64,000 nt of DNA from Tetrapisispora phaffii CBS 4417 (taxonomy: Eukaryota > Ascomycota > Saccharomycetes > Saccharomycetales > Saccharomycetaceae): contig NC_016520.1 in assembly GCF_000236905.1 (NCBI RefSeq), positions 1 through 64,000 on the forward strand, read 5' to 3'. Under the pieces are notes generated by a model. That model saw only the letters and a list, made by a program, of their open reading frames with translations. It was not told the DNA's origin and did not search any database. A program made the position numbers and the translations under genes. Every line of letters starts with the position of its first letter. Positions within the stretch are counted from its first letter, which is position 1. Of this stretch, positions 1-64,000 are shown piece after piece.

Positions 1-18
1 ACCCAGTAACAATATACT

Positions 19-198
19 ATGTTTATATGGAAGTCAAGAAAAAGCCAAACAGAAGCCAAGGACCCGCGTAAGTTTGATGTTTCTTTCACTGTTATAAAAT
101 GTGACACAATTAATGAGCTTTATAAGAGTATAGTTATTGCAGGTGACGGAAATAGTTGGGTCTCATCCTTGAAGAAAACAGTTAAGAGAATTAACTGA
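19..198 (+). CDS. Small unidentified reading frame at the left edge
   Basis: A 59-codon ATG-initiated frame, preceded by an in-frame stop at 7-9. The product is basic, with a Lys/Arg-rich first third and a mixed remainder, and has no signal peptide or membrane segment. I do not recognise it. It is on the same strand as the frames at 416 and 841, so the three could be remnants of one accessory gene or separate small genes. Chance occurrence is quite possible at this length. Confidence 0.2.
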   Translation: MFIWKSRKSQTEAKDPRKFDVSFTVIKCDTINELYKSIVIAGDGNSWVSSLKKTVKRIN

Positions 199-415
199 TT
201 ACATTATACCCAATTCACCTGCATTACTGCAATTGGCAACGATGATGTCAATACATTATACGTCTCTTCACCCTTTCGGATGTCTAATTGTAAAAATAGG
301 TTTATGTGGATATAAATAAAACTAAGAAAATAGATTTTAGAAAAGCTACAACCAACAAATACAAGCACGTTACTTGGTCGAACCATTAAGGAGAAAAACA
401 AACAGTCCAAAGAAA

Positions 416-835
416 ATGCTTGACAGGAGGTTTGCCGATGGTACAGATCATTTGAATCCTATTAAATCGGTGGAATATCTTTCTCTGTATCGGGACGATT
501 ATACCCCTGTTATATTTCTCAAATGCAGTTATGAGAATGCCAAGAGGACTGCCAAACTCGTGGCAATTGAAAGAAAACAATGGGATGATAATATTTTTCT
601 AAAGTTCTCTCCACACATATTTTATTCGTATTTGAAATATCCTGTTGAATTTGTAATATGGAGGATCAAAGGTTCTGTATATGCTCAACTGAAAGTATGC
701 GGTGGATCAGATCCAAAAATCTCTGCTACTATGTTTGATTATATGAGGGATCAGTATTTAGAATGTAGGGGCTATAAATTAGTAAATCATCGAGGGGGAT
801 TCGGATGTTATATTAATAGAACCACTAGAAGGTAG
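416..835 (+). CDS. Hypothetical protein, 139 aa, function unknown
   Basis: The frame opens upstream with a TTG, but the first ATG is at 416, so I start there. The 139-residue product is basic and soluble-looking, with no signal peptide and no clear membrane segment. It has a mixed, coding-like composition rich in aromatic residues, with several Tyr and Phe clusters in its middle third and a Gly-rich turn near the C-terminus. I recognise no family. It lies in the accessory left end, upstream of the minus-strand membrane protein at 1097-2233. Coding-like composition supports a real gene or a recent relic. The function is unknown. Confidence 0.45.
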   Translation: MLDRRFADGTDHLNPIKSVEYLSLYRDDYTPVIFLKCSYENAKRTAKLVAIERKQWDDNIFLKFSPHIFYSYLKYPVEFVIWRIKGSVYAQLKVCGGSDPKISATMFDYMRDQYLECRGYKLVNHRGGFGCYINRTTRR

Positions 836-840
836 GAAAG

Positions 841-957
841 ATGAAGATTTATACTAACAGTATTGAAGAAGCTCCTCCATCCTATGATACTATTTCAGAT
901 GTATCCATACAAGAAGATCAAGTAGTATATAGATATGATTACGTACACAGACTATAA
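841..957 (+). CDS. Small frame, 38 aa, with a PPSY motif
   Basis: An ATG frame beginning 5 bases after the stop of the 139-aa frame and in a different phase. It encodes 38 residues including Pro-Pro-Ser-Tyr, which fits the PPxY consensus bound by WW domains of Rsp5-type ubiquitin ligases. An in-frame stop immediately upstream excludes a simple fusion with the preceding gene. It could be a small gene, the remnant of a longer one, or chance. Confidence 0.2.
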   Translation: MKIYTNSIEEAPPSYDTISDVSIQEDQVVYRYDYVHRL

Positions 958-1096
958 ATATATATATATTCCTAGTTTATAGCAAATAAATTGCAATTTA
1001 AATCTGTTCTGCCGAATAATTATACACTATTGGCATATCTTCTAAAACTGCTGACATTTGAATTCTGACCTTGCTCAAACTCAGGATTTGGCATTT

Positions 1097-2233
1097 CTAA
1101 ACCTTGTGTGTTCGAGGCTTCTGCATCGTTACTAGTGTCATGAGATACATCAGAGCTGTGCTTATTTTCGTCCGAGCTTTCTTCCTCGTTATTTTTTTTC
1201 TCCAGGGCAAGAACCACAGAAGAGAGATATGCCAATACAATGCTATCACATTTAAAAAGCATATAACGCAAAAGAACACCAAAAGTCCAAATGCAACTTC
1301 TACTCCTGTAGAGGCACTGTCATTGTAGATATCTTTAAATAACCCGGAAATAAATATTGATGTAAATACAATCAGTGTTACAAAAATACCACGGAATGAA
1401 CCAACTCTTAGCTGATATAACCATTTTAACTGCTCCTCGACTTTACTAAAGTAATTCAATAATTTATCCCATTTTAATTGTGATTCTTCAATCGACTGTA
1501 ATATACTACAGCAGCAATTAACGATCCCTTCATTTTTTTTGTATGTCAATTTTTGCTCATTTAAAAAACGTAAAATTGGCTCATTTCCAGTTGTCTGGGA
1601 ATTGACACATTTTTTAAAATCTCTCCTTAGAAATAGCAGTTTTTTGAAATGCTTTGTATTTAAAGAAAAAATTGAGTCATTTTGTAGTTCTATGCTTTCA
1701 ATTTTTTTCTCTAAATTCTGGAAGAATTCGTTTACTGATATCCTATCATAATTAACTACCAATTTCAGAAAGGCATAAGGAAACTGATCCTTCAAACTGT
1801 GCAAGTCCATAAAATTGGCTCCAACAATGGGTACCGGGCCGTTATCATTTTTAAAAAACACAATTGTGCACTTTTGCATTTGCATTAACTGAATTTCAGC
1901 ACCTAATTTTTCTGGCTCCTCCTTTAATGTTCTAGGCAGTGTGGTGCCATTAAATAAAAAGTATGTCTGCTCGAACTCGGTTGAGTATATGTCTCTAACA
2001 TTTTCTATTTCAAATGAGGGAAGCGCTATCTGTTTTACGTCGTAGTACTTGTGCAAAAAAAGAACTGCATAATCGTTGTTAATTAGAATATTTTGAAGTC
2101 TATCACCAATATGTCTTTTATTATAAATATTTTCTTCAATTGGTCTCGAGCCACCTTCATGTACCTCATCAGTTGAAGAACTACCTGTTGTTTGGATGGT
2201 ATATAAGGTTGCGATTGGTTGTTGTTCTGGCAT
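1097..2233 (-). CDS. Two-transmembrane protein of unknown function with apparent C-terminal frameshift
   Basis: The start is an ATG at 2233. The open frame encodes 378 residues: a soluble N-terminal region of about 270 residues with Lys/Glu-rich helical stretches, then two strongly hydrophobic segments near residues 280-300 and 312-338. The two-helix C-terminal layout recalls CorA-like channels, but I see no GMN signature, so no assignment is made. The last 30 or so residues turn abruptly into Lys/Arg/Thr-rich sequence after a run of eight A (minus strand, about 1194-1201). The neighbouring phase, ending at 1020, reads an acidic Glu/Asp/Ser/Asn tail instead. That switch suggests a one-base indel in the homopolymer, real or from sequencing. 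The gene itself is likely real. Confidence 0.55.
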   Translation of the reverse strand: MPEQQPIATLYTIQTTGSSSTDEVHEGGSRPIEENIYNKRHIGDRLQNILINNDYAVLFLHKYYDVKQIALPSFEIENVRDIYSTEFEQTYFLFNGTTLPRTLKEEPEKLGAEIQLMQMQKCTIVFFKNDNGPVPIVGANFMDLHSLKDQFPYAFLKLVVNYDRISVNEFFQNLEKKIESIELQNDSIFSLNTKHFKKLLFLRRDFKKCVNSQTTGNEPILRFLNEQKLTYKKNEGIVNCCCSILQSIEESQLKWDKLLNYFSKVEEQLKWLYQLRVGSFRGIFVTLIVFTSIFISGLFKDIYNDSASTGVEVAFGLLVFFCVICFLNVIALYWHISLLWFLPWRKKITRKKARTKISTALMYLMTLVTMQKPRTHKV

Positions 2234-3047
2234 TGTTGCGATGCTCGGCTTATTTTCCTATGCTTTATTATTTTATAACGGAAATTAAAGAATTAAGTAA
2301 ATATAAATTGAAGTATTAAGTAAATATAAATCATAGAATCCTCAGGGTTTAAATACCAAATATTTCTACAAATCTTAAACTAAGGATTTGCGTTTGCGCA
2401 TGCAATGGCTGCCATGCTAAACTGAAATAGTACCAGAGATCTTTGTGTCACGGCACTCGGATCTGTCACTTGCCGGTAAATCCTCGGAGAATTTACCGTC
2501 TCCCCGCCTTTTCGTCTTCCCTGTTCTCTCGCTCCATTGCCCACCAAATATTTGAAATTCAACACACAGTACAACTTGTTACCCGCAGTTACAGTTATGC
2601 GCCCGCGCGGTGTGACACTTGGAAAACAGAAAACCACACTGATCGTCGATCACAGTCAGTCACTTGAGTACACCAGCTGATGTTGTATTCTCCAATTTCG
2701 TTGAGATAGTAACTGGGCGTACTGGGAAGATATACTTCTATCAGTGCTGTTGTAATAGTAGTTTGTAATTAGTCGAGTTGTAATTGCTTGTCTTATGTCT
2801 ATATTCATTATATACATTATAGCTGTGTCATGATTGATATACATGCCTTTCTGCATCTCTATGTCTTGCAGTGAGTAAGTATAATTCTGTTAACACATTC
2901 TTACAATGTTACATGACACCCATATCTTTTCACCTGTAACTAAATGTGATCAGTAAGGTTAATTTCTACGCGGTCACAGTGCCGAAAATAGAAATTCAAG
3001 CATTACTCATACTTCAACAAAAATATATTTCTACCATATTTAAGAGA
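2234..3047. other. Non-coding stretch with LTR-like fragment and a hairpin
   Basis: No convincing gene. Near 2293-2330 an 18-bp AT-rich unit is directly repeated. At 2474-2498 an 8-bp perfect inverted repeat with a 9-base loop sits in a locally GC-richer patch. From about 2703 the sequence resembles the 5' part of the LTR-like element at 9361. The short open frames here on both strands look like chance. Confidence 0.5.
2703..2825 (+). mobile_element. LTR-like fragment (5' part)
   Basis: About 120 bp align by eye with 9363-9485 in the same orientation, including the shared segments GTAATAGTA and AGTCGAGTTGTAATTGCTT. Only the 5' part of the 307-bp element at 9361 is present here. It could be a truncated solo LTR, or shared flanking sequence of a duplicated locus. 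Confidence 0.35.
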
Positions 3048-4122
3048 TCAACTACTGCAACCAACTTCTGAACATTGGGCACCATCTTTACCATCATTTC
3101 AGTAGCTATAAACACCACCGTACGTATTGAAATATAACTCTCCATGAAATGCATTTTCTTTACCAATGTCATCATAAACATCAGCAACCCCAGTATGATC
3201 ATTTTTTTCGGCAGCAATACAATATTTCCAACCATGGTTATTATCGAACCAGTCGTAGACAGTAGAATCATATTCTTCTTCTTCTATTTGTCTATCCTCC
3301 GCTACCTCTCTAGAAAGATCAGAATTTGAATCATCATAATTAATTGAAATCCATTCTACATCAACAGCTCCACCATCCCTTTTAAATAATGTGGCATTTT
3401 TAGTATGTCTTGGAGTAGATTCCAAAGAGCCAGGATTACTATCAGAGATAATATCTTGTAACATAACATTCCAATCTTGTCCCATGTGAGCACCTATATG
3501 ATACCCCAAACTTGAATTCCAGTTCAAGATAATATTATTCACACTTGAGGCGTTAAATATATCCCTTTTGACTAGAGCAGAAGCAGAGAGATTTGTTATA
3601 CCAATTAAATTTAGGCCAACACTGGACAATGTGTCTGCTATATAAATCTCAACATCCGGAGCAACTGTTGACAACACATAGCCTTTATTTTCTAAAAAGT
3701 ATTTCTAGTCGACCTTTTTGATGTGGCAGACTGAGATCCACTCCATGTAACTAATTCCAGCCTGCGCAGCTGCGGCAACCAAGATAATGGCTGCGGCAAC
3801 CCAGCCAACCCGGTACAATTGGTGGACAATTAGAAGCAAACCAAGCACCAGCTACCCCGCCGACTGCTACCACAATGTTGTGACTAGCACGCGAAGCAAA
3901 AATTGTCCATTTATTTCTTTTGCACACAGTTACTGTGGATTCTGTTGGCTGTAAAGGAATTAAATTAGAATTCAATGATCGTCTTGAGATAATATCATTA
4001 ATTGCATAGAATAGAAAATAAACTATAATATAACCGATTAAGGCTCGAATATATCTTAAAATTTCGGATTTGCGGAACTTCAAACTAGAACACCATTTTT
4101 CGTTGTTACCCGGTTCTACCAT
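3048..4122 (-). pseudogene. Broken killer-toxin-like precursor: signal-anchored, Kex2 sites
   Basis: A minus-strand gene starting with an ATG at 4122. The first open part has one membrane segment near residues 25-42, a Thr-containing linker, a Lys-Arg at residues 68-69, then a hydrophobic segment near 82-97 followed by a Cys. A frameshift around 3780-3820 moves the coding potential to another phase. That phase then carries an in-frame TAG near 3706, a long open stretch (3677-3099) with two Lys-Arg-Asp sites and N-glycosylation sequons, and an in-frame TGA at 3099-3101 shortly before a Cys-containing end. The layout (anchor, Kex2-type sites, hydrophobic helices, terminal Cys-containing domain) resembles yeast killer preprotoxins and the neighbouring minus-strand gene at 5856-6615. 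Three separate lesions make it a pseudogene. The family assignment is inference. Confidence 0.55.
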
Positions 4123-4414
4123 CTTGAAAACGAGTTATAAAAAAGGATGCGTCTCCAAGTCAAAACGATATTGTGATTGTTGCCAGGGGTTTGACTCTCA
4201 TCTCTGTTAAGTGATAGTTAAAAGGCCAATTTAGAAATAAAGTATAAAACAAGAAAATAAGAACACAAAGTACCATATTTAAGTTGGTTTTATACATTTA
4301 TAAAAATAGTAGTAGATGAAGTTTGTTAACGATTTGTGCAGTAATTAAATGTCTTACTATGAAAAAACTACCGGACGTAGATTCTGGTGGAACCATGTGG
4401 ACAATATTCATATA

Positions 4415-5835
4415 TCCACATCGCTTGCTTACAGTTAAACTATATCAATTGAGCAACATTTATTGAGCTCATTCAATCAACAGGTTCTATCATAAGCTGC
4501 TCATGAGCATAACTATTTGTGCTGCAACTATTGTGTTGTAAGCTGGGTTTTGTATTAGGAAATATTTGATATACAACATCCTGATGCTGTGTCTTTAAAA
4601 CAAATAATGGTTGCAAAAATGACATCAATGGAACCGTGCAGAGACGGGGCCTAGGAAACAGCAACTTAGACGAAGTTACAACATTTTCAATTGGCAATGG
4701 CAATGCAGTCGTCGTCTGGTACCAACACAATTGAGATCCCTGGTAACTGTGCGCTTGGTTGCATCGTTTAGTGCAGTGCAATTGGATGCTGCTCCAGGAA
4801 CACTGCCGAAGTAAATGTGCAGAAAAGTGGAAACGCTTCTCTGATAAGGGAACCGTTTACTATCCCAGCTGAAATTGAAAAGAGAACACCGCGTATGCCC
4901 CACTCCTGAGAGCACCGCCCAACCATATTCTTTCTCTGTAAACGAGGCACACAAAACGCGCAACGTAGTTTTAAACACTTGTGCACGAATATATACTTTT
5001 AAAATCTTTGGTTCTAAAAAATAAATACTGTTAGTAATAGTCGCAGAAGCTCAAGAAGTAGCAATTTTCGTCGGCTTTATAAACATGTCTTGACAGTGCG
5101 GATATCTCTAGCTTCTCTGAAAACAACTACTTCAAGATTGAAAAAAATGTGGTCCATTGCTTTTCCGCGCTGGGAAATCACAATCCATACTAAATAGGAA
5201 ATTGGAAGAACCTGTTGGGAAATACCGTGGTTTTTTCCCTTGGGTCAGCCATGTTTGTCGCTGAAACAGAAGACGCGCGGCATTTCATTTCCCTTTTCGG
5301 CAGAAATAAGAAATTTCGTCATGCTAGAGAGATATCCGCAGAAGGAACTTCTTTTTCCCAGCACTCTCGTTGGGACATCGCGTCTTCCAGAGATATTGCA
5401 GGTGCGGAGTGATGAAGTTACAACCGTTGGTAGTTAGTGCTGCGCAGTACTACGTCAGAGCAAACATAAGTCTCTAATCCACAGTAACCAACGTTCGTTT
5501 AGGTCATTGGCCTATTCAGAAGTCCGAGGAGAACATATTTGTTTCCTGACAACGCAGAAAATGTTAACTACTTCGCAGTATGGGAGCTGTTGCAGCCGAT
5601 ATGCCGTTGCAGGGACACACAATTGCTGCTGGTGCTTCCTAGCCGCCACCATACTGTGAAGTTTTTTCTTTGAGATTCAATTGGCGGATGTTTTATGTTT
5701 TTTAAATGGGCAACGGTTGCGAAAATATGATGATTAAACAATGCTTACACTCCTATGGACTGAGCATCCGTTTAATAAAACTCTATAGCAATAAACATGT
5801 TTGCTTCTATGGACGTAGTTGGTAGAATGAATGAA
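4415..5835. repeat. Subtelomere-like repeat, copy 1 (about 1.4 kb)
   Basis: Closely matches 6788-8147 in the same orientation. The best conserved part is 5250-5440 against 7570-7750, and the copies end at the same motif ending GAATGAATGAA. The repeat has higher GC than its surroundings and short open frames in several phases, none convincing as genes. It carries an exact match to the 11-bp ARS consensus (WTTTAYRTTTW) at 5691-5701. It ends exactly at the assembly gap at 5836. It separates the minus-strand pseudogene from whatever lies in the gap. Confidence 0.8.
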
Positions 5836-5855
5836 NNNNNNNNNNNNNNNNNNNN
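5836..5855. other. Assembly gap (20 N)
   Basis: Twenty N bases. The gap truncates the 3' end of the minus-strand gene at 5856-6615 and sits exactly at the right end of repeat copy 1. In copy 2 that position is followed by the promoter of the K1-like gene. The true size of the gap is unknown. Confidence 0.99.
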
Positions 5856-6615
5856 CTACAGATAAGTTAGATTGTAGAACAGTTAATGTAGGTAAGCCTG
5901 AAAGCTGTGCCATAGCCGCCGTAATATTTTGTACATTTAAAAGATATTCTGCTGCAAGCTCAGTATCTCGTTTCCGCCAGGCATCATTGATTGATGATAA
6001 CCATGCACGATCAGCACTATTAATATATTCGTAATTGAAAGCTGCCTTATTGACTGTTGCCATCGTACCAACTGCCGTAGCAACACACCCGGTTACACAT
6101 CCAGCTTTATCAGCAGTTCCAGCACTACCTTGCGACCAATTTATACATGATTGTGCTGTACCCCAAAGGCTAATTCCTGTTATAACCAACTTAACTGCAG
6201 CAAGAGTCCACCATAAATATGCTACACGTTTACCGAGCGGTGATAATGTGGTAGTTGTAGTACTTGTGGTCAAAGTGGGTATATCAGAATTTTGTGGTTC
6301 CGGATATACCCATCCTGTTGTATAATGATTACTATCAGAAGTATTACTGTTTAAAGGAACGTTCAAAGGCAGTAAATCAATAAAGCTTTCGTGACGCTTA
6401 ACTATATCTTTAGTCAAGTGCAGTCTAATTTCCTCGATAAATAAAGTGTTTTCTTTTTCTATTGTATTCAATGTTCGGCTAGTTTGGACTACAGACCACA
6501 ATGCAACTAAGATGAATATTAAGAGTAAATATAACAAAAATTGAATTGCATCACGCCTAAATCTTAGCGATGTCTCTTCCTCCGTAGACCCTCCCTGTTG
6601 ACGTGAAGGCTCCAT
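5856..6615 (-). CDS. Signal-anchored, Kex2-site precursor of unknown function (partial, 3' end in gap)
   Basis: The start is the ATG at 6615; the frame extends further upstream only through TTG codons. About 253 residues are visible before the gap. In order: a short charged N-terminus, one strong membrane segment (24-43), a glycosylatable linker with a run of Thr (about 117-124), Lys-Arg at 129-130, a hydrophobic helix (131-152), Cys 157, 173 and 177, a second hydrophobic helix (about 174-187), and another Lys-Arg at 215-216. The order of anchor, Thr linker, Lys-Arg and hydrophobic pair with Cys matches the pseudogene at 3048-4122. It also recalls the alpha part of the K1-like precursor at 8390. 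It could be a toxin-like precursor or an immunity/partner protein. The C-terminus is missing. Confidence 0.55.
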
Positions 6616-6787
6616 AATGCTTAGCAACAATAGTGTCGCTATAAGAAGTAGTACTAAAAATACAAATTCATGCCTCTTCTTATTCTTTGTCTACTATCAT
6701 ACATATCACAAAACATGTGCTTATCACAAAACATGTGCTCCTTTTATATGTTTATCTTTGTAGACGCAATCGATTGATATTCTTGCA

Positions 6788-8147
6788 TCCACGTCGCTTG
6801 CTTACAGTTAAACTTTATCAATTGAGTAACATTTATTGAGCTCATTCAATCAACAGGTTCTATCATAAGCTGCTCATGAGCATAGCTATTTGTGCTGTAA
6901 CTAAAGAGTGGTAAACTGCTTTGTATTATGAAATATTTGATATACAACATGCTGATGCTGTGTCTTTAAAACAAATAATGGTTGCAAAAATGACATCAAT
7001 GGAACCGTGCAGAGACGGGGCCTAGGAAACAGCAACTTAGACGAAGTTACAACATTTTCAATTGGCAATGGCAATGCAGTTGTCGTCTGGGTACCAACAC
7101 AATTGAGATCCCCTGGGTAACTGTGCGCTTGGTTGCATCGTTTAGTGCAGTGCAATTGGNNNNNNNNNNNNNNNNNNNNGCTGAAATTGAAAAGAGAACA
7201 CCGCGTATGCCCCACTCCTGAGAGCACCGCCCAACCATATTCTTTCTCTGTAAACGAGGCACACAAAACGCGCAACGTAGTTTTAAACACTTGTGCACGA
7301 ATATATACTTTTAAAATCTTTGGTTCTAAAAAATAAATACTGTTAGTAATAGTCGCAGAAGCTCAAGAAGTAGCAATTTTCGTCGGCTTTATAAACATGT
7401 CTTGACAGTGCGGATACCTCTAGCTTCTCTGAAAACAACTACTTCAAGATTAAAAAAAATGTCGTCCACTGCTTTTTCGCGCTGGGCAATCACAATCCGT
7501 ACTAAATAGGAAATTTGGAGAACCTGTTGTGAAAACACCGTGCTTTTTCCCCTTGGGCCAGCCATGTTTGTCGCTGAAGAGGAAGACGCGCGGCATTTCA
7601 TTTCCCTTTTCGGCAGAAATAAGAAATTTCGTCATGCTAGAGAGATATCCGCAGAAGGAACTTCTTTTTCCCAGCACTCTCGTTGGGACATCGCGTCTTC
7701 CAGAGATATTGCAGGTGCGGAGTGATGAAGTTACAACCGTTGGTAGTTAGCGATGCGCAGTACTATGTCGGAGCAACATAAGACTCTAATCCACAGTAAC
7801 CAACGTTCGTTTAGGCCATTGGCCTATTTAGAAGTCCGAGGAGAACATATTTGTTTCCTGACAACGCAGAAAATGTTAACTACTTCGCAGTATGGGAGCT
7901 GTTGCAGCCGATATGCCGTTGCAGGGACACACAATTGCTGCTGGTGCTTCCTAGCCGCCACCATACTGTGAAGTTTTTTCTTTGAGATTCAATTGACAGA
8001 TGTTTTATGTTTTTTAAATGGGCAACGGTTGCGAAAATATGATGATTAAACAATGCTTACACTCCTATGGACTGAGCATCCGTTTAATAAAACTCTATAG
8101 CAATAAACATGTTTGCTTCTATGGACGTAGTTGGTAGAATGAATGAA
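6788..8147. repeat. Subtelomere-like repeat, copy 2 (with gap)
   Basis: Second copy of the 4415-5835 repeat, in the same orientation. A 20-N gap at 7160-7179 stands where copy 1 has roughly 85 bases. The ARS-consensus match is retained at 8003-8013. Immediately to the right is the 5' region of the K1-like killer gene, and to the left lies the minus-strand signal-anchored gene. The copies differ by scattered substitutions and small indels, so this is not simply one contig placed twice. Confidence 0.8.
7160..7179. other. Assembly gap (20 N)
   Basis: Twenty N bases inside repeat copy 2. Comparison with copy 1 suggests roughly 85 bases belong here. Confidence 0.99.
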
Positions 8148-8389
8148 TTATATATACTAGATACAGATCTGTTTTGCGAAGAATTTATGCAGAGTGAGAC
8201 GCTTCTAAGCGACAGATAAATAGTTGGCAAAAAATAACTTACTTTCTTTCTTTTTAGTGCAGATTTTTCATGTATAAAGAGGCTCAACTTTCAAATGTAG
8301 AACATATAATCTTTCTTCCAGAAATATTTCTTTTTGTCATAAAAGTAAGATAAAGAAAGGCAAACATATATTTGGTAAAACAGGTCAAT

Positions 8390-9322
8390 ATGAGAGTTGT
8401 TGGAATTTTTACTGTTTTGGTAAGTGTTTTAGTGTTTGCTGACGCATCTTTTCCCAGTTACGACCAAATAGCGCTGATAACGAGTTCATGGGCATACGCA
8501 TATTTTGATTCCGCCAACCCAGTATTGGTTAAGCTAGCTTGGTGGGGTGCTTTTCTTGCTTCCGATGGAGGGCCAATTGCATGGATTGAACAGATGCAGG
8601 ACACCTGTGACGCTTGTAAATCCAAACATGAGGATCCTGCCAACACTGATTGCAGAAAGGGCATTTACGCTTTAGTGAAAGGTGCAATTAAAAATGTGGT
8701 AACAGGAGCATTGGGTTGGCATAGTGGTCTAGGCCCTAATGGTGAATTTTTAGATGGTTACTTTAATAAGAGAACCGTTTTAACTCTTAGCAATCATACT
8801 AATAGCTTGGGTCAAATACATGCTGGAATAGCAGCAGCTTTTGTCGAAAATGGAGGAGTATTAATTAGAAATGATCTGTCAAAATTAGAAGTCAGAGATA
8901 ATGACAGCAGCAGTGATATCATCGTCCAAGTGCATAATAATACTTCCGGTTTTTCTTATGATGCAATTATAAGACCCAAGAATGAAACTTGTGGAACTTT
9001 ATTAATTGGGTCGTCAATGAATTCTTCTAGTGTTTCCAAGCGAAACCCCGTGAAACTTTATCCTCTTTGTGAGGGTTATTTTGCTACTGATTATTGTGCA
9101 AATCAAAAACAATGGGCAGGTTTTTACAGCAGTAACGAACTAGAAGCCCAAATAAACGAAATCGTTCAAAATGATGTAACTGGGGGATGGCAAACAGATT
9201 TCTTAAAACTGTATACGTTTCAGGAAGATGGAAAGGATCAAGATTGGCAACTGTCCATTCGTATGTATTATGTGCAAGAAGGAGTGAATGCTTATTGGGA
9301 TTCATGTGATACAGGAAGTTAG
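8390..9322 (+). CDS. K1-like killer preprotoxin homologue (chromosomal)
   Basis: The first ATG is at 8390; the upstream extension uses a TTG. The 310-residue product begins with a clear signal peptide (hydrophobic 3-16, likely cleavage near residues 19-20). An alpha-like region follows, with two hydrophobic segments (about 44-66 and 91-110) flanking Cys73, Cys76 and Cys88. Next are Kex2-type Lys-Arg at 127-128, a glycosylatable spacer with several N-X-S/T sequons, a second Lys-Arg at 217-218, and a 92-residue beta-like C-terminal part with Cys227, Cys236 and Cys306, ending in a Cys-Asp-Thr-Gly motif. Cysteine spacing, processing sites and length match the S. cerevisiae K1 preprotoxin. K1 is normally carried by a dsRNA satellite, but chromosomal K1-like genes are known in related yeasts. 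The frame is intact. Activity cannot be judged from sequence. Confidence 0.85.
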   Translation: MRVVGIFTVLVSVLVFADASFPSYDQIALITSSWAYAYFDSANPVLVKLAWWGAFLASDGGPIAWIEQMQDTCDACKSKHEDPANTDCRKGIYALVKGAIKNVVTGALGWHSGLGPNGEFLDGYFNKRTVLTLSNHTNSLGQIHAGIAAAFVENGGVLIRNDLSKLEVRDNDSSSDIIVQVHNNTSGFSYDAIIRPKNETCGTLLIGSSMNSSSVSKRNPVKLYPLCEGYFATDYCANQKQWAGFYSSNELEAQINEIVQNDVTGGWQTDFLKLYTFQEDGKDQDWQLSIRMYYVQEGVNAYWDSCDTGS

Positions 9323-9360
9323 ATGTCTTTCTTTATTTTTATATTTAACTTATTGATTAT

Positions 9361-9667
9361 TGTTGCGATAGTAATTAGGCGTACTGAGAAGACATACTGC
9401 TATTAGTGTTGTTGTAATAGTAATTTGTACAATTAGTCGAGTTGTAATTGCTTATCTTATTTCTATATTTATTATATACATTATATGTTGAATTATATTT
9501 TATTTGATTATTCATCGTTAAGAGTCAGTATTATATTATAATTCTCCGTCGGGATCTATATAAAATAAATAATACATAAAGATACTAATTATACAAGTTG
9601 ATTAAGACAGTTGATTTATTTTACACGGATGGAAAAACCCTGGTATTTATACCAATGATTTCTAACA
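9361..9667 (+). mobile_element. Putative solo LTR, 307 bp
   Basis: Begins TGTTG and ends TCTAACA, the termini expected of a Ty1/copia-type LTR. It has a TATA-like segment (CTATATAAAATAAATAA) about 100 bases before the end. Parts recur at 2703-2825 (5' part), 9932-10106 (3' part across a gap) and about 16098-16190 (3' part). No 5-bp target duplication is visible. It starts 38 bases after the K1-like stop codon. An alternative is a non-LTR subtelomeric repeat. Confidence 0.45.
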
Positions 9668-9911
9668 CGATCACGAAACCATTCCATCGTCGAAAGACAT
9701 GTTAGATATATTGAGTGGTTTTTAATTTCCAATTTGGATTGTGACGTTTGCCTATTTCAGTTGTATGATTATCAAATCATCACATATGTGATTACTCTTT
9801 CATAATTCAAGTATGTGTCATACTATTTGGCCATACACTAAGTAAATTAGGCAAGATGTAAGTATGCTCATCAATTTTTATATCCAACACCAAGTATTTT
9901 TATGATAGTCT

Positions 9912-9931
9912 NNNNNNNNNNNNNNNNNNNN
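9912..9931. other. Assembly gap (20 N)
   Basis: Twenty N bases at the end of the first 270-bp repeat copy. Confidence 0.99.
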
Positions 9932-10060
9932 GTAATTATTATAATTCTCTTGGGAGTCTATATAAATAATAATATGTAAATATACTAATTACTACAAGTT
10001 AATTAGGTACAGTTGATTATTTTACTACGGACTGGAAAACCCCTAGGTATTTATACCAAT

Positions 10061-10080
10061 NNNNNNNNNNNNNNNNNNNN
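10061..10080. other. Assembly gap (20 N)
   Basis: Twenty N bases directly before the second 270-bp repeat copy. The 15 bases before the gap are repeated right after it, so the true gap may be zero or negative. Confidence 0.99.
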
Positions 10081-10350
10081 GGTATTTATACCAATGATTT
10101 CTAACACGATCACGAAACCATTCCATCGTCGAAAGACATGTTAGATATATTGAGTGGTTTTTAATTTCCAATTTGGATTGTGACGTTTGCCTATTTCAGT
10201 TGTATGATTATCAAATCATCACATATGTGGTTACTCTTTCATAATTCAAGTATGTGTCATACTATTTGGCCATACACTAAGTAAATTAGGCAAGATGTAA
10301 GTATGCTCATCAATTTTTATATCCAACACCAAGTATTTTTATGATAGTCT

Positions 10351-10941
10351 TGAAATATCCTCATCTTCGTCAGACATGTAAGATATATTAACCAGTTCCG
10401 TATTCCAGTTTGCATTCTATTGTTAGCCTGTTTCAGTTATATTAATGTTAAAAATAACAAACGTTTTGTTCTTAGTCTCTCTTTTCCGACTTAAGCAAGT
10501 TACGTAAAGTCCCGATCTTCTCATTTTTTGATATCCAACAAAATTTATAAGATAAACCTGACTCTTTACAATAAATAACCAAATTAAATATAGAAATCTA
10601 CATTGGATGCAATAACTCATTTTCCCTATATTCCTTTTAATTAGTTTGCTGTATATAAGCTATGTTTGTTTGTAGTATTCTATAGGTACTTTATTATTCG
10701 TTTCAAGCCCATTTAGTATTTATGTGATATTAAATAGCAACAAAAATGACCAATATCGTCATCTTTGTTAAGTAAAAGGAAAAATATATGATGCAGAATT
10801 TTTTAAAGGCTATCTATACGAGTAATATATAAGAATAAAATGGTATTATTAGTTTTCAATGATGTTAAGATGTTGGGCATATCAGGGCCAATGCTTTAAT
10901 TTAATCACAGGGTGACTTTTGGATGCATGAATTTAGAGCAT
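10351..10941. other. AT-rich non-coding stretch 3' of FLR1
   Basis: Apart from the diverged repeat copy at its start, I see nothing functional. A 12-mer TGTTGGGCATAT at about 10871 also occurs at about 31169 and could be an LTR terminus, but the flanks do not match. Confidence 0.4.
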
Positions 10942-12645
10942 CTAGTCAGTAAACTTAGACTTACTACGTAAAACTGCACCATATTTGTAAAGCAAAAATG
11001 GTATTACACTCATACCAATAGAGATAAAACCTAACAATGAAGAACCCCAACCAACTGGATATTTCTCGCTTCCCAAGTTATTGTACATGGCTTGTCCGAA
11101 TAATGGGAATGCGCATGCAAAACCTGCACGCGCTAAACCATTACCAGCAAAGACGGAGGCAACGTGATCAGGGAAACTGAGGGCCATGTAAGCGAAAGTA
11201 CTTTGGAATAAACCAAATGAGTTGATCACAAATAAAACTTCAGCAAATATTGGTAACATCCAATGAATACCAGCGGTCCAGCCGAAAATAAATAGCGCAG
11301 CTGGTAAAAAGAAAGCAACAATCATAGTCATCACCAAGAAATCTTCTGGAACAAAAGTTTGATTTTGCATTTTTGGAGCAATATATTTGGCTAGAAATAT
11401 AATGTAAAATGGATAGATAATCACACAACCAACCTGGAACCCAAGGAAAGCTAACCCGCTTTCGACTAAAGTAAAATTGTAGATACCCCCAAACACTAAT
11501 GGGAAAGCTTCGAAAAATAGATAGAAAATACCATAAATTAAAGCAATGTATGCATCAATAGCTGCGATAATAGGTTCCCTCATGATTATCTTGACTGGCT
11601 TGTAAACAGCAGTTAAAAGGAAGGCACCTAATTCTAATTTTTTCTCTTTCTCTGCGCTTGCAGTGGACCATCTGTCATCTCCAGTTTGCTTCCTTAATCT
11701 TCTTGCACGACGATACAAAATATTGCCATGATGAGTTTCCGGCATGAATAGCATTAGTAAAACTAATGTGAATGCACATAGCCATAATAGAAACCAAAAG
11801 ATCCATCTCCAGTCTTCAGCAACAACCATGGCAGCACCCAATAATGGGGCTAGCACTGGTGCAGAAATTGCACCAACTGCCCATAAACCTAAGAACAATG
11901 GGACAACCTCTGGGGCCAATATATCAGAAATGGAAGCACCACCGGTACTCAGGGATGGCGAACAGAACACTCCGCTGAGGAAACGTAAAACTACTAGACC
12001 ACCAAAATTATGCACAGTAGCGCATCCGATTTGTAGAATAGTGAAAATGAATAACGTGACCGTGTACAAGTGCTGACGACCTAGTAATGAAAACTCAGAT
12101 AGAGGTGAGAATATTAATGGACCTAAACCATATCCTAGAACGTATAATGATAAATTTAATGTAGCGACAACATGCCCTACACCGAACTCACTTTGAATTT
12201 GCAATTGTCCCGGTGTGTAAATTGACGAACCCATATATGTCACACTTGTTAATAACATAATTTGTAGAAGAATAGCACCTCTTTTCTTTTTAGACCAGTT
12301 AACTGGGAAATCAGGATCACTTGGATCATCCCATTCTAATAGAAATGGGTCTCTTTCTTCCACGGTTTTTTGTTTTTGTGATTCTTCATCTGCTGAACCC
12401 GCTTCAATATCGACTATTGGTTTCTCTGCATTATTTAACGACTCAAAATCCGAGCTAACTTGGAAAGATTCTTGTTCATCATTTTCCTTTTTGGTTTCCA
12501 CTGAACCGTCCGATGGGTTCACTCTTTGTTCAACAGCGTTAATGTCTGGAATCTCTTCTTCAATCGTTACTAGATTGAAATATTCCAAGACATCAACAGC
12601 GAACGTGTTTTTAAACGATTCCACATACATTTCAAATCTTAACAT
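10942..12645 (-). CDS. FLR1: FLR1, plasma-membrane multidrug:H+ antiporter (DHA1 family)
   Basis: 567 residues from the ATG at 12645. The first 110 or so residues are acidic and cytosolic, followed by twelve predicted membrane segments of the major facilitator superfamily. Stretches near-identical to S. cerevisiae Flr1 include the first membrane region (LLTSVTYMGSSIYTPGQ), the HVVATLNLSLYVLGYGLGP segment with the DHA1 motif, and the C-terminal VASVFAGNG region. Flr1 exports fluconazole, diazaborine, benomyl and other drugs and is a Yap1 target. The gene is divergent from the ADH6-type gene across 2.2 kb. The start 15 bases upstream of a second Met is uncertain but matters little. Confidence 0.93.
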   Translation of the reverse strand: MLRFEMYVESFKNTFAVDVLEYFNLVTIEEEIPDINAVEQRVNPSDGSVETKKENDEQESFQVSSDFESLNNAEKPIVDIEAGSADEESQKQKTVEERDPFLLEWDDPSDPDFPVNWSKKKRGAILLQIMLLTSVTYMGSSIYTPGQLQIQSEFGVGHVVATLNLSLYVLGYGLGPLIFSPLSEFSLLGRQHLYTVTLFIFTILQIGCATVHNFGGLVVLRFLSGVFCSPSLSTGGASISDILAPEVVPLFLGLWAVGAISAPVLAPLLGAAMVVAEDWRWIFWFLLWLCAFTLVLLMLFMPETHHGNILYRRARRLRKQTGDDRWSTASAEKEKKLELGAFLLTAVYKPVKIIMREPIIAAIDAYIALIYGIFYLFFEAFPLVFGGIYNFTLVESGLAFLGFQVGCVIIYPFYIIFLAKYIAPKMQNQTFVPEDFLVMTMIVAFFLPAALFIFGWTAGIHWMLPIFAEVLFVINSFGLFQSTFAYMALSFPDHVASVFAGNGLARAGFACAFPLFGQAMYNNLGSEKYPVGWGSSLLGFISIGMSVIPFLLYKYGAVLRSKSKFTD

Positions 12646-14856
12646 GAATTGAGGTTCTGTGTTGTATTGTATTAAAAGTATTGGTATCTTCTTAGTTTGT
12701 AAGTGAATTGTATAACATTAAAACGAGGTAAGAGTTGATATCATTTTATGGTCAATTCATCCACTTTATATACTTTTGAAACAACATTGTTTCTTGATCA
12801 ACTTTTCACGGGCTGAGGCTTGTTTGTCCTGGATTGACAGGGTGATGTATTCAACTCAAGTGTTATGATGCTGTGTATTGTATTAATTGATATAGCAGAT
12901 ACTCTGCCACAGTGTTTCACTGTGATTTTTGAATAAAGATTCTTAAAGAATTGATTATTAATTAAAAATTTTCAATGTTATAATCTTCACATTCTATCTA
13001 CAAGGGCATCGATGAGGTGTCTCTAGGCAGACGATTCTGGAAAAACGAAAGAGAAAAACAAGAAACGGTAATTTCCGTCTTTCGTCCGTTTTTTCGTTCT
13101 GTCTGCACTCCGTCCACAAAACCCGCCCTTTCTCCGCGGGAGAGACCCTCGAGCATGTGACATTGTGTTTTCCGGAACGCACAGCGTTTCCAGCTCATAT
13201 TGTCACTTGCCACAAAAAAGCCGTAGTGAAAATTTTTAATTGAGAGGGTGAAAGCGCTCCTTCGCGCATTGCGTGCAACCAAGAGGACACACTGTTTCGA
13301 GAAACATTTTCGCACAGAATCACTTGCATGCCCGACCGTTACAAAATTAGAGGCAGACCGGCAGAACCTAAATTCTGTTTTGCTGTGAATGTTACGCACG
13401 AAAATGACTCGGAGTTGCTTCCATTTTTTTCTTTTTTTGTATGATTCGGTGACGCTACTGGCTTTGATAGAGGGGCCACCGCAATCAGCCGCAGCAATCA
13501 GCCAGGTCTAGTCGCCTAGTTCGGAGTTATTGTGATTATACCTTGAAGTCGATGGCCATCCACTGTTGAGATACCTTTGGCGACCATCGAGAGTGAAGTA
13601 CAATAGTGCAGTTGGTACCGTCCAGAGAGGAACCTTGGCGTCAAGTGCATAATTAGTCAGCTTCTCTTTAATAAAATTCAGGATATTTTATCAGTCCATA
13701 TTTCTTAAAGTACGTTCGCTATATCCGTTGTAAAATTCAGAATTCTAAATTATGTTAAGACATTGCCATAGATACTCATATCCAATTTTGTACCCAAGTA
13801 ACAAGCACGATATCCTTAGTTAATACAGTTAACATACTACTCTTTCAAATCATTTACTAATTTACAGATCCACAGCGTTGTTGAAAGGAAAAAATCGTAG
13901 TTTTGTGTCTGCCTGTAGTTGATTAATTGTCTTTTTAGTTCAAGATTTAGTTCAATTAATAATCCAACATTCGCAGAGTAATTTGGACTTATTTTTTATC
14001 CTTAGCAAAGAAATTCCAACGACAAAGTACATTTCGAAAATCCATCTTAGATTATGTAAGATTCTTGCAAATTATAAATAAATAAGTTTCAGGATATTAC
14101 TTTCTCACAGATAGGCAACACTATAAAACGTAACCAAATTATATCCAAAATGCTGTGACACGGATCGCTTTTCATAAATCGAAATGGTGACAATTGGAGA
14201 GACCTTCTCAGAATTAGTCAACATATTTCGCAATGGTCCCCCCCCCCTCCCCCTCGTAGCACAATTTTGCCATTACAAGTGTATCGACTACTGGAAAGAC
14301 ACATCTTTTTTAGATGAGCTGACCATGTTCGAGGTACAAGCAGTGTCTGTCTCCCTCCCTCCCCCATTTGAAAATCGTTATTAACCCACACGTGATTTAT
14401 AATAACTTTTTTCATCGTTATCACCACGGTCTCTGTTTTAAATCCGTTCAAGGTTGCCGTACTAAAAACTTTTCAATACCTTCTTCGAACAAATTACAGT
14501 ACCAACGCCATGCAACATAACGGAATAAAACGGAAAAGGCCTCTCGAGGCCAGGAGTTGAACTTAAGGTTTTGCTGATAGGAAGACAATACGGTTTCATT
14601 GTAATCCAGCATCCTTTCGAGCCTTTCTTTGATTAGTAATTAACAATTAGATGACAAAGTCAATGAAATCTCCAATCAATATTTTGTGCAAGACAATTGT
14701 GCATGATGCGTCGAATATAAGTAGGTGACCTATTTATGAGAATACAATTAGTTCAGTAATCGTATTAACTTTACTATTGGAGATCAAGTAAAAGAACACT
14801 GATTAGAACTTATTGAAGTGCCCCCCCCCCTACTTTCCAAATTAAAACAGATAAAA
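12646..14856. promoter_or_regulatory. Divergent FLR1 / ADH6 intergenic promoter region
   Basis: 2.2 kb without a credible gene. It contains two sequences matching the Yap1 element TTASTAA: TTACTAA at 13854-13860 and TTAGTAA at 14633-14639, the latter 218 bases before the ADH6 start. A near match to a pleiotropic drug response element (TCCGCGGG) is at 13133-13140. C-rich tracts containing CCCCT (stress element core) lie near 14237-14256, 14352-14365 and 14821-14830. Bases 13000-13640 are noticeably GC-richer than neighbours. A reversed tRNA T-arm-like segment occurs near 14550. FLR1 and ADH6/7 are oxidative-stress genes in S. cerevisiae, so Yap1 control of the pair is plausible. Confidence 0.45.
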
Positions 14857-15945
14857 ATGTCTTATCCAGAAAAATTCCAAGGTATTGCTGTTACAAATCC
14901 TGCTGATTGGACTCATCCAAAAAAGATCTCTTATGATCCTAAGAAATTTGATGATTATGATGTGGACATCAAAATTGAAGCTTGTGGTGTTTGTGGCTCT
15001 GATGTTCACCGTGCCTCTTCTAACTGGGGGCCTGTGAAAGCTAACCAAGTTGTCGGTCATGAGATTGTTGGTCGTGTTGTTAAACTTGGTCCAAAATGTA
15101 AACTAGGTCTGAAGGTCGGTGACAGAGTAGGTGTTGGCGCTCAAGCTAAATCATGTTTAAATTGTAAACGTTGTAAAAGTGATAACGAACCATACTGTAA
15201 ATCTAAAGATCGCGTCGGTACATACTCAGGTACCTATAGCGATGGTTATGTGTCACAGGGTGGTTATGCTTCCCATGTGAGAACCCACGAACATTTCGTT
15301 TTCAAAATTCCTGATAACATTCCAACTGAACTTGCTGCTCCATTACTATGTGGTGGTGTTACCGTATTCTCCCCACTATTGAGAAATGGCTGTGGCCCTG
15401 GTAAGAAGGTCGGTGTCGTTGGTATCGGTGGTATCGGTCATATGGGTATTCTATTTGCTAAAGCTATGGGTGCTGAAGTCTATGCTATTTCGAGATCTTC
15501 CTCTAAAAAGGAAGATTCTCTAAAATTAGGAGCTGACTATTACATTGCTACACAGGAAGAGAAGGACTGGGCTACTACATATGCTGACACTTTGGATCTA
15601 ATTGTTCTTTGTGCTTCTTCATTGAGTGATATAAACATTGATGATTTAGTTGCTACAATGACTATAGGTGGTAAAATTGTTTCTATTGCTATCCCAGACG
15701 CCAGCCAACAATTGACCTTAAAACCATTTGGTCTACTGGGTGTATACATCTCTAACAGTGCTTTAGGTTCCAGAAAGGAAATCATTCAATTGTTAGATCT
15801 AGTATCTGAAAAGAAGATCAAACCTTGGGTTCAGACTGTACCAATTTCCGAAGCTGGTGTTAACGAAGTTTTCGAAAGAATGGAAAAGGGTGATGTTAAA
15901 TACAGATTCACTTTGGTTGATTTCGATAAAGAGTTTGATAATTAG
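14857..15945 (+). CDS. ADH6: NADPH-dependent cinnamyl/medium-chain alcohol dehydrogenase (ADH6 type)
   Basis: 362 residues from the ATG at 14857; the frame extends upstream only through a GTG. It begins MSYPEKF as in S. cerevisiae Adh6. Catalytic zinc ligands are Cys46, His68 and Cys165. Structural zinc cysteines are at 100, 103, 106 and 114. The Rossmann turn VGIGGIGHMG (188-197) is followed by SRSS (212-215), the NADP-binding pattern of Adh6/Adh7. These enzymes reduce aldehydes such as cinnamaldehyde and furfural derivatives in the cytosol. ADH6 and ADH7 are close paralogues in S. cerevisiae, so the symbol is a best choice. A run of ten C lies 27 bases upstream of the start, unusual in this AT-rich genome. 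Confidence 0.92.
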   Translation: MSYPEKFQGIAVTNPADWTHPKKISYDPKKFDDYDVDIKIEACGVCGSDVHRASSNWGPVKANQVVGHEIVGRVVKLGPKCKLGLKVGDRVGVGAQAKSCLNCKRCKSDNEPYCKSKDRVGTYSGTYSDGYVSQGGYASHVRTHEHFVFKIPDNIPTELAAPLLCGGVTVFSPLLRNGCGPGKKVGVVGIGGIGHMGILFAKAMGAEVYAISRSSSKKEDSLKLGADYYIATQEEKDWATTYADTLDLIVLCASSLSDINIDDLVATMTIGGKIVSIAIPDASQQLTLKPFGLLGVYISNSALGSRKEIIQLLDLVSEKKIKPWVQTVPISEAGVNEVFERMEKGDVKYRFTLVDFDKEFDN

Positions 15946-17044
15946 GATATAAATTATTTAATGTTTCTAGCTACAACGTAATACTTCCGTTCACTTTCAA
16001 TCTAGTTATATAAATTAAGTTACCAATTTTTAAATAGCAATAGTGTTATATTAAATATTTTATATATCTGCGTTGCTCATTAGATTTTAGTTGCATATTC
16101 ATTTTTAAGAATTCGTTATTGATTATAAGTGAAACTGAATGCTGCATATAAAATAAATAACGTATGGACATTTACTAATTATACGCATTAATGAGCACCT
16201 TTCTGTCACCTTGCTTCCCCTTCTTTCACGTCATCTTCTCTTTACTAAATACTAAAAATACAACATAGCCGCCTTAGATATATGTTCTGTGTAGTATCTG
16301 AAGGTGGTAATCGGTTTACAGAGGAAACAGGTTTTTGAAGAAATTATCTAGTTGTGAGAAGCTCCTATCGAAACAAATTACTTATGAATAACCTCCTCTG
16401 AAGTCGGTTCTGTACTATAATATATTAAACTCCATATGAACTCTCAGTAGATAGGATCTCCAATATGCAATCCAGAGAAATATGAAAAGCCAAGCAAAAA
16501 AGATATAGATAGTGATTTCTCTTTGGTAGTATCATGTTAATACACTGAACTATTTCAGATGAGCTCAATGTGTCCTTTATAACATTACTCACACACGTAA
16601 TTATACAAATACGGCCTACCCAATCTGAGAGGTTTCAGAGATCCCTCCCGTCTGTTTAATTCAGAACAAAAAATAACAAGATAGCCTAGTCTAGTTCATC
16701 AAACCCATAACTCTTTGTAATTAAATTTAACTCAACAAAGAACTTATTAATACTCTATCTATTACAATAACAATACCAGATCCATCAACTTATTGTCTTA
16801 ATGCAGTGCAGTTTCCTAAAAAACCAGCATGATAACCCGACGTCTATAAATGAATTTTGTTTAAGCGGTCAAAAAAAACATTCAAAAAAATTAAAAAGGG
16901 ATTTTATATAAATACCCCATTAGTAATTAAACAGGAATGCATTTAAAAGAGAAGTACAGTTAATTTTTTGTTTCAGCTTCATTTCAGGAGAATATCAGTC
17001 AAAGAAAGAGGTATACAGGTGAAGAAAAGAAAAAATATTGCAGC
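15946..17044. other. 1.1 kb non-coding stretch with LTR relic
   Basis: About 16098-16190 aligns by eye with the 3' half of the LTR-like element at 9361, with the shared block ATATAAAATAAATAA and ACTAATTATAC. The remainder is AT-rich without recognisable genes or RNAs. Confidence 0.4.
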
Positions 17045-17374
17045 ATGGTGTCGAGTATAACTAGTGTCCAAGAATATGAAGATATAACTCTGGGTAAAAA
17101 TGTTGATCCTTCTACATTAATTGTGATTGAATTTGGGTCAGTAACTTGTACAAACACTCAAATGATGAATTCAGTTGTGGGTAAGTTTCAAGCGGATTTC
17201 AAAAAATCGTTCAAACTTTATAAGTTGAATATAAAAGAGTTTCCAGAGATAGCAAAAAGTTTGAATATTAAATCGACTCCAACTTATAAATTTTATAAAA
17301 ATGGTAAAGATATACTTAAATTTGTTGGTGCTGACCCTGCAAGTATTAGAAAATTAATAGTTGCTAATGTATAA
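17045..17374 (+). CDS. Degenerate thioredoxin-fold protein (CTNT site)
   Basis: 109 residues from an ATG at 17045. The fold signature is clear: a beta strand ending in the redox site, then the cis-proline segment STPTYKFYKNG (77-87) and the terminal helix. The usual WCGPC is replaced by TCTNT (34-38), so the first cysteine is kept but the resolving cysteine and the Trp are lost. A normal disulfide-reductase cycle is therefore not expected; monothiol chemistry or a structural role is possible. In S. cerevisiae TRX2 (YGR209C) lies near PCT1, so this may be a diverged positional homologue of TRX2. The gene is complete, with a good start context and coding-like codon use. Confidence 0.75.
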   Translation: MVSSITSVQEYEDITLGKNVDPSTLIVIEFGSVTCTNTQMMNSVVGKFQADFKKSFKLYKLNIKEFPEIAKSLNIKSTPTYKFYKNGKDILKFVGADPASIRKLIVANV

Positions 17375-18103
17375 AAATTAAAACATGAAAAAAATCTCTA
17401 TCATCTCACTTAACGGTGAATAGCATACGCATACGGCTTCATTATTTGTTATTTTAATGATTTATGGAGAATACAAAATATATTGATAGAAATGAAGTAT
17501 ATGTTACATATTTTTAATGATACTTTAATGAATTTTAATCTTTTCATTTTGATAAAATGATTTGAGATATTAATTTGTCTTAAATATGCAGCAATTCAAA
17601 TGTTTTTGAAAAATATAATGGATTAGTTACTATTCTTGTGTAATCGATAAGTTCTTGAAAAAATAATCCATGTGAAATGTCTCGTCTTATTTTATTAATG
17701 TGGCATTGCCATGTGAACGGTCTCATTCTTAAGGATAGTACTTCTTAATTGTTCAGATTATAAAATGTGAATGTGAGGAAAGTAGTTCTGAATAAATAAT
17801 TAAATTCCATCTCCTAAATCCACCAACCATGTAAGAAGGACATGATTTGATTGATAAATACCACAGTGACGAAGTATTTGAAAATTGTGGTCAGATTATG
17901 TTTCACAAGACAGAATAAGCATTTCGTGTTTCAATTCTCTTCTTGGTGTAATCAGATAGTATTCGGCTAATGATATTAATTAAACCAGGTGTTCTGTTCG
18001 TACTTGGTGAAGTATCCTTACCTGGATATCTCTTTTAACTGTTGTCACTCAACATTCAGCTATTGCATTCACATGCAAAATTTGGAATTAGAATTCAACA
18101 TGA
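17375..18103. other. Convergent intergenic region
   Basis: 730 bases between the thioredoxin-like gene and LSM8, read toward each other. AT-rich; I see no gene, RNA or repeat. Confidence 0.5.
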
Positions 18104-18487
18104 TTATATTTCGACATGCGACTCTTTTTCTTCCCAAACCTTCTCCCATATTAGATGCTCATCTTTGATTATATTCTTCGTATCCTTGATAGGCACTGCT
18201 TCTACTTCTTCTATTTTTCTTTTCTTATTTTCATGTACTGCTTCTTCTTCGTTGTCATTATTTTCCAAATCATCTTCAAGTAATCCACAAATTACAACTT
18301 CACTTCCTCGAAGCATCTGTATGGAAATACCTTTATCATCAGCTGCCGATGCAAAATAATCTACCACACTAGATAATACCAAATTAGTATTTTTATCATA
18401 TCCTTCTAGCTTAGCAATAATGCATCGACCTTCTGTCGTTACAATGGTGATTCGTCTATTCAAATAATCCTTTAATAATGGGGACAT
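18104..18487 (-). CDS. LSM8: LSM8, U6 snRNA-associated Sm-like protein
   Basis: 127 residues from the ATG at 18487; the frame's upstream extension starts with a TTG and lacks homology. The N-terminal Sm fold shows the Sm1 pattern (LKDYLNRR, then GYDKNTNLVL) and Sm2 (LRGSEVVICGLL). A charged C-terminal tail ends with the region related to KDTKNIIKDEHLIWEKV in S. cerevisiae Lsm8. Lsm8 defines the nuclear Lsm2-8 ring that binds the U6 snRNA 3' end for splicing. The tail holds an acidic Glu/Asp/Asn insertion, making it longer than the 109-residue S. cerevisiae protein. Confidence 0.93.
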   Translation of the reverse strand: MSPLLKDYLNRRITIVTTEGRCIIAKLEGYDKNTNLVLSSVVDYFASAADDKGISIQMLRGSEVVICGLLEDDLENNDNEEEAVHENKKRKIEEVEAVPIKDTKNIIKDEHLIWEKVWEEKESHVEI

Positions 18488-18931
18488 GATCAAATTTTTT
18501 TCTACACTCAGATCGTCCTTTATTAGCAACTGAAGTTTAAATATGTGTCAATTGGGATAGTAGAATAGTTTTATACACATTGTCATTTCCTATTCAATAG
18601 TAGTATTTGTTGTTTAAAACTTATCGACCACTTTTATATAAAATCAATTTTAAACTTTTCCATTTTTCGAATCGCTAAATTCGATGGGCTTGTTGTTTTC
18701 CAAAAAAGAAAAACCAATAATAAGGAGAAAGAAAATGTTAGTAATTGATTTGTCTTAAAATGTTCTAATTATTAAAACAGGAGATCTGAACCACTCCACT
18801 GATAGAGTTCCATCACTTGTAAATGAATACGATTCTTTTACATTGATACAGTGTGTTAATCCTTAATATTGATTAAGTTTTTAAGAATCAGTTAAGCGCA
18901 CTCTCTCCACCATAGACAAATAAATACAAAC
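18488..18931. promoter_or_regulatory. Divergent LSM8 / ESS1 promoter
   Basis: 444 bases, AT-rich. No specific element is assigned. Confidence 0.4.
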
Positions 18932-19429
18932 ATGAGCTCAAGCCCATCCGGATTACCAAGTCCTTGGACGATTAGATATAGTAGATCAAAAAAGAGGGAG
19001 TATTTTTTCAATCCAGAAAATAAACAATCTCAATGGGAAGCTCCAGAAGGGACAGATGTATCCAAGCTAAAAGAGTATATGATTAAAAACCCTTTAAAGG
19101 TAAGATGTTTACATTTACTGATAAAACATAAAGATTCAAGGAGACCGGCCTCCCATAGATCTGAGAATATCACTGTAACAAAAGAAGAAGCCATTGAAGA
19201 ACTGAAAAGATATGAAGAAGAATTGAAAAAAGACCCTTCTAAGTTTGAGGAATTAGCAAAAGAAAGATCGGATTGTTCTTCATTTAAAAGAGGTGGTGAT
19301 TTAGGCTTTTTCGGCAAAGGTGAAATGCAACCTAGTTTTGAAGAAGTCGGTTTTGCTTTAAAAGTGAATGAGATCAGTGACATTGTAGAATCGGATAGTG
19401 GTTTCCATTTAATCAAAAGAGTAGCTTAA
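18932..19429 (+). CDS. ESS1: ESS1, peptidyl-prolyl isomerase (Pin1 family)
   Basis: 165 residues from the ATG at 18932. The WW domain spans about 8-42 with the two Trp at 12 and 35. The parvulin domain spans about 53-165 with His61, phosphate-binding Arg71/Arg72, Cys115 and His159, all catalytic-site positions of Pin1. Ess1 isomerises phospho-Ser/Thr-Pro bonds, mainly in the RNA polymerase II C-terminal domain, and affects termination. ESS1 (YJR017C) and LSM8 (YJR022C) lie on the same S. cerevisiae arm, supporting orthology. The sequence is intact and conserved. Confidence 0.96.
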   Translation: MSSSPSGLPSPWTIRYSRSKKREYFFNPENKQSQWEAPEGTDVSKLKEYMIKNPLKVRCLHLLIKHKDSRRPASHRSENITVTKEEAIEELKRYEEELKKDPSKFEELAKERSDCSSFKRGGDLGFFGKGEMQPSFEEVGFALKVNEISDIVESDSGFHLIKRVA

Positions 19430-21523
<2,094 letters not shown>

Positions 21524-21740
21524 CTGAGGAAATAAATTAATTTTATTATTAAACAATGAATATAATGCAAATGACATTAGATTAAATAAAATTGACATAT
21601 ATAATTTTGTACATAAATTGATCATGATACGCTACTATAAAATGAAATGACTTCCTGAGATATTGATATGCCAATCCAAACTATCGTATTTGATTTATAG
21701 GATCGAGTAGTAATTAATATTGGAATTGATCAAAGGTTAT

Positions 21741-22967
21741 TTAATTAACCTTTTTAGCATTGGTATATGAGCCTGCTCCGATTCGTTGATCGACGATAAA
21801 TTGAGCTAAAATCCAAACATTTCCAACAAAAAATGAAACAGAAGCCAAAAAAATTCCTGGATAGAATACATTCTTACCTTCAAACTCCAAGAGATAGCCT
21901 TGAGATAGCCATAGTCCTTGAGTCAATACCCAGATACAAATCATTGATATGCCTTTTCTTTTAGAAATATTTGTGTTCAATAAAGGAAATGGTAATAAAA
22001 GCAAATACCATATAAAGTATTGAGAAGTGCAAACTTTGTTAAATGTGACAAACGCAAATGTTTGAATAAATAAAACCTTCAGTAAATTTAAAAATCTAAA
22101 ATTTCTGTCAGTAGTTTTACTAGTTTGCAGTAATAATAAGGGTATTGTTAGAGTCATGATAAACTGCGGTAGAAATGCGTATCTGGAGAGGGTGGAATTA
22201 TCAGAAAATGCAGATGTAAAATATAAAGGTACATTCCAAATCGAGAAATTGTGTCTGTGATCAGTTCTTGTAAGATGATATAGGTAAGCCTCAGCTATAA
22301 ATATATCACCATACATTTGATACATAGCAACTGCTAGTCCTATAATTATTGCTAATGTTGTTGTTCCCAAAATAAAAAGGTTTAAGAACCAATTTTTTTG
22401 TCTTGATGTCATCACGTATAATGCAATTGGTAATGCATATATAATAGGATAGATTTTGAAGTGAACTGATAACCCATATATTAAACCTGATAACAGATAT
22501 TTTTCATGAAATAAATAATATAAAGATAAAAGAATCAGGAAGCATAATACACTTTCTGCATTACCACGTGTACTGATTGTAATAACCATCGGATTCAACA
22601 ACCAAATACTATTTAAAATCAAAGTCTTACTTTTACTGATGTTTAAAGTTGACGACAGTTTCTGAATTAATAACATTATTATAATACCAGCTAATAAATC
22701 AAATACAACAAAAATTAGTTTTCCTGCATGGAACCAACCTAAGTAATAATTTGGCAATAGCAGCCAACTTAGCAAAGGAGTATAACGATATGTCTCTCTA
22801 TTATAGGGAGAAAGGTTTTCATAAACATATCTTGCTGCATCGTCAAAGACCATATAATCAATGTCAGTGTATCTTACTTTAAAATTAGCATCTTGGTAAA
22901 TACCATATCCAAAAAAACCTATACGCAATAAGAATGATGCAATCAGGAGAATAACCTTATTATCCAT
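21741..22967 (-). CDS. GPI14: GPI14, GPI mannosyltransferase I (PIG-M homologue)
   Basis: 408 residues from the ATG at 22967. It is strongly hydrophobic with many membrane segments, and a lumenal Asp-Ile-Asp motif at 35-37 in the first loop is typical of PIG-M mannosyltransferases. The conserved block [17 protein letters not shown] lies about a third of the way in. It adds the first alpha-1,4 mannose to GlcN-PI in the ER, with Pbn1 as partner. It is convergent with PCT1. Its neighbour is the PEX39 orthologue, the same adjacency as YJR013W/YJR012C. Confidence 0.94.
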
Positions 22968-23316
22968 ATGTTAAGAGTAAAAGTTCCAATGCAACTTGTA
23001 TTTTGAGTATATCTGGACTCAATTATTCGTTTTTCTATAGATGGTAACCGTGCTATTGTTCCACGTTAAGTATATTTTATTAAGTGATCAATTGACTTCA
23101 ATATTTAACGTTTAAAATTGAAAACCGTTTTCTTAAGGAAACTAGAAAAATTAAATTTAGATCATGTATTTAAGGTTAATCATCCCGAATTTATGTGGCA
23201 GATGTTATAAAAATAATACTAATGACTCCTCAGTTGAACAACTATGTTATTATATATCCAATAGTTGTGAAATTATAATTTTCAGAGGGAGCATCTAAAT
23301 TTGTAAAGCTTTAAAA
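22968..23316. promoter_or_regulatory. Divergent GPI14 / PEX39 promoter
   Basis: 349 AT-rich bases. No specific site is assigned. Confidence 0.4.
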
Positions 23317-23652
23317 ATGTCGAATGGATTAACATACGATGAATTAGTGGACCATATCATGAATGATAAGAGTATCCCGAATGTCACTGCAGTCGAAGAT
23401 ATAGTGTTAGATGAGAAAGAGAGAAGTGCTAATGAATTGAAACCTAGAAGTAAACCCTGGGAGACCAGATCCAAGATTGCAGAGGCAAATAATCATGAAA
23501 CCAATTCTGATTTACTTCTAATAAAAGACTCTGAAGAAAGTACAGGGAGTACAGAGGGTACAGAACCTTCAAAAGGCACTATGATACATTTCACTTACGA
23601 AGCAAATGACGAATATTATAAGATGGAGGAGGATATGGCTAAAAAGAATTAG
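23317..23652 (+). CDS. PEX39: PEX39 (YJR012C) orthologue with KPWE motif
   Basis: 111 residues from the ATG at 23317. It is small, acidic and likely disordered, with no membrane segment. The key motif is Lys-Pro-Trp-Glu at 46-49 within PRSKPWET. KPWE is the motif reported for Pex39, a PTS2-import factor that binds the receptor Pex7, and for Pex13. It lies next to GPI14 and then SPC1, the same order as YJR013W, YJR012C and YJR010C-A. That synteny plus the motif supports the assignment although overall similarity is weak. A perfect 8-bp inverted repeat follows the stop codon directly. Confidence 0.75.
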   Translation: MSNGLTYDELVDHIMNDKSIPNVTAVEDIVLDEKERSANELKPRSKPWETRSKIAEANNHETNSDLLLIKDSEESTGSTEGTEPSKGTMIHFTYEANDEYYKMEEDMAKKN

Positions 23653-24299
23653 CCCTTTTTTGAAAAAGGGTATTCATTGAAAAATGGTTGTATAATATTC
23701 TAAATTCCACTGATATAAAACCAATGTATGCAAATCTATACAAAACTAATATCAATAAAGTGAAACTTTGTAAGGATTAGCATGGAAAGTACAAGATATA
23801 GTAAAATATTTCATTTTATACAATTTTGAGCCGTTTTGATTTCCTAATATGTGTAGCTTCGAAAAAAAACACTCGATAAAAAATTAGATGGGTTAATTGC
23901 CACTTGTTTGAGACTACCCATTGAACAAATATATGTCATTACTTTTGTACCAACTTTCCTCACTTTCCTATCTCATCTCTCATACTAGGAGGAGCTTTCT
24001 GACTTTTTTCAACAAGCAGGGGAAAGGCGAAAATGGAAATTTGAAAGATACAACAATCAAGAAATCACTAACTTCAACTATCAGATAACTGAATTAAAAG
24101 CTTAGTTCTCTTGGTTGTATTTGAAATGTGAATGGTGGGTCAATGAATAAGATATAGTCAGTTTTACAAGTAACGTTTAAACCTGTTCGCAACTGGGAAG
24201 TTAGTCTTGGAAGAACTTTACACCGAAATATTTTTTGCTATACAAACAACAGAAGACTCTTCTAAAAAAGAGAACATCTATTTACTTTGCATTTTCATT
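23653..24299. other. Intergenic region PEX39-SPC1
   Basis: About 650 bases. It starts with an inverted repeat (arms 23653-23660 and 23663-23670) and is otherwise featureless to me. The SPC1 frame has an in-frame extension from a TTG at 24207, which I do not use. Confidence 0.4.
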
Positions 24300-24566
24300 A
24301 TGTCAGAAATTTTACAAGATATAGGGAAGAAACTAGTTTTTCCAATTGATTTTAAAGCACAATCCAGTTTGACAACTAAATTGAACAATATCCTTTTAGT
24401 AGGATCTATTTTTGCGATGATATACGGGTACAGTACACAATCGTTATCGAATGCATTCTACTCGTACATTGCATTCATTAGTATTGCGGCAATGGCCGTT
24501 GTTCCATCATATCCAAGCTATAACAAGCATAAATTAGAATGGGTCAAGCCAAAGATAGCATTGTAA
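24300..24566 (+). CDS. SPC1: SPC1, signal peptidase complex small subunit
   Basis: 88 residues from the ATG at 24300. It begins MSEILQD followed by KLVFPIDF, as in S. cerevisiae Spc1. Two membrane segments (about 29-45 and 50-67) are joined by a short lumenal turn, with a conserved PSYPSYNKHKLEWVKPKI end. Spc1 is a non-catalytic subunit (SPCS1 homologue) of ER signal peptidase and helps exclude transmembrane segments from cleavage. It corresponds to YJR010C-A. Confidence 0.93.
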   Translation: MSEILQDIGKKLVFPIDFKAQSSLTTKLNNILLVGSIFAMIYGYSTQSLSNAFYSYIAFISIAAMAVVPSYPSYNKHKLEWVKPKIAL

Positions 24567-25204
24567 GGTAAACCTTGATCGATAAAAAAAAGAACTACAG
24601 AACAGAATCAAGTATTCTGAAGAACTTTGTAGCAAGAATTCTGTAGCAAAGAATCAAGTATAGATAATATTATTTATATATACAACCTATAGTATAACAA
24701 CATTATTCCTCTGATATTTAACTTTCAAGTTGTCATTCATCCTAAGACGTGTTTTCGGCATGATTGGTTCTATGATATATATCACTTAAGTAAACTTAAT
24801 CTCATGTCATAGGAGATATCAATCAACAGTTTCGAGATAAGATAGTCTTGTGAAGCAAATAGTTACGGTTAAGGTTACTGTTTCGAAATAAATATCGGAA
24901 GATTAGTCCTATCTAAAATAAAATGTTTCAGTTAGTCCCCCGCCGTTTCCTTTCAAGATTGGAATTTAAATCTGGGGGTATCGAAACCTTTAACGTTGTC
25001 AACTACAATGCACTTCAGCTTTATTATAATTAAAGACTGTGAATCTTATAAGTATGCTAATTATGTCAAGTTGTTCCAATTAGGTTCAATATGGCATTTG
25101 TCGTGTGTTTTATATGTTTATTAAAGGAGATCGCTAAGAGATAGTTATATACAATTCAATTGAAGATAGAATATCCCATAAACATACAAAAAATTTGGAA
25201 TAAT
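24567..25204. other. Intergenic region SPC1-XKS1
   Basis: 640 AT-rich bases. A short direct duplication of AGAATCAAGTAT-type sequence is near 24604-24660. No gene is seen. Confidence 0.4.
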
Positions 25205-26962
25205 ATGACGGAAAGGTTTTACTTGGGGTTTGATTTGTCTACCCAACAATTGAAATGCTTAGCAATTAATGATAAACTGACAATTGTTGCTTCAGAGTCT
25301 GTTGAGTTTGATAAGGATTTATCACATTATGGGACAGAGAAAGGTATATACAAAAATGGTAAAACTATAGATGCCCCAGTGGCTATGTGGTTTGAAGCTA
25401 TCGATTTAATATTTGAGAGATATAAAGAAAGAAAGTTTCCATTGGAAAAGGTTGTTGGGATTTCAGGATCTTGTCAACAACATGGTTCTGTATTTTGGTC
25501 AGAAAAGGCGGACTCTTTGCTGAAGACATTAACTGCTACAAAAACTTTAGTCGAGCAATTAGTTCCTCATTCATTAACGAGGAAGACTGCTCCAAATTGG
25601 CAAGACCATAGTACCGCCATGCAATGTGATGAGATGGAAACTGCAGTTGGTGGCATGGTTGAAATGGCACAAATCACTGGTTCAAAAGCTCATTTTAGAT
25701 TTACTGGTCCACAAATCTTAAAAGTTGCAGAGGATGAGCATGAGAACTATGACGAGACTAGCTGTATTAGTCTGGTGTCTAGTTTCTTACAATCAGTGTT
25801 ATGTGGAAAATTGACACCTTTAGAGGAATCAGATGCATGCGGCATGAACTTATATGACATTGAAAACCATTGCTATGACAAGCAACTGATCTCTCTAATC
25901 GATAGCAAAAACCAAGGATCGGATCTAACAAAAAAATTGTTAGGTGATCCTATAAGCAGTACTAAAAAGCCTTTATGGACTGCTAATGTTTCAGACTACT
26001 TTGTTAAGAAATATAATGTTAATGCATTATGCAGTATATATCCATTCACTGGAGATAACTTGGCAACTATATGCTCCTTGCCATTACAGAAGAATGATGT
26101 GCTAGTTTCACTAGGTACATCAACCACGGTGCTACTAGTGACCGATTCATATCTCCCATCTCCTGACTATCACATGTTTATTCATCCTACTATTCCACGT
26201 CATTACATGGCAATGATTTGTTATTGTAATGGATCACTGGCAAGAGAAAAAGTTCGAGATCAGCTAAACAACGATAATAGCGGCAGTTGGGAAAGGTTCA
26301 ATAAGGAAGTGTCATCAAAGGATGATAAAAGTTCAGAGAATGAAATCGGTGTTTACTTCAGTTTAGATGAGATTGTTCCAAGCGTTAACGCTATACATAA
26401 AAGAGCTAAATTTGATGTGAGCACAGGAAACATCACTGAGTTTGTTGACAAATTTGAGAATGACAGCAAAAACATTGTTAAGTCACAAGCTTTGAGTTGT
26501 AGAGTGAGAATAACTCCACTATTATCAAATAGCTTAAAAGGTTCAACATCCACAGGCAATGGCAATATAATAAATTATACAAGTGAGAAGGTAAAGTTTG
26601 ATTTTAGCGACCTACCATTATCAGATTATATGAAGGCCCGTCCAAATAGGGTCTTTTTCGTCGGAGGAGCAGCCAAAAATGATTCTTTAATCAAAAAATA
26701 TGCAGCGATATTGGGAGCCAAGAATGGTAATTTCAGATTTGCTAATACCAGTAATTCGTGTGCTTTAGGTGGGTGTTACAAAGCACTATGGTCTTATTTG
26801 TATAATAATGAAGAAACAACGTCAGAATTTGATAAATTCTTAAATGAAAAATTCAATTGGGAAGAACTAGAGCACTTCTATGATTCGAATGAAGAAGAGT
26901 GGCGAAGTTATTCGATATATATAAAACCATTAAGTCATTTAGAGTCCTCTCTATCAGAGTAA
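25205..26962 (+). CDS. XKS1: XKS1, xylulokinase
   Basis: 585 residues from the ATG at 25205; the upstream extension uses a TTG. FGGY-family kinase: the N-terminal ATPase domain has GFDLSTQQLK and SGSCQQHGSV, with APNWQDHST at the sugar site. The C-terminal domain contains GDNLATICSLP, SLGTSTTVLL and FFVGGAAKND. It phosphorylates D-xylulose to xylulose 5-phosphate, feeding the pentose phosphate pathway. It corresponds to YGR194C and is convergent with SUI2. The length is close to the 600 residues in S. cerevisiae. Confidence 0.96.
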   Translation: MTERFYLGFDLSTQQLKCLAINDKLTIVASESVEFDKDLSHYGTEKGIYKNGKTIDAPVAMWFEAIDLIFERYKERKFPLEKVVGISGSCQQHGSVFWSEKADSLLKTLTATKTLVEQLVPHSLTRKTAPNWQDHSTAMQCDEMETAVGGMVEMAQITGSKAHFRFTGPQILKVAEDEHENYDETSCISLVSSFLQSVLCGKLTPLEESDACGMNLYDIENHCYDKQLISLIDSKNQGSDLTKKLLGDPISSTKKPLWTANVSDYFVKKYNVNALCSIYPFTGDNLATICSLPLQKNDVLVSLGTSTTVLLVTDSYLPSPDYHMFIHPTIPRHYMAMICYCNGSLAREKVRDQLNNDNSGSWERFNKEVSSKDDKSSENEIGVYFSLDEIVPSVNAIHKRAKFDVSTGNITEFVDKFENDSKNIVKSQALSCRVRITPLLSNSLKGSTSTGNGNIINYTSEKVKFDFSDLPLSDYMKARPNRVFFVGGAAKNDSLIKKYAAILGAKNGNFRFANTSNSCALGGCYKALWSYLYNNEETTSEFDKFLNEKFNWEELEHFYDSNEEEWRSYSIYIKPLSHLESSLSE

Positions 26963-27111
26963 TCCCAGAGTTTCCTAAGTGAAGTTTATTGCTTATAAGA
27001 GTACTGTCTTAAAAGATATAGATTTGTTTGTAAATAATTATGTTATTATTCTATTAATATATACATATAACATATATGACACAATATGAAAATATTTTGT
27101 AATTAAATTAA

Positions 27112-28023
27112 TTAATAATCAGAATCGTCATCTTCTTCCTCTGAGTCAGATCTGTTGTCTAATTCCTTACTGTCTAATAGAGCTTGTAATTCAGCATCTT
27201 CAGTAGCAGTGACAGACTTTGGAGCCATAGTAATGTTGCATACACCATCGTAACTAGCAATCACGCCATTGATCTTCTCAATAGCTTGTTCTAATAACTC
27301 GATACCCTTTTGTTTATCTAATGCTTGTGTGCTAACAACGTATAACGGAGCGGCAACCAATTTAACTTTAATTTGCATTTGTTCAGTAGACATGGCTTCG
27401 GCAGCCTTTAAAGCTTCCTTAATCGCATCAATACCTTCATAACCAAAACAAGAAACTTCAACATCAGCTCTAATTTTAACAGCTTGTGGTGTTAACCTCT
27501 TTGCAATGTATTCTTTTAGTTCATCAAAAATTTCTTTAGATGGAGGCTCGATTCCATCCCAGATAGTTTCATCAATGATAGACATCTTAAAAGCTTCATA
27601 AGCATGACCATACTTTCGACTTAATGGCCAGGCAATAGTCTTATATAAATCTTCTAATGGAATTTGGAATTTTTCAGAACAGAATCTTAAAATGGAATGG
27701 ACACTCTTTGATTTTTGGTATTTTTCTTCACATTTAATGATATCTTCGGAAGAAACTCTACGTTTTGACAAATCAATGTACCCTTTCTCCTTATCAACTC
27801 TTAATACAACAACAACATCATTCTTACCAACACGAATTAACTTTTGGATCGACCTTATACGTCTACGGGACAATTCACTTAATAGAATCATACCCTCAAT
27901 ATTGTCATATTCTAGTAACTTAACATAGGCACCCATTTCAGCGATTTGCTGAACATTGACCATAACAATGTCATCAACTTCTGGGTATTTATTCTCATAA
28001 AATCGACAATGAGAGGTGGACAT
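27112..28023 (-). CDS. SUI2: SUI2, translation initiation factor eIF2 alpha
   Basis: 303 residues from the ATG at 28023. The S1-type OB fold spans about 17-88, with the regulatory Gcn2 phosphorylation site Ser52 (Ser51 in mature numbering) in SELSRRRIRS and the KGYIDLSKRRV kinase-docking segment. A helical and alpha-beta domain follows, and the tail is acidic (EEEDDDSDY). It is part of the eIF2 GTPase that delivers initiator tRNA. A Reb1-type site CGGGTAA is at 28317-28323, about 290 bases upstream. It corresponds to YJR007W. Confidence 0.97.
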   Translation of the reverse strand: MSTSHCRFYENKYPEVDDIVMVNVQQIAEMGAYVKLLEYDNIEGMILLSELSRRRIRSIQKLIRVGKNDVVVVLRVDKEKGYIDLSKRRVSSEDIIKCEEKYQKSKSVHSILRFCSEKFQIPLEDLYKTIAWPLSRKYGHAYEAFKMSIIDETIWDGIEPPSKEIFDELKEYIAKRLTPQAVKIRADVEVSCFGYEGIDAIKEALKAAEAMSTEQMQIKVKLVAAPLYVVSTQALDKQKGIELLEQAIEKINGVIASYDGVCNITMAPKSVTATEDAELQALLDSKELDNRSDSEEEDDDSDY

Positions 28024-28755
28024 ATTTCAGTTTGTGGAAAATTTTAAGCCGTGTACCTATATATATGTATACGTATATGCTATGATTCGTCTCTCGATAT
28101 GACTCTTAAAAAACAACTAGAATTGAACAACCTTAAAAACTAGACCAAAGGGAATGAAATAAATTAGTTCAGTATGAACAACTAGGTTTCAAATAGGTCT
28201 CAAAATTCTATAGAACTACTTCTGTTCAAATTACTATCTGTACATTTGTATTATATTATCATTAAAACCATCGACTACTTACATTATGTTCAAAATTGAA
28301 AATTTTCAGATCGGCACGGGTAACTGTCCCACTACTTTATATTCATGAATTTGATGTATATTTAAAGATAACAAAACATGATGGAATAAAATTGTAATTA
28401 GTAAATGTTATATTACATGAAAACTACACTGATACATATCAGTTCAATGCTTGTTAATTATATAGTCTATTGTAAGATTAGTTTGATATGATTTTTGTTT
28501 TGTTTTAATTTAAATGTTACAATGCAGAGAACTGGGATGTAAATGGTAGTTTCATATGACTTGTTGATTGTACAATATGCATAAGACAAAATTAAAGAGT
28601 GTTGGATACTAAAATAATTGAGTTCAGTTCGTTTGATTTAATATCAGCAGCATTTCTATATCTGCCCTTTTTTCGCCTTTTCAATTCTGATAAAATTAAA
28701 AAAAAATATTCATTAAAATATTATTAACTCATTATTTCAATTCTTGATACTTTTT
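28024..28755. promoter_or_regulatory. SUI2 upstream / HIP1 downstream region
   Basis: 732 bases between two minus-strand genes. CGGGTAA at 28317-28323 matches the Reb1 site. Nothing else is recognised. Confidence 0.4.
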
Positions 28756-30567
28756 TTAACACCAAATTAATAGGAATCTTTTCATGAAAGAACTTTGTCT
28801 TAAAGCTTCTCTCTCTATCTTTAATTCTTCCTTTAAAATATCAATATCGACTTCTTTTCTACCGGTTAATAGATCAATTTCTTCTAGTGGAGTCATTATT
28901 CTCCAGTTTTTGAAATAAAGTTTATGACCAATGTAACATGCTATTAGGATAGGGAAAGATAAATAACCTTCGAAGAAAGCTTCAGCATCAGCGCCGTCAC
29001 CACCTAATGGGAACAAAGAAGTCCAGAAGGAAGCAATTAGAACTAAAAATAGAATAGCAGTACCGTAATAGGAACCGTAAATACCAGTTTGGGATAAATA
29101 TGGCATTTCATCTAAACTTCTATTTTGTACAGTCATAGCTTGTCTAAAACGAATGTGAGCGATGTTAATACCCATCCAGCAAAAAATTGTGGATAAACCT
29201 GATAAAGCTGACAACCAAGTAAACACTTCTTCTTGTTTATCAGAAGCAGCAACAAATGATAGTAAACCAAAAAATAGAGTAGTAAATATAGCCCTTAGTG
29301 GTCTACCTCTTTTATCAACTACACTTAAACCTTTTGGCAAATTTCCAATCAAAGCCATAGATACCATACATCTGGAACAAGCATATACGGCACTGTTTGC
29401 AACTGAAAGAATGGCAATCAAAATAATTGCATTCATTAAAGATGGTAATCCCTTGATACCACCGTTTTCAATAGCGATAACTAATGGGGAAGCAGCAACA
29501 TCGACAGAACTTGAACCATTCAATAATCTAGTGTCGTTGTATGCAACTAAACAACCGACCAACGTTAAAATTGTAATGTAGGAAAAAGTAATGATCCAAA
29601 ATGTTCTCTTTGCAGCTGTTGGGATGGTCTTTCTTGGGTTTTGACTTTCAGCTGCAGAAACGGCAATCATTTCAATACCAGCATAAGAGAAAGCAGCGGT
29701 AACAAAAACTGAACATAAACCTTTAAATTGAGTACCTGCACTATCACCTACAAAAGCACCAGGATCGTGCCAATATTTACCACCGATGTATCCACCCTTT
29801 GGACCACCACCACAAGTTAAAACAATACCTAAAATGAAGAAACCAATAATTGCCAAAATTTTGACTAGAGATAATATAAATTCAGTTTCACCGAAAGATT
29901 TAACATCTAATAAGTTTGCTATTAGAATTAGAGTATAAAAAATTGCCACCCAAGCATCTGAGTTGATAGTATCATCCCAATATCTAATAGTTAAAGAAGC
30001 AGCGACTAATTCTAAAGGTAATAAGACCAGCCATTGGACTAAATAATTTAAATTGACAGAGAATGCAAATGAAGGGTCCACGAATCTTGTCATATAAACG
30101 TTAAAACCACCGACCACTGGGTACGCAGCAGCCAATTCACCTAAAGAATTGATCACAGTAAATAAAGCTGTAGACACGATAGTCCAACCAATCACCAAAG
30201 ATGCAGGGCCACCAGTGTTTAAAGAAGCACCGGAGTTGACGAATAGACCAGTACCGATAGCGCCACCGACTGCTAAAGTAATCAAATGTCTGACATTCAA
30301 ATCTTGGTTCATGTTTGAAGTATGGATATCTTCTTTGATATCGTCAGGAGAACCAGGATTGTAGGAATGTTGGCTATTGAATCTATCATCTGAGAAAGAT
30401 GTAGTTTCCTCTTTAAAATCATAACGGTTCTTTTCTGATAAAAAACTTGATTCAGGATTTGAAGTAGTACCACCTACTGGTGTTTCTGTCATTCTATTGC
30501 CACTATCAGCCAACTTGAAGCCATCTGCGACTTCCGACCAATACTCTCTTTTCAGCAGTCTGGACAT
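28756..30567 (-). CDS. HIP1: HIP1, high-affinity histidine permease
   Basis: 603 residues from the ATG at 30567, the same length as S. cerevisiae Hip1; the frame extends 4 codons further via TTG. A charged cytosolic N-terminus of about 95 residues is followed by twelve membrane segments of the fungal amino acid permease (YAT) family. LAVGGAIGTGLFVNSGA occupies TM1, and ESQNPRKTIP occupies a conserved intracellular loop. The end is FLLIWC, the Phe-Trp-Cys-type C-terminus that is palmitoylated in this family. It corresponds to YGR191W. Confidence 0.96.
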   Translation of the reverse strand: MSRLLKREYWSEVADGFKLADSGNRMTETPVGGTTSNPESSFLSEKNRYDFKEETTSFSDDRFNSQHSYNPGSPDDIKEDIHTSNMNQDLNVRHLITLAVGGAIGTGLFVNSGASLNTGGPASLVIGWTIVSTALFTVINSLGELAAAYPVVGGFNVYMTRFVDPSFAFSVNLNYLVQWLVLLPLELVAASLTIRYWDDTINSDAWVAIFYTLILIANLLDVKSFGETEFILSLVKILAIIGFFILGIVLTCGGGPKGGYIGGKYWHDPGAFVGDSAGTQFKGLCSVFVTAAFSYAGIEMIAVSAAESQNPRKTIPTAAKRTFWIITFSYITILTLVGCLVAYNDTRLLNGSSSVDVAASPLVIAIENGGIKGLPSLMNAIILIAILSVANSAVYACSRCMVSMALIGNLPKGLSVVDKRGRPLRAIFTTLFFGLLSFVAASDKQEEVFTWLSALSGLSTIFCWMGINIAHIRFRQAMTVQNRSLDEMPYLSQTGIYGSYYGTAILFLVLIASFWTSLFPLGGDGADAEAFFEGYLSFPILIACYIGHKLYFKNWRIMTPLEEIDLLTGRKEVDIDILKEELKIEREALRQSSFMKRFLLIWC

Positions 30568-32424
30568 GGTAATATGCAATTATTGTTTTTATAACTAATT
30601 TGTTTTTTTGTTTTCAGCTTATTAGCCCAAATATATTCATAAGCAGTATTCGAATATATCAGGAAATATCTCTATTTAAAGTAATGTAATATATTTATAT
30701 GGGATATTAATACTTTAGCAAGTTTTGCAATATGCAAATCGATGGTAAATATATCACACATTCTTTCTCTCAATCTATCAAAGTTAATAATAAAATTACT
30801 CTAAATTTCAATGAAATTCAGTCTTTATCTCTTTTTCTTCGAGATCCTAATTGTGCAAAAGGAGAATCTACACATCGGAAAAACTCGAAAAGTGAAAAAT
30901 TCGATGAGGTTCCTCGAGACAAGAAAGAGAGAATGTCAAGTATGAGTAACTGAAATCAAGTGATATGAGACAGAGATACTGGAATATATATGCAACTGGG
31001 AAAAGTAGTCAACTTTTTGCACTGGTTTTCAAGTTTTCCGTTAGATTAAGTGGATTATTCTTTGGATTTTACTTTATTTTCTTTCAATAGTAACTACATT
31101 CTAATATTAATTAATTATGTTTTAAATTATTAACGATCCAGAGTTAATTCGTATTAGGTGACCCTCATGTTGGGCATATGATGTCTTGATAGTTATTATA
31201 TGTACCGTTGTAGTGAGATTAACGTTATATCAGGTTATTATCTATTAGGAATGTTTGTTTGCCCGCAGGATCTATAAGATGTATGTTGAGATTTGTCGAG
31301 TTGTTGTGTAAGGATGGCATATCGACAAATTCTACTTATATACATCGTGAATTGGCAACCTTTAGCCTCTCAAAATATTGGCGATATATTTAACTAATTA
31401 ATCTTTATCGATACGAAGACGTAGAATAAGAAACAGTTGTTAGTCTACTCGTCGCTAATCAAGTTATTTGTATACCTAGTTTCCGTCAATACGAATTCGA
31501 TATCTCTTCTATCAGAATAAGTGAAATGTGTACTATATAACTTAATTCACACAGTAAAATCGTGAGCTGTGCTCTAGCACGGACAAGTTTTTTCAGAGAG
31601 ATCTATTCAGGTTGATCTACTATCAATTATTAACCAAAGGGACTCTATTACTATTGAAATCACTCATGGCAATGCAGCGACTTCTTAAAATATTCGCTTT
31701 GTTATAGTTCATGACATGCTTTTTTTCTATTGTAAACCAAAGTTAAGAATAAATACAATGGCAAATCAAGATATGCAAGAGCAATTGAATCTACCTTATT
31801 CATACTACGTATCGTTCTTAATCAGGAATAGGTGATTATAGTATAGTTATTATAATCGGATGGGAGATGCTTTAGTTGAACTTTTTTTATCCTTAGTGTT
31901 GGAAATGACACTGGACGTATAAGTGAATATACAATACGATATTATCTCTTTAGGAGATTATTGTTGTAAACCTGAAACAATGTTGCCTGCAAGAATGTAA
32001 TAGCAGAATTTCTAATGCATAAGTAGTACTGTAGAACTATCAGTCTGCCATACGTGTTCAACTCGACGACGTCGTCTCGTTGGACAGAACGGTAGATTGA
32101 AATATCATGTATATATAAACCCCGGTAATCAATAGTTAAATAATTCATTGATCCAGGTCCAAGAGACTAGAGAGATTTATCTGATTATATAGTATATAAT
32201 CTAACAACTATTAATATATTAAAGCATTGAACATATCTATTGAACAATACTTTCTTGTTTTGGATAATTCAACTTTGAATACATCCATATTCAGATGATT
32301 CATGTGAGACATAATATCTTTATTTGAAAGGAATGGTCTGATATATATTCAATTACCCGAATATACCGTACTTTTTCAAATCTATGTTGATTCAAGTAGT
32401 TACAATTAATTTCACAAATTAGAT
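30568..32424. other. 1.9 kb gene-free stretch with probable retroelement relics
   Basis: Lies between HIP1 and tRNA-Trp. It contains the putative solo LTR at 31897-32206 and a TGTTGGGCATAT motif at about 31169 that may mark another degraded element. A 73-codon frame at 30732-30953 has poor coding character. This is the usual kind of site for Ty insertion upstream of a Pol III gene. Confidence 0.45.
31897..32206 (+). mobile_element. Putative solo LTR upstream of tRNA-Trp
   Basis: 310 bp beginning TGTTGGAAATGACA and ending TCTAACA. It has a TATA box (TATATATAAACC) about 100 bases before its end, at the position expected for an LTR promoter. It ends about 220 bases upstream of a tRNA gene, the preferred Ty1-type target. 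No target duplication is evident. The sequence is not the same family as the 9361 element beyond its ends and layout. Confidence 0.4.
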
Positions 32425-32533
32425 GAAGCGGTGGCTCAATGGTAGAGCTTTCGACTCCAATTAAATTCTGGATTATAAGGAAACTATTGCAATCGAAATC
32501 GAAAGGTTGCAGGTTCGATTCCTGTCCGTTTCA
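32425..32533 (+). tRNA. tW(CCA): tRNA-Trp (CCA) with 37-nt intron
   Basis: Exon 1 is 32425-32460 and exon 2 is 32498-32533, 72 bases when joined. The acceptor starts GAAGCGG and ends CCGTTTC plus discriminator A. The A box GTGGCTCAATGG and B box GGTTCGATTCC are intact. The anticodon CCA is at 32457-32459 with the anticodon stem TTCGA/TCGAA. The intron lies one base 3' of the anticodon, as in S. cerevisiae tRNA-Trp, and is 3 bases longer. A T-run Pol III terminator follows within 12 bases. Confidence 0.97.
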
Positions 32534-32694
32534 TTTACTTTTTTTGATTTTATTCAAGTGAAAAATGGCTTCAATTGAATTCATAATCCTCTCAATTATC
32601 AATTGCTCTACTTTTATAATCTATTCATTATCTTATTTTTAAATAACTTTCTCTATATTTTTTCCCTAAAGAGGTTACATCTATAAAAAATGGT

Positions 32695-34626
32695 CTATTT
32701 AGTTTTAGTGTTGGATGCATTAGCTTTGTTATTAGCTTTCGTTGCTTTGGTATTTGAAGCACCAGCTGCTTGCTTTTTCTTGGTGACTCTTTTCTTCTTA
32801 GCTTGAGTTTCGCCATCAGCTTTCTTAGCATTTTTACGAGGCTTTTTAGCTTTTGGATTGGCACCAGTTGTAGAATTAGCAACTCTTTTAGCGGCGCCTC
32901 TACCTTTGGTTTGTTTGCCTTGTGCTTGTTTAGCGGAAGGTTTATATCCATCTTGTTCACTCATATTTTGAATATTCGTAGATGAGTTCGAGGTCATTGA
33001 TATTTTCATATTAAAGAAATTTTGTTTTGAATTATTCTTAGGATTCTCAGTCATTTTCTTTTTATTTAATTTCCATTGCTCAATGAACTTGATTCTGCTA
33101 AATTGATTATTATCATTGTGGTTGTTTGCGTTTGCTGCTGCTGCCGCAATCTTAGCCTTATTAGAGTTTTTACCAGTTGCTTCGCCATTTAGCTTATTAT
33201 CTACATAATCCTCTTCTAATGCTGAATTATTCTTTAGAGATGATTTATTATTAGATGAGCCTAAGGCTTGTTTTGTCAATGCAATAGCTAGAGTAGATAA
33301 TGTCGACGAAGTGGTCCTATCGGCTGCAATCAACATCAATTGTTCATAGTTAGAACTACGTTGTGGTAACTCTTCGAATTGTTCAATATGACCGACAACA
33401 CCTTTAGATCCAGGTATGTTACTAACTTCACGGTGACAGAAACGTACATCCTTTGGATCATCATTTACCTTGATTGGTTCAATAAATGCATCAGCTTCGA
33501 GGTTATCTTTATATCCATATGGGTTCAACGGCACATCTAACAATATATTTCTTTTCGTTATAGCCAAAAGTTCAGCTTCTAGTAGTTGATATATACTATC
33601 TGAGAACCTTGACTGATCAGCATATGTCATCATATCACAATAAGTTGTCAAATCATTTGGCCTCAGCAGTGTTCTGTACACTCTAGGTCTCTTGATTGTT
33701 GTAGAATTGTCAATTTTTTGCATATTCGTCCTATTATCATTACTGTTTTTATTATTATTGTCATTAGTACTATCAGTTGTTGCATTTACGGATGTAGTAG
33801 ATTTTACGTTATCAACGTTATTCCCTGGACCGTTTGTATTTTGATCTGGTTGAGTGGCTGAACTTGGTGTATTGGCAGTTGCTTTATTTTCTTTTGTTTT
33901 GATATCTACTGTATTTGTATGATCGTAAACTTGTAGAATCAAATTACCTTCGTAAAATTGAATGTTACAATCCTTCAAAACTTCCATAATTGCTTCTGGA
34001 ATTCTGCTTCTTGCCACATATTCTAAAAATTCTTTTAGCATTGGATTATTTTTCGTTAGAATCAAACCTTCACTATTTAATTCAGGCGATTTTTGTTGTT
34101 GCTGCAATCTTGTATTGGCAGGAGCACATATCTTATAGTTATTTTCGAATATATGGAATTCAAAACTTGGCTTGTATTGTTTATATTTTTGCAAGATTGA
34201 GTTTATATCCTCGACGAAATTATAGAGCCTTTTTGGTTTCTTATTAATGGTCATCGACATTTGGTGGAATTGGTTTTCATAGTTTATCATTGCCTGTTGT
34301 TGTTTCTTCTGCTGTAATATCTTCTGCTGTAGCATCTGTTGCTGTGGGCTTATATTTTGACTTGCATATTTTTGATTTGCTTGCATTTGTGGTACAGATG
34401 GGACGTTGTTGTTGATATTAGTGCTTGCAGGTACATTTTTCAATTGTTGGTTTTGGTTTAATTGTTGTGGCCTGTTAACTGGACTTCCAAAAATTTGTTG
34501 TTGAAGTGGCGACTGTCCCGATGGGCTCATCATGTTGTTGTTTGAAGTATCAATTTGTCTATTCATTTGATTAGCCTGATTGACGGGTACTCCGAGTGGA
34601 AAATTTGCTAAATTGGCGTTCTCCAT
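32695..34626 (-). CDS. SPT20: SPT20 (ADA5), SAGA complex structural subunit
   Basis: 643 residues from the ATG at 34626. A Gln/Asn-rich disordered N-terminus leads to the conserved SPT20 domain at about 128-250 (KPKRLYNFVEDINSILQKY through the GNLILQVYDHT segment). A second conserved block begins RPRVYRTLLRPNDLTTYCDM. The C-terminus is Lys/Ala-rich and repetitive, containing AKKPRKNAKKADGE-type basic sequence. Spt20 holds SAGA together and links it to activators and TBP. It corresponds to YOL148C. The basic tail is more repetitive than expected and may vary between strains. Confidence 0.95.
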   Translation of the reverse strand: MENANLANFPLGVPVNQANQMNRQIDTSNNNMMSPSGQSPLQQQIFGSPVNRPQQLNQNQQLKNVPASTNINNNVPSVPQMQANQKYASQNISPQQQMLQQKILQQKKQQQAMINYENQFHQMSMTINKKPKRLYNFVEDINSILQKYKQYKPSFEFHIFENNYKICAPANTRLQQQQKSPELNSEGLILTKNNPMLKEFLEYVARSRIPEAIMEVLKDCNIQFYEGNLILQVYDHTNTVDIKTKENKATANTPSSATQPDQNTNGPGNNVDNVKSTTSVNATTDSTNDNNNKNSNDNRTNMQKIDNSTTIKRPRVYRTLLRPNDLTTYCDMMTYADQSRFSDSIYQLLEAELLAITKRNILLDVPLNPYGYKDNLEADAFIEPIKVNDDPKDVRFCHREVSNIPGSKGVVGHIEQFEELPQRSSNYEQLMLIAADRTTSSTLSTLAIALTKQALGSSNNKSSLKNNSALEEDYVDNKLNGEATGKNSNKAKIAAAAANANNHNDNNQFSRIKFIEQWKLNKKKMTENPKNNSKQNFFNMKISMTSNSSTNIQNMSEQDGYKPSAKQAQGKQTKGRGAAKRVANSTTGANPKAKKPRKNAKKADGETQAKKKRVTKKKQAAGASNTKATKANNKANASNTKTK

Positions 34627-35019
34627 TACCTATGACGTTCCGATGCTTTGGAGGAAGAATTGAATTAAATTGATGGAACCACTAAGACGAAAAACAATGA
34701 TCCAAAAAGAGTGTAGTAATGAGAAGAACAGTTTATTAGAATCTATATAATAAGCTCTGTTGTGTTTTCTCAACTAACCGTTTCTTATGTTGTAGGGTTC
34801 ACTTTGATCTTGATATTTCATAGTTGAGAATTCAGTATTTTTGAATTCGCAGAAAAATAAAAATTGAAATTTAAGAAACTTTACAAATTTGATGAAATAA
34901 AGAGAGTGTAATTGTAAACATAAATATTTATATTACAATTTGAATATATAAATATAGGTGATTGGATATTGTGTATATACGGACTTTTTATTTACTGTTT
35001 CGTTCAATTGACAAAGGCG
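34627..35019. promoter_or_regulatory. SPT20 upstream region
   Basis: 393 AT-rich bases between SPT20 and the end of PEX11. No site is assigned. Confidence 0.4.
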
Positions 35020-35772
35020 TTATTTTGTTGAAGGTGGTATTTTATCCCAAGCTTCCTTTATTCCAAAGTAAGAAGTGATGACACCAGCTAAAGAAGCGTA
35101 ACCATTTTGATTTAATTTAATTAAATCTAATGAATTGACTACAACCGTTGAGTCTAATAGATCCCAAACGATTTTTCTTAAGACTTGATGTTTTTGAATA
35201 TTCAAAGATTGAATAATTTTTTCATCTTCAAATTCATTTTGTTTTTCTATATTATTATTCTTTAATTCGATTAATTTTTCATTCAAAGTGATGATTGTCT
35301 TTGCACTTGTAAGTAAACTTGTAACCAAACCAAACAACCAAAAATAATTTGTTATTTTTGGTAATCTCTTTACCGTGAACTCATTTTTTGGTAAAACATT
35401 CAATATTCTTAATAAATTTAATTGATCGAATGTTAAATATAAACAATTGAATAAATTTTTATAAAAAGTTAGTATGAAATCAATGTGTAAAGAGCCGTTT
35501 CTCTTATTATACAGTTTAATTAAAGATTGTAAAATTGAAATTGGCTTTAAAAATCTCAAAAATTTCCTAACGATTCCAATTTGTGCTTGTAAGTTCTTGT
35601 ATAATAACACATTTTTCTTGATATTCAAAATTAGATTCAAATTTTTGTTAGATAAAATAAAGCTAAATAGATATTGTAATAGTCTTAACGATTTTTCCCT
35701 ACCGTTTACAGTTTCCAAAAAAGTAACCAATTTATTTAAAGAAGGGTGATGCACCAACGTATCGCAAACCAT
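35020..35772 (-). CDS. PEX11: PEX11, peroxisomal membrane elongation factor
   Basis: 250 residues from the ATG at 35772. It begins MVCDTLVHHPSLNKLV, nearly the S. cerevisiae Pex11 start. The amphipathic segment with IGIVRKFLRFLKP and a conserved FDQLNLLRILNVLP-type stretch are present, and the C-terminus has a hydrophobic helix. Pex11 remodels peroxisomal membranes before fission. It has the YOL147C position next to SPT20 and divergent to PSF3. It is slightly longer than the 236-residue S. cerevisiae protein. Confidence 0.95.
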   Translation of the reverse strand: MVCDTLVHHPSLNKLVTFLETVNGREKSLRLLQYLFSFILSNKNLNLILNIKKNVLLYKNLQAQIGIVRKFLRFLKPISILQSLIKLYNKRNGSLHIDFILTFYKNLFNCLYLTFDQLNLLRILNVLPKNEFTVKRLPKITNYFWLFGLVTSLLTSAKTIITLNEKLIELKNNNIEKQNEFEDEKIIQSLNIQKHQVLRKIVWDLLDSTVVVNSLDLIKLNQNGYASLAGVITSYFGIKEAWDKIPPSTK

Positions 35773-36618
35773 GGTAACTTGACAGTTGTTAAACGACTAG
35801 AACCGGCAAAACAAAAACTGTAAGTAAAGGCAAAAGTGCTTCTTCTATGTTTATGGCTCTATATATATATGTGTGTGTGTGTATATATCTGTGTGTGTGT
35901 GTATATCTGTGTGTTTATATATGTTTATATATCGTAAATCAGTTGATCTGAATGTATTACAAGAGTTACTTATAAGAGCGGTTAATTCTATCTTGTCACG
36001 ATATTGGGGATAACGTTGGTCCCTTTTAAAATTGAAGGGAGTCACACAAAGAGGAATGGCGTTTATCTCCGTCGGCGGTGGGACGTTATCCGCGTGGTGG
36101 CCACCAAATTTTCTCCATTCGTCAGAGAAGGGCTCAATGTCGGGTAAACAGGTTGTGACCACAGGCAGGCGGCGCCTTATTGTTGCAACTGAGCAGATAC
36201 GTTGATGGCTGGCTAGTCGACAGGTTGGCCAGTGGAGAAGTTTGCCGGTTTGCAGGTTTGTCGCTGGTTAAAGCTTGCTTTAACCAGTTCAATTGAGTCA
36301 TTCACTGGCAACAGACCTCCGACCTCGAGTGGTTCCCAAAAACATACACAGTGTAGTCGGTTCCCTTGGTCAGACATGTTCCATGTTGGTTGTTCAAGAT
36401 TGAACAACCTAAAGCCTTCGAACAGTCTTTGTAGAACGGTCCGATGGTTTCTGTTTACCCGGATTATCTGTCGCGTCACCGAATTATGAGTTCCCATAGT
36501 AAATAAATACAATAACATTTCGTGTTTCCTGCACACATAAATATATACATATACATATACATATATATTGCTCTTATAATACACTTGACAATAGCGTCAA
36601 GACAAAGTGGACGCAACG
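35773..36618. promoter_or_regulatory. Divergent PEX11 / PSF3 region with inverted repeats
   Basis: 846 bases. A TG/TA microsatellite is at 35861-35932. A GC-richer part (36000-36480) holds two perfect inverted repeats with 2-base spacers: 11-bp arms at 36264-36274/36277-36287 and 10-bp arms at 36388-36397/36400-36409. TGAGTCA (Gcn4 site) is at 36294-36300. TTACCCG (Reb1 site) is at 36455-36461, about 160 bases before PSF3. Small open frames here start with non-ATG codons and are not credited. Confidence 0.5.
35861..35932. repeat. TG/TA microsatellite
   Basis: Alternating runs of TA and TG dinucleotides in three blocks. Simple repeat about 100 bases upstream of PEX11. Confidence 0.95.
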
Positions 36619-37323
36619 ATGGGTGGTTACTACGATATCGATGACATTCTAGCCGAGTCGGTGGAAGTTCCTTGCAGATTCAATTACGATGTGCCGGGTC
36701 TAGGTTATCTAGAAGGTGCTCCAGGAAAACAAATTAGTAAGAACTCGAAAGTATTGTTGCCCATATGGCTTGCGAGGATCCTGGCAATTATAGGTGGTAG
36801 CGATGACGACGATGATGGCAACGAAAACATCACAAATCAAATGAATACAAGCATGAACGAATCGATGATCTCGAATTCTTTAGTTCTGCCGTTTATAGAA
36901 CTTCTCACTCCTAAATTTATTACCAACAAGATTATAAATGCAATCAAGGCCTCGCCAGAATCCCTGGATTTACATGCAATCAATTCGTATTTCATTGAGG
37001 TCTGGTCAAAATGGATAAATTTATTTGCTGATAAAAACCTTTCTCTGATCTTACAAGATCTAATATTGAAAAGATCTATAGAGATAAGTAACTTTGCAAG
37101 TAATATAATGACAAGTGTCTATTCAAATAATCAGTTCGACCATACAGCAAAGAACGATTTCTTCGCTGAGAATGCTGCCGATGATGACGCCGAATACGAC
37201 GTTGGGAATGTTAATAACAATATAAATAACCCATTTATATTAACAATGGACGAATATGAAAAGAAAGTGTACAGGAAAACGCATAACTCATACAAAGATA
37301 CAAAAGCATGGTTGTATAAATAA
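36619..37323 (+). CDS. PSF3: PSF3, GINS complex subunit
   Basis: 234 residues from the ATG at 36619; the frame's upstream extension starts with GTG. It begins MGGYYDIDDILAESVEVPC, matching the Psf3 N-terminal beta domain, followed by the GLGYLEG segment and PIWLARILAIIGG. The C-terminal part ends ESYKDT-like (NSYKDTKAWLYK). GINS (Sld5-Psf1-Psf2-Psf3) joins Cdc45 and Mcm2-7 in the replicative helicase. It corresponds to YOL146W. Acidic and Asn-rich inserts (about 60-80 and 180-205) make it longer than the 194-residue S. cerevisiae protein. Confidence 0.94.
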   Translation: MGGYYDIDDILAESVEVPCRFNYDVPGLGYLEGAPGKQISKNSKVLLPIWLARILAIIGGSDDDDDGNENITNQMNTSMNESMISNSLVLPFIELLTPKFITNKIINAIKASPESLDLHAINSYFIEVWSKWINLFADKNLSLILQDLILKRSIEISNFASNIMTSVYSNNQFDHTAKNDFFAENAADDDAEYDVGNVNNNINNPFILTMDEYEKKVYRKTHNSYKDTKAWLYK

Positions 37324-37794
37324 TAATAAAAAACAATACAACATGGCAGCATGCATACTTATATATCTCTCCATATATAAAGTAATTTTAAATAAACCTC
37401 TGGAAAATGAATGCATTCGATAATAGTATTTGATATATAGCCTCAGCACTGCACATTAACCATCACATTAAATGAGATTAATGATCTTAGTGGTTGCCAA
37501 TAAGTAAGACAGCCTCTCGGTAGTAATCATCTCTTCTTATTAATAACAAATCACGTGCAGATTAATAGTAGTTGTCTGAAAAATTTTTGTGAGATGAGAT
37601 GAGATGAGATGAAAGGTAACTGTGATAACTGTAAGATCTATTGCTTTAAGTTAAAAGTAATTGTATGTATATAAGTAATTATGTTAGAGTATACAGATAT
37701 TTATAATTGGTTAAGCATTGCATGTTTTGTCAAATATTAGTTTCTATAAAGAAAAAAGTAAGGAATTCGAGAACTGACTTCAATCGCAAGAACC
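37324..37794. promoter_or_regulatory. NOP8 upstream region with RRPE and PAC-like motifs
   Basis: TGAAAAATTTT, an exact RRPE ribosome-biogenesis element, is at 37577-37587. It is followed directly by four tandem GAGAT units (37591-37610) that create repeated GATGAG, the PAC core. CACGTG is at 37552-37557. The block sits about 200 bases before the NOP8 start. RRPE plus PAC is the standard control module of ribosome-biogenesis genes, which fits NOP8. Confidence 0.6.
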
Positions 37795-39291
37795 ATGCCA
37801 ATTGATAAAAGAATTTTTATTGGTAATCTAAACAATCAGATCGATGCTAGTTTAGAGGATCTGGGAAAGAGATTCAAGACTTTTGGGAATGTCATTACAT
37901 CATTCGAAAAGGGTAGTAATTTTGCGCACGTCAACATGAGTTTTGAAGATGAAAAAAATTTTAATGATTTGAAAAGAAACTTTAATAATTTGAAATTCAA
38001 AGGTAATCTATTGAAGATCGATATAGCTAAACCAGATTGGCAACATCAGTGGAAGCTACAACGTGAGAAAGATGCTAAAGATAATTTAAAATTAGAAAAA
38101 GTGGCAAAGAAGAAGGATTGGGAATTTTACAAAAAAATCGAAAATGTTAACAAGACATGGAAAGATCGTAGAGATGTCATGGACGGTAGAATACGAAAAA
38201 CTCCAAGAACAAAACAAACGAAACGTAATGTTACATTTAGAATTGATGTTAACGGTTCTTTGAAAGTTTATAAGTGCTATAAGACAAAGCTATGGGGTTA
38301 CGAAAAAAATAAAGAATTGCAAGATTTAGTATACAAATTTGTGGGTTCAAAATGGAGAAACGGAAATGACCATATCGTTGACAAATTAGATTACAGTAGA
38401 TCTAGGAATTTATTTACGTTGAAATTAACTAAAATTGGAAATGAATCAGTGAAGGGCTCAACAGATGCATCAAAGAATATTGAAAACGAAGGTGAATACG
38501 AAGCATTAGAAAAACAAGCTGAAAATGAAAAAATCCATGATGCCCTTACTAATGTTCTTAATGATCTTGATCTTGAGAAGCCAATTGATATTGTGGATTC
38601 AGATGATGATTTTGACTTCAATAGCAATGTCACTGAAAATGATTCAAATAATAAAAGGGCTGAGAATAACTATGAGAATGGCCAATATAATCAAAATCAC
38701 GACGATAATTACAATGAACATTATGAAGAACAGGAAGAATACTATGAAGAAAATGAGCAATACCCTAAAGAACAGGAAGATAAATACCCAGAAGAAGAAA
38801 TAGAAAAAGAAGAAAGTGAAGAGGAATTTATACCAACATTTGCCGCCACACCAGTACAACCTGTGGAAGGTACCATTAGTAACACAGATAATTTAAGATC
38901 TCTATTCAATCCTGAAGAACAGAAATCAGATTTTATGTTAGCGCAAAAGGGAAATGAAGATATAGATGAATCTAAAACTTTTGTCGATGAACAAATCCAA
39001 GATAGCAAAGAATTTCAAGAAAATCTCAAGGCCTCCGCCCAACAATTTACTAAATTTAATCAAAAACATCTATTTTTTCCACATTTAAGGTCACCGTTCT
39101 TAATTGGTCAAACTCAATTGACTAAAGTGACTGCCTCTATTAACAGGAACTCTGCTCTATTGGAAAATTGGGAGAATGAATTTTGGGACAACAGAGGTAA
39201 CTGGATGAGGGAAATGAAACAAAAGAAGAAAGATGCTGTAAGATCATTGAATAGAAGAAGAGGAAAGGGTAAAGATGATATTTTAATTTGA
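37795..39291 (+). CDS. NOP8: NOP8, 60S ribosome biogenesis factor
   Basis: 498 residues from the ATG at 37795. An N-terminal RRM spans about 5-80, with RNP-like RIFIGNLNN at 5-13. A basic central region follows, then a strongly acidic stretch (about 285-345) of Glu/Asp/Tyr/Gln, and a conserved C-terminal segment rich in aromatic and basic residues. Nop8 is a nucleolar protein needed for 60S assembly and works with Nip7. It corresponds to YOL144W in position and length (484 residues in S. cerevisiae). It is convergent with RIB4. Confidence 0.92.
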   Translation: MPIDKRIFIGNLNNQIDASLEDLGKRFKTFGNVITSFEKGSNFAHVNMSFEDEKNFNDLKRNFNNLKFKGNLLKIDIAKPDWQHQWKLQREKDAKDNLKLEKVAKKKDWEFYKKIENVNKTWKDRRDVMDGRIRKTPRTKQTKRNVTFRIDVNGSLKVYKCYKTKLWGYEKNKELQDLVYKFVGSKWRNGNDHIVDKLDYSRSRNLFTLKLTKIGNESVKGSTDASKNIENEGEYEALEKQAENEKIHDALTNVLNDLDLEKPIDIVDSDDDFDFNSNVTENDSNNKRAENNYENGQYNQNHDDNYNEHYEEQEEYYEENEQYPKEQEDKYPEEEIEKEESEEEFIPTFAATPVQPVEGTISNTDNLRSLFNPEEQKSDFMLAQKGNEDIDESKTFVDEQIQDSKEFQENLKASAQQFTKFNQKHLFFPHLRSPFLIGQTQLTKVTASINRNSALLENWENEFWDNRGNWMREMKQKKKDAVRSLNRRRGKGKDDILI

Positions 39292-39478
39292 TAACAATCA
39301 TGCAAATTAATATATATTATTAATAGTATTTTATGTAGGCATCATTTTTTTTCATTATACTATAAAGCATATTAAATTTAATTTTACATTTTGCACTATA
39401 ATAATGTGAAACTCGATAAATATTCAAAAGATATCATTGTATACATATTTATATTATCTATTAAAATTTCAATTTTAT

Positions 39479-40867
<1,389 letters not shown>

Positions 40868-42169
40868 TTAATAGAATTCGTTATCACCTTCTACAATGTG
40901 ATCTCTAGCGTATTGTGATCCACCTTTAGTATCCATTGCCTCTCTTGAATCCTCTTCTACATCACCGAGGTCTTCTGTATCTCTAGGAACATGATTTAGC
41001 TGCACACTTGGTGCATATTTTGTGTTTTCTAAATTGGAATATATAGAAGTTAAGATTTTATCCAAGTATTCAGGAGAGTTGACATTAAACATATTAGATG
41101 GTCTAACATCTAATTTATAGTCAGGCCCATAATATTCGTAGTAGTCATTGTAAGGTAGATCTTCATCTAATATTACATTATTTAACAAACCAGTTTCGAA
41201 ACACCATGTTCTGGCAACGTTTCTCATAGTGTAACCACCACCACCTACAACCATCATAGGTATATTAAAGGATTTAACAAAATTTACACAGTTAGCGTGA
41301 CCTCTCATAGATAAATTGAAACAACCTAGACGATCACCGGATAAAGAGTCACCACCACATTGTAGTACCACAGCTGAAGGTTGGTACCATTCCATGATTT
41401 TACTGATCACGGATTCGAATACTGATCTATATGTAGCATCATCCATACCATCTCTTAAGGGAACGTTTACAGCGTAATTCTTACCCTTTCCAATACCAAC
41501 ATCTCTTAATTCACCTGTACCTGGGAAAAACTCACCATATTTGTGAAAGGAACAGGTCATGACTCTATCCGTTGTGTAAAATGCTTCTTCGACACCATCA
41601 CCATGATGGACATCGATATCAATATATAGAACTCTTGGGTGGTATCTTAGTAATTCGATAATACCTAACACGATATCATTCAGATAACAAAATCCGGAAG
41701 CTTCAGATTTCTTAGCATGATGTAAGCCACCAGCATAATTAATAGCAACATCACATTTACCTCTATTCAATCTAGCAGCACCTTCCATAGAACCACCACC
41801 CGATATGCTACAATATTCAAAAAGACCATCAAATACTGGACAATCGTCACCGACATTGAATTTGACACTCTCTTTTTTAAACATATCCAGATTGTCGGGT
41901 GTGACTCTCGACAAAAAGTCAATGTATTCATCTGTGTGGAATTGGCACATTTCTTGTTTAGTAGCTGGTTTTGCTCTATATATCTCCATCTTCTTATATA
42001 AACCGTAATTCATCACTAACGAGTGGGTCATTCTTATTCTATGTGGTTTCATTGGATGGCCAGCACCATATGCATAGTTACCAACGTCTGCGTCGTAGAA
42101 GTACGCTACTCTTTTTTTATTATTTGGGTTAACCACAATTGGATCAAAAGGTTTTGCCTCATACACCAT
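40868..42169 (-). CDS. RPD3: RPD3, class I histone deacetylase
   Basis: 433 residues from the ATG at 42169, the same length as S. cerevisiae Rpd3 and nearly collinear in sequence. Catalytic His150/His151 lie in [15 protein letters not shown], and zinc ligands Asp186/His188 are in DIDVHHGDG; a Tyr sits in [14 protein letters not shown]. The tail ends [16 protein letters not shown]. It is the catalytic subunit of the Rpd3L and Rpd3S corepressors. It has the YNL330C position, next to MDJ2 (PEX6, YNL329C, is not present between them). Confidence 0.98.
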
Positions 42170-42623
42170 CGTTATAAAATCAATTTTGAACGCTAAACCT
42201 CTCGTCTATCTATGAATGAACAATAAAAACCAACTTTTAAACTAATTTAAGATTGCCGAGAGTCTTAAGAAGAAAGAACGAATAAAAACAGTACAATTGA
42301 ATTAAGTGATTAAGTTTATTAATAATTTAGATAATTAAATATTAATAAACTCTTAGGTACTCGAAAAGAATTAATATTAATGTTTCTGAAAGGGAAAGAA
42401 TTTTGAAAAATCGGGAAGGAAGCTCAGGGACGGGTAAAACTGGGTTATTAGATTAAATATTAAGAGACGTATATAGGAACCTTACTATTCAAGTGATGGG
42501 ATGACAAGATAATGATCTCTATGATGATGATGTTGTTGCTTGTGTCTGTGATTTATATTGTATATTACATTTTGAATATTGACTGTTCTTTTTTATGTAT
42601 TCGTGGCTGTTTTAGCGTATTGG
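42170..42623. promoter_or_regulatory. RPD3 upstream region
   Basis: 454 bases between RPD3 and the MDJ2 end. Nothing specific, apart from a CGGGTAAAAC Reb1-like site near 42432. Confidence 0.4.
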
Positions 42624-43058
42624 CTACTTCTTTATCATGTAACCTGATAAAATTATATCTCTAGCTTCATTTATCTTCATGGCCAAGTATGGGCTTCCAC
42701 CTCTATCGGGATGGTTTTTTATCATTGCTGCTCTATGTTTCCTTTTCACCAAACTTTCGTTTAAAAGCGGTACTTCTGAAGAGGTGATGTTTAAGATCGA
42801 CAATGCTTCAGATTCGGACATTTTCTTGAAGAATCCACCTTGATACTCATTCAGTTTTACTTTTAAGCCACTATTTAAATGATTACTGAAGAATCGACTG
42901 TCATAAGATAATTTGCCGCTACTTTTAATGGTGATTCCATTTAATTTTGCAATAGCAGCAGGCGATAATGTCTTGTATAGGGACCACGCTCGTAAGCCTG
43001 ATCTTGTTATTAATGCAATACCTGTGATACCAATTCCAAGTAATATTGGCAACACCAT
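42624..43058 (-). CDS. MDJ2: MDJ2, mitochondrial inner-membrane J-protein
   Basis: 144 residues from the ATG at 43058; a longer frame starts with a non-ATG codon. An N-terminal membrane segment (VLPILLGIGITGIALITRSG), then the conserved LNEYQGGFFKKMSESEAL stretch, precede a C-terminal J domain with the HPD motif in NHPDRGGSPY. Mdj2, a Pam18 relative, stimulates Ssc1 (mtHsp70) at the TIM23 import motor. It has the YNL328C position. Confidence 0.95.
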   Translation of the reverse strand: MVLPILLGIGITGIALITRSGLRAWSLYKTLSPAAIAKLNGITIKSSGKLSYDSRFFSNHLNSGLKVKLNEYQGGFFKKMSESEALSILNITSSEVPLLNESLVKRKHRAAMIKNHPDRGGSPYLAMKINEARDIILSGYMIKK

Positions 43059-44646
43059 TTCAACCAGTAAAAAAAATTGGAAAGATATATTTATCACTGC
43101 TTTGTACTATCCTTTTAGATACATCCACACCTAATGTCCCAGGATGTTTCTCTTTCCACAAATGAAATCAAAAATAATTACAAACTAGAGGCACAACTTC
43201 ATAACCCAGTCCCGTTGCGATGGTTAGAACAACAGCTACCAAACACTTGCGTATGTATCGACGTTTGATGAATCGCAAGTGAATTCGATTACAAAAGTCT
43301 ACGGTTATTCACCATTGTTAACCGTAGTTGAGTGATAAATGAGGCATCTTTAAAGCTGTTTCCTGTTAACTTTATCATACAATTGAAGACTGTCGTAATT
43401 TACCCGGGCAATATGCGAGTAACGCCCAATACAGTTTTACCAGTTTATAGCACCACCAGCTCATATGTAACAAGACTTCAAAGAAGAACCACCGATGCTT
43501 GCATAAGGTAATTTACTTGCTATATTCAACTACAAGGGTAAGCTAAGAAGGTATTCTGTATTGCACGTAATATTTTTTTGGTTCGGAGCAAACAGCGTAT
43601 TCAACAGAGACGCATAAACTTCCGGGTCTCATTCATGCACATGTGGGACCCAGCACATTCGAAAGAATGAGTTCCCTATCCACCCTTGTTGTCTGTAAAC
43701 GGTTCTTTATCAGCTTGACCAACTTACTTACTGGCAATTCTTGCACACTCTTAATTGCTTAGCTTAGTTCATTGTCAGTTCAGCCTTTTCAATTAAATCC
43801 TTTAAACGGCGCAAAGGGTTCACGCGCGCGCAGCAAGATCGAATAAGCCAGGCTGGGTATCGTAACGAGAACTTTGAAATGAGATGAGTTGAGATGAGAT
43901 GAGCTGAGCTTCAGTATTGCTTGACATCTTCTGGAGGTTGAGGGTTAATTTGAGCAAGCATTTGCTGGATGCTTGCAGGTGGGGAAATGGAGTTGAATGG
44001 TGCGATTTTCAAACAGTGGTTGTGCAGTTGGGGATAGTTAGTAGGTTGTTCTGGTTTACACGATTGGCCACTTTTAGCACCAAGTCATATCCGGAATCAG
44101 TCTGCAAGTGGATCACTAAAAGGTTTTGAGACAACTAAGGATGGAATATTGTGAGTTTTTCGTGCTTGGTTTCTTTAACCAGAGATATAGAAGCTGATTT
44201 TAAGTTAGGGAAGCATTCTTGTTAGACCAAGTGGGTGATCGAGCTGGCCTCTGACAAGCATATGCTTGCTAGATCGAGCCAAGCAAGATTGCGGAATGTT
44301 AGGTGATAATGCTGGGGTTCCTACGAAGTTTTATGTGTGCTTGCCAATTTTGAAAGTGATCGGTACCTTAAAACTGATATTAGCTCTTACATATGCTTTG
44401 TCGCTAGTAATCTTGGTGGTGGAATGAATCTTAAGGCAATTAGTAGAAAATTAGATTTCCATTTCGAAATAAATAGCAATATATAAGGAAGCCATATTTC
44501 GTATATCTTGTCAACTTTGGATTCATCTATTCCATTATTATCATTTATTACTATCCAAAAAGAACAACAAACTACAATCATAGATTCAATCTCTAAGAAT
44601 TACACACCAGCTAAAATACAACTTAATTTACTAGATCAAGAAAAAG
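43059..44646. promoter_or_regulatory. 1.6 kb divergent MDJ2 / EGT2-like promoter region
   Basis: No gene. It is unusually long and GC-richer than average. Copies of the Ace2/Swi5-type core ACCAGC or its complement GCTGG occur at 43455-43460, 43964-43968, 44243-44247, 44311-44315 and 44606-44611. In S. cerevisiae EGT2 is an early-G1 target of Swi5/Ace2. A GATGAG-repeat cluster is at about 43877-43910. A TTACCCGGG Reb1-like site is near 43402. Confidence 0.4.
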
Positions 44647-46017
44647 ATGGAATCCTATTATAGTTACCAATATGTTAATGTCACTCTTCCAGACGTCACT
44701 GAAACTACTGTTATAACCACCGTCATTTCTGATGTAATTCAATCAGTCGAATCTTCCGTCCAATCTACAGTTTCTTCTGAAGAAGAATACTTTTCTGGAA
44801 CTGAAATCGAAATCGAGCAAAACACAACCATAGATAACCAAGAAATTGACATCTCAGAAATAAACACTATTGCTGAATCAGAAGAACAAACATTATCAAA
44901 TATCATCTCATCAACCACGGATGAAATTATTTCCTCTACATCTTTATATGACACAAACGCATCTACCTTCTCTGAATCTGATTTATACATCACTCTAGAA
45001 TCACAATCTAGTGAAGAATCACAATTAGAATTAGAAACTTCTACTGAAACTTCTACTGAAACCTCCTCAACTTTATCTTCTTCTATTGTTGCTGCTTCAT
45101 CTTCTGCCACCATTGAAACTTCTTCCAGCTTAGTTGCGGAAGTTACCGAAACTACCTCCTCCACTAAAATTACTTCCGCTATCGAAACTTCTTCTTCCAG
45201 TGAAATTATTTCCGCTATTGAAACTCCAGTCTTTACTACCTCAGTCCCAACTAACTCAAACACTAACGACGTTGAAAGTGTCACAACAACTTCTTATGAA
45301 ACTGTCCCAACTCTTTCCTTCAATACTGAAACCATGACCTACAGTGTTGAAACTTTAACTATTAGCGGCCAAGTTACTGAATACACTATCTGGTGTCCAA
45401 TTAGCACTTTAGCCTCTGTTACTCCATTACAAAGTGTCACCAGTGTCCCAGTCCAAGCTTCTGCTATTGATGCTAAGGTTACCAGCAGCGTCAATGAAAA
45501 TTTAACTTACAGTGTTGTTACCGCTACTATCGATGGTCAAGTCACAGAATACACTACCTGGTGTCCGATTAGCACTTCCACCTCAGTTACTCCATTACAA
45601 AGTGTTACTAGTGTCGCTGTCAGTTCTTCTTCTGAAGATGTTGCCACTACCACTACCGTTACTTCAACTTCTTCCACTGTCAGAACCGCTACTATTAATG
45701 GTGAGTTCACTGAAATTACTTCTTTCTACCCAGTCAACACCTCCTCTTCTGAAGATAGCACCACTACTATTAGATTAACTTCATACACTGTTAGAACTGC
45801 CACTATCAACGACGAAGTCACTGAAATTACCTCTTACTACCCAGTCAGCACCATGTCCAGTTCTAGAGCTTTTGAATATGTTACTGCCTCTGCTAACTCC
45901 ACTGTTAACTCCACTACTCATGCTTTCTCTGAATACGAAGGTGCAGCCAACATGATTACAATTAAGAGCACAAGTTTACTTTCAGTTATTGTTTCTTTAT
46001 TCATTGCACTATTTTAA
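44647..46017 (+). CDS. EGT2: EGT2-like Ser/Thr-rich GPI-anchored cell wall protein
   Basis: 456 residues from the ATG at 44647; the same frame has a stop at 44632. The N-terminal 220 residues are Ser/Thr/Glu-rich. Four repeats follow: two with the Gly-Gln-Val-Thr-Glu-Tyr-Thr and Trp-Cys-Pro-Ile pattern (about 231-262 and 287-318), then two shorter related units (344-374, 380-403) without Cys. The end is a hydrophobic GPI-type tail (441-456). The Trp-Cys-Pro repeats and the MDJ2 neighbourhood match YNL327W/EGT2, a daughter-cell separation protein. Oddities: it is much shorter than the 1041-residue S. cerevisiae protein and has no visible N-terminal signal peptide. Confidence 0.75.
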   Translation: MESYYSYQYVNVTLPDVTETTVITTVISDVIQSVESSVQSTVSSEEEYFSGTEIEIEQNTTIDNQEIDISEINTIAESEEQTLSNIISSTTDEIISSTSLYDTNASTFSESDLYITLESQSSEESQLELETSTETSTETSSTLSSSIVAASSSATIETSSSLVAEVTETTSSTKITSAIETSSSSEIISAIETPVFTTSVPTNSNTNDVESVTTTSYETVPTLSFNTETMTYSVETLTISGQVTEYTIWCPISTLASVTPLQSVTSVPVQASAIDAKVTSSVNENLTYSVVTATIDGQVTEYTTWCPISTSTSVTPLQSVTSVAVSSSSEDVATTTTVTSTSSTVRTATINGEFTEITSFYPVNTSSSEDSTTTIRLTSYTVRTATINDEVTEITSYYPVSTMSSSRAFEYVTASANSTVNSTTHAFSEYEGAANMITIKSTSLLSVIVSLFIALF

Positions 46018-46154
46018 TTTTAGCCGGAAGATAGTTCAATTGAAACAAAAAAATATATATATCAAAACTGCATCAGACAAACAACACATATAATTAGACA
46101 TCCAGCATTCAATGAGTATCTTATTCATTAAAATTTTTATATAATCATCATATG

Positions 46155-46214
<60 letters not shown>

Positions 46215-46800
46215 CAATGTAAGTAATAATAATTCAGCTTCAAAAATATTTTTCTGTAGATACTACTCCAATTCAGGGCTGAAGTATTGTAGACTGTAAT
46301 ATATCATATATCTATAGTTACATTGTATAAAATGTAGAACAACTAGTTCTAAACCATGAAGAACTTCCTAGTTATCTGCAAGTGTCAGTAAATGTTGGAC
46401 CGTCCAATTTGTGACGCAGCACAACATTAAAGAACTCAAAAACGGAACTCCACCACAGAAACAGCCGTACGGTCAATGGGTGGATGCCGTTCATTTCCAG
46501 TTTATCTTGACGTGTTTCTGCGACGGTTTCTGAGGAAAAAATCATAAAAACCTATTAAGCGATAGTGTTACCCGGACTGATATTTTTCAGTAACAAAAAT
46601 TTGACTTTAAGATGCTTGGTAATTAAATATTTCACTCAATAATATATCTAGACTATATAAGTCAATTAATTTAAAGAGATGCTCTAATTATTTATTCATT
46701 TATAGTTAGCGTGGAGTTTATTTGTCGTCGGTACAAGAAGAAGATTAAGGATATACAGGTACATAATTCTTTTCAACGAAGTTGAAATTCTTTGGAAAAA
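46018..46800. promoter_or_regulatory. EGT2-LEM3 intergenic region
   Basis: 783 bases. A (TAA)19 microsatellite lies at 46157-46213. A Reb1-type TTACCCG is at 46568-46574, about 230 bases before LEM3. No gene. Confidence 0.5.
46157..46213. repeat. (TAA)19 microsatellite
   Basis: Nineteen uninterrupted TAA units, a likely length-variable marker. Confidence 0.98.
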
Positions 46801-48063
46801 ATGAATTTTGATTTAAAACAAGTGGGTGTATTTCGTCGAAATAAAAAGCATAAGGAGGCCATCGAAGATCCTATAGAGGATGAACAAGATGATTACGATG
46901 CTTCTGAATTTGAAGATGACGAGAAAGAGGTGTCTGTGAAGGTTAAGAACAGAAGACCAAGAGAAGATAACTTTACACAACAGAGAATTAAGGCATTCAA
47001 TCCAATCATCACTCCAAAAACTGTAATACCGTTGTACTTATTCATTGCTGTGATTTTCATCATTGTAGGAGGTGTTGCTCTTGGGGTTTCGTCAAGAATC
47101 AATGAGCTCACATTATATTATCAAGACTGTGTAACTGCAGCTCCAAGTGATGGTACTTGGTCAGATATGCCAAGTGACCATTACATTTCAGACTTCAAAA
47201 ACAATAAAACAGTAAGTGTTAGTCCTCAGTGGAGGTTCGTTGACGACACTACAGATGATGCAGATGAAAGAGGTACTTGTCAAATAAGATTTAATGTTCC
47301 GTACAGGATTCCAAAACCTGTATACATAAATTATCTAATAGAAAATTTCTACCCAAACCATAGACGTTATGTCTTATCATTCAGTGAAGATCAACTAAGA
47401 GGTAAAGCTGCCTCTTACGAAGATGTCCACGACAACACAGGTATTAATTGCAAACCATTAGTTCGTAACGAAGAAGGTAAGATATATTACCCATGTGGTA
47501 TTATCGCAAACTCTATGTTTAACGATACTTTCCCATTCGAATTAATCAATGTAGATGATACTTCGAGCAATTACACTTTAATCAACACTGGTATCAACTG
47601 GCGTACTGACAGAAAAAGGTTCAAAAAGACTAAATATACTGCCGCTGATATTGCTCCACCACCATATTGGGAAAAACAATATCCAGATGGTTACAATGAT
47701 ACTAATATTCCAGATGTTCAAACTTGGGAAGAGTTCCAAAATTGGATGAGACCAGCAGCCTTCCAAAAGTTTGCTAAATTAATACGTCGTAATGAAAATG
47801 ACACACTAGAGGTTGGTACTTATCAAATAGATATTGGGTTACATTGGCCAGTGACAGAATTCAAGGGAAAGAAAGCGGTATATATCACTCACGGTTCTCC
47901 AATCGGTGGTAAAAATCCATTTTTAGGAATTATCTATCTAATAGGCGGTTTAATATGTGTCGCAATGGCAATAATAGTGTTTGTATTCTGGATTTTCTTT
48001 GGTAGAAAAGTTGCGGATCCTAATGCATTATCTTGGAAAAAAAAATCTAATCTGATTTCTTAA
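46801..48063 (+). CDS. LEM3: LEM3, CDC50-family flippase subunit
   Basis: 420 residues from the ATG at 46801; the frame extends 3 codons via TTG. An acidic cytosolic N-terminus with the NRRPREDNFTQQR segment precedes TM1 (about 76-98). A large glycosylated lumenal domain carries conserved CQIRF, RRYVLSFSEDQLRG, NCKPL and YPCGIIANSMFNDTF segments. TM2 is near 376-400. Lem3 pairs with P4-ATPases Dnf1/Dnf2 for phospholipid uptake at the plasma membrane. It has the YNL323W position, next to KRE1. Confidence 0.96.
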   Translation: MNFDLKQVGVFRRNKKHKEAIEDPIEDEQDDYDASEFEDDEKEVSVKVKNRRPREDNFTQQRIKAFNPIITPKTVIPLYLFIAVIFIIVGGVALGVSSRINELTLYYQDCVTAAPSDGTWSDMPSDHYISDFKNNKTVSVSPQWRFVDDTTDDADERGTCQIRFNVPYRIPKPVYINYLIENFYPNHRRYVLSFSEDQLRGKAASYEDVHDNTGINCKPLVRNEEGKIYYPCGIIANSMFNDTFPFELINVDDTSSNYTLINTGINWRTDRKRFKKTKYTAADIAPPPYWEKQYPDGYNDTNIPDVQTWEEFQNWMRPAAFQKFAKLIRRNENDTLEVGTYQIDIGLHWPVTEFKGKKAVYITHGSPIGGKNPFLGIIYLIGGLICVAMAIIVFVFWIFFGRKVADPNALSWKKKSNLIS

Positions 48064-48292
48064 TTAATAATATGTAACTATGAAAAAACAATACAACATT
48101 ACATAATATATATATCATGAAGTAAATATAATCCTCAAATAAGGTACATTTCAGGTTGTATTTTCAATTCCCATAATTTATAAATTTAATAAATTTTTAG
48201 TGTATCTAAATAATGTTACTTAGAAACTATATGTGAGCGTTTATAAAGTGGAATGTATGTCAATGTTAAAATTTCAATATTTAAGATACCTC

Positions 48293-49231
48293 TCATAATA
48301 AGGAAATAAAGAAAATAGATAAAAATGAAACGATCATAGGTATCTTACTTACTACAAACTTGTTGTCAGCAGAATTTGCGCTTGCAATTTTGACAACTTT
48401 ACTGTCTGTTGTTGTAGAACTGCCCGAGCCTTCCGCAATGGCGGTAGTCTTGACTACGCCGACAGTGCCTGTGATCGTACCTAAACCAATGGAACCCGAA
48501 GAAGGAGATTTCATAACTGTATATTGTGAAGTAAATCTTTGTACATAAGTTGTTCTCACCACAGCCACACCACTATTGGTAGTAACGGTGACCCAGATGG
48601 ATGTAGCATCTCTACGAGAGGTGTATACCTTTGAACCATCGGTAACAGTATAATATAGATCCAGTGATAATGTTGTCACCGGCGATTTTGGTGGCACGGT
48701 GAAATTTGAGGAAGGATCTGGGTTAGTACCTGTGTAAGTGTATGAAGTTGCTGGTAATGTTGTAGTAGAACTAGAAGACACGCTGCTAGCCTTCGAGCTT
48801 GCAGAAGGGGAAATCACGGTAGCAGTAGAACCGGAACCAGAACCTGTTACGACAGTTGATATATATAATGTGACACCACCCGAGGTAGCAGTAATTGTTG
48901 TCGTATATGGGTAAACAAGAGCAGCAACCTTAGTGCTAGCGACGGAAGATGTGGATGAACCAGAAGATGTCTTTGCAGCAGGAGCGGTTGTTTTTCCAGT
49001 GCTAGTAGGCGTTATAATAGTTTGGATATACTCAGTAACAGCACCAGACAAACTAGTGATAGTACTAGTATATGGAATCCCGGGAGTCACTGCTTTCAAA
49101 ACCGCATCTTCAACCTCTAACTTGATTGTGCTTCCTACTATATCAGTAGTAGTCAATGTTTCTCTAGCATTAATGAATACCAATAAATTTAAAAGAGCCA
49201 GGCATCTAGCAACCAGTTGTAACAATGACAT
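48293..49231 (-). CDS. KRE1: KRE1, GPI-anchored beta-1,6-glucan assembly protein
   Basis: 312 residues from the ATG at 49231 (313 in S. cerevisiae). A signal peptide (1-22), a Ser/Thr-rich body with repeated Thr-Ser/Thr-Ile-Thr patterns, an SxxLDLYYTVTDGSKVYTS-type conserved block, and a C-terminal hydrophobic GPI signal. Placement between LEM3 and VNX1 equals YNL323W-YNL322C-YNL321W, so the symbol rests on synteny as well as architecture. Kre1 takes part in beta-1,6-glucan assembly. In S. cerevisiae it is the plasma-membrane receptor for K1 killer toxin, relevant to the K1-like gene at 8390. Confidence 0.87.
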   Translation of the reverse strand: MSLLQLVARCLALLNLLVFINARETLTTTDIVGSTIKLEVEDAVLKAVTPGIPYTSTITSLSGAVTEYIQTIITPTSTGKTTAPAAKTSSGSSTSSVASTKVAALVYPYTTTITATSGGVTLYISTVVTGSGSGSTATVISPSASSKASSVSSSSTTTLPATSYTYTGTNPDPSSNFTVPPKSPVTTLSLDLYYTVTDGSKVYTSRRDATSIWVTVTTNSGVAVVRTTYVQRFTSQYTVMKSPSSGSIGLGTITGTVGVVKTTAIAEGSGSSTTTDSKVVKIASANSADNKFVVSKIPMIVSFLSIFFISLL

Positions 49232-50221
49232 TTCTAATGAAAAATCTAAAATATCTCAACAATCCCAAACCAGTCTGGGGGAGGCCAAAAATAAATTTAA
49301 AGCAAAAACTAACGTCTATACCTGTGTACCAGACACTCTTTCTCTTAAATATCTTCTTACCTGCAAAGTAACAACCTAAAAGGTTATAAAATATACCTTT
49401 TAAATACAGATCATTTCTTCCAGATGTATTCTATGTTCTATATATATAGAACATAGAATATTGAATGGCTTATATTTTTCAGAACCGTCAAGTTATTACT
49501 TTTTTTGTTCCTGACTGCGGCTTTTGTCTCTGGTTCTCGAAATAAAAGAAAAGGCCAGCCCAGAAACCTGTGCAGAGATGGGCAAGTAGTCACGCCAGAT
49601 GCGCCAAAACTGGGAACTCGAAGCTGAGCAATCTCGAGAGATGGGCATTGTGGATGGAAGGGTCTCTATATAAGCTGAACGCAATAGTCGAATGCAATGG
49701 TCGGGTGGGTTGAAGATATGTCAGTCCCGTAGGTACTGCCAGCTGGTTCCACCTTGTGTGGCTTCCATCGCTGGCTATAAGTTCGCCCAAGGTTAAGTAC
49801 GCTCAAGATCAGGAATGAATCCGGGTAATAGTGACATAAAATTTTGATTCGTAGCTAATGATTCCTGGTTTCTCGTTATTGTTTATCATATAATTTATAA
49901 GTAACCTGTAAATAACAATTCTGTAACTTAAATACCTCTGATGATAATATCTGATGATTTCTTGAGATATGAACGATTGGGATGTAGACTTCATACTGAT
50001 CCTCACCTTTGTTTTTTGAAATTGTTTAATTAGCTGCTCCTGTTCCCTTCGAACACTTGTGCTGCTACCTCATTTTAAGTGTGGATGCATACCCAATTAA
50101 CGTATTACTACTACTGCATCCGAAGTCGCTATAAAATTGATTTTATCTTTACATTTAATAATAATAGTGATATATATATATATATATTTAAGAGATCCAC
50201 ACATATATAGGTTTATGTATA
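49232..50221. promoter_or_regulatory. Divergent KRE1 / VNX1 promoter with a 34-bp perfect palindrome
   Basis: 990 bases. A perfect 34-bp palindrome lies at 49427-49460, with arms TATTCTATGTTCTA and its complement around TATATA. It is about 200 bases upstream of KRE1. A GC-richer stretch at 49550-49800 contains a TATA box (CTATATAAG) near 49662. CGGGTAA (Reb1) is at 49822-49828. Short open frames here are not convincing. Confidence 0.5.
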
Positions 50222-53197
50222 ATGGGCAAGGCAAACAAAAATGGTCTAGTTCCTGTTGGCTCAGCTACAAATTTAAGACCAAAATTAAAGAATGCTAATG
50301 AATCTAGAAGAATCTTTAGTGTAGATGATGACATAGACGAATTCCAATACGATCAAGATGCTATAAACAAGAATGTTGGCTCTACTGAAAACGTTAACAA
50401 TGTCAACATTGTCAATTTGCAAAACACAATGAGTAATGGTCTATTGCATACAAAGGAAAGCAATTTATCAGTTAAACATACCAATAGTGAAACATTATTC
50501 AACTCAGTTTTTAAAAACCACGACGATAACAATAATATTAATAATAATAACTTAATAGATGCAATTAACGGAAGAGCAAGCAAAAACTTGACAAACGCCA
50601 TCAGCAATGATTATACTGACTCTTTCAATTCGGAGAATCCATCCGGAAACGTTGAGTCAACAACCATCGAGGATGCTAATAATGATAATAATGATATTAC
50701 TGGATTGTACGATGACCGTGAATCAACGTCTTCAAACTCAACAACTAATTCTATAGAGTCATACACTTTACGTGAAAGACAAGACGCAATTAATAAAACT
50801 CATCCATTTGGTATCAGAATATGGAAACCTGCGTTATACAAGAAATCAAGGTCGGTGCAAAGAACTGCTGATGAAGATATTCATGAAATTAAATTGAAAA
50901 AACCTTTAACCTGGTATATACACCTGGTTAATATCATTTACACAATAACATTCGGAGTATTACTTTTCATGTTATGCAATATCTTAAGTATTACGAGTTT
51001 ATCTCTAGGCATTTTTACAAAATCTGCAAGGGATTATTCAGAATTTTTGTTTAAGTTGTCATTATATTTATTTTATCCCTTTGGGAAAATTGTTTATCTA
51101 ACTCAGGATGACCGTTACCTAAAGGAAGATAACAATGAAGGTATAAGTTTCCAGCAATTCTACACATGGATCTCATCTTATAGTAGAATCTTTTCGTCAC
51201 AACATAATGATGAATTTCCACCAAACAGCAGTGCTGAAAATAATTTAAATACTCCACAAGTTTCAACAGGTAGTACAAGACAAAGAGATTCTTACCAATC
51301 ACTAAAAGAAATAGATCCATTAAACCAAATTTCATACGGTTCTATTCAACAGTATATTTCAGATCAACAAAATCTGAATAGTGGTAACAATAGTAAGAAC
51401 AGCAAAATAATATCTTCATTGTCAAGTAGTTCACAACAAGATGGGGTAGACAGCAATGCAGATGAAAATGAAAATCAAAACTTGAATTTGAGCAATTCAA
51501 ATGATGATAATATTGTCCAAAGGAGATATTTTGGTAGAGGTAAATGGACTTTGGGAAGATTTATATTTTATACATTTTTCCATTTGATATTACAGCCAAT
51601 AATTTTGTTGGTTTCTCTTATATTGTGGTTGCTTGTATTTACAATTCCAATGAGTAACATTTTATGGAAACTGATGTATCATTGTAGAAGACATCCGTTA
51701 GCTTTAGATTTCAAAAGTGTAAAGAAAACTATGGCAGAAGAACAACAAAAACTTAACGGGGAAGACTATTCAAATAAAAGTGTGCTGTTATGCAGTTTCC
51801 GTTTTGCTGGTTGGCACTATTATAAATATACGGTCGATGGTACTAATATAATAGTGATGAATCTAATATTTATGGTATTATTTACTATTTTTGATTTTTT
51901 TGTTTTAAAAAGAATCTGGGGAATTGAGGCATGGTTCAGTGACGAATCTAGTATATTTGTATTCTGTTTGATATCTATCATTCCCTTGGCATTTTATATT
52001 GGACAAGCTGTGGCATCTATATCAGCTCAAACTTCCATGGGTCTTGGTGCTGCTATTAACGCATTTTTCTCCACAGTTGTTGAAATCTTTTTATATTGCG
52101 TTGCATTGAGTCAAAATAAAGGTCTACTAGTAGAAGGTTCAATGATAGGCTCAATTTTAGGTGCTGTATTATTACTTCCAGGGCTATCAATGTGCGGCGG
52201 AGCTTTATATAGGAAAACACAACGTTATAACCCAGCTAGTGCTGGTGTTTCATCGGCTCTGTTAATATTTTCAATGATTGTTATGTTCATTCCTACTATG
52301 TTAAATGAGATATACGGCGCATATTATATAACATGTATTGATGAGGATAAACCTAAGGAGTTTAGTGTGAAAAATGTAGTTTTAGCTGTGACAACTGAGA
52401 GATGTTACTTTTCCCATCCCCCGCTAAAGTTCAATAAATTATACAGAACTGTTCTTCAACCAATGTCTGTTACATGTGCTATCATATTATTTATGGCATA
52501 CATCATTGGACTTTGGTTCACCTTAAGAACTCATGCAAAAATGATTTGGCAATTACCTATTGCCGAGCCACCAAGAGAATTCTCATCAATGCAACATGTT
52601 GAATCTGCCACTAGTGGAATTACAGCTTTACCAGTAGAAGAACAATCCGGAGGACACGATGCTCCAAATTGGTCGAGATCAAAATCTACTTGTATTTTAT
52701 TAGGTGCAACTCTATTGTATGCCACAATAGCTGAAATTCTTGTTGATTGTGTTGATTCAATTTTAGAAGAATTCCCTGGTTTGAATCCGAAGTTTTTAGG
52801 ATTAACAATATTTGCTTTGGTTCCTAATACAACAGAGTTTTTAAATGCTATTTCTTTCGCTATGTATGGTAATGTTGCATTATCTATGGAAATTGGTTCT
52901 GCATATGCTTTGCAAGTTTGTTTGTTGCAAATTCCAGCTTTGGTTATCTATTCAATATATACCACCATCAATGTTGACCATGCCACAATTGTCATCAGAG
53001 ATCAGATGTTTGCATTAGTCTTCCCTAGATGGGATTTAATTGGTTCCATGGCTAGTGTTTTCCTATTTACATATCTTTATGCCGAAGGTAAATCTAACTA
53101 TTTCAAAGGGTCAATGTTAATCCTACTATACATTGTAATCATCATTGGATTTTACTTCCAAGGTGTTATTAGAAGTGAAGAGTTAATCAAAAATTAA
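50222..53197 (+). CDS. VNX1: VNX1, vacuolar low-affinity Na+(K+)/H+ exchanger
   Basis: 991 residues from the ATG at 50222 (908 in S. cerevisiae). A long disordered Asn/Ser/Asp-rich N-terminus is followed by a multi-pass membrane core of the calcium/cation antiporter (CaCA) family. The two antiporter repeats are visible: about 594-630 (GQAVASISAQTSMGLGAAIN with TVVEIF) and about 866-905 (VPNTTEFLNAISFAMYGN with SMEIGSAYALQ). Acidic residues lie in both. It exchanges Na+ or K+ for protons at the vacuole. It corresponds to YNL321W. Asn-rich expansions account for the added length. Confidence 0.93.
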   Translation: MGKANKNGLVPVGSATNLRPKLKNANESRRIFSVDDDIDEFQYDQDAINKNVGSTENVNNVNIVNLQNTMSNGLLHTKESNLSVKHTNSETLFNSVFKNHDDNNNINNNNLIDAINGRASKNLTNAISNDYTDSFNSENPSGNVESTTIEDANNDNNDITGLYDDRESTSSNSTTNSIESYTLRERQDAINKTHPFGIRIWKPALYKKSRSVQRTADEDIHEIKLKKPLTWYIHLVNIIYTITFGVLLFMLCNILSITSLSLGIFTKSARDYSEFLFKLSLYLFYPFGKIVYLTQDDRYLKEDNNEGISFQQFYTWISSYSRIFSSQHNDEFPPNSSAENNLNTPQVSTGSTRQRDSYQSLKEIDPLNQISYGSIQQYISDQQNLNSGNNSKNSKIISSLSSSSQQDGVDSNADENENQNLNLSNSNDDNIVQRRYFGRGKWTLGRFIFYTFFHLILQPIILLVSLILWLLVFTIPMSNILWKLMYHCRRHPLALDFKSVKKTMAEEQQKLNGEDYSNKSVLLCSFRFAGWHYYKYTVDGTNIIVMNLIFMVLFTIFDFFVLKRIWGIEAWFSDESSIFVFCLISIIPLAFYIGQAVASISAQTSMGLGAAINAFFSTVVEIFLYCVALSQNKGLLVEGSMIGSILGAVLLLPGLSMCGGALYRKTQRYNPASAGVSSALLIFSMIVMFIPTMLNEIYGAYYITCIDEDKPKEFSVKNVVLAVTTERCYFSHPPLKFNKLYRTVLQPMSVTCAIILFMAYIIGLWFTLRTHAKMIWQLPIAEPPREFSSMQHVESATSGITALPVEEQSGGHDAPNWSRSKSTCILLGATLLYATIAEILVDCVDSILEEFPGLNPKFLGLTIFALVPNTTEFLNAISFAMYGNVALSMEIGSAYALQVCLLQIPALVIYSIYTTINVDHATIVIRDQMFALVFPRWDLIGSMASVFLFTYLYAEGKSNYFKGSMLILLYIVIIIGFYFQGVIRSEELIKN

Positions 53198-53519
53198 TAC
53201 TTTAATTCATGCATGAATGTCCATTCCAATACTATATATATTTAAAATCATTAGTTAATAATTAATTTTTTATATACAGTCATATTTATTATTACAACAC
53301 CCAAATATTATTATTTTGAATCATTGAAGAAAGACAAGATATTTAGTTCTAATTGTATGTATCTATTAGTCGCATTATACATTTATATGAGTACACATAA
53401 ATTAATATAAAATTGATTAGTACATTTGAAAAATCATAACTAATATTAGAGATTGATCAATGAACTAATACAAAAGTTGAGTAAAATAAAAATTATTTTT
53501 ATTTATCATGTAGGTTATT
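53198..53519. other. Convergent VNX1 / CDC33 region
   Basis: 322 AT-rich bases between two 3' ends. Nothing further. Confidence 0.5.
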
Positions 53520-54152
53520 TTACAAAGTTAAAGTTGGTTGAGCATTTTTACCAGTACTACTATGTGGAATGAATTCAATCTTATCTTCTTCACCTAACTT
53601 TAATACTTGCTTGAATCTTGCACCAATGTTTGTTAAAGCTTCAGTTTGGTCTTCAGACTTAGTCCATAAAGCGAACTTAGAAGTACCTTTTCTAATGGAT
53701 AAAACAACACCGTTTATTTGAGAGTCTTCTTCGTCAATAGTTTCACCAATGACAGCTAATAAAGTTCTTAGCCATAATTCATCAATGTCAGAACTTTTGC
53801 TTCTAATATGGTATGACCATTTACCACCCTTCTCATTTGCAGAATCTTCCCATTCTGGTCTAATATCATTTCTGAAAACATGATAATCAGACTTCAATGG
53901 TAAATCATGAGGTTCCGGAATGTTCTTAACAATAGCCCAAAATTCTTCAACAGTGTTGAAAGAAGTAACTGGTCTCAATAAATCAGACCAGGATTCACTC
54001 TTGTCAACAGCTGGCTTAGTGTACCATAAAGTCCATTTGGTATTCAATGGATGCTTGACTTCAAAAGATTTATCATCGTTTAAAACAGTCTTTGGAGCAT
54101 TGTTATCGACAGAAACAGATTCAAATTTTTGAGTAACTTCTTCAACAGACAT
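53520..54152 (-). CDS. CDC33: CDC33, translation initiation factor eIF4E
   Basis: 210 residues from the ATG at 54152. Cap-binding Trp55 (SESWSDL) and Trp101 with Glu102 (RPEWED) correspond to Trp58, Trp104 and Glu105 of S. cerevisiae. The eIF4G-binding Trp72 lies in VEEFW. The HPLNTKWTLWYTKPAVDK block is identical to yeast eIF4E. The protein binds the mRNA 5' cap and recruits eIF4G. It corresponds to YOL139C, lying between chromosome XIV-type genes VNX1 and YNL320W. Confidence 0.97.
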   Translation of the reverse strand: MSVEEVTQKFESVSVDNNAPKTVLNDDKSFEVKHPLNTKWTLWYTKPAVDKSESWSDLLRPVTSFNTVEEFWAIVKNIPEPHDLPLKSDYHVFRNDIRPEWEDSANEKGGKWSYHIRSKSSDIDELWLRTLLAVIGETIDEEDSQINGVVLSIRKGTSKFALWTKSEDQTEALTNIGARFKQVLKLGEEDKIEFIPHSSTGKNAQPTLTL

Positions 54153-54912
54153 AATTCAATTTTATAAGTGATTTCTCTTCGATGCTTTTAAAATATAGAA
54201 ACAAAAAAGAAAACTAATAAACGAATTAATATATAACCAAGAACAAGTTTAGAAGGAAAGAAAACATTAACTTAAAAAGAATTGGATCTTAAAGAACCTA
54301 AAAATAAGATAAAACATTGTGACAATGAACCACTTTAAATAAATTGAAACAGTTTACAACAATGTATATTCATTAAATTCTAATAAATGTCTTATGTTTC
54401 ATTATTGACTATTAAGTTTACCATCCTATATTTCACATTCAATTTTCTTACTATTAGTGTGAATATTTTCAAGTTCATCAATTTCTAAAAAATTTTAAAC
54501 CTTCTCGTGAGACGTGACTATGCTGAGTTGGGCGGGTCAAATAACACATAGAAAAAAGTTGTGATCACGTGCCCAATAAATGATGTTTTTTCAAAACGTT
54601 TGGTCGCCAGTTCGATTCCTGGCGTTGGTAAAATTCGAAGGATTTCTGAGGCACGTGACATTGGCATAAAATTCATACCATTGAATGATTGCATCATTAA
54701 TTTAAGGTGATGATGCCCTTCTTTAAGACCACATAGTCAACATGGATATCTTTTACAAGACAAGTTAAAATAGACACTTGTGTAAGTAGAGATAGCAGCT
54801 TCATTTGTTATTAGGAATACCCTTCCAGGCATTTCTGAGTTGAGCGACAGCTTTGCATATATACGCATAGACACATTCGTATAAATTCTATTCTTCAATC
54901 GTGGTGTCGGAG
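54153..54912. promoter_or_regulatory. Divergent CDC33 / YNL320W region with E-boxes and a T-arm-like hairpin
   Basis: 760 bases. Cbf1-type CACGTG sites lie at 54566-54571 and 54652-54657. Between them, 54605-54624 reads as a tRNA T-arm-like hairpin with a B-box-like AGTTCGATTCC. No 5' tRNA half is present. Confidence 0.45.
54605..54624 (+). other. tRNA T-arm / B-box-like relic
   Basis: A 6-bp perfect stem (CGCCAG/CTGGCG) encloses an 8-base loop TTCGATTC, one base longer than a true T loop. The sequence AGTTCGATTCC is close to the TFIIIC B-box consensus. There is no A box or anticodon arm upstream, so it is either a tRNA 3' remnant or an isolated TFIIIC (ETC-like) site. Confidence 0.35.
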
Positions 54913-55788
54913 ATGTTTGATAAAGCCATTGCTTTAACTAAAATGATAATTGGTGGAATTTCTATAGTAGCTGCTGCTTCTTTGGCTGGGTTATACACTT
55001 TCCAGAATAGACTGGTTTATCCTTCATGGGCTCAGAATGCAAGAAACTATGTGGATACTCCTGATAAATACAATCTACCATATAAAAGAGTAATACTGAA
55101 AACGAGAGATAACATTCAATTAGAGGCTTATGACCTACATTATAATGATATTTCTGGCGATTCTAAGACTACCGTACTGATTTTATGTCCAAATGCTGGT
55201 AATATTGGATATTTCTTACCAATTATTGAAATTTTCTTTAGACAATTTAAGACAAATGTTTTCATATATTCATATAGAGGTTATGGTAACTCAACTGGTT
55301 CTCCCACTGAGAAAGGTTTAAAAATTGATGCTGATACTGCAATTGAACATTTAATTAACGATGACTTCCATAAAGATAAGAAACTTGTACTCTACGGCCG
55401 TTCTTTGGGAGGAGCTAATGCTATCTACATAGCATCTAAATATAAAAACATTGTCGATACTGTTGTATTGGAAAATACATTTTTGAGCATCCCAAAAGTT
55501 ATTCCTCATATGCTCCCCAAATTAAAATATGTTGTTAGCTTCTGTCATGAAATATGGAACTCAGAAAAAGAAATTAGCAACTGTTCTAGTGAAACCCCAT
55601 TCTTATTTTTAAGTGGAAAAAAAGATGAAATAGTACCACCAGAACATATGAAAACTCTATACCAGCTTTGTCCCAGTAATAAGAAACAAATCTTTGAATT
55701 TCCAAAGGGTTTTCACAATGACACAATTATACAAGATGGCTATTGGGATATAATAGAAAAATTTTTGGAAGAAAACCGTTTTATTTAA
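54913..55788 (+). CDS. YNL320W orthologue, alpha/beta hydrolase (Bem46/ABHD13 type)
   Basis: 291 residues from the ATG at 54913; the frame extends 4 codons via GTG. An N-terminal membrane anchor (about 8-28) is followed by the conserved NRLVYPSWAQNARN segment. The alpha/beta hydrolase core has LCPNAGNIGYF as oxyanion region, the nucleophile elbow GRSLGG with its Ser, an acidic residue in KDEIVPP, and the His in GFHNDTI. The family is of unknown substrate and localises to membranes. It is near-collinear with YNL320W (284 residues). Confidence 0.93.
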   Translation: MFDKAIALTKMIIGGISIVAAASLAGLYTFQNRLVYPSWAQNARNYVDTPDKYNLPYKRVILKTRDNIQLEAYDLHYNDISGDSKTTVLILCPNAGNIGYFLPIIEIFFRQFKTNVFIYSYRGYGNSTGSPTEKGLKIDADTAIEHLINDDFHKDKKLVLYGRSLGGANAIYIASKYKNIVDTVVLENTFLSIPKVIPHMLPKLKYVVSFCHEIWNSEKEISNCSSETPFLFLSGKKDEIVPPEHMKTLYQLCPSNKKQIFEFPKGFHNDTIIQDGYWDIIEKFLEENRFI

Positions 55789-55880
55789 AATCCCTAGAGA
55801 TCTGTATATAAACTAATTTATAGATTTTAAAAACTTATCAAGACACAGATAATTTTATATACTATTAATTATTTGAAATT

Positions 55881-58800
55881 TTATTCAGTGGAATAATCAC
55901 CAGCAGGACAATCTGTCATACCCTCTTCCAAAAACCAATCCCTCATGCATTCAAAATGTCCACCATGTCCACATTGCAAAACACTCATTGTCAAACCTTT
56001 CATGGGCTTTTCACAAACAACACATAATTTGTTTCTTTTATTACAAGATTCACAATACCAATAACCAAATTCTTTTAGAATATTTTTATTGCTAGCCCTC
56101 TTTCCTAATTCAAAATTTTCTTGTGTAAATTTTTCTTTTGAACGTTCATTAATTACTAATTTTCCACAGTTATCACAGAATATTTGAATTAAGGAATTAG
56201 TACCAGTGTTATCCAAAATGTTATCCCATGGGCAATATTTCAATAGAGCCGCAGCTATTTCAAATAATTCATATCTATGTAAAATATCGATGAATTGCAA
56301 AATACTATCTTTCACAACGTTAAAGGTTGTTATTTTATACACATCCTGAAATAGTGTCAGGATGCTAATAACCATCAGTATGTTACCATTTTGGACAGCT
56401 TGATTAAATAACTGTTTTAGGATCTTTCCTGTTGACCAAGGCTCAATATCTCCATTATCTAACCCTTGATTTTTTTTGATTTTTTCATTTTCAAATAATT
56501 TAGACAATAAAACTTGATGTTCTTTTATTTTTAAGTTGTTGATCTTATATGCAGGTAATTCAAAGTCACTAATTCTTGAGTTACCGTCGCTAAATGTTGG
56601 AGACAAAGTGAGTCTATTTTGAGAAAGTTTCTTGTAATTATTAAGAGTAGAGGTGTAATTTCTAAAAGAGGAAAGTTTGCTAACAGGACTGTTATCGTGA
56701 GTAGAGAAACTAGATCTTGACATAAAATCACTATCTCTACTTTCAAATATCGGCCTCTCTGTCATGAAAGTATCTATGAAAGAAGGTCGTTTATTTCTTT
56801 TCGGAATTAATGTAATATCTGGCTGTTCTTCGGCATTTCTTAAGCTAGTTGTTTCTGAAAACAGATTGTCATTTTTATCATTTTCATCTTCTAAATTTTC
56901 ACTCGAGGTGAAAGATTTTACCTGTTCCCTTAATGGTTTCAATTCAAATCCAGCTCTTGTCTGGGTTGATATAATGGGTTCTGAGAAATTTTTTGAATTC
57001 TCGAGGCTTTGAGAAATTCGATTTGGTGAATCTATATTTCCTATATTATCAGCACTTAATGAATGTATTGTAGATAGTTTATTTGTCTCTTCCAGCATCT
57101 TCTGTTTCTTTAAAGCATTTTCCTTTGAAAATAAAATATTAAGATTTGATTTCTTTTTGTCAGTAAAGGCTTTCGGATCGCTTACAACAAAAGAACCAAT
57201 TTCACTCGGTAAATCTGTTAACTGCGTATTAAAAGAATCTCCTCTGTTGTGCGAACGTGAAACATTTTCATTGTATTGAAAATTGGCACTATCGTGTTCA
57301 CTTATATCTGTTTCTTCTATTTCAAGTTCTTTGCTTATACTTTGTAAATCCCACAGCAGTGCATCTCGAATAATCACCCAAACTTTAAAATTGGGAAGGT
57401 CATCGATATATGAGTATACACCTGCATTATGTTTGCATATTTCGATCAGTTCGATTAATAACTTTATCCTTTCCTTAAGCTTTCTTGTAGTTTCTGATAA
57501 CTCATTATCTTCTTCATCTTTCTCTACACCATCATCGGAATGATATATTGAGGTATCAGAATCCGATCGATTTTTTGTATCCTTACTAACTAGAGATTCA
57601 GAACCTGTAATTTGATTTTCAATTGATTTATTTTCCGATGATGTTTCTGACTTCTTAGTCATTAAATTAGTCCAGGTTGTGGTATTTGTAAACCCAAATT
57701 TCTTCATCAAGTCATCCTGCGAAGAATTATTTTCCTTATCTGCAACAGGGGTTCCAAAAGATGTATTATTAGTTGTATTCCTATCCTTACTAAAGGAAAA
57801 ATCTAATTCTCTCGCTAAAAATTGGAAGACCTGAATTGGTGATTCCTTAATTGCAGATACCTCAGGTGACACTGTTTTCTTTTTAATATTCTTCATCTGT
57901 ACTAGCCGCATATTATTAAAAATATGAGGTAAATCAAGTGTAACCATAATTGGTGATTTTGTGTTAGTTTTATCAACATCGTCTGTGCCAGATGTTGGTG
58001 ATAAATTATTATTTAATGGACTTGATAAACCATAATTTTTGGAATTAGATTTTCTCATTATGCTACCTTTATCAGAAATATATGATAAATTTGAATTACT
58101 TAAATTCTTCTTAAAAGACTCTAGGCCTTTCCCTTTAGATAAGGAATGGACCTCTTGTGCCGAATTGACTTGCGGTTTATTTCCGAAGTTTCTTGTTTTA
58201 TCAAACATAGTTGGAATATAATCTTCATTTGTTGTATAATCACCAACATCTTGATTAACAGCCAAAAATCCACTACCGTCCATATCTCTCCATGTTACCA
58301 CAGTCCTTTGAATATTGTCTAATACTGTTGGCTCCTGCTCAATATTCCAACCATTAATCCTATTTGCTCTATCGACGTTGAATATAAGTTTTTCATTCCA
58401 CCAAACAAGACCTTGTGAAGGAGCTGCTGTCAATAAAATATGCTTAGGAATATATTTTCTTCCTAAGGCATAAATATTAACTGCTGCCTCGTCACCCATT
58501 GATGATATGGCAAGTAACGAATTCATTACGTTATTATCATATGAAGGTCTAAATTTCAATTTTGTCACGGGAAACCCTACATTAATGGTTGTCTCTGGCA
58601 ATGACAGAATATTATTTCCATTCATTGATAAGTTAGAAAAACTGTTAATTTGGTTATTCAACAAAGGTGTGGTAGAACTAACATTTAAATAATCATTTTT
58701 CATATCACCAACATACCAGAGACAGCATTTTCCATCTCTTCCACCAGTAACTATATAATCTTGATTAGGGTGCCAATTTAAGCATAAACCTGGCCCTGTG

Positions 58801-59813
58801 TGTGCATTGATTTTTCTCTCTGCATGAGATGGTTGACGGATATCAAACTTTAGTAGAAGACCAGAATCATGAATAGAAGCAAATTTATATCCAGAGTTAT
58901 TTTTTCGCCTCAAGTTTGCTGTGGCACTGCCATGACTTGCAAAATTATAACCTGGCATCCATTTTACATCTCTTATCGAATCTGAAGCAGTATTAATGTT
59001 TATATCACTTCTAGTGGATCCATTTAAAGAACCCGTCCTTAAATCCCATATCTTGATACAGCCATCTTGACCACCACTAATTAACAGATTACTATCCACC
59101 ATATTGAAATCAAAACTATTTACAGCTCTTGTGTGTTCTGAATAAGAAGTTATTAGTGTTTTATCCAATTTTTCTGCCTTATTTATGTCATAAATTGATA
59201 TCACTGTCGACTTGGCACATATTGCAACATAATTTTTATAATTATTAAAACCTGTTTTCACATCTGCTATTGTACTTAATTTTAGTTGTCTATGCCTTTT
59301 ATTCAGGTTTGACGATACTGCAGCATTTGAAATGGAACTTGATGCAGTTGTATCTGTAAAGTTATGAATTAAAGATATTGTTTTATCTTCCTCTGAAAAT
59401 TTATAGTAACCTAAATGTGATTTACCTGCACAGATCAAACCGTTAGAATTCGGATCATTTATTTTATCTATACTTGAGAACTCTTTTTGTAAGTAGGTTG
59501 AATATACCAAACCTGTTGATTTCGGTACTGTCGGTACACTCACCGTTCTACTAAGACTTGGTTTAATTCTCATTGTTTGATTCTCAGTGACAGTTATATT
59601 TCTATTTGGATCAAAACTCGATGGTCCACTGTTTCCTCCATAAGAATACCTTGAATGGAGATGAGATCTAGGTGAATTTTCAATTGCTGAAATCTGTGAA
59701 GAATTTCCATGATGTTGTTGGAAAGAATTTCTTTTAAAAACGATTGCATTGGACTCATTTCTGCTAAAGCTATTAGACTTATTTTTCACTATGGGTATAT
59801 TTGTATTGCTCAT
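55881..59813 (-). CDS. RTC1: RTC1 (SEA2), SEA complex WD-repeat/RING protein
   Basis: 1310 residues from the ATG at 59813. WD-repeat propeller over about residues 130-520 (for example SGGQDGCIKIWDLR and LNWHPNQDYIVTGGRDG). A long disordered Ser/Asn/Lys-rich middle, then a helical segment and a C-terminal RING-like zinc domain over roughly the last 105 residues with paired CxxC motifs and CGHGGHFEC. Rtc1 belongs to the SEACAT arm that restrains SEACIT and so supports TORC1 at the vacuole. It corresponds to YOL138C. Confidence 0.95.
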   Translation of the reverse strand: MSNTNIPIVKNKSNSFSRNESNAIVFKRNSFQQHHGNSSQISAIENSPRSHLHSRYSYGGNSGPSSFDPNRNITVTENQTMRIKPSLSRTVSVPTVPKSTGLVYSTYLQKEFSSIDKINDPNSNGLICAGKSHLGYYKFSEEDKTISLIHNFTDTTASSSISNAAVSSNLNKRHRQLKLSTIADVKTGFNNYKNYVAICAKSTVISIYDINKAEKLDKTLITSYSEHTRAVNSFDFNMVDSNLLISGGQDGCIKIWDLRTGSLNGSTRSDININTASDSIRDVKWMPGYNFASHGSATANLRRKNNSGYKFASIHDSGLLLKFDIRQPSHAERKINAHTGPGLCLNWHPNQDYIVTGGRDGKCCLWYVGDMKNDYLNVSSTTPLLNNQINSFSNLSMNGNNILSLPETTINVGFPVTKLKFRPSYDNNVMNSLLAISSMGDEAAVNIYALGRKYIPKHILLTAAPSQGLVWWNEKLIFNVDRANRINGWNIEQEPTVLDNIQRTVVTWRDMDGSGFLAVNQDVGDYTTNEDYIPTMFDKTRNFGNKPQVNSAQEVHSLSKGKGLESFKKNLSNSNLSYISDKGSIMRKSNSKNYGLSSPLNNNLSPTSGTDDVDKTNTKSPIMVTLDLPHIFNNMRLVQMKNIKKKTVSPEVSAIKESPIQVFQFLARELDFSFSKDRNTTNNTSFGTPVADKENNSSQDDLMKKFGFTNTTTWTNLMTKKSETSSENKSIENQITGSESLVSKDTKNRSDSDTSIYHSDDGVEKDEEDNELSETTRKLKERIKLLIELIEICKHNAGVYSYIDDLPNFKVWVIIRDALLWDLQSISKELEIEETDISEHDSANFQYNENVSRSHNRGDSFNTQLTDLPSEIGSFVVSDPKAFTDKKKSNLNILFSKENALKKQKMLEETNKLSTIHSLSADNIGNIDSPNRISQSLENSKNFSEPIISTQTRAGFELKPLREQVKSFTSSENLEDENDKNDNLFSETTSLRNAEEQPDITLIPKRNKRPSFIDTFMTERPIFESRDSDFMSRSSFSTHDNSPVSKLSSFRNYTSTLNNYKKLSQNRLTLSPTFSDGNSRISDFELPAYKINNLKIKEHQVLLSKLFENEKIKKNQGLDNGDIEPWSTGKILKQLFNQAVQNGNILMVISILTLFQDVYKITTFNVVKDSILQFIDILHRYELFEIAAALLKYCPWDNILDNTGTNSLIQIFCDNCGKLVINERSKEKFTQENFELGKRASNKNILKEFGYWYCESCNKRNKLCVVCEKPMKGLTMSVLQCGHGGHFECMRDWFLEEGMTDCPAGDYSTE

Positions 59814-60387
59814 TTCTTGAAGGACTTAAAAATCGTGCTTCTTATTTATAATCATTGATATGCATGTACCCATGAGAAAATTCGCTTACCACTATTATGA
59901 GCAAAGATGAGTTTAATGATTATTATGTGACTATTTAGTCCTTGTTTAGTTGCCACTTCTTTATAAACTATATCTTTTATTTTTTGCCTTAAATATATAA
60001 AGTACGTTAATTTTATTTTTGATTCTTAAATTTTAGGAAAAGTAATTACTTACTTAAGGTCCGACAGACATAGTAAAGAAAGAATGCGAGTAATAAACCA
60101 ATAACTAAAGAACGAAAAGGTTCAAAGATAATCATGAAAAGAAATTGTAATTTTAAATAAATATAAAGGAATTGTATAAATGTGTGACGATAAGTTTTCT
60201 ATAAAAGACAACTGGTAAAGTAGCAGCTAGATCTATAAATGCTATTTTCTTCTTGTCGTTATCATCAACCTTGGAGGTCATTACTTGGATCAAAAATTGT
60301 CTCTAAAAAAGCGAAACAAACTCATGCCAATAGAATTAAATAGTTTATTCTTGATATAGTTTGAGATTTCGGAATTTACTATGGCGT
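59814..60387. other. RTC1 upstream / PFK27 downstream region
   Basis: 574 AT-rich bases. No gene or recognised site. Confidence 0.4.
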
Positions 60388-61523
60388 TTATGTTTTAGCT
60401 GATTTCTTTTGCAGAGATGCGAGTTCATTAAAGAAATTAGCATTTACAATCGAATTTAAGGTTGTCAAACACATAGTTTGTTTGGATGGAGTGAAATTGT
60501 TTGATATCTGAAGAGTTGAATTATCGTTATTTCTATAAACATGGACTTTACTCTGTTGGTAAAAAAACATTTTAACCCTATCCAAGTATTCAAAACCGTA
60601 TAATTCGAAATAATTATTAGTGAAATTACAAAGTAATTGTATCACGTTTTGGAATGTTATGGAAGAATTTTCGACATGTTCTGATGGTATTACAGGGGAA
60701 GTATTTTTTACAGAACCTGCATCTATAATTTGAAAATGAAAAAATTATCAATGTTTGGTAAATTTGAGTATTTATTCAACTCCTCTTCATCCATTTCATG
60801 AAATTGTGAATAGTAATTTTTCACTCTATTCGAAAAACTTGTGATTGCGAATTTGTATGACTTATCAAAATAATCTTCATTGAACGATTTATTATGAATG
60901 TTATACCTTATGAAGTCTCGATTGTGACAAGTTATTTGTAATATCATTGGGATTATCGTAAATGTATTTGAGTTTTGGTTATACGCATCTAATTCCTGGA
61001 CAACGTATTCTCTTCTCTTTAAATTTGAATTTGTAGCATCGAATATTGCAATATCACACTCATCATTATCAATAGACTCTAACAAATTATGCAATGTAAT
61101 CTTTGCGAATTCTTCTTTCAAATTTGAATGTTTTTGGTTGAAAAGTTCATCAACAAGATTTTTCTTACACATAGTTCTCCTTACACTCCCCGCATTAAAA
61201 ACTGTGCACCGAAGATGCCTGCTTGATTGTTGTTTCTTTAGATAATGGATCAAATGGGATGCAATAGTAGACTTTCCCGTCGCAGGTAGTCCTACCAATA
61301 TAATGACGAATTTGTTCTTATTATCAACATCTATTGGCGAGAGTTGTGGAATACTATCCAAAAAAATCTGACCAACTTCGTTATTTGTATTTGTATTTGA
61401 AGAAGTCGTCTGAGTTTGTTCTTCTAAGACCGAACACGATGTAGCTCTTGAATATCTATTTAAGGAGAACAACGAGTTGATGGAATTTGTCGATGACTTA
61501 TAAAATTCATTTGCTTCCGGCAT
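60388..61523 (-). pseudogene. PFK27: PFK27, 6-phosphofructo-2-kinase, with one frameshift
   Basis: Starts with the ATG at 61523. The first 266 codons (to 60723) carry the kinase domain, with Walker A GLPATGKST at 78-86, the FNAGSVRR segment, the FDATNS motif, and CHNRDFIRYNIHNKSFNEDY as in S. cerevisiae Pfk27. Near 60730-60737 homology leaves this frame, which stops within two codons. It continues one base out of phase down to 60388, with the conserved C-terminal LYGFEYLDRVKMFF and LTTLNSIVN segments. Pfk27 makes fructose 2,6-bisphosphate, an activator of glycolysis. The lesion is a one-base deletion in an A-run context; it could be real or a sequencing error. It corresponds to YOL136C. Confidence 0.85.
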
Positions 61524-62230
61524 CGTTTGTTTCTTCGAATAGTGCGGGATGAATGCAAATAACCTGATATCCTGAAGAATACGCTACTCGTTTGAAACTT
61601 TCTTAATAATAACAATGGCGTTTGCTTGCTTGGTTGTCTTGATATCCGGTTCAAATACCTTGCGAGAGAAGATAAACTAGCGTTTCTTTAAAGCGTTCAT
61701 TTATAAATGAAATAAAACAATGCTTCCAATCTGTAGGACCATTCATAATAAAATTTTGATTCGTAAACCATTTCATTAATATATTACATAAGTTCATATT
61801 TTTTCAATGAATCGTTTTTCAGATCGCAGGACGCTGTGTGAAATCTTCTCAGACAGGTGCGTATCCATTGCGCTGTTGGAACGCAAAGAGAAAATGGGAC
61901 GGGACAACAAACGCTGCGCGAAGAAATCTCCGCGCACATTCACGGCTTCGGCGTTTCTTTTTCTCGTATTTCTGGATGGTTCGCTCGGCTGAGAGCACCG
62001 TACGGTGCCGCACATTTTGCATGTAAATCGGTATGTAAGACCCGAACTGGAAGAACCTGAAGCAGCAGCAACAGCAGAAGCAATTGACTAAATCCACAAT
62101 GGTGGGATAATGCTGGTCACGTGCACCAATATTCAACAATGCATTGCTGAACCAACGGCTCTTAAGGATACGTTTCTCTGCGTCAGTAACTATGTATACG
62201 CAATGGCAATGGTGTAATACCATCCATGGC
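61524..62230. promoter_or_regulatory. PFK27 upstream / PHA2 downstream region, GC-rich island
   Basis: 707 bases. Bases 61838-62060 are GC-richer and open in several frames on both strands, with no family recognised. CACGTG is at 62118-62123. The S. cerevisiae neighbours MED7 and PFS2 are not seen here. Confidence 0.4.
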
Positions 62231-63229
62231 TTAGTCATAGTAACGCTTGTCTCTTGGAAATGAACCCCAGAGTGTCCATTTCAGTGACTTTTGGTTCAAC
62301 TGAGTATAATAGTCGTTCCATTCTTGTTCGGATAGTGCTTGATTTGTTTGATATTCAACGAAAAATACGTATTGCCATTTTCTAGTCGATAGTTTATTTG
62401 ACGTAAAGGGTCTTGAATTAATTGAGCACATATTTAAGGAAAATTGCTTTAATACATTCAAAATATCCACTAATGAACCTGGTGAATCGTCAATAGTGAA
62501 TGTAATTAAACTAATGTTTTCAGAGTCAGTCGATAATAACTCTTTCATAGGCGTAACTTCATTTCTTCTCTTCAAGACTAGAAATCTGGTGGTATTCCCT
62601 TTAATATCGTTTATATTAGCTTGTAAAATTTGTGCACCATTTATCTTTGCAGCAGCTTGACTGCCAATAGCTAAATTTAATATCTTGTTTGGATTCCCAT
62701 CTATGTCTAAACGAGTTTGCTGTTCCAGTGCAACTGTGACAGCTTCTGAGGTTGAGGATGTGTCAGATTTCCTGAATTTGATCTTTGGATATTTTTTACC
62801 CAAGTTTTCCAAATATTTTGCAACTTGGCCCCAAACTTGTGGGTGGGAATATATCTGGATTGTATCGTATTCTTCCTCCAATGTTTCCTTGAACTGGATA
62901 TCATTAGATCCAATTAGACAATGCGCAATTGAGACATATTGCTCGCCAACAATTTTCAACAGAGGTTCATATAACTGCGACCCTTCTTTCTTAGTTGCAT
63001 TTAACATTCTATCACGTAAAATATCATATGAAAATACAACTTGACCGTTCGTGGAGTTCTCTAGCGGAACAACAGAATAAGAGTACTCGTTATTCCTCTC
63101 TAATTCATCAAAACAGTGTACAATTGAAGGCGATGGGATATATTTGACGTCGTTACTATTTTCAAATGCTTGTATTGCTGCTTGGTGAGAGTATGTCCCC
63201 TCTGGTCCCAAAAATAATACTTTTTTCAT
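62231..63229 (-). CDS. PHA2: PHA2, prephenate dehydratase
   Basis: 332 residues from the ATG at 63229 (334 in S. cerevisiae); the frame's upstream extension begins with TTG. It begins MKKVLFLGPEGTYSHQAA, the family N-terminus. The catalytic Thr-Arg-Phe lies in GNTTRFLVL. The C-terminal ACT domain (TIDDSPGSLVDILNVLKQF, with the SRP-like CSINSRPF) binds phenylalanine. It converts prephenate to phenylpyruvate. It corresponds to YNL316C. A Gcn4-like TGAGTCG at 63386-63392 and Reb1 TTACCCG at 63426-63432 lie upstream. Confidence 0.96.
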   Translation of the reverse strand: MKKVLFLGPEGTYSHQAAIQAFENSNDVKYIPSPSIVHCFDELERNNEYSYSVVPLENSTNGQVVFSYDILRDRMLNATKKEGSQLYEPLLKIVGEQYVSIAHCLIGSNDIQFKETLEEEYDTIQIYSHPQVWGQVAKYLENLGKKYPKIKFRKSDTSSTSEAVTVALEQQTRLDIDGNPNKILNLAIGSQAAAKINGAQILQANINDIKGNTTRFLVLKRRNEVTPMKELLSTDSENISLITFTIDDSPGSLVDILNVLKQFSLNMCSINSRPFTSNKLSTRKWQYVFFVEYQTNQALSEQEWNDYYTQLNQKSLKWTLWGSFPRDKRYYD

Positions 63230-63856
63230 AGCTTGATAGTCGTTTAGAAACAATTGATATATGTGGTTCTTCTTAGTTAAGCAGTCACGCAAAACTTTTA
63301 CCCAGAACGGTTCAAAATTATGAATAAATAACTTACCGTATTTTATAACCTTAGAATATACATCTTTTTGAAATATTATAGCTCTTGAGTCGTTGGCTCG
63401 CTTTTCAATTCTTTAAAATAATATATTACCCGTCTCTATGCTTTTGATGTGACGGATCAGCCGTTTCTGGTCATCTCAACATTAAGGTAAGAGACGTACT
63501 CTAAATCGCCCACACCCACCCATCCACACACACACACACACACATTTATATAATCCAAACCTATCTTTATCAACAGTAACAGTGATGAAATAACGTAATT
63601 AATTTTAAGATGTTGCTATTCTCTTTCAAAAACATGTATCCAGTCCCCCCAGCATGCCTTTTAAAATCCTTGTGTCACAAAAAATGCAATGAGATAATTG
63701 CTTAAAAAGTGATAAATGTATAAAGTTAAAGTTCAAATAGTTTTTTTATTGATTATATAACTGTCTTAAATTTTAGCAAACAGCGTTTTATTTCTTTAAT
63801 TAGTTACTAATCCAGGTGTTCAATAATTCCCAAATCATCAAGTAGAATACATTCTA
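63230..63856. promoter_or_regulatory. Divergent PHA2 / GAS4-like promoter
   Basis: 627 bases. Gcn4-like TGAGTCG (63386-63392), Reb1 site TTACCCG (63426-63432), a Rap1-like ACACCCACCCATC (63512-63524) and a (CA)10 run (63525-63544). The C/A-rich block resembles internal telomere-like sequence. Confidence 0.4.
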
Positions 63857-64000
63857 ATGAAAGCCCTTCTATTTCCCATTTTGTTTTTTGTTATTAAATA
63901 TGTTCTAGCAGATATTAACCCCATAGTTATTAACGGTAAGTATTTTGTTGATTCAGTCACCGGTGACCCGTTCTATATCAAAGGTGTGGATTATCAGCCT
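63857..64000 (+). CDS. GAS4: GAS-family 1,3-beta-glucanosyltransferase (5' end only)
   Basis: The ATG at 63857 opens a frame that runs off the window after 48 codons. A signal peptide (about 1-18) is followed by PIVINGKYFVDSVTGDPFYI and KGVDYQP, the family's conserved N-terminal strand segment. Members elongate beta-1,3-glucan at the cell surface. GAS4 (YOL132W) is the member expected from the chromosome XV order (RTC1, PFK27, GAS4). Only the N-terminus is visible, so the paralogue choice rests on synteny. Confidence 0.7.
   Translation, partial: MKALLFPILFFVIKYVLADINPIVINGKYFVDSVTGDPFYIKGVDYQP

Follow-up and report, generated by a model that had tools for sequence, protein, structure and literature searches.

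A Complete K1-Like Preprotoxin Gene near the End of Contig 1

The window analyzed here, a stretch of 64,000 nucleotides, is the left end of contig 1 (1,377,933 bases) of Tetrapisispora phaffii CBS 4417. Its forward strand carries at 8390–9322 an intact K1-like killer preprotoxin open reading frame (ORF) of the KKT family, 310 aa from ATG to TAG; its completeness had been stated in an earlier note on this DNA and is confirmed. Paralogs elsewhere in the genome match it in the same frame, which speaks against a chance frame. The protein opens with a signal-peptide-like start (codons 1–19, 8390–8446), as already proposed in that note, in which hydropathy is 2.42 across the hydrophobic residues 3–19 (Kyte–Doolittle) and the A-D-A end and cleavage site were placed by eye. 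The alpha part (codons 20–126, 8447–8767), the proposed toxic, membrane-acting domain, was assigned by analogy with the domain limits of K1 and K1L (PMC13211469) and holds Cys73, Cys76, and Cys88 in an exact CxxC-x11-C pattern. The two hydrophobic segments singled out earlier are indeed present in it, at 42–58 and 92–108, but they are modest (1.05 and 1.21, Kyte–Doolittle), and the maximum after the signal peptide (1.43) is at 143–159, beyond the proposed alpha part.

The protein has three dibasic pairs, at 89 (RK), 127 (KR), and 217 (KR). Lys127-Arg128 (8768–8773), the proposed Kex2 site at the alpha end, and Lys217-Arg218 (9038–9043), the proposed gamma/beta Kex2 site, had both been correctly located in the earlier note, and both are aligned in all three full-length paralogs of the genome. 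Between them is the gamma part (codons 129–216, 8774–9037), proposed to be lost on maturation, with Cys201 and all six N-x-S/T sites of the protein; the beta part that follows (codons 219–310, 9044–9319) has 92 residues, as previously counted, and contains Cys227, Cys236, and Cys306. There are thus seven cysteines (73, 76, 88, 201, 227, 236, and 306), six of which had been listed rightly, while Cys201 of the middle segment had been left out. No dibasic pair that could delimit a delta segment occurs in residues 20–88, between the signal peptide and alpha. A KR in the delta position is present in two T. phaffii relatives (contig 8 and C2:1153220, that is, position 1153220 of contig 2), and the absence of a delta segment is not counted as disqualifying from the K1-like family.

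The setting is repeat-rich, as the earlier note had it. Four runs of 20 Ns (5836–5855, 7160–7179, 9912–9931, and 10061–10080) are probably assembly gaps, which cut the subtelomere into short stretches, and two identical 270-bp copies that abut gaps (9642–9911 and 10081–10350) may be an assembly effect. Because the 2,732-bp stretch with the gene (7180–9911) sits between two such runs, its chromosomal place rests on scaffolding, and one might suspect that the frame is open by chance or that assembly has misplaced cDNA of a dsRNA satellite. The probability that 310 codons remain open at the base composition of the window is, however, about 6e-11, paralogs are found on other contigs, and the same stretch includes a solo LTR and one copy of a subtelomeric duplication, which mark it as chromosomal DNA; we regard such an origin as extremely improbable. 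The duplicated segment (7180–8147, forward strand) is upstream of the gene and 97% identical to window 4868–5835. Downstream, on the same strand, are a copy of a dispersed subtelomeric repeat of about 128 bp (9358–9486) and a solo LTR-like repeat of 404 bp (9486–9889) with TGTTG...CAACA ends, at which no 5-bp target duplication was found. The two repeats have 39 and 42 genome matches, respectively, some of them pieces of a single copy, and 38 and 40 of these fall in the terminal 30 kb of contigs, a zone that accounts for 7.9% of the 16 long contigs.

Other frames of this subtelomere were also considered. A gene with DUF5341, the C-terminal domain of K2/KHS-type toxins, occupies 3072–3530 (reverse strand); a single TGA interrupts its domain match, and it has 41.6% identity to a DUF5341 protein of 380 aa encoded on contig 4. 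We read it as a damaged killer-like gene of a second type in the same subtelomere; the inclusion of 3751–4122 (reverse strand) in it is a guess. The ORF at 5734–6615 (reverse strand) was considered as a K2-type toxin but is left unassigned, as it has no significant Pfam match, the frames of three DUF5341 loci did not extend to it, and it crosses a 20-N gap; by eye, its early part has an anchor-like hydrophobic stretch, and an LGKR site is also visible. Finally, a 378-aa frame at 1097–2233 (reverse strand), probably a further subtelomeric family, has a close relative (likeness judged by eye) at C2:1154.6k, which also adjoins a K1-like copy.

A Subtelomeric Family with Three Full-Length Loci

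Searching the assembly with the 310-aa protein gave 19 matches and with TPHA_0B00100 ten matches. Merged by place, these correspond to about 13 K1-like loci, the weak one being C15:5093 (E 2.1e-4), and all 13 are situated 0 to 22.2 kb from contig ends. Only three are full length from ATG to stop: 8390–9322 on contig 1, C2:1055–1927, and C11:10320–11192, the last two on the reverse strand and 95% identical to each other, a closeness that no other full-length pair of the genome shows. At 27–29% identity, the three full-length paralogs keep Cys73/76/88/227/236/306, KR127–128, and KR217–218 invariant and have a W-x-x-C-D-x-G-x end in common. Named paralogs in this strain are TPHA_0C05025 on contig 3 (C3) and TPHA_0B00100 on contig 2. 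Among the ten incomplete loci, five (C11:513.8k, C2:8.0k, C8:749.8k, C2:1153.2k, and C7:3.6–4.1k) retain an ATG, and their alpha frame stays open until a stop 16–46 residues beyond the KR that closes alpha. In the C3 copy (268 aa) alpha and gamma are both open, and C7:5582–6388 is an open frame without its start. The first alpha cysteine is gone in the C3 and C11:513k copies. The two copies on contig 7 (3633–4115 and 5582–6400, reverse strand) are 96.6% identical across 495 bp.

Comparison of the 8390–9322 gene with the C3 copy gave a dN/dS of 0.247 (NG86, 235 codons), the first, second, and third codon positions differing at 66, 56, and 105 sites, and a dN/dS of 0.082 (NG86, 55 codons) in the C-terminal piece of that copy; these and the following values are rough, because dS, at about 0.7 to 2.9, is near saturation and YN00 gave a value for only one of ten pairs. 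Over the main piece of the C3 copy, the ratio was 0.30 in alpha, 0.21 in gamma, and 0.16 in beta (24 beta codons aligned). Against truncated copies it was 0.19 (C2:8.0k) and 0.37 (C11:513k), part of the measured divergence falling on branches to broken copies; two truncated copies offered no beta codons to compare. Within the near-identical C2/C11 full-length pair, dN/dS was 0.39 overall and 1.55 in the beta part, the latter on seven differences, too few for interpretation. The 8390–9322 gene appears to have been selectively retained, and constraint extends to gamma and to the compared beta codons.

This distribution of constraint bears on the idea that the gene no longer encodes a working toxin and has been maintained for the immunity that its alpha/gamma part confers against the K1-like toxins of neighbors. 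The five alpha-only loci fit this idea, such copies being a family-wide feature (PMC7888664), as does the lack of any TpKKT among the clones named as killing in Saccharomyces cerevisiae in the text of that report. Against it, gamma and beta are wholly open here, with constraint in gamma and in the 24 beta codons compared as well as in alpha, and beta is not needed for K1 immunity (PMC13211469). We therefore hold a purely protective role to be unlikely and favor a gene retained as a preprotoxin.

Relationship to the K1 Toxins

Conventional searches with the 310-aa protein returned few relatives: Pfam gave no family match, the PDB no relative (one match at E 0.11 was taken as chance), and word-based searches of protein databases, one of which scored just the 7995 candidates with most shared words, no homolog outside T. 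phaffii, the matches besides the protein itself being T. phaffii proteins only. Such a search evidently misses relatives in other yeasts that are 16–28% identical; for comparison, full-length Kkt proteins have 16–28% identity to K1L (PMC7888664). A scan of viral contigs with two patterns produced 53 pattern matches and no relatives.

The link to a named toxin came from Foldseek (3Di+AA) searches of a viral structure library with two predicted models, for which separate alignments of 9 and 11 T. phaffii rows had been used. For model 1, the top match was K1L (A0A7U0R264; E 1.3e-7, 26% identity over 273 columns; next match 0.053), and K1L was again on top for model 2 (E 1.4e-4, 20% over 368 columns; next match 1.5e-3); it is the only match below 0.001 in each search. 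K1 by name was absent among the best 50 matches listed per search, several of which are nameless. The models themselves are poor (pLDDT 37.4 and 38.7), and we rejected them as evidence of fold; of the alpha/beta sandwich enclosing a central hydrophobic helix that is expected of K1-like toxins, they contain a helix at 88–108 or 89–113 and strands in gamma and beta, all of the same low confidence, and TM-scores to K1L of 0.14–0.19 carry no weight for such models. We nevertheless used the library matches because the same named toxin was on top for both models, and we read them as sequence matches because Foldseek scores letters besides shape. Homology to K1L is thus seen mostly at the level of letters. 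Structure prediction, which the earlier note had suggested as a check against K1, confirmed no fold, though it did yield K1L as the best viral-library match.

LTR Sequences beside Killer Loci

The proximity of LTR matches was assessed for all 19 killer-like loci, that is, the 13 K1-type and 6 DUF5341 loci, with random expectations obtained by relocating each locus to a randomly chosen chromosome end while roughly keeping its distance from the end. An LTR match was present within 1 kb of nine of the 19 (2.5 expected; reached by 1 of 4000 shuffles), within 500 bp of six (1.6 expected), and within 200 bp of five (1.1 expected; 11 of 4000 shuffles), figures to be read in the knowledge that loci are not independent (subtelomeres duplicate), repeats cluster, several thresholds were applied to the same data, and gaps vary by locus. 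Five K1-type loci (C2:8.0k, C11:10.3k, C2:1.0k, C13, and the outer member of the two-copy contig 7 array) have no LTR within 1 kb, and four of them none even within 400 kb. On contig 7, a copy of this Ty1/copia-type LTR abuts a K1-like copy: homology ends at C7:6400 and TGTTG starts at 6398, so that the copy at 5582–6400 is without its first 19 or so codons at the LTR start, while its near-identical neighbor keeps the signal-peptide codons. About 650 bp on from this LTR copy is a TYA (Ty capsid family) frame, at 7467. At the right end of contig 13, a frame of the Ty5 Gag N-terminal family (E 2.5e-42) is located about 570 bp from the K1-like remnant at the contig tip.

We take this adjacency above the chromosome-end expectation as a lead, not as proof of retrotransposon transport. 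Retrotransposon-aided capture was proposed by Fredericks et al. on other grounds (PMC7888664). The fuller proposition, in which Ty1/copia-type elements helped to bring in or spread the K1-type and K2-type (DUF5341) genes of T. phaffii, left LTRs next to them, and now break copies, so that the 8390–9322 gene is among the few intact ones, seems to us rather improbable. None of the titles listed by a literature search (10 of 51 papers) reports the LTR–killer gene neighborhood, which is no proof of its being unpublished; the neighborhood bears on how killer genes enter genomes and multiply in them. As to the capture and domestication from dsRNA that the earlier note had envisaged, the GAAAAA motif, which served as the dsRNA trace in Kazachstania africana, does not occur within 200 bp upstream of the 8390–9322 gene, and the locus does not demonstrate such a transfer. 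The motif was seen in two of five other copies, in C11:513k at −24 and in C3 at −41, the latter distance being measured from the beginning of the match instead of an ATG; its presence there may be due to chance in A-rich DNA.

Identity and Proposed Working of the Gene

The gene family is already known. Across six yeast species, Fredericks et al. (2021) described 24 KKT genes together with 14 pseudogenes, mostly about 20 kb or less from chromosome ends (PMC7888664). The earlier note was right to point to such genes in related yeasts, and T. phaffii itself is among the species of the published set. TpKKT1–3 were cloned in that work, and TpKKT1 was not separable from TpKKT2 by primers (PMC7888664). 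Since the C2/C11 loci are the sole near-identical full-length pair, the 8390–9322 gene is probably TpKKT3. Overall, we consider it very likely that the gene is a full-length, selectively retained KKT member of the contig 1 left subtelomere, probably TpKKT3, with a proposed role as a toxin. The earlier identification of an intact K1-like preprotoxin gene therefore holds, on the strength of the frame, of cysteines and KR sites invariant among paralogs, and of K1L as top viral-library match.

Whether the gene is active and how its owner is protected had been left as questions, which published work answers in part, at the level of the species: T. phaffii kills other yeasts, is self-immune, contains KKT transcripts, and showed no satellite dsRNA (PMC7888664). 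On the other hand, most KKT clones were inactive in S. cerevisiae, halos being named only for PmKKT1, KaKKT2, and NdKKT1 in the text (PMC7888664), and a glucanase, Kpkt, is a further killer toxin that T. phaffii releases (PMC2779178). Killing by T. phaffii might come from Kpkt, or from K2-type genes, alone, with the 8390–9322 gene silenced subtelomerically. Kpkt is established as a killer toxin of this species (PMC2779178), the genome also has DUF5341 (K2-type) genes, and subtelomeric silencing has been raised for K. africana (PMC7888664). The KKT transcripts found in T. phaffii argue the other way, although those of TpKKT1 and TpKKT2 are indistinguishable and the text is silent on TpKKT3 (PMC7888664). 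We see this explanation as possible but, on balance, somewhat unlikely, and retain that of a proposed toxin.

In the K1 path, the signal peptide is removed, alpha and beta become disulfide-linked, Kex2 and Kex1 cut the precursor, and wall binding is followed by a membrane attack that depends on Kre1 (PMC13211469). Immunity comes from the precursor, through alpha and a short gamma piece, beta being dispensable (PMC13211469). Both Kex1 and Kex2 are reported to be required by K1L homologs, whose alpha part is toxic alone (bioRxiv 2024.10.11.617966, as cited in PMC13211469). Judged by its sequence features, the 8390–9322 gene appears equipped for this path, the delta segment excepted. By analogy with K1 and K1L, the signal peptide would direct the preprotoxin into the secretory pathway, where a disulfide would join alpha and beta during folding and gamma would serve as a glycosylated linker. 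Kex2 would cleave after KR128 and KR218, Kex1 would trim the products, and the secreted alpha–beta dimer would bind the wall of a rival yeast, whose membrane alpha would make ion-leaky. The maker would be protected by uncut precursor (alpha and the start of gamma), and the truncated alpha-only paralogs perhaps add to self-protection. The finding confirms from raw sequence that one gene family occurs on both dsRNA satellites and yeast chromosomes, and an intact copy makes the toxin and immunity functions testable in the natural owner.

Comparison with Known Killer Systems

The closest counterparts are TpKKT1–3 themselves, which come from the same species and family and share the subtelomeric place and the occurrence of several copies with truncated relatives (PMC7888664); the length of 310 aa is inside the published KKT range of 153–390 aa (PMC7888664), and no difference from TpKKT1–3 is demonstrated for the 8390–9322 gene.

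K1, which is borne by the dsRNA satellite M1 of S. cerevisiae, was set beside our protein by its published numbering and not letter by letter. It has the same alpha–gamma–beta plan with basic cut sites and the same alpha cysteine spacing of 3 and 12, the earlier note having rightly equated the two CxxC-x11-C patterns (73-76-88 here, 92-95-107 in K1). The further statement that the final three cysteines match K1 stands for the first beta spacing, which is 9 in both, but not for the second, which is 70 here versus 64 in K1 (C239, C248, and C312; PMC13211469). K1 has six cysteines in all (PMC13211469) versus seven in our protein. A delta segment is present in K1 as in K1L, where it spans 27–36 (PMC13211469), whereas the 8390–9322 protein is without one.

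K1L, from the dsRNA satellite M1L of Saccharomyces paradoxus, differs in being dsRNA-borne, in its 20–26% identity to the 8390–9322 protein, and in its demonstrated activity, whereas the product described here is a putative toxin. The two nevertheless share the alpha–gamma–beta plan, a beta part of 92 residues (249–340 in K1L; PMC13211469), and the position of the first beta cysteine, which is the ninth residue of beta in both.
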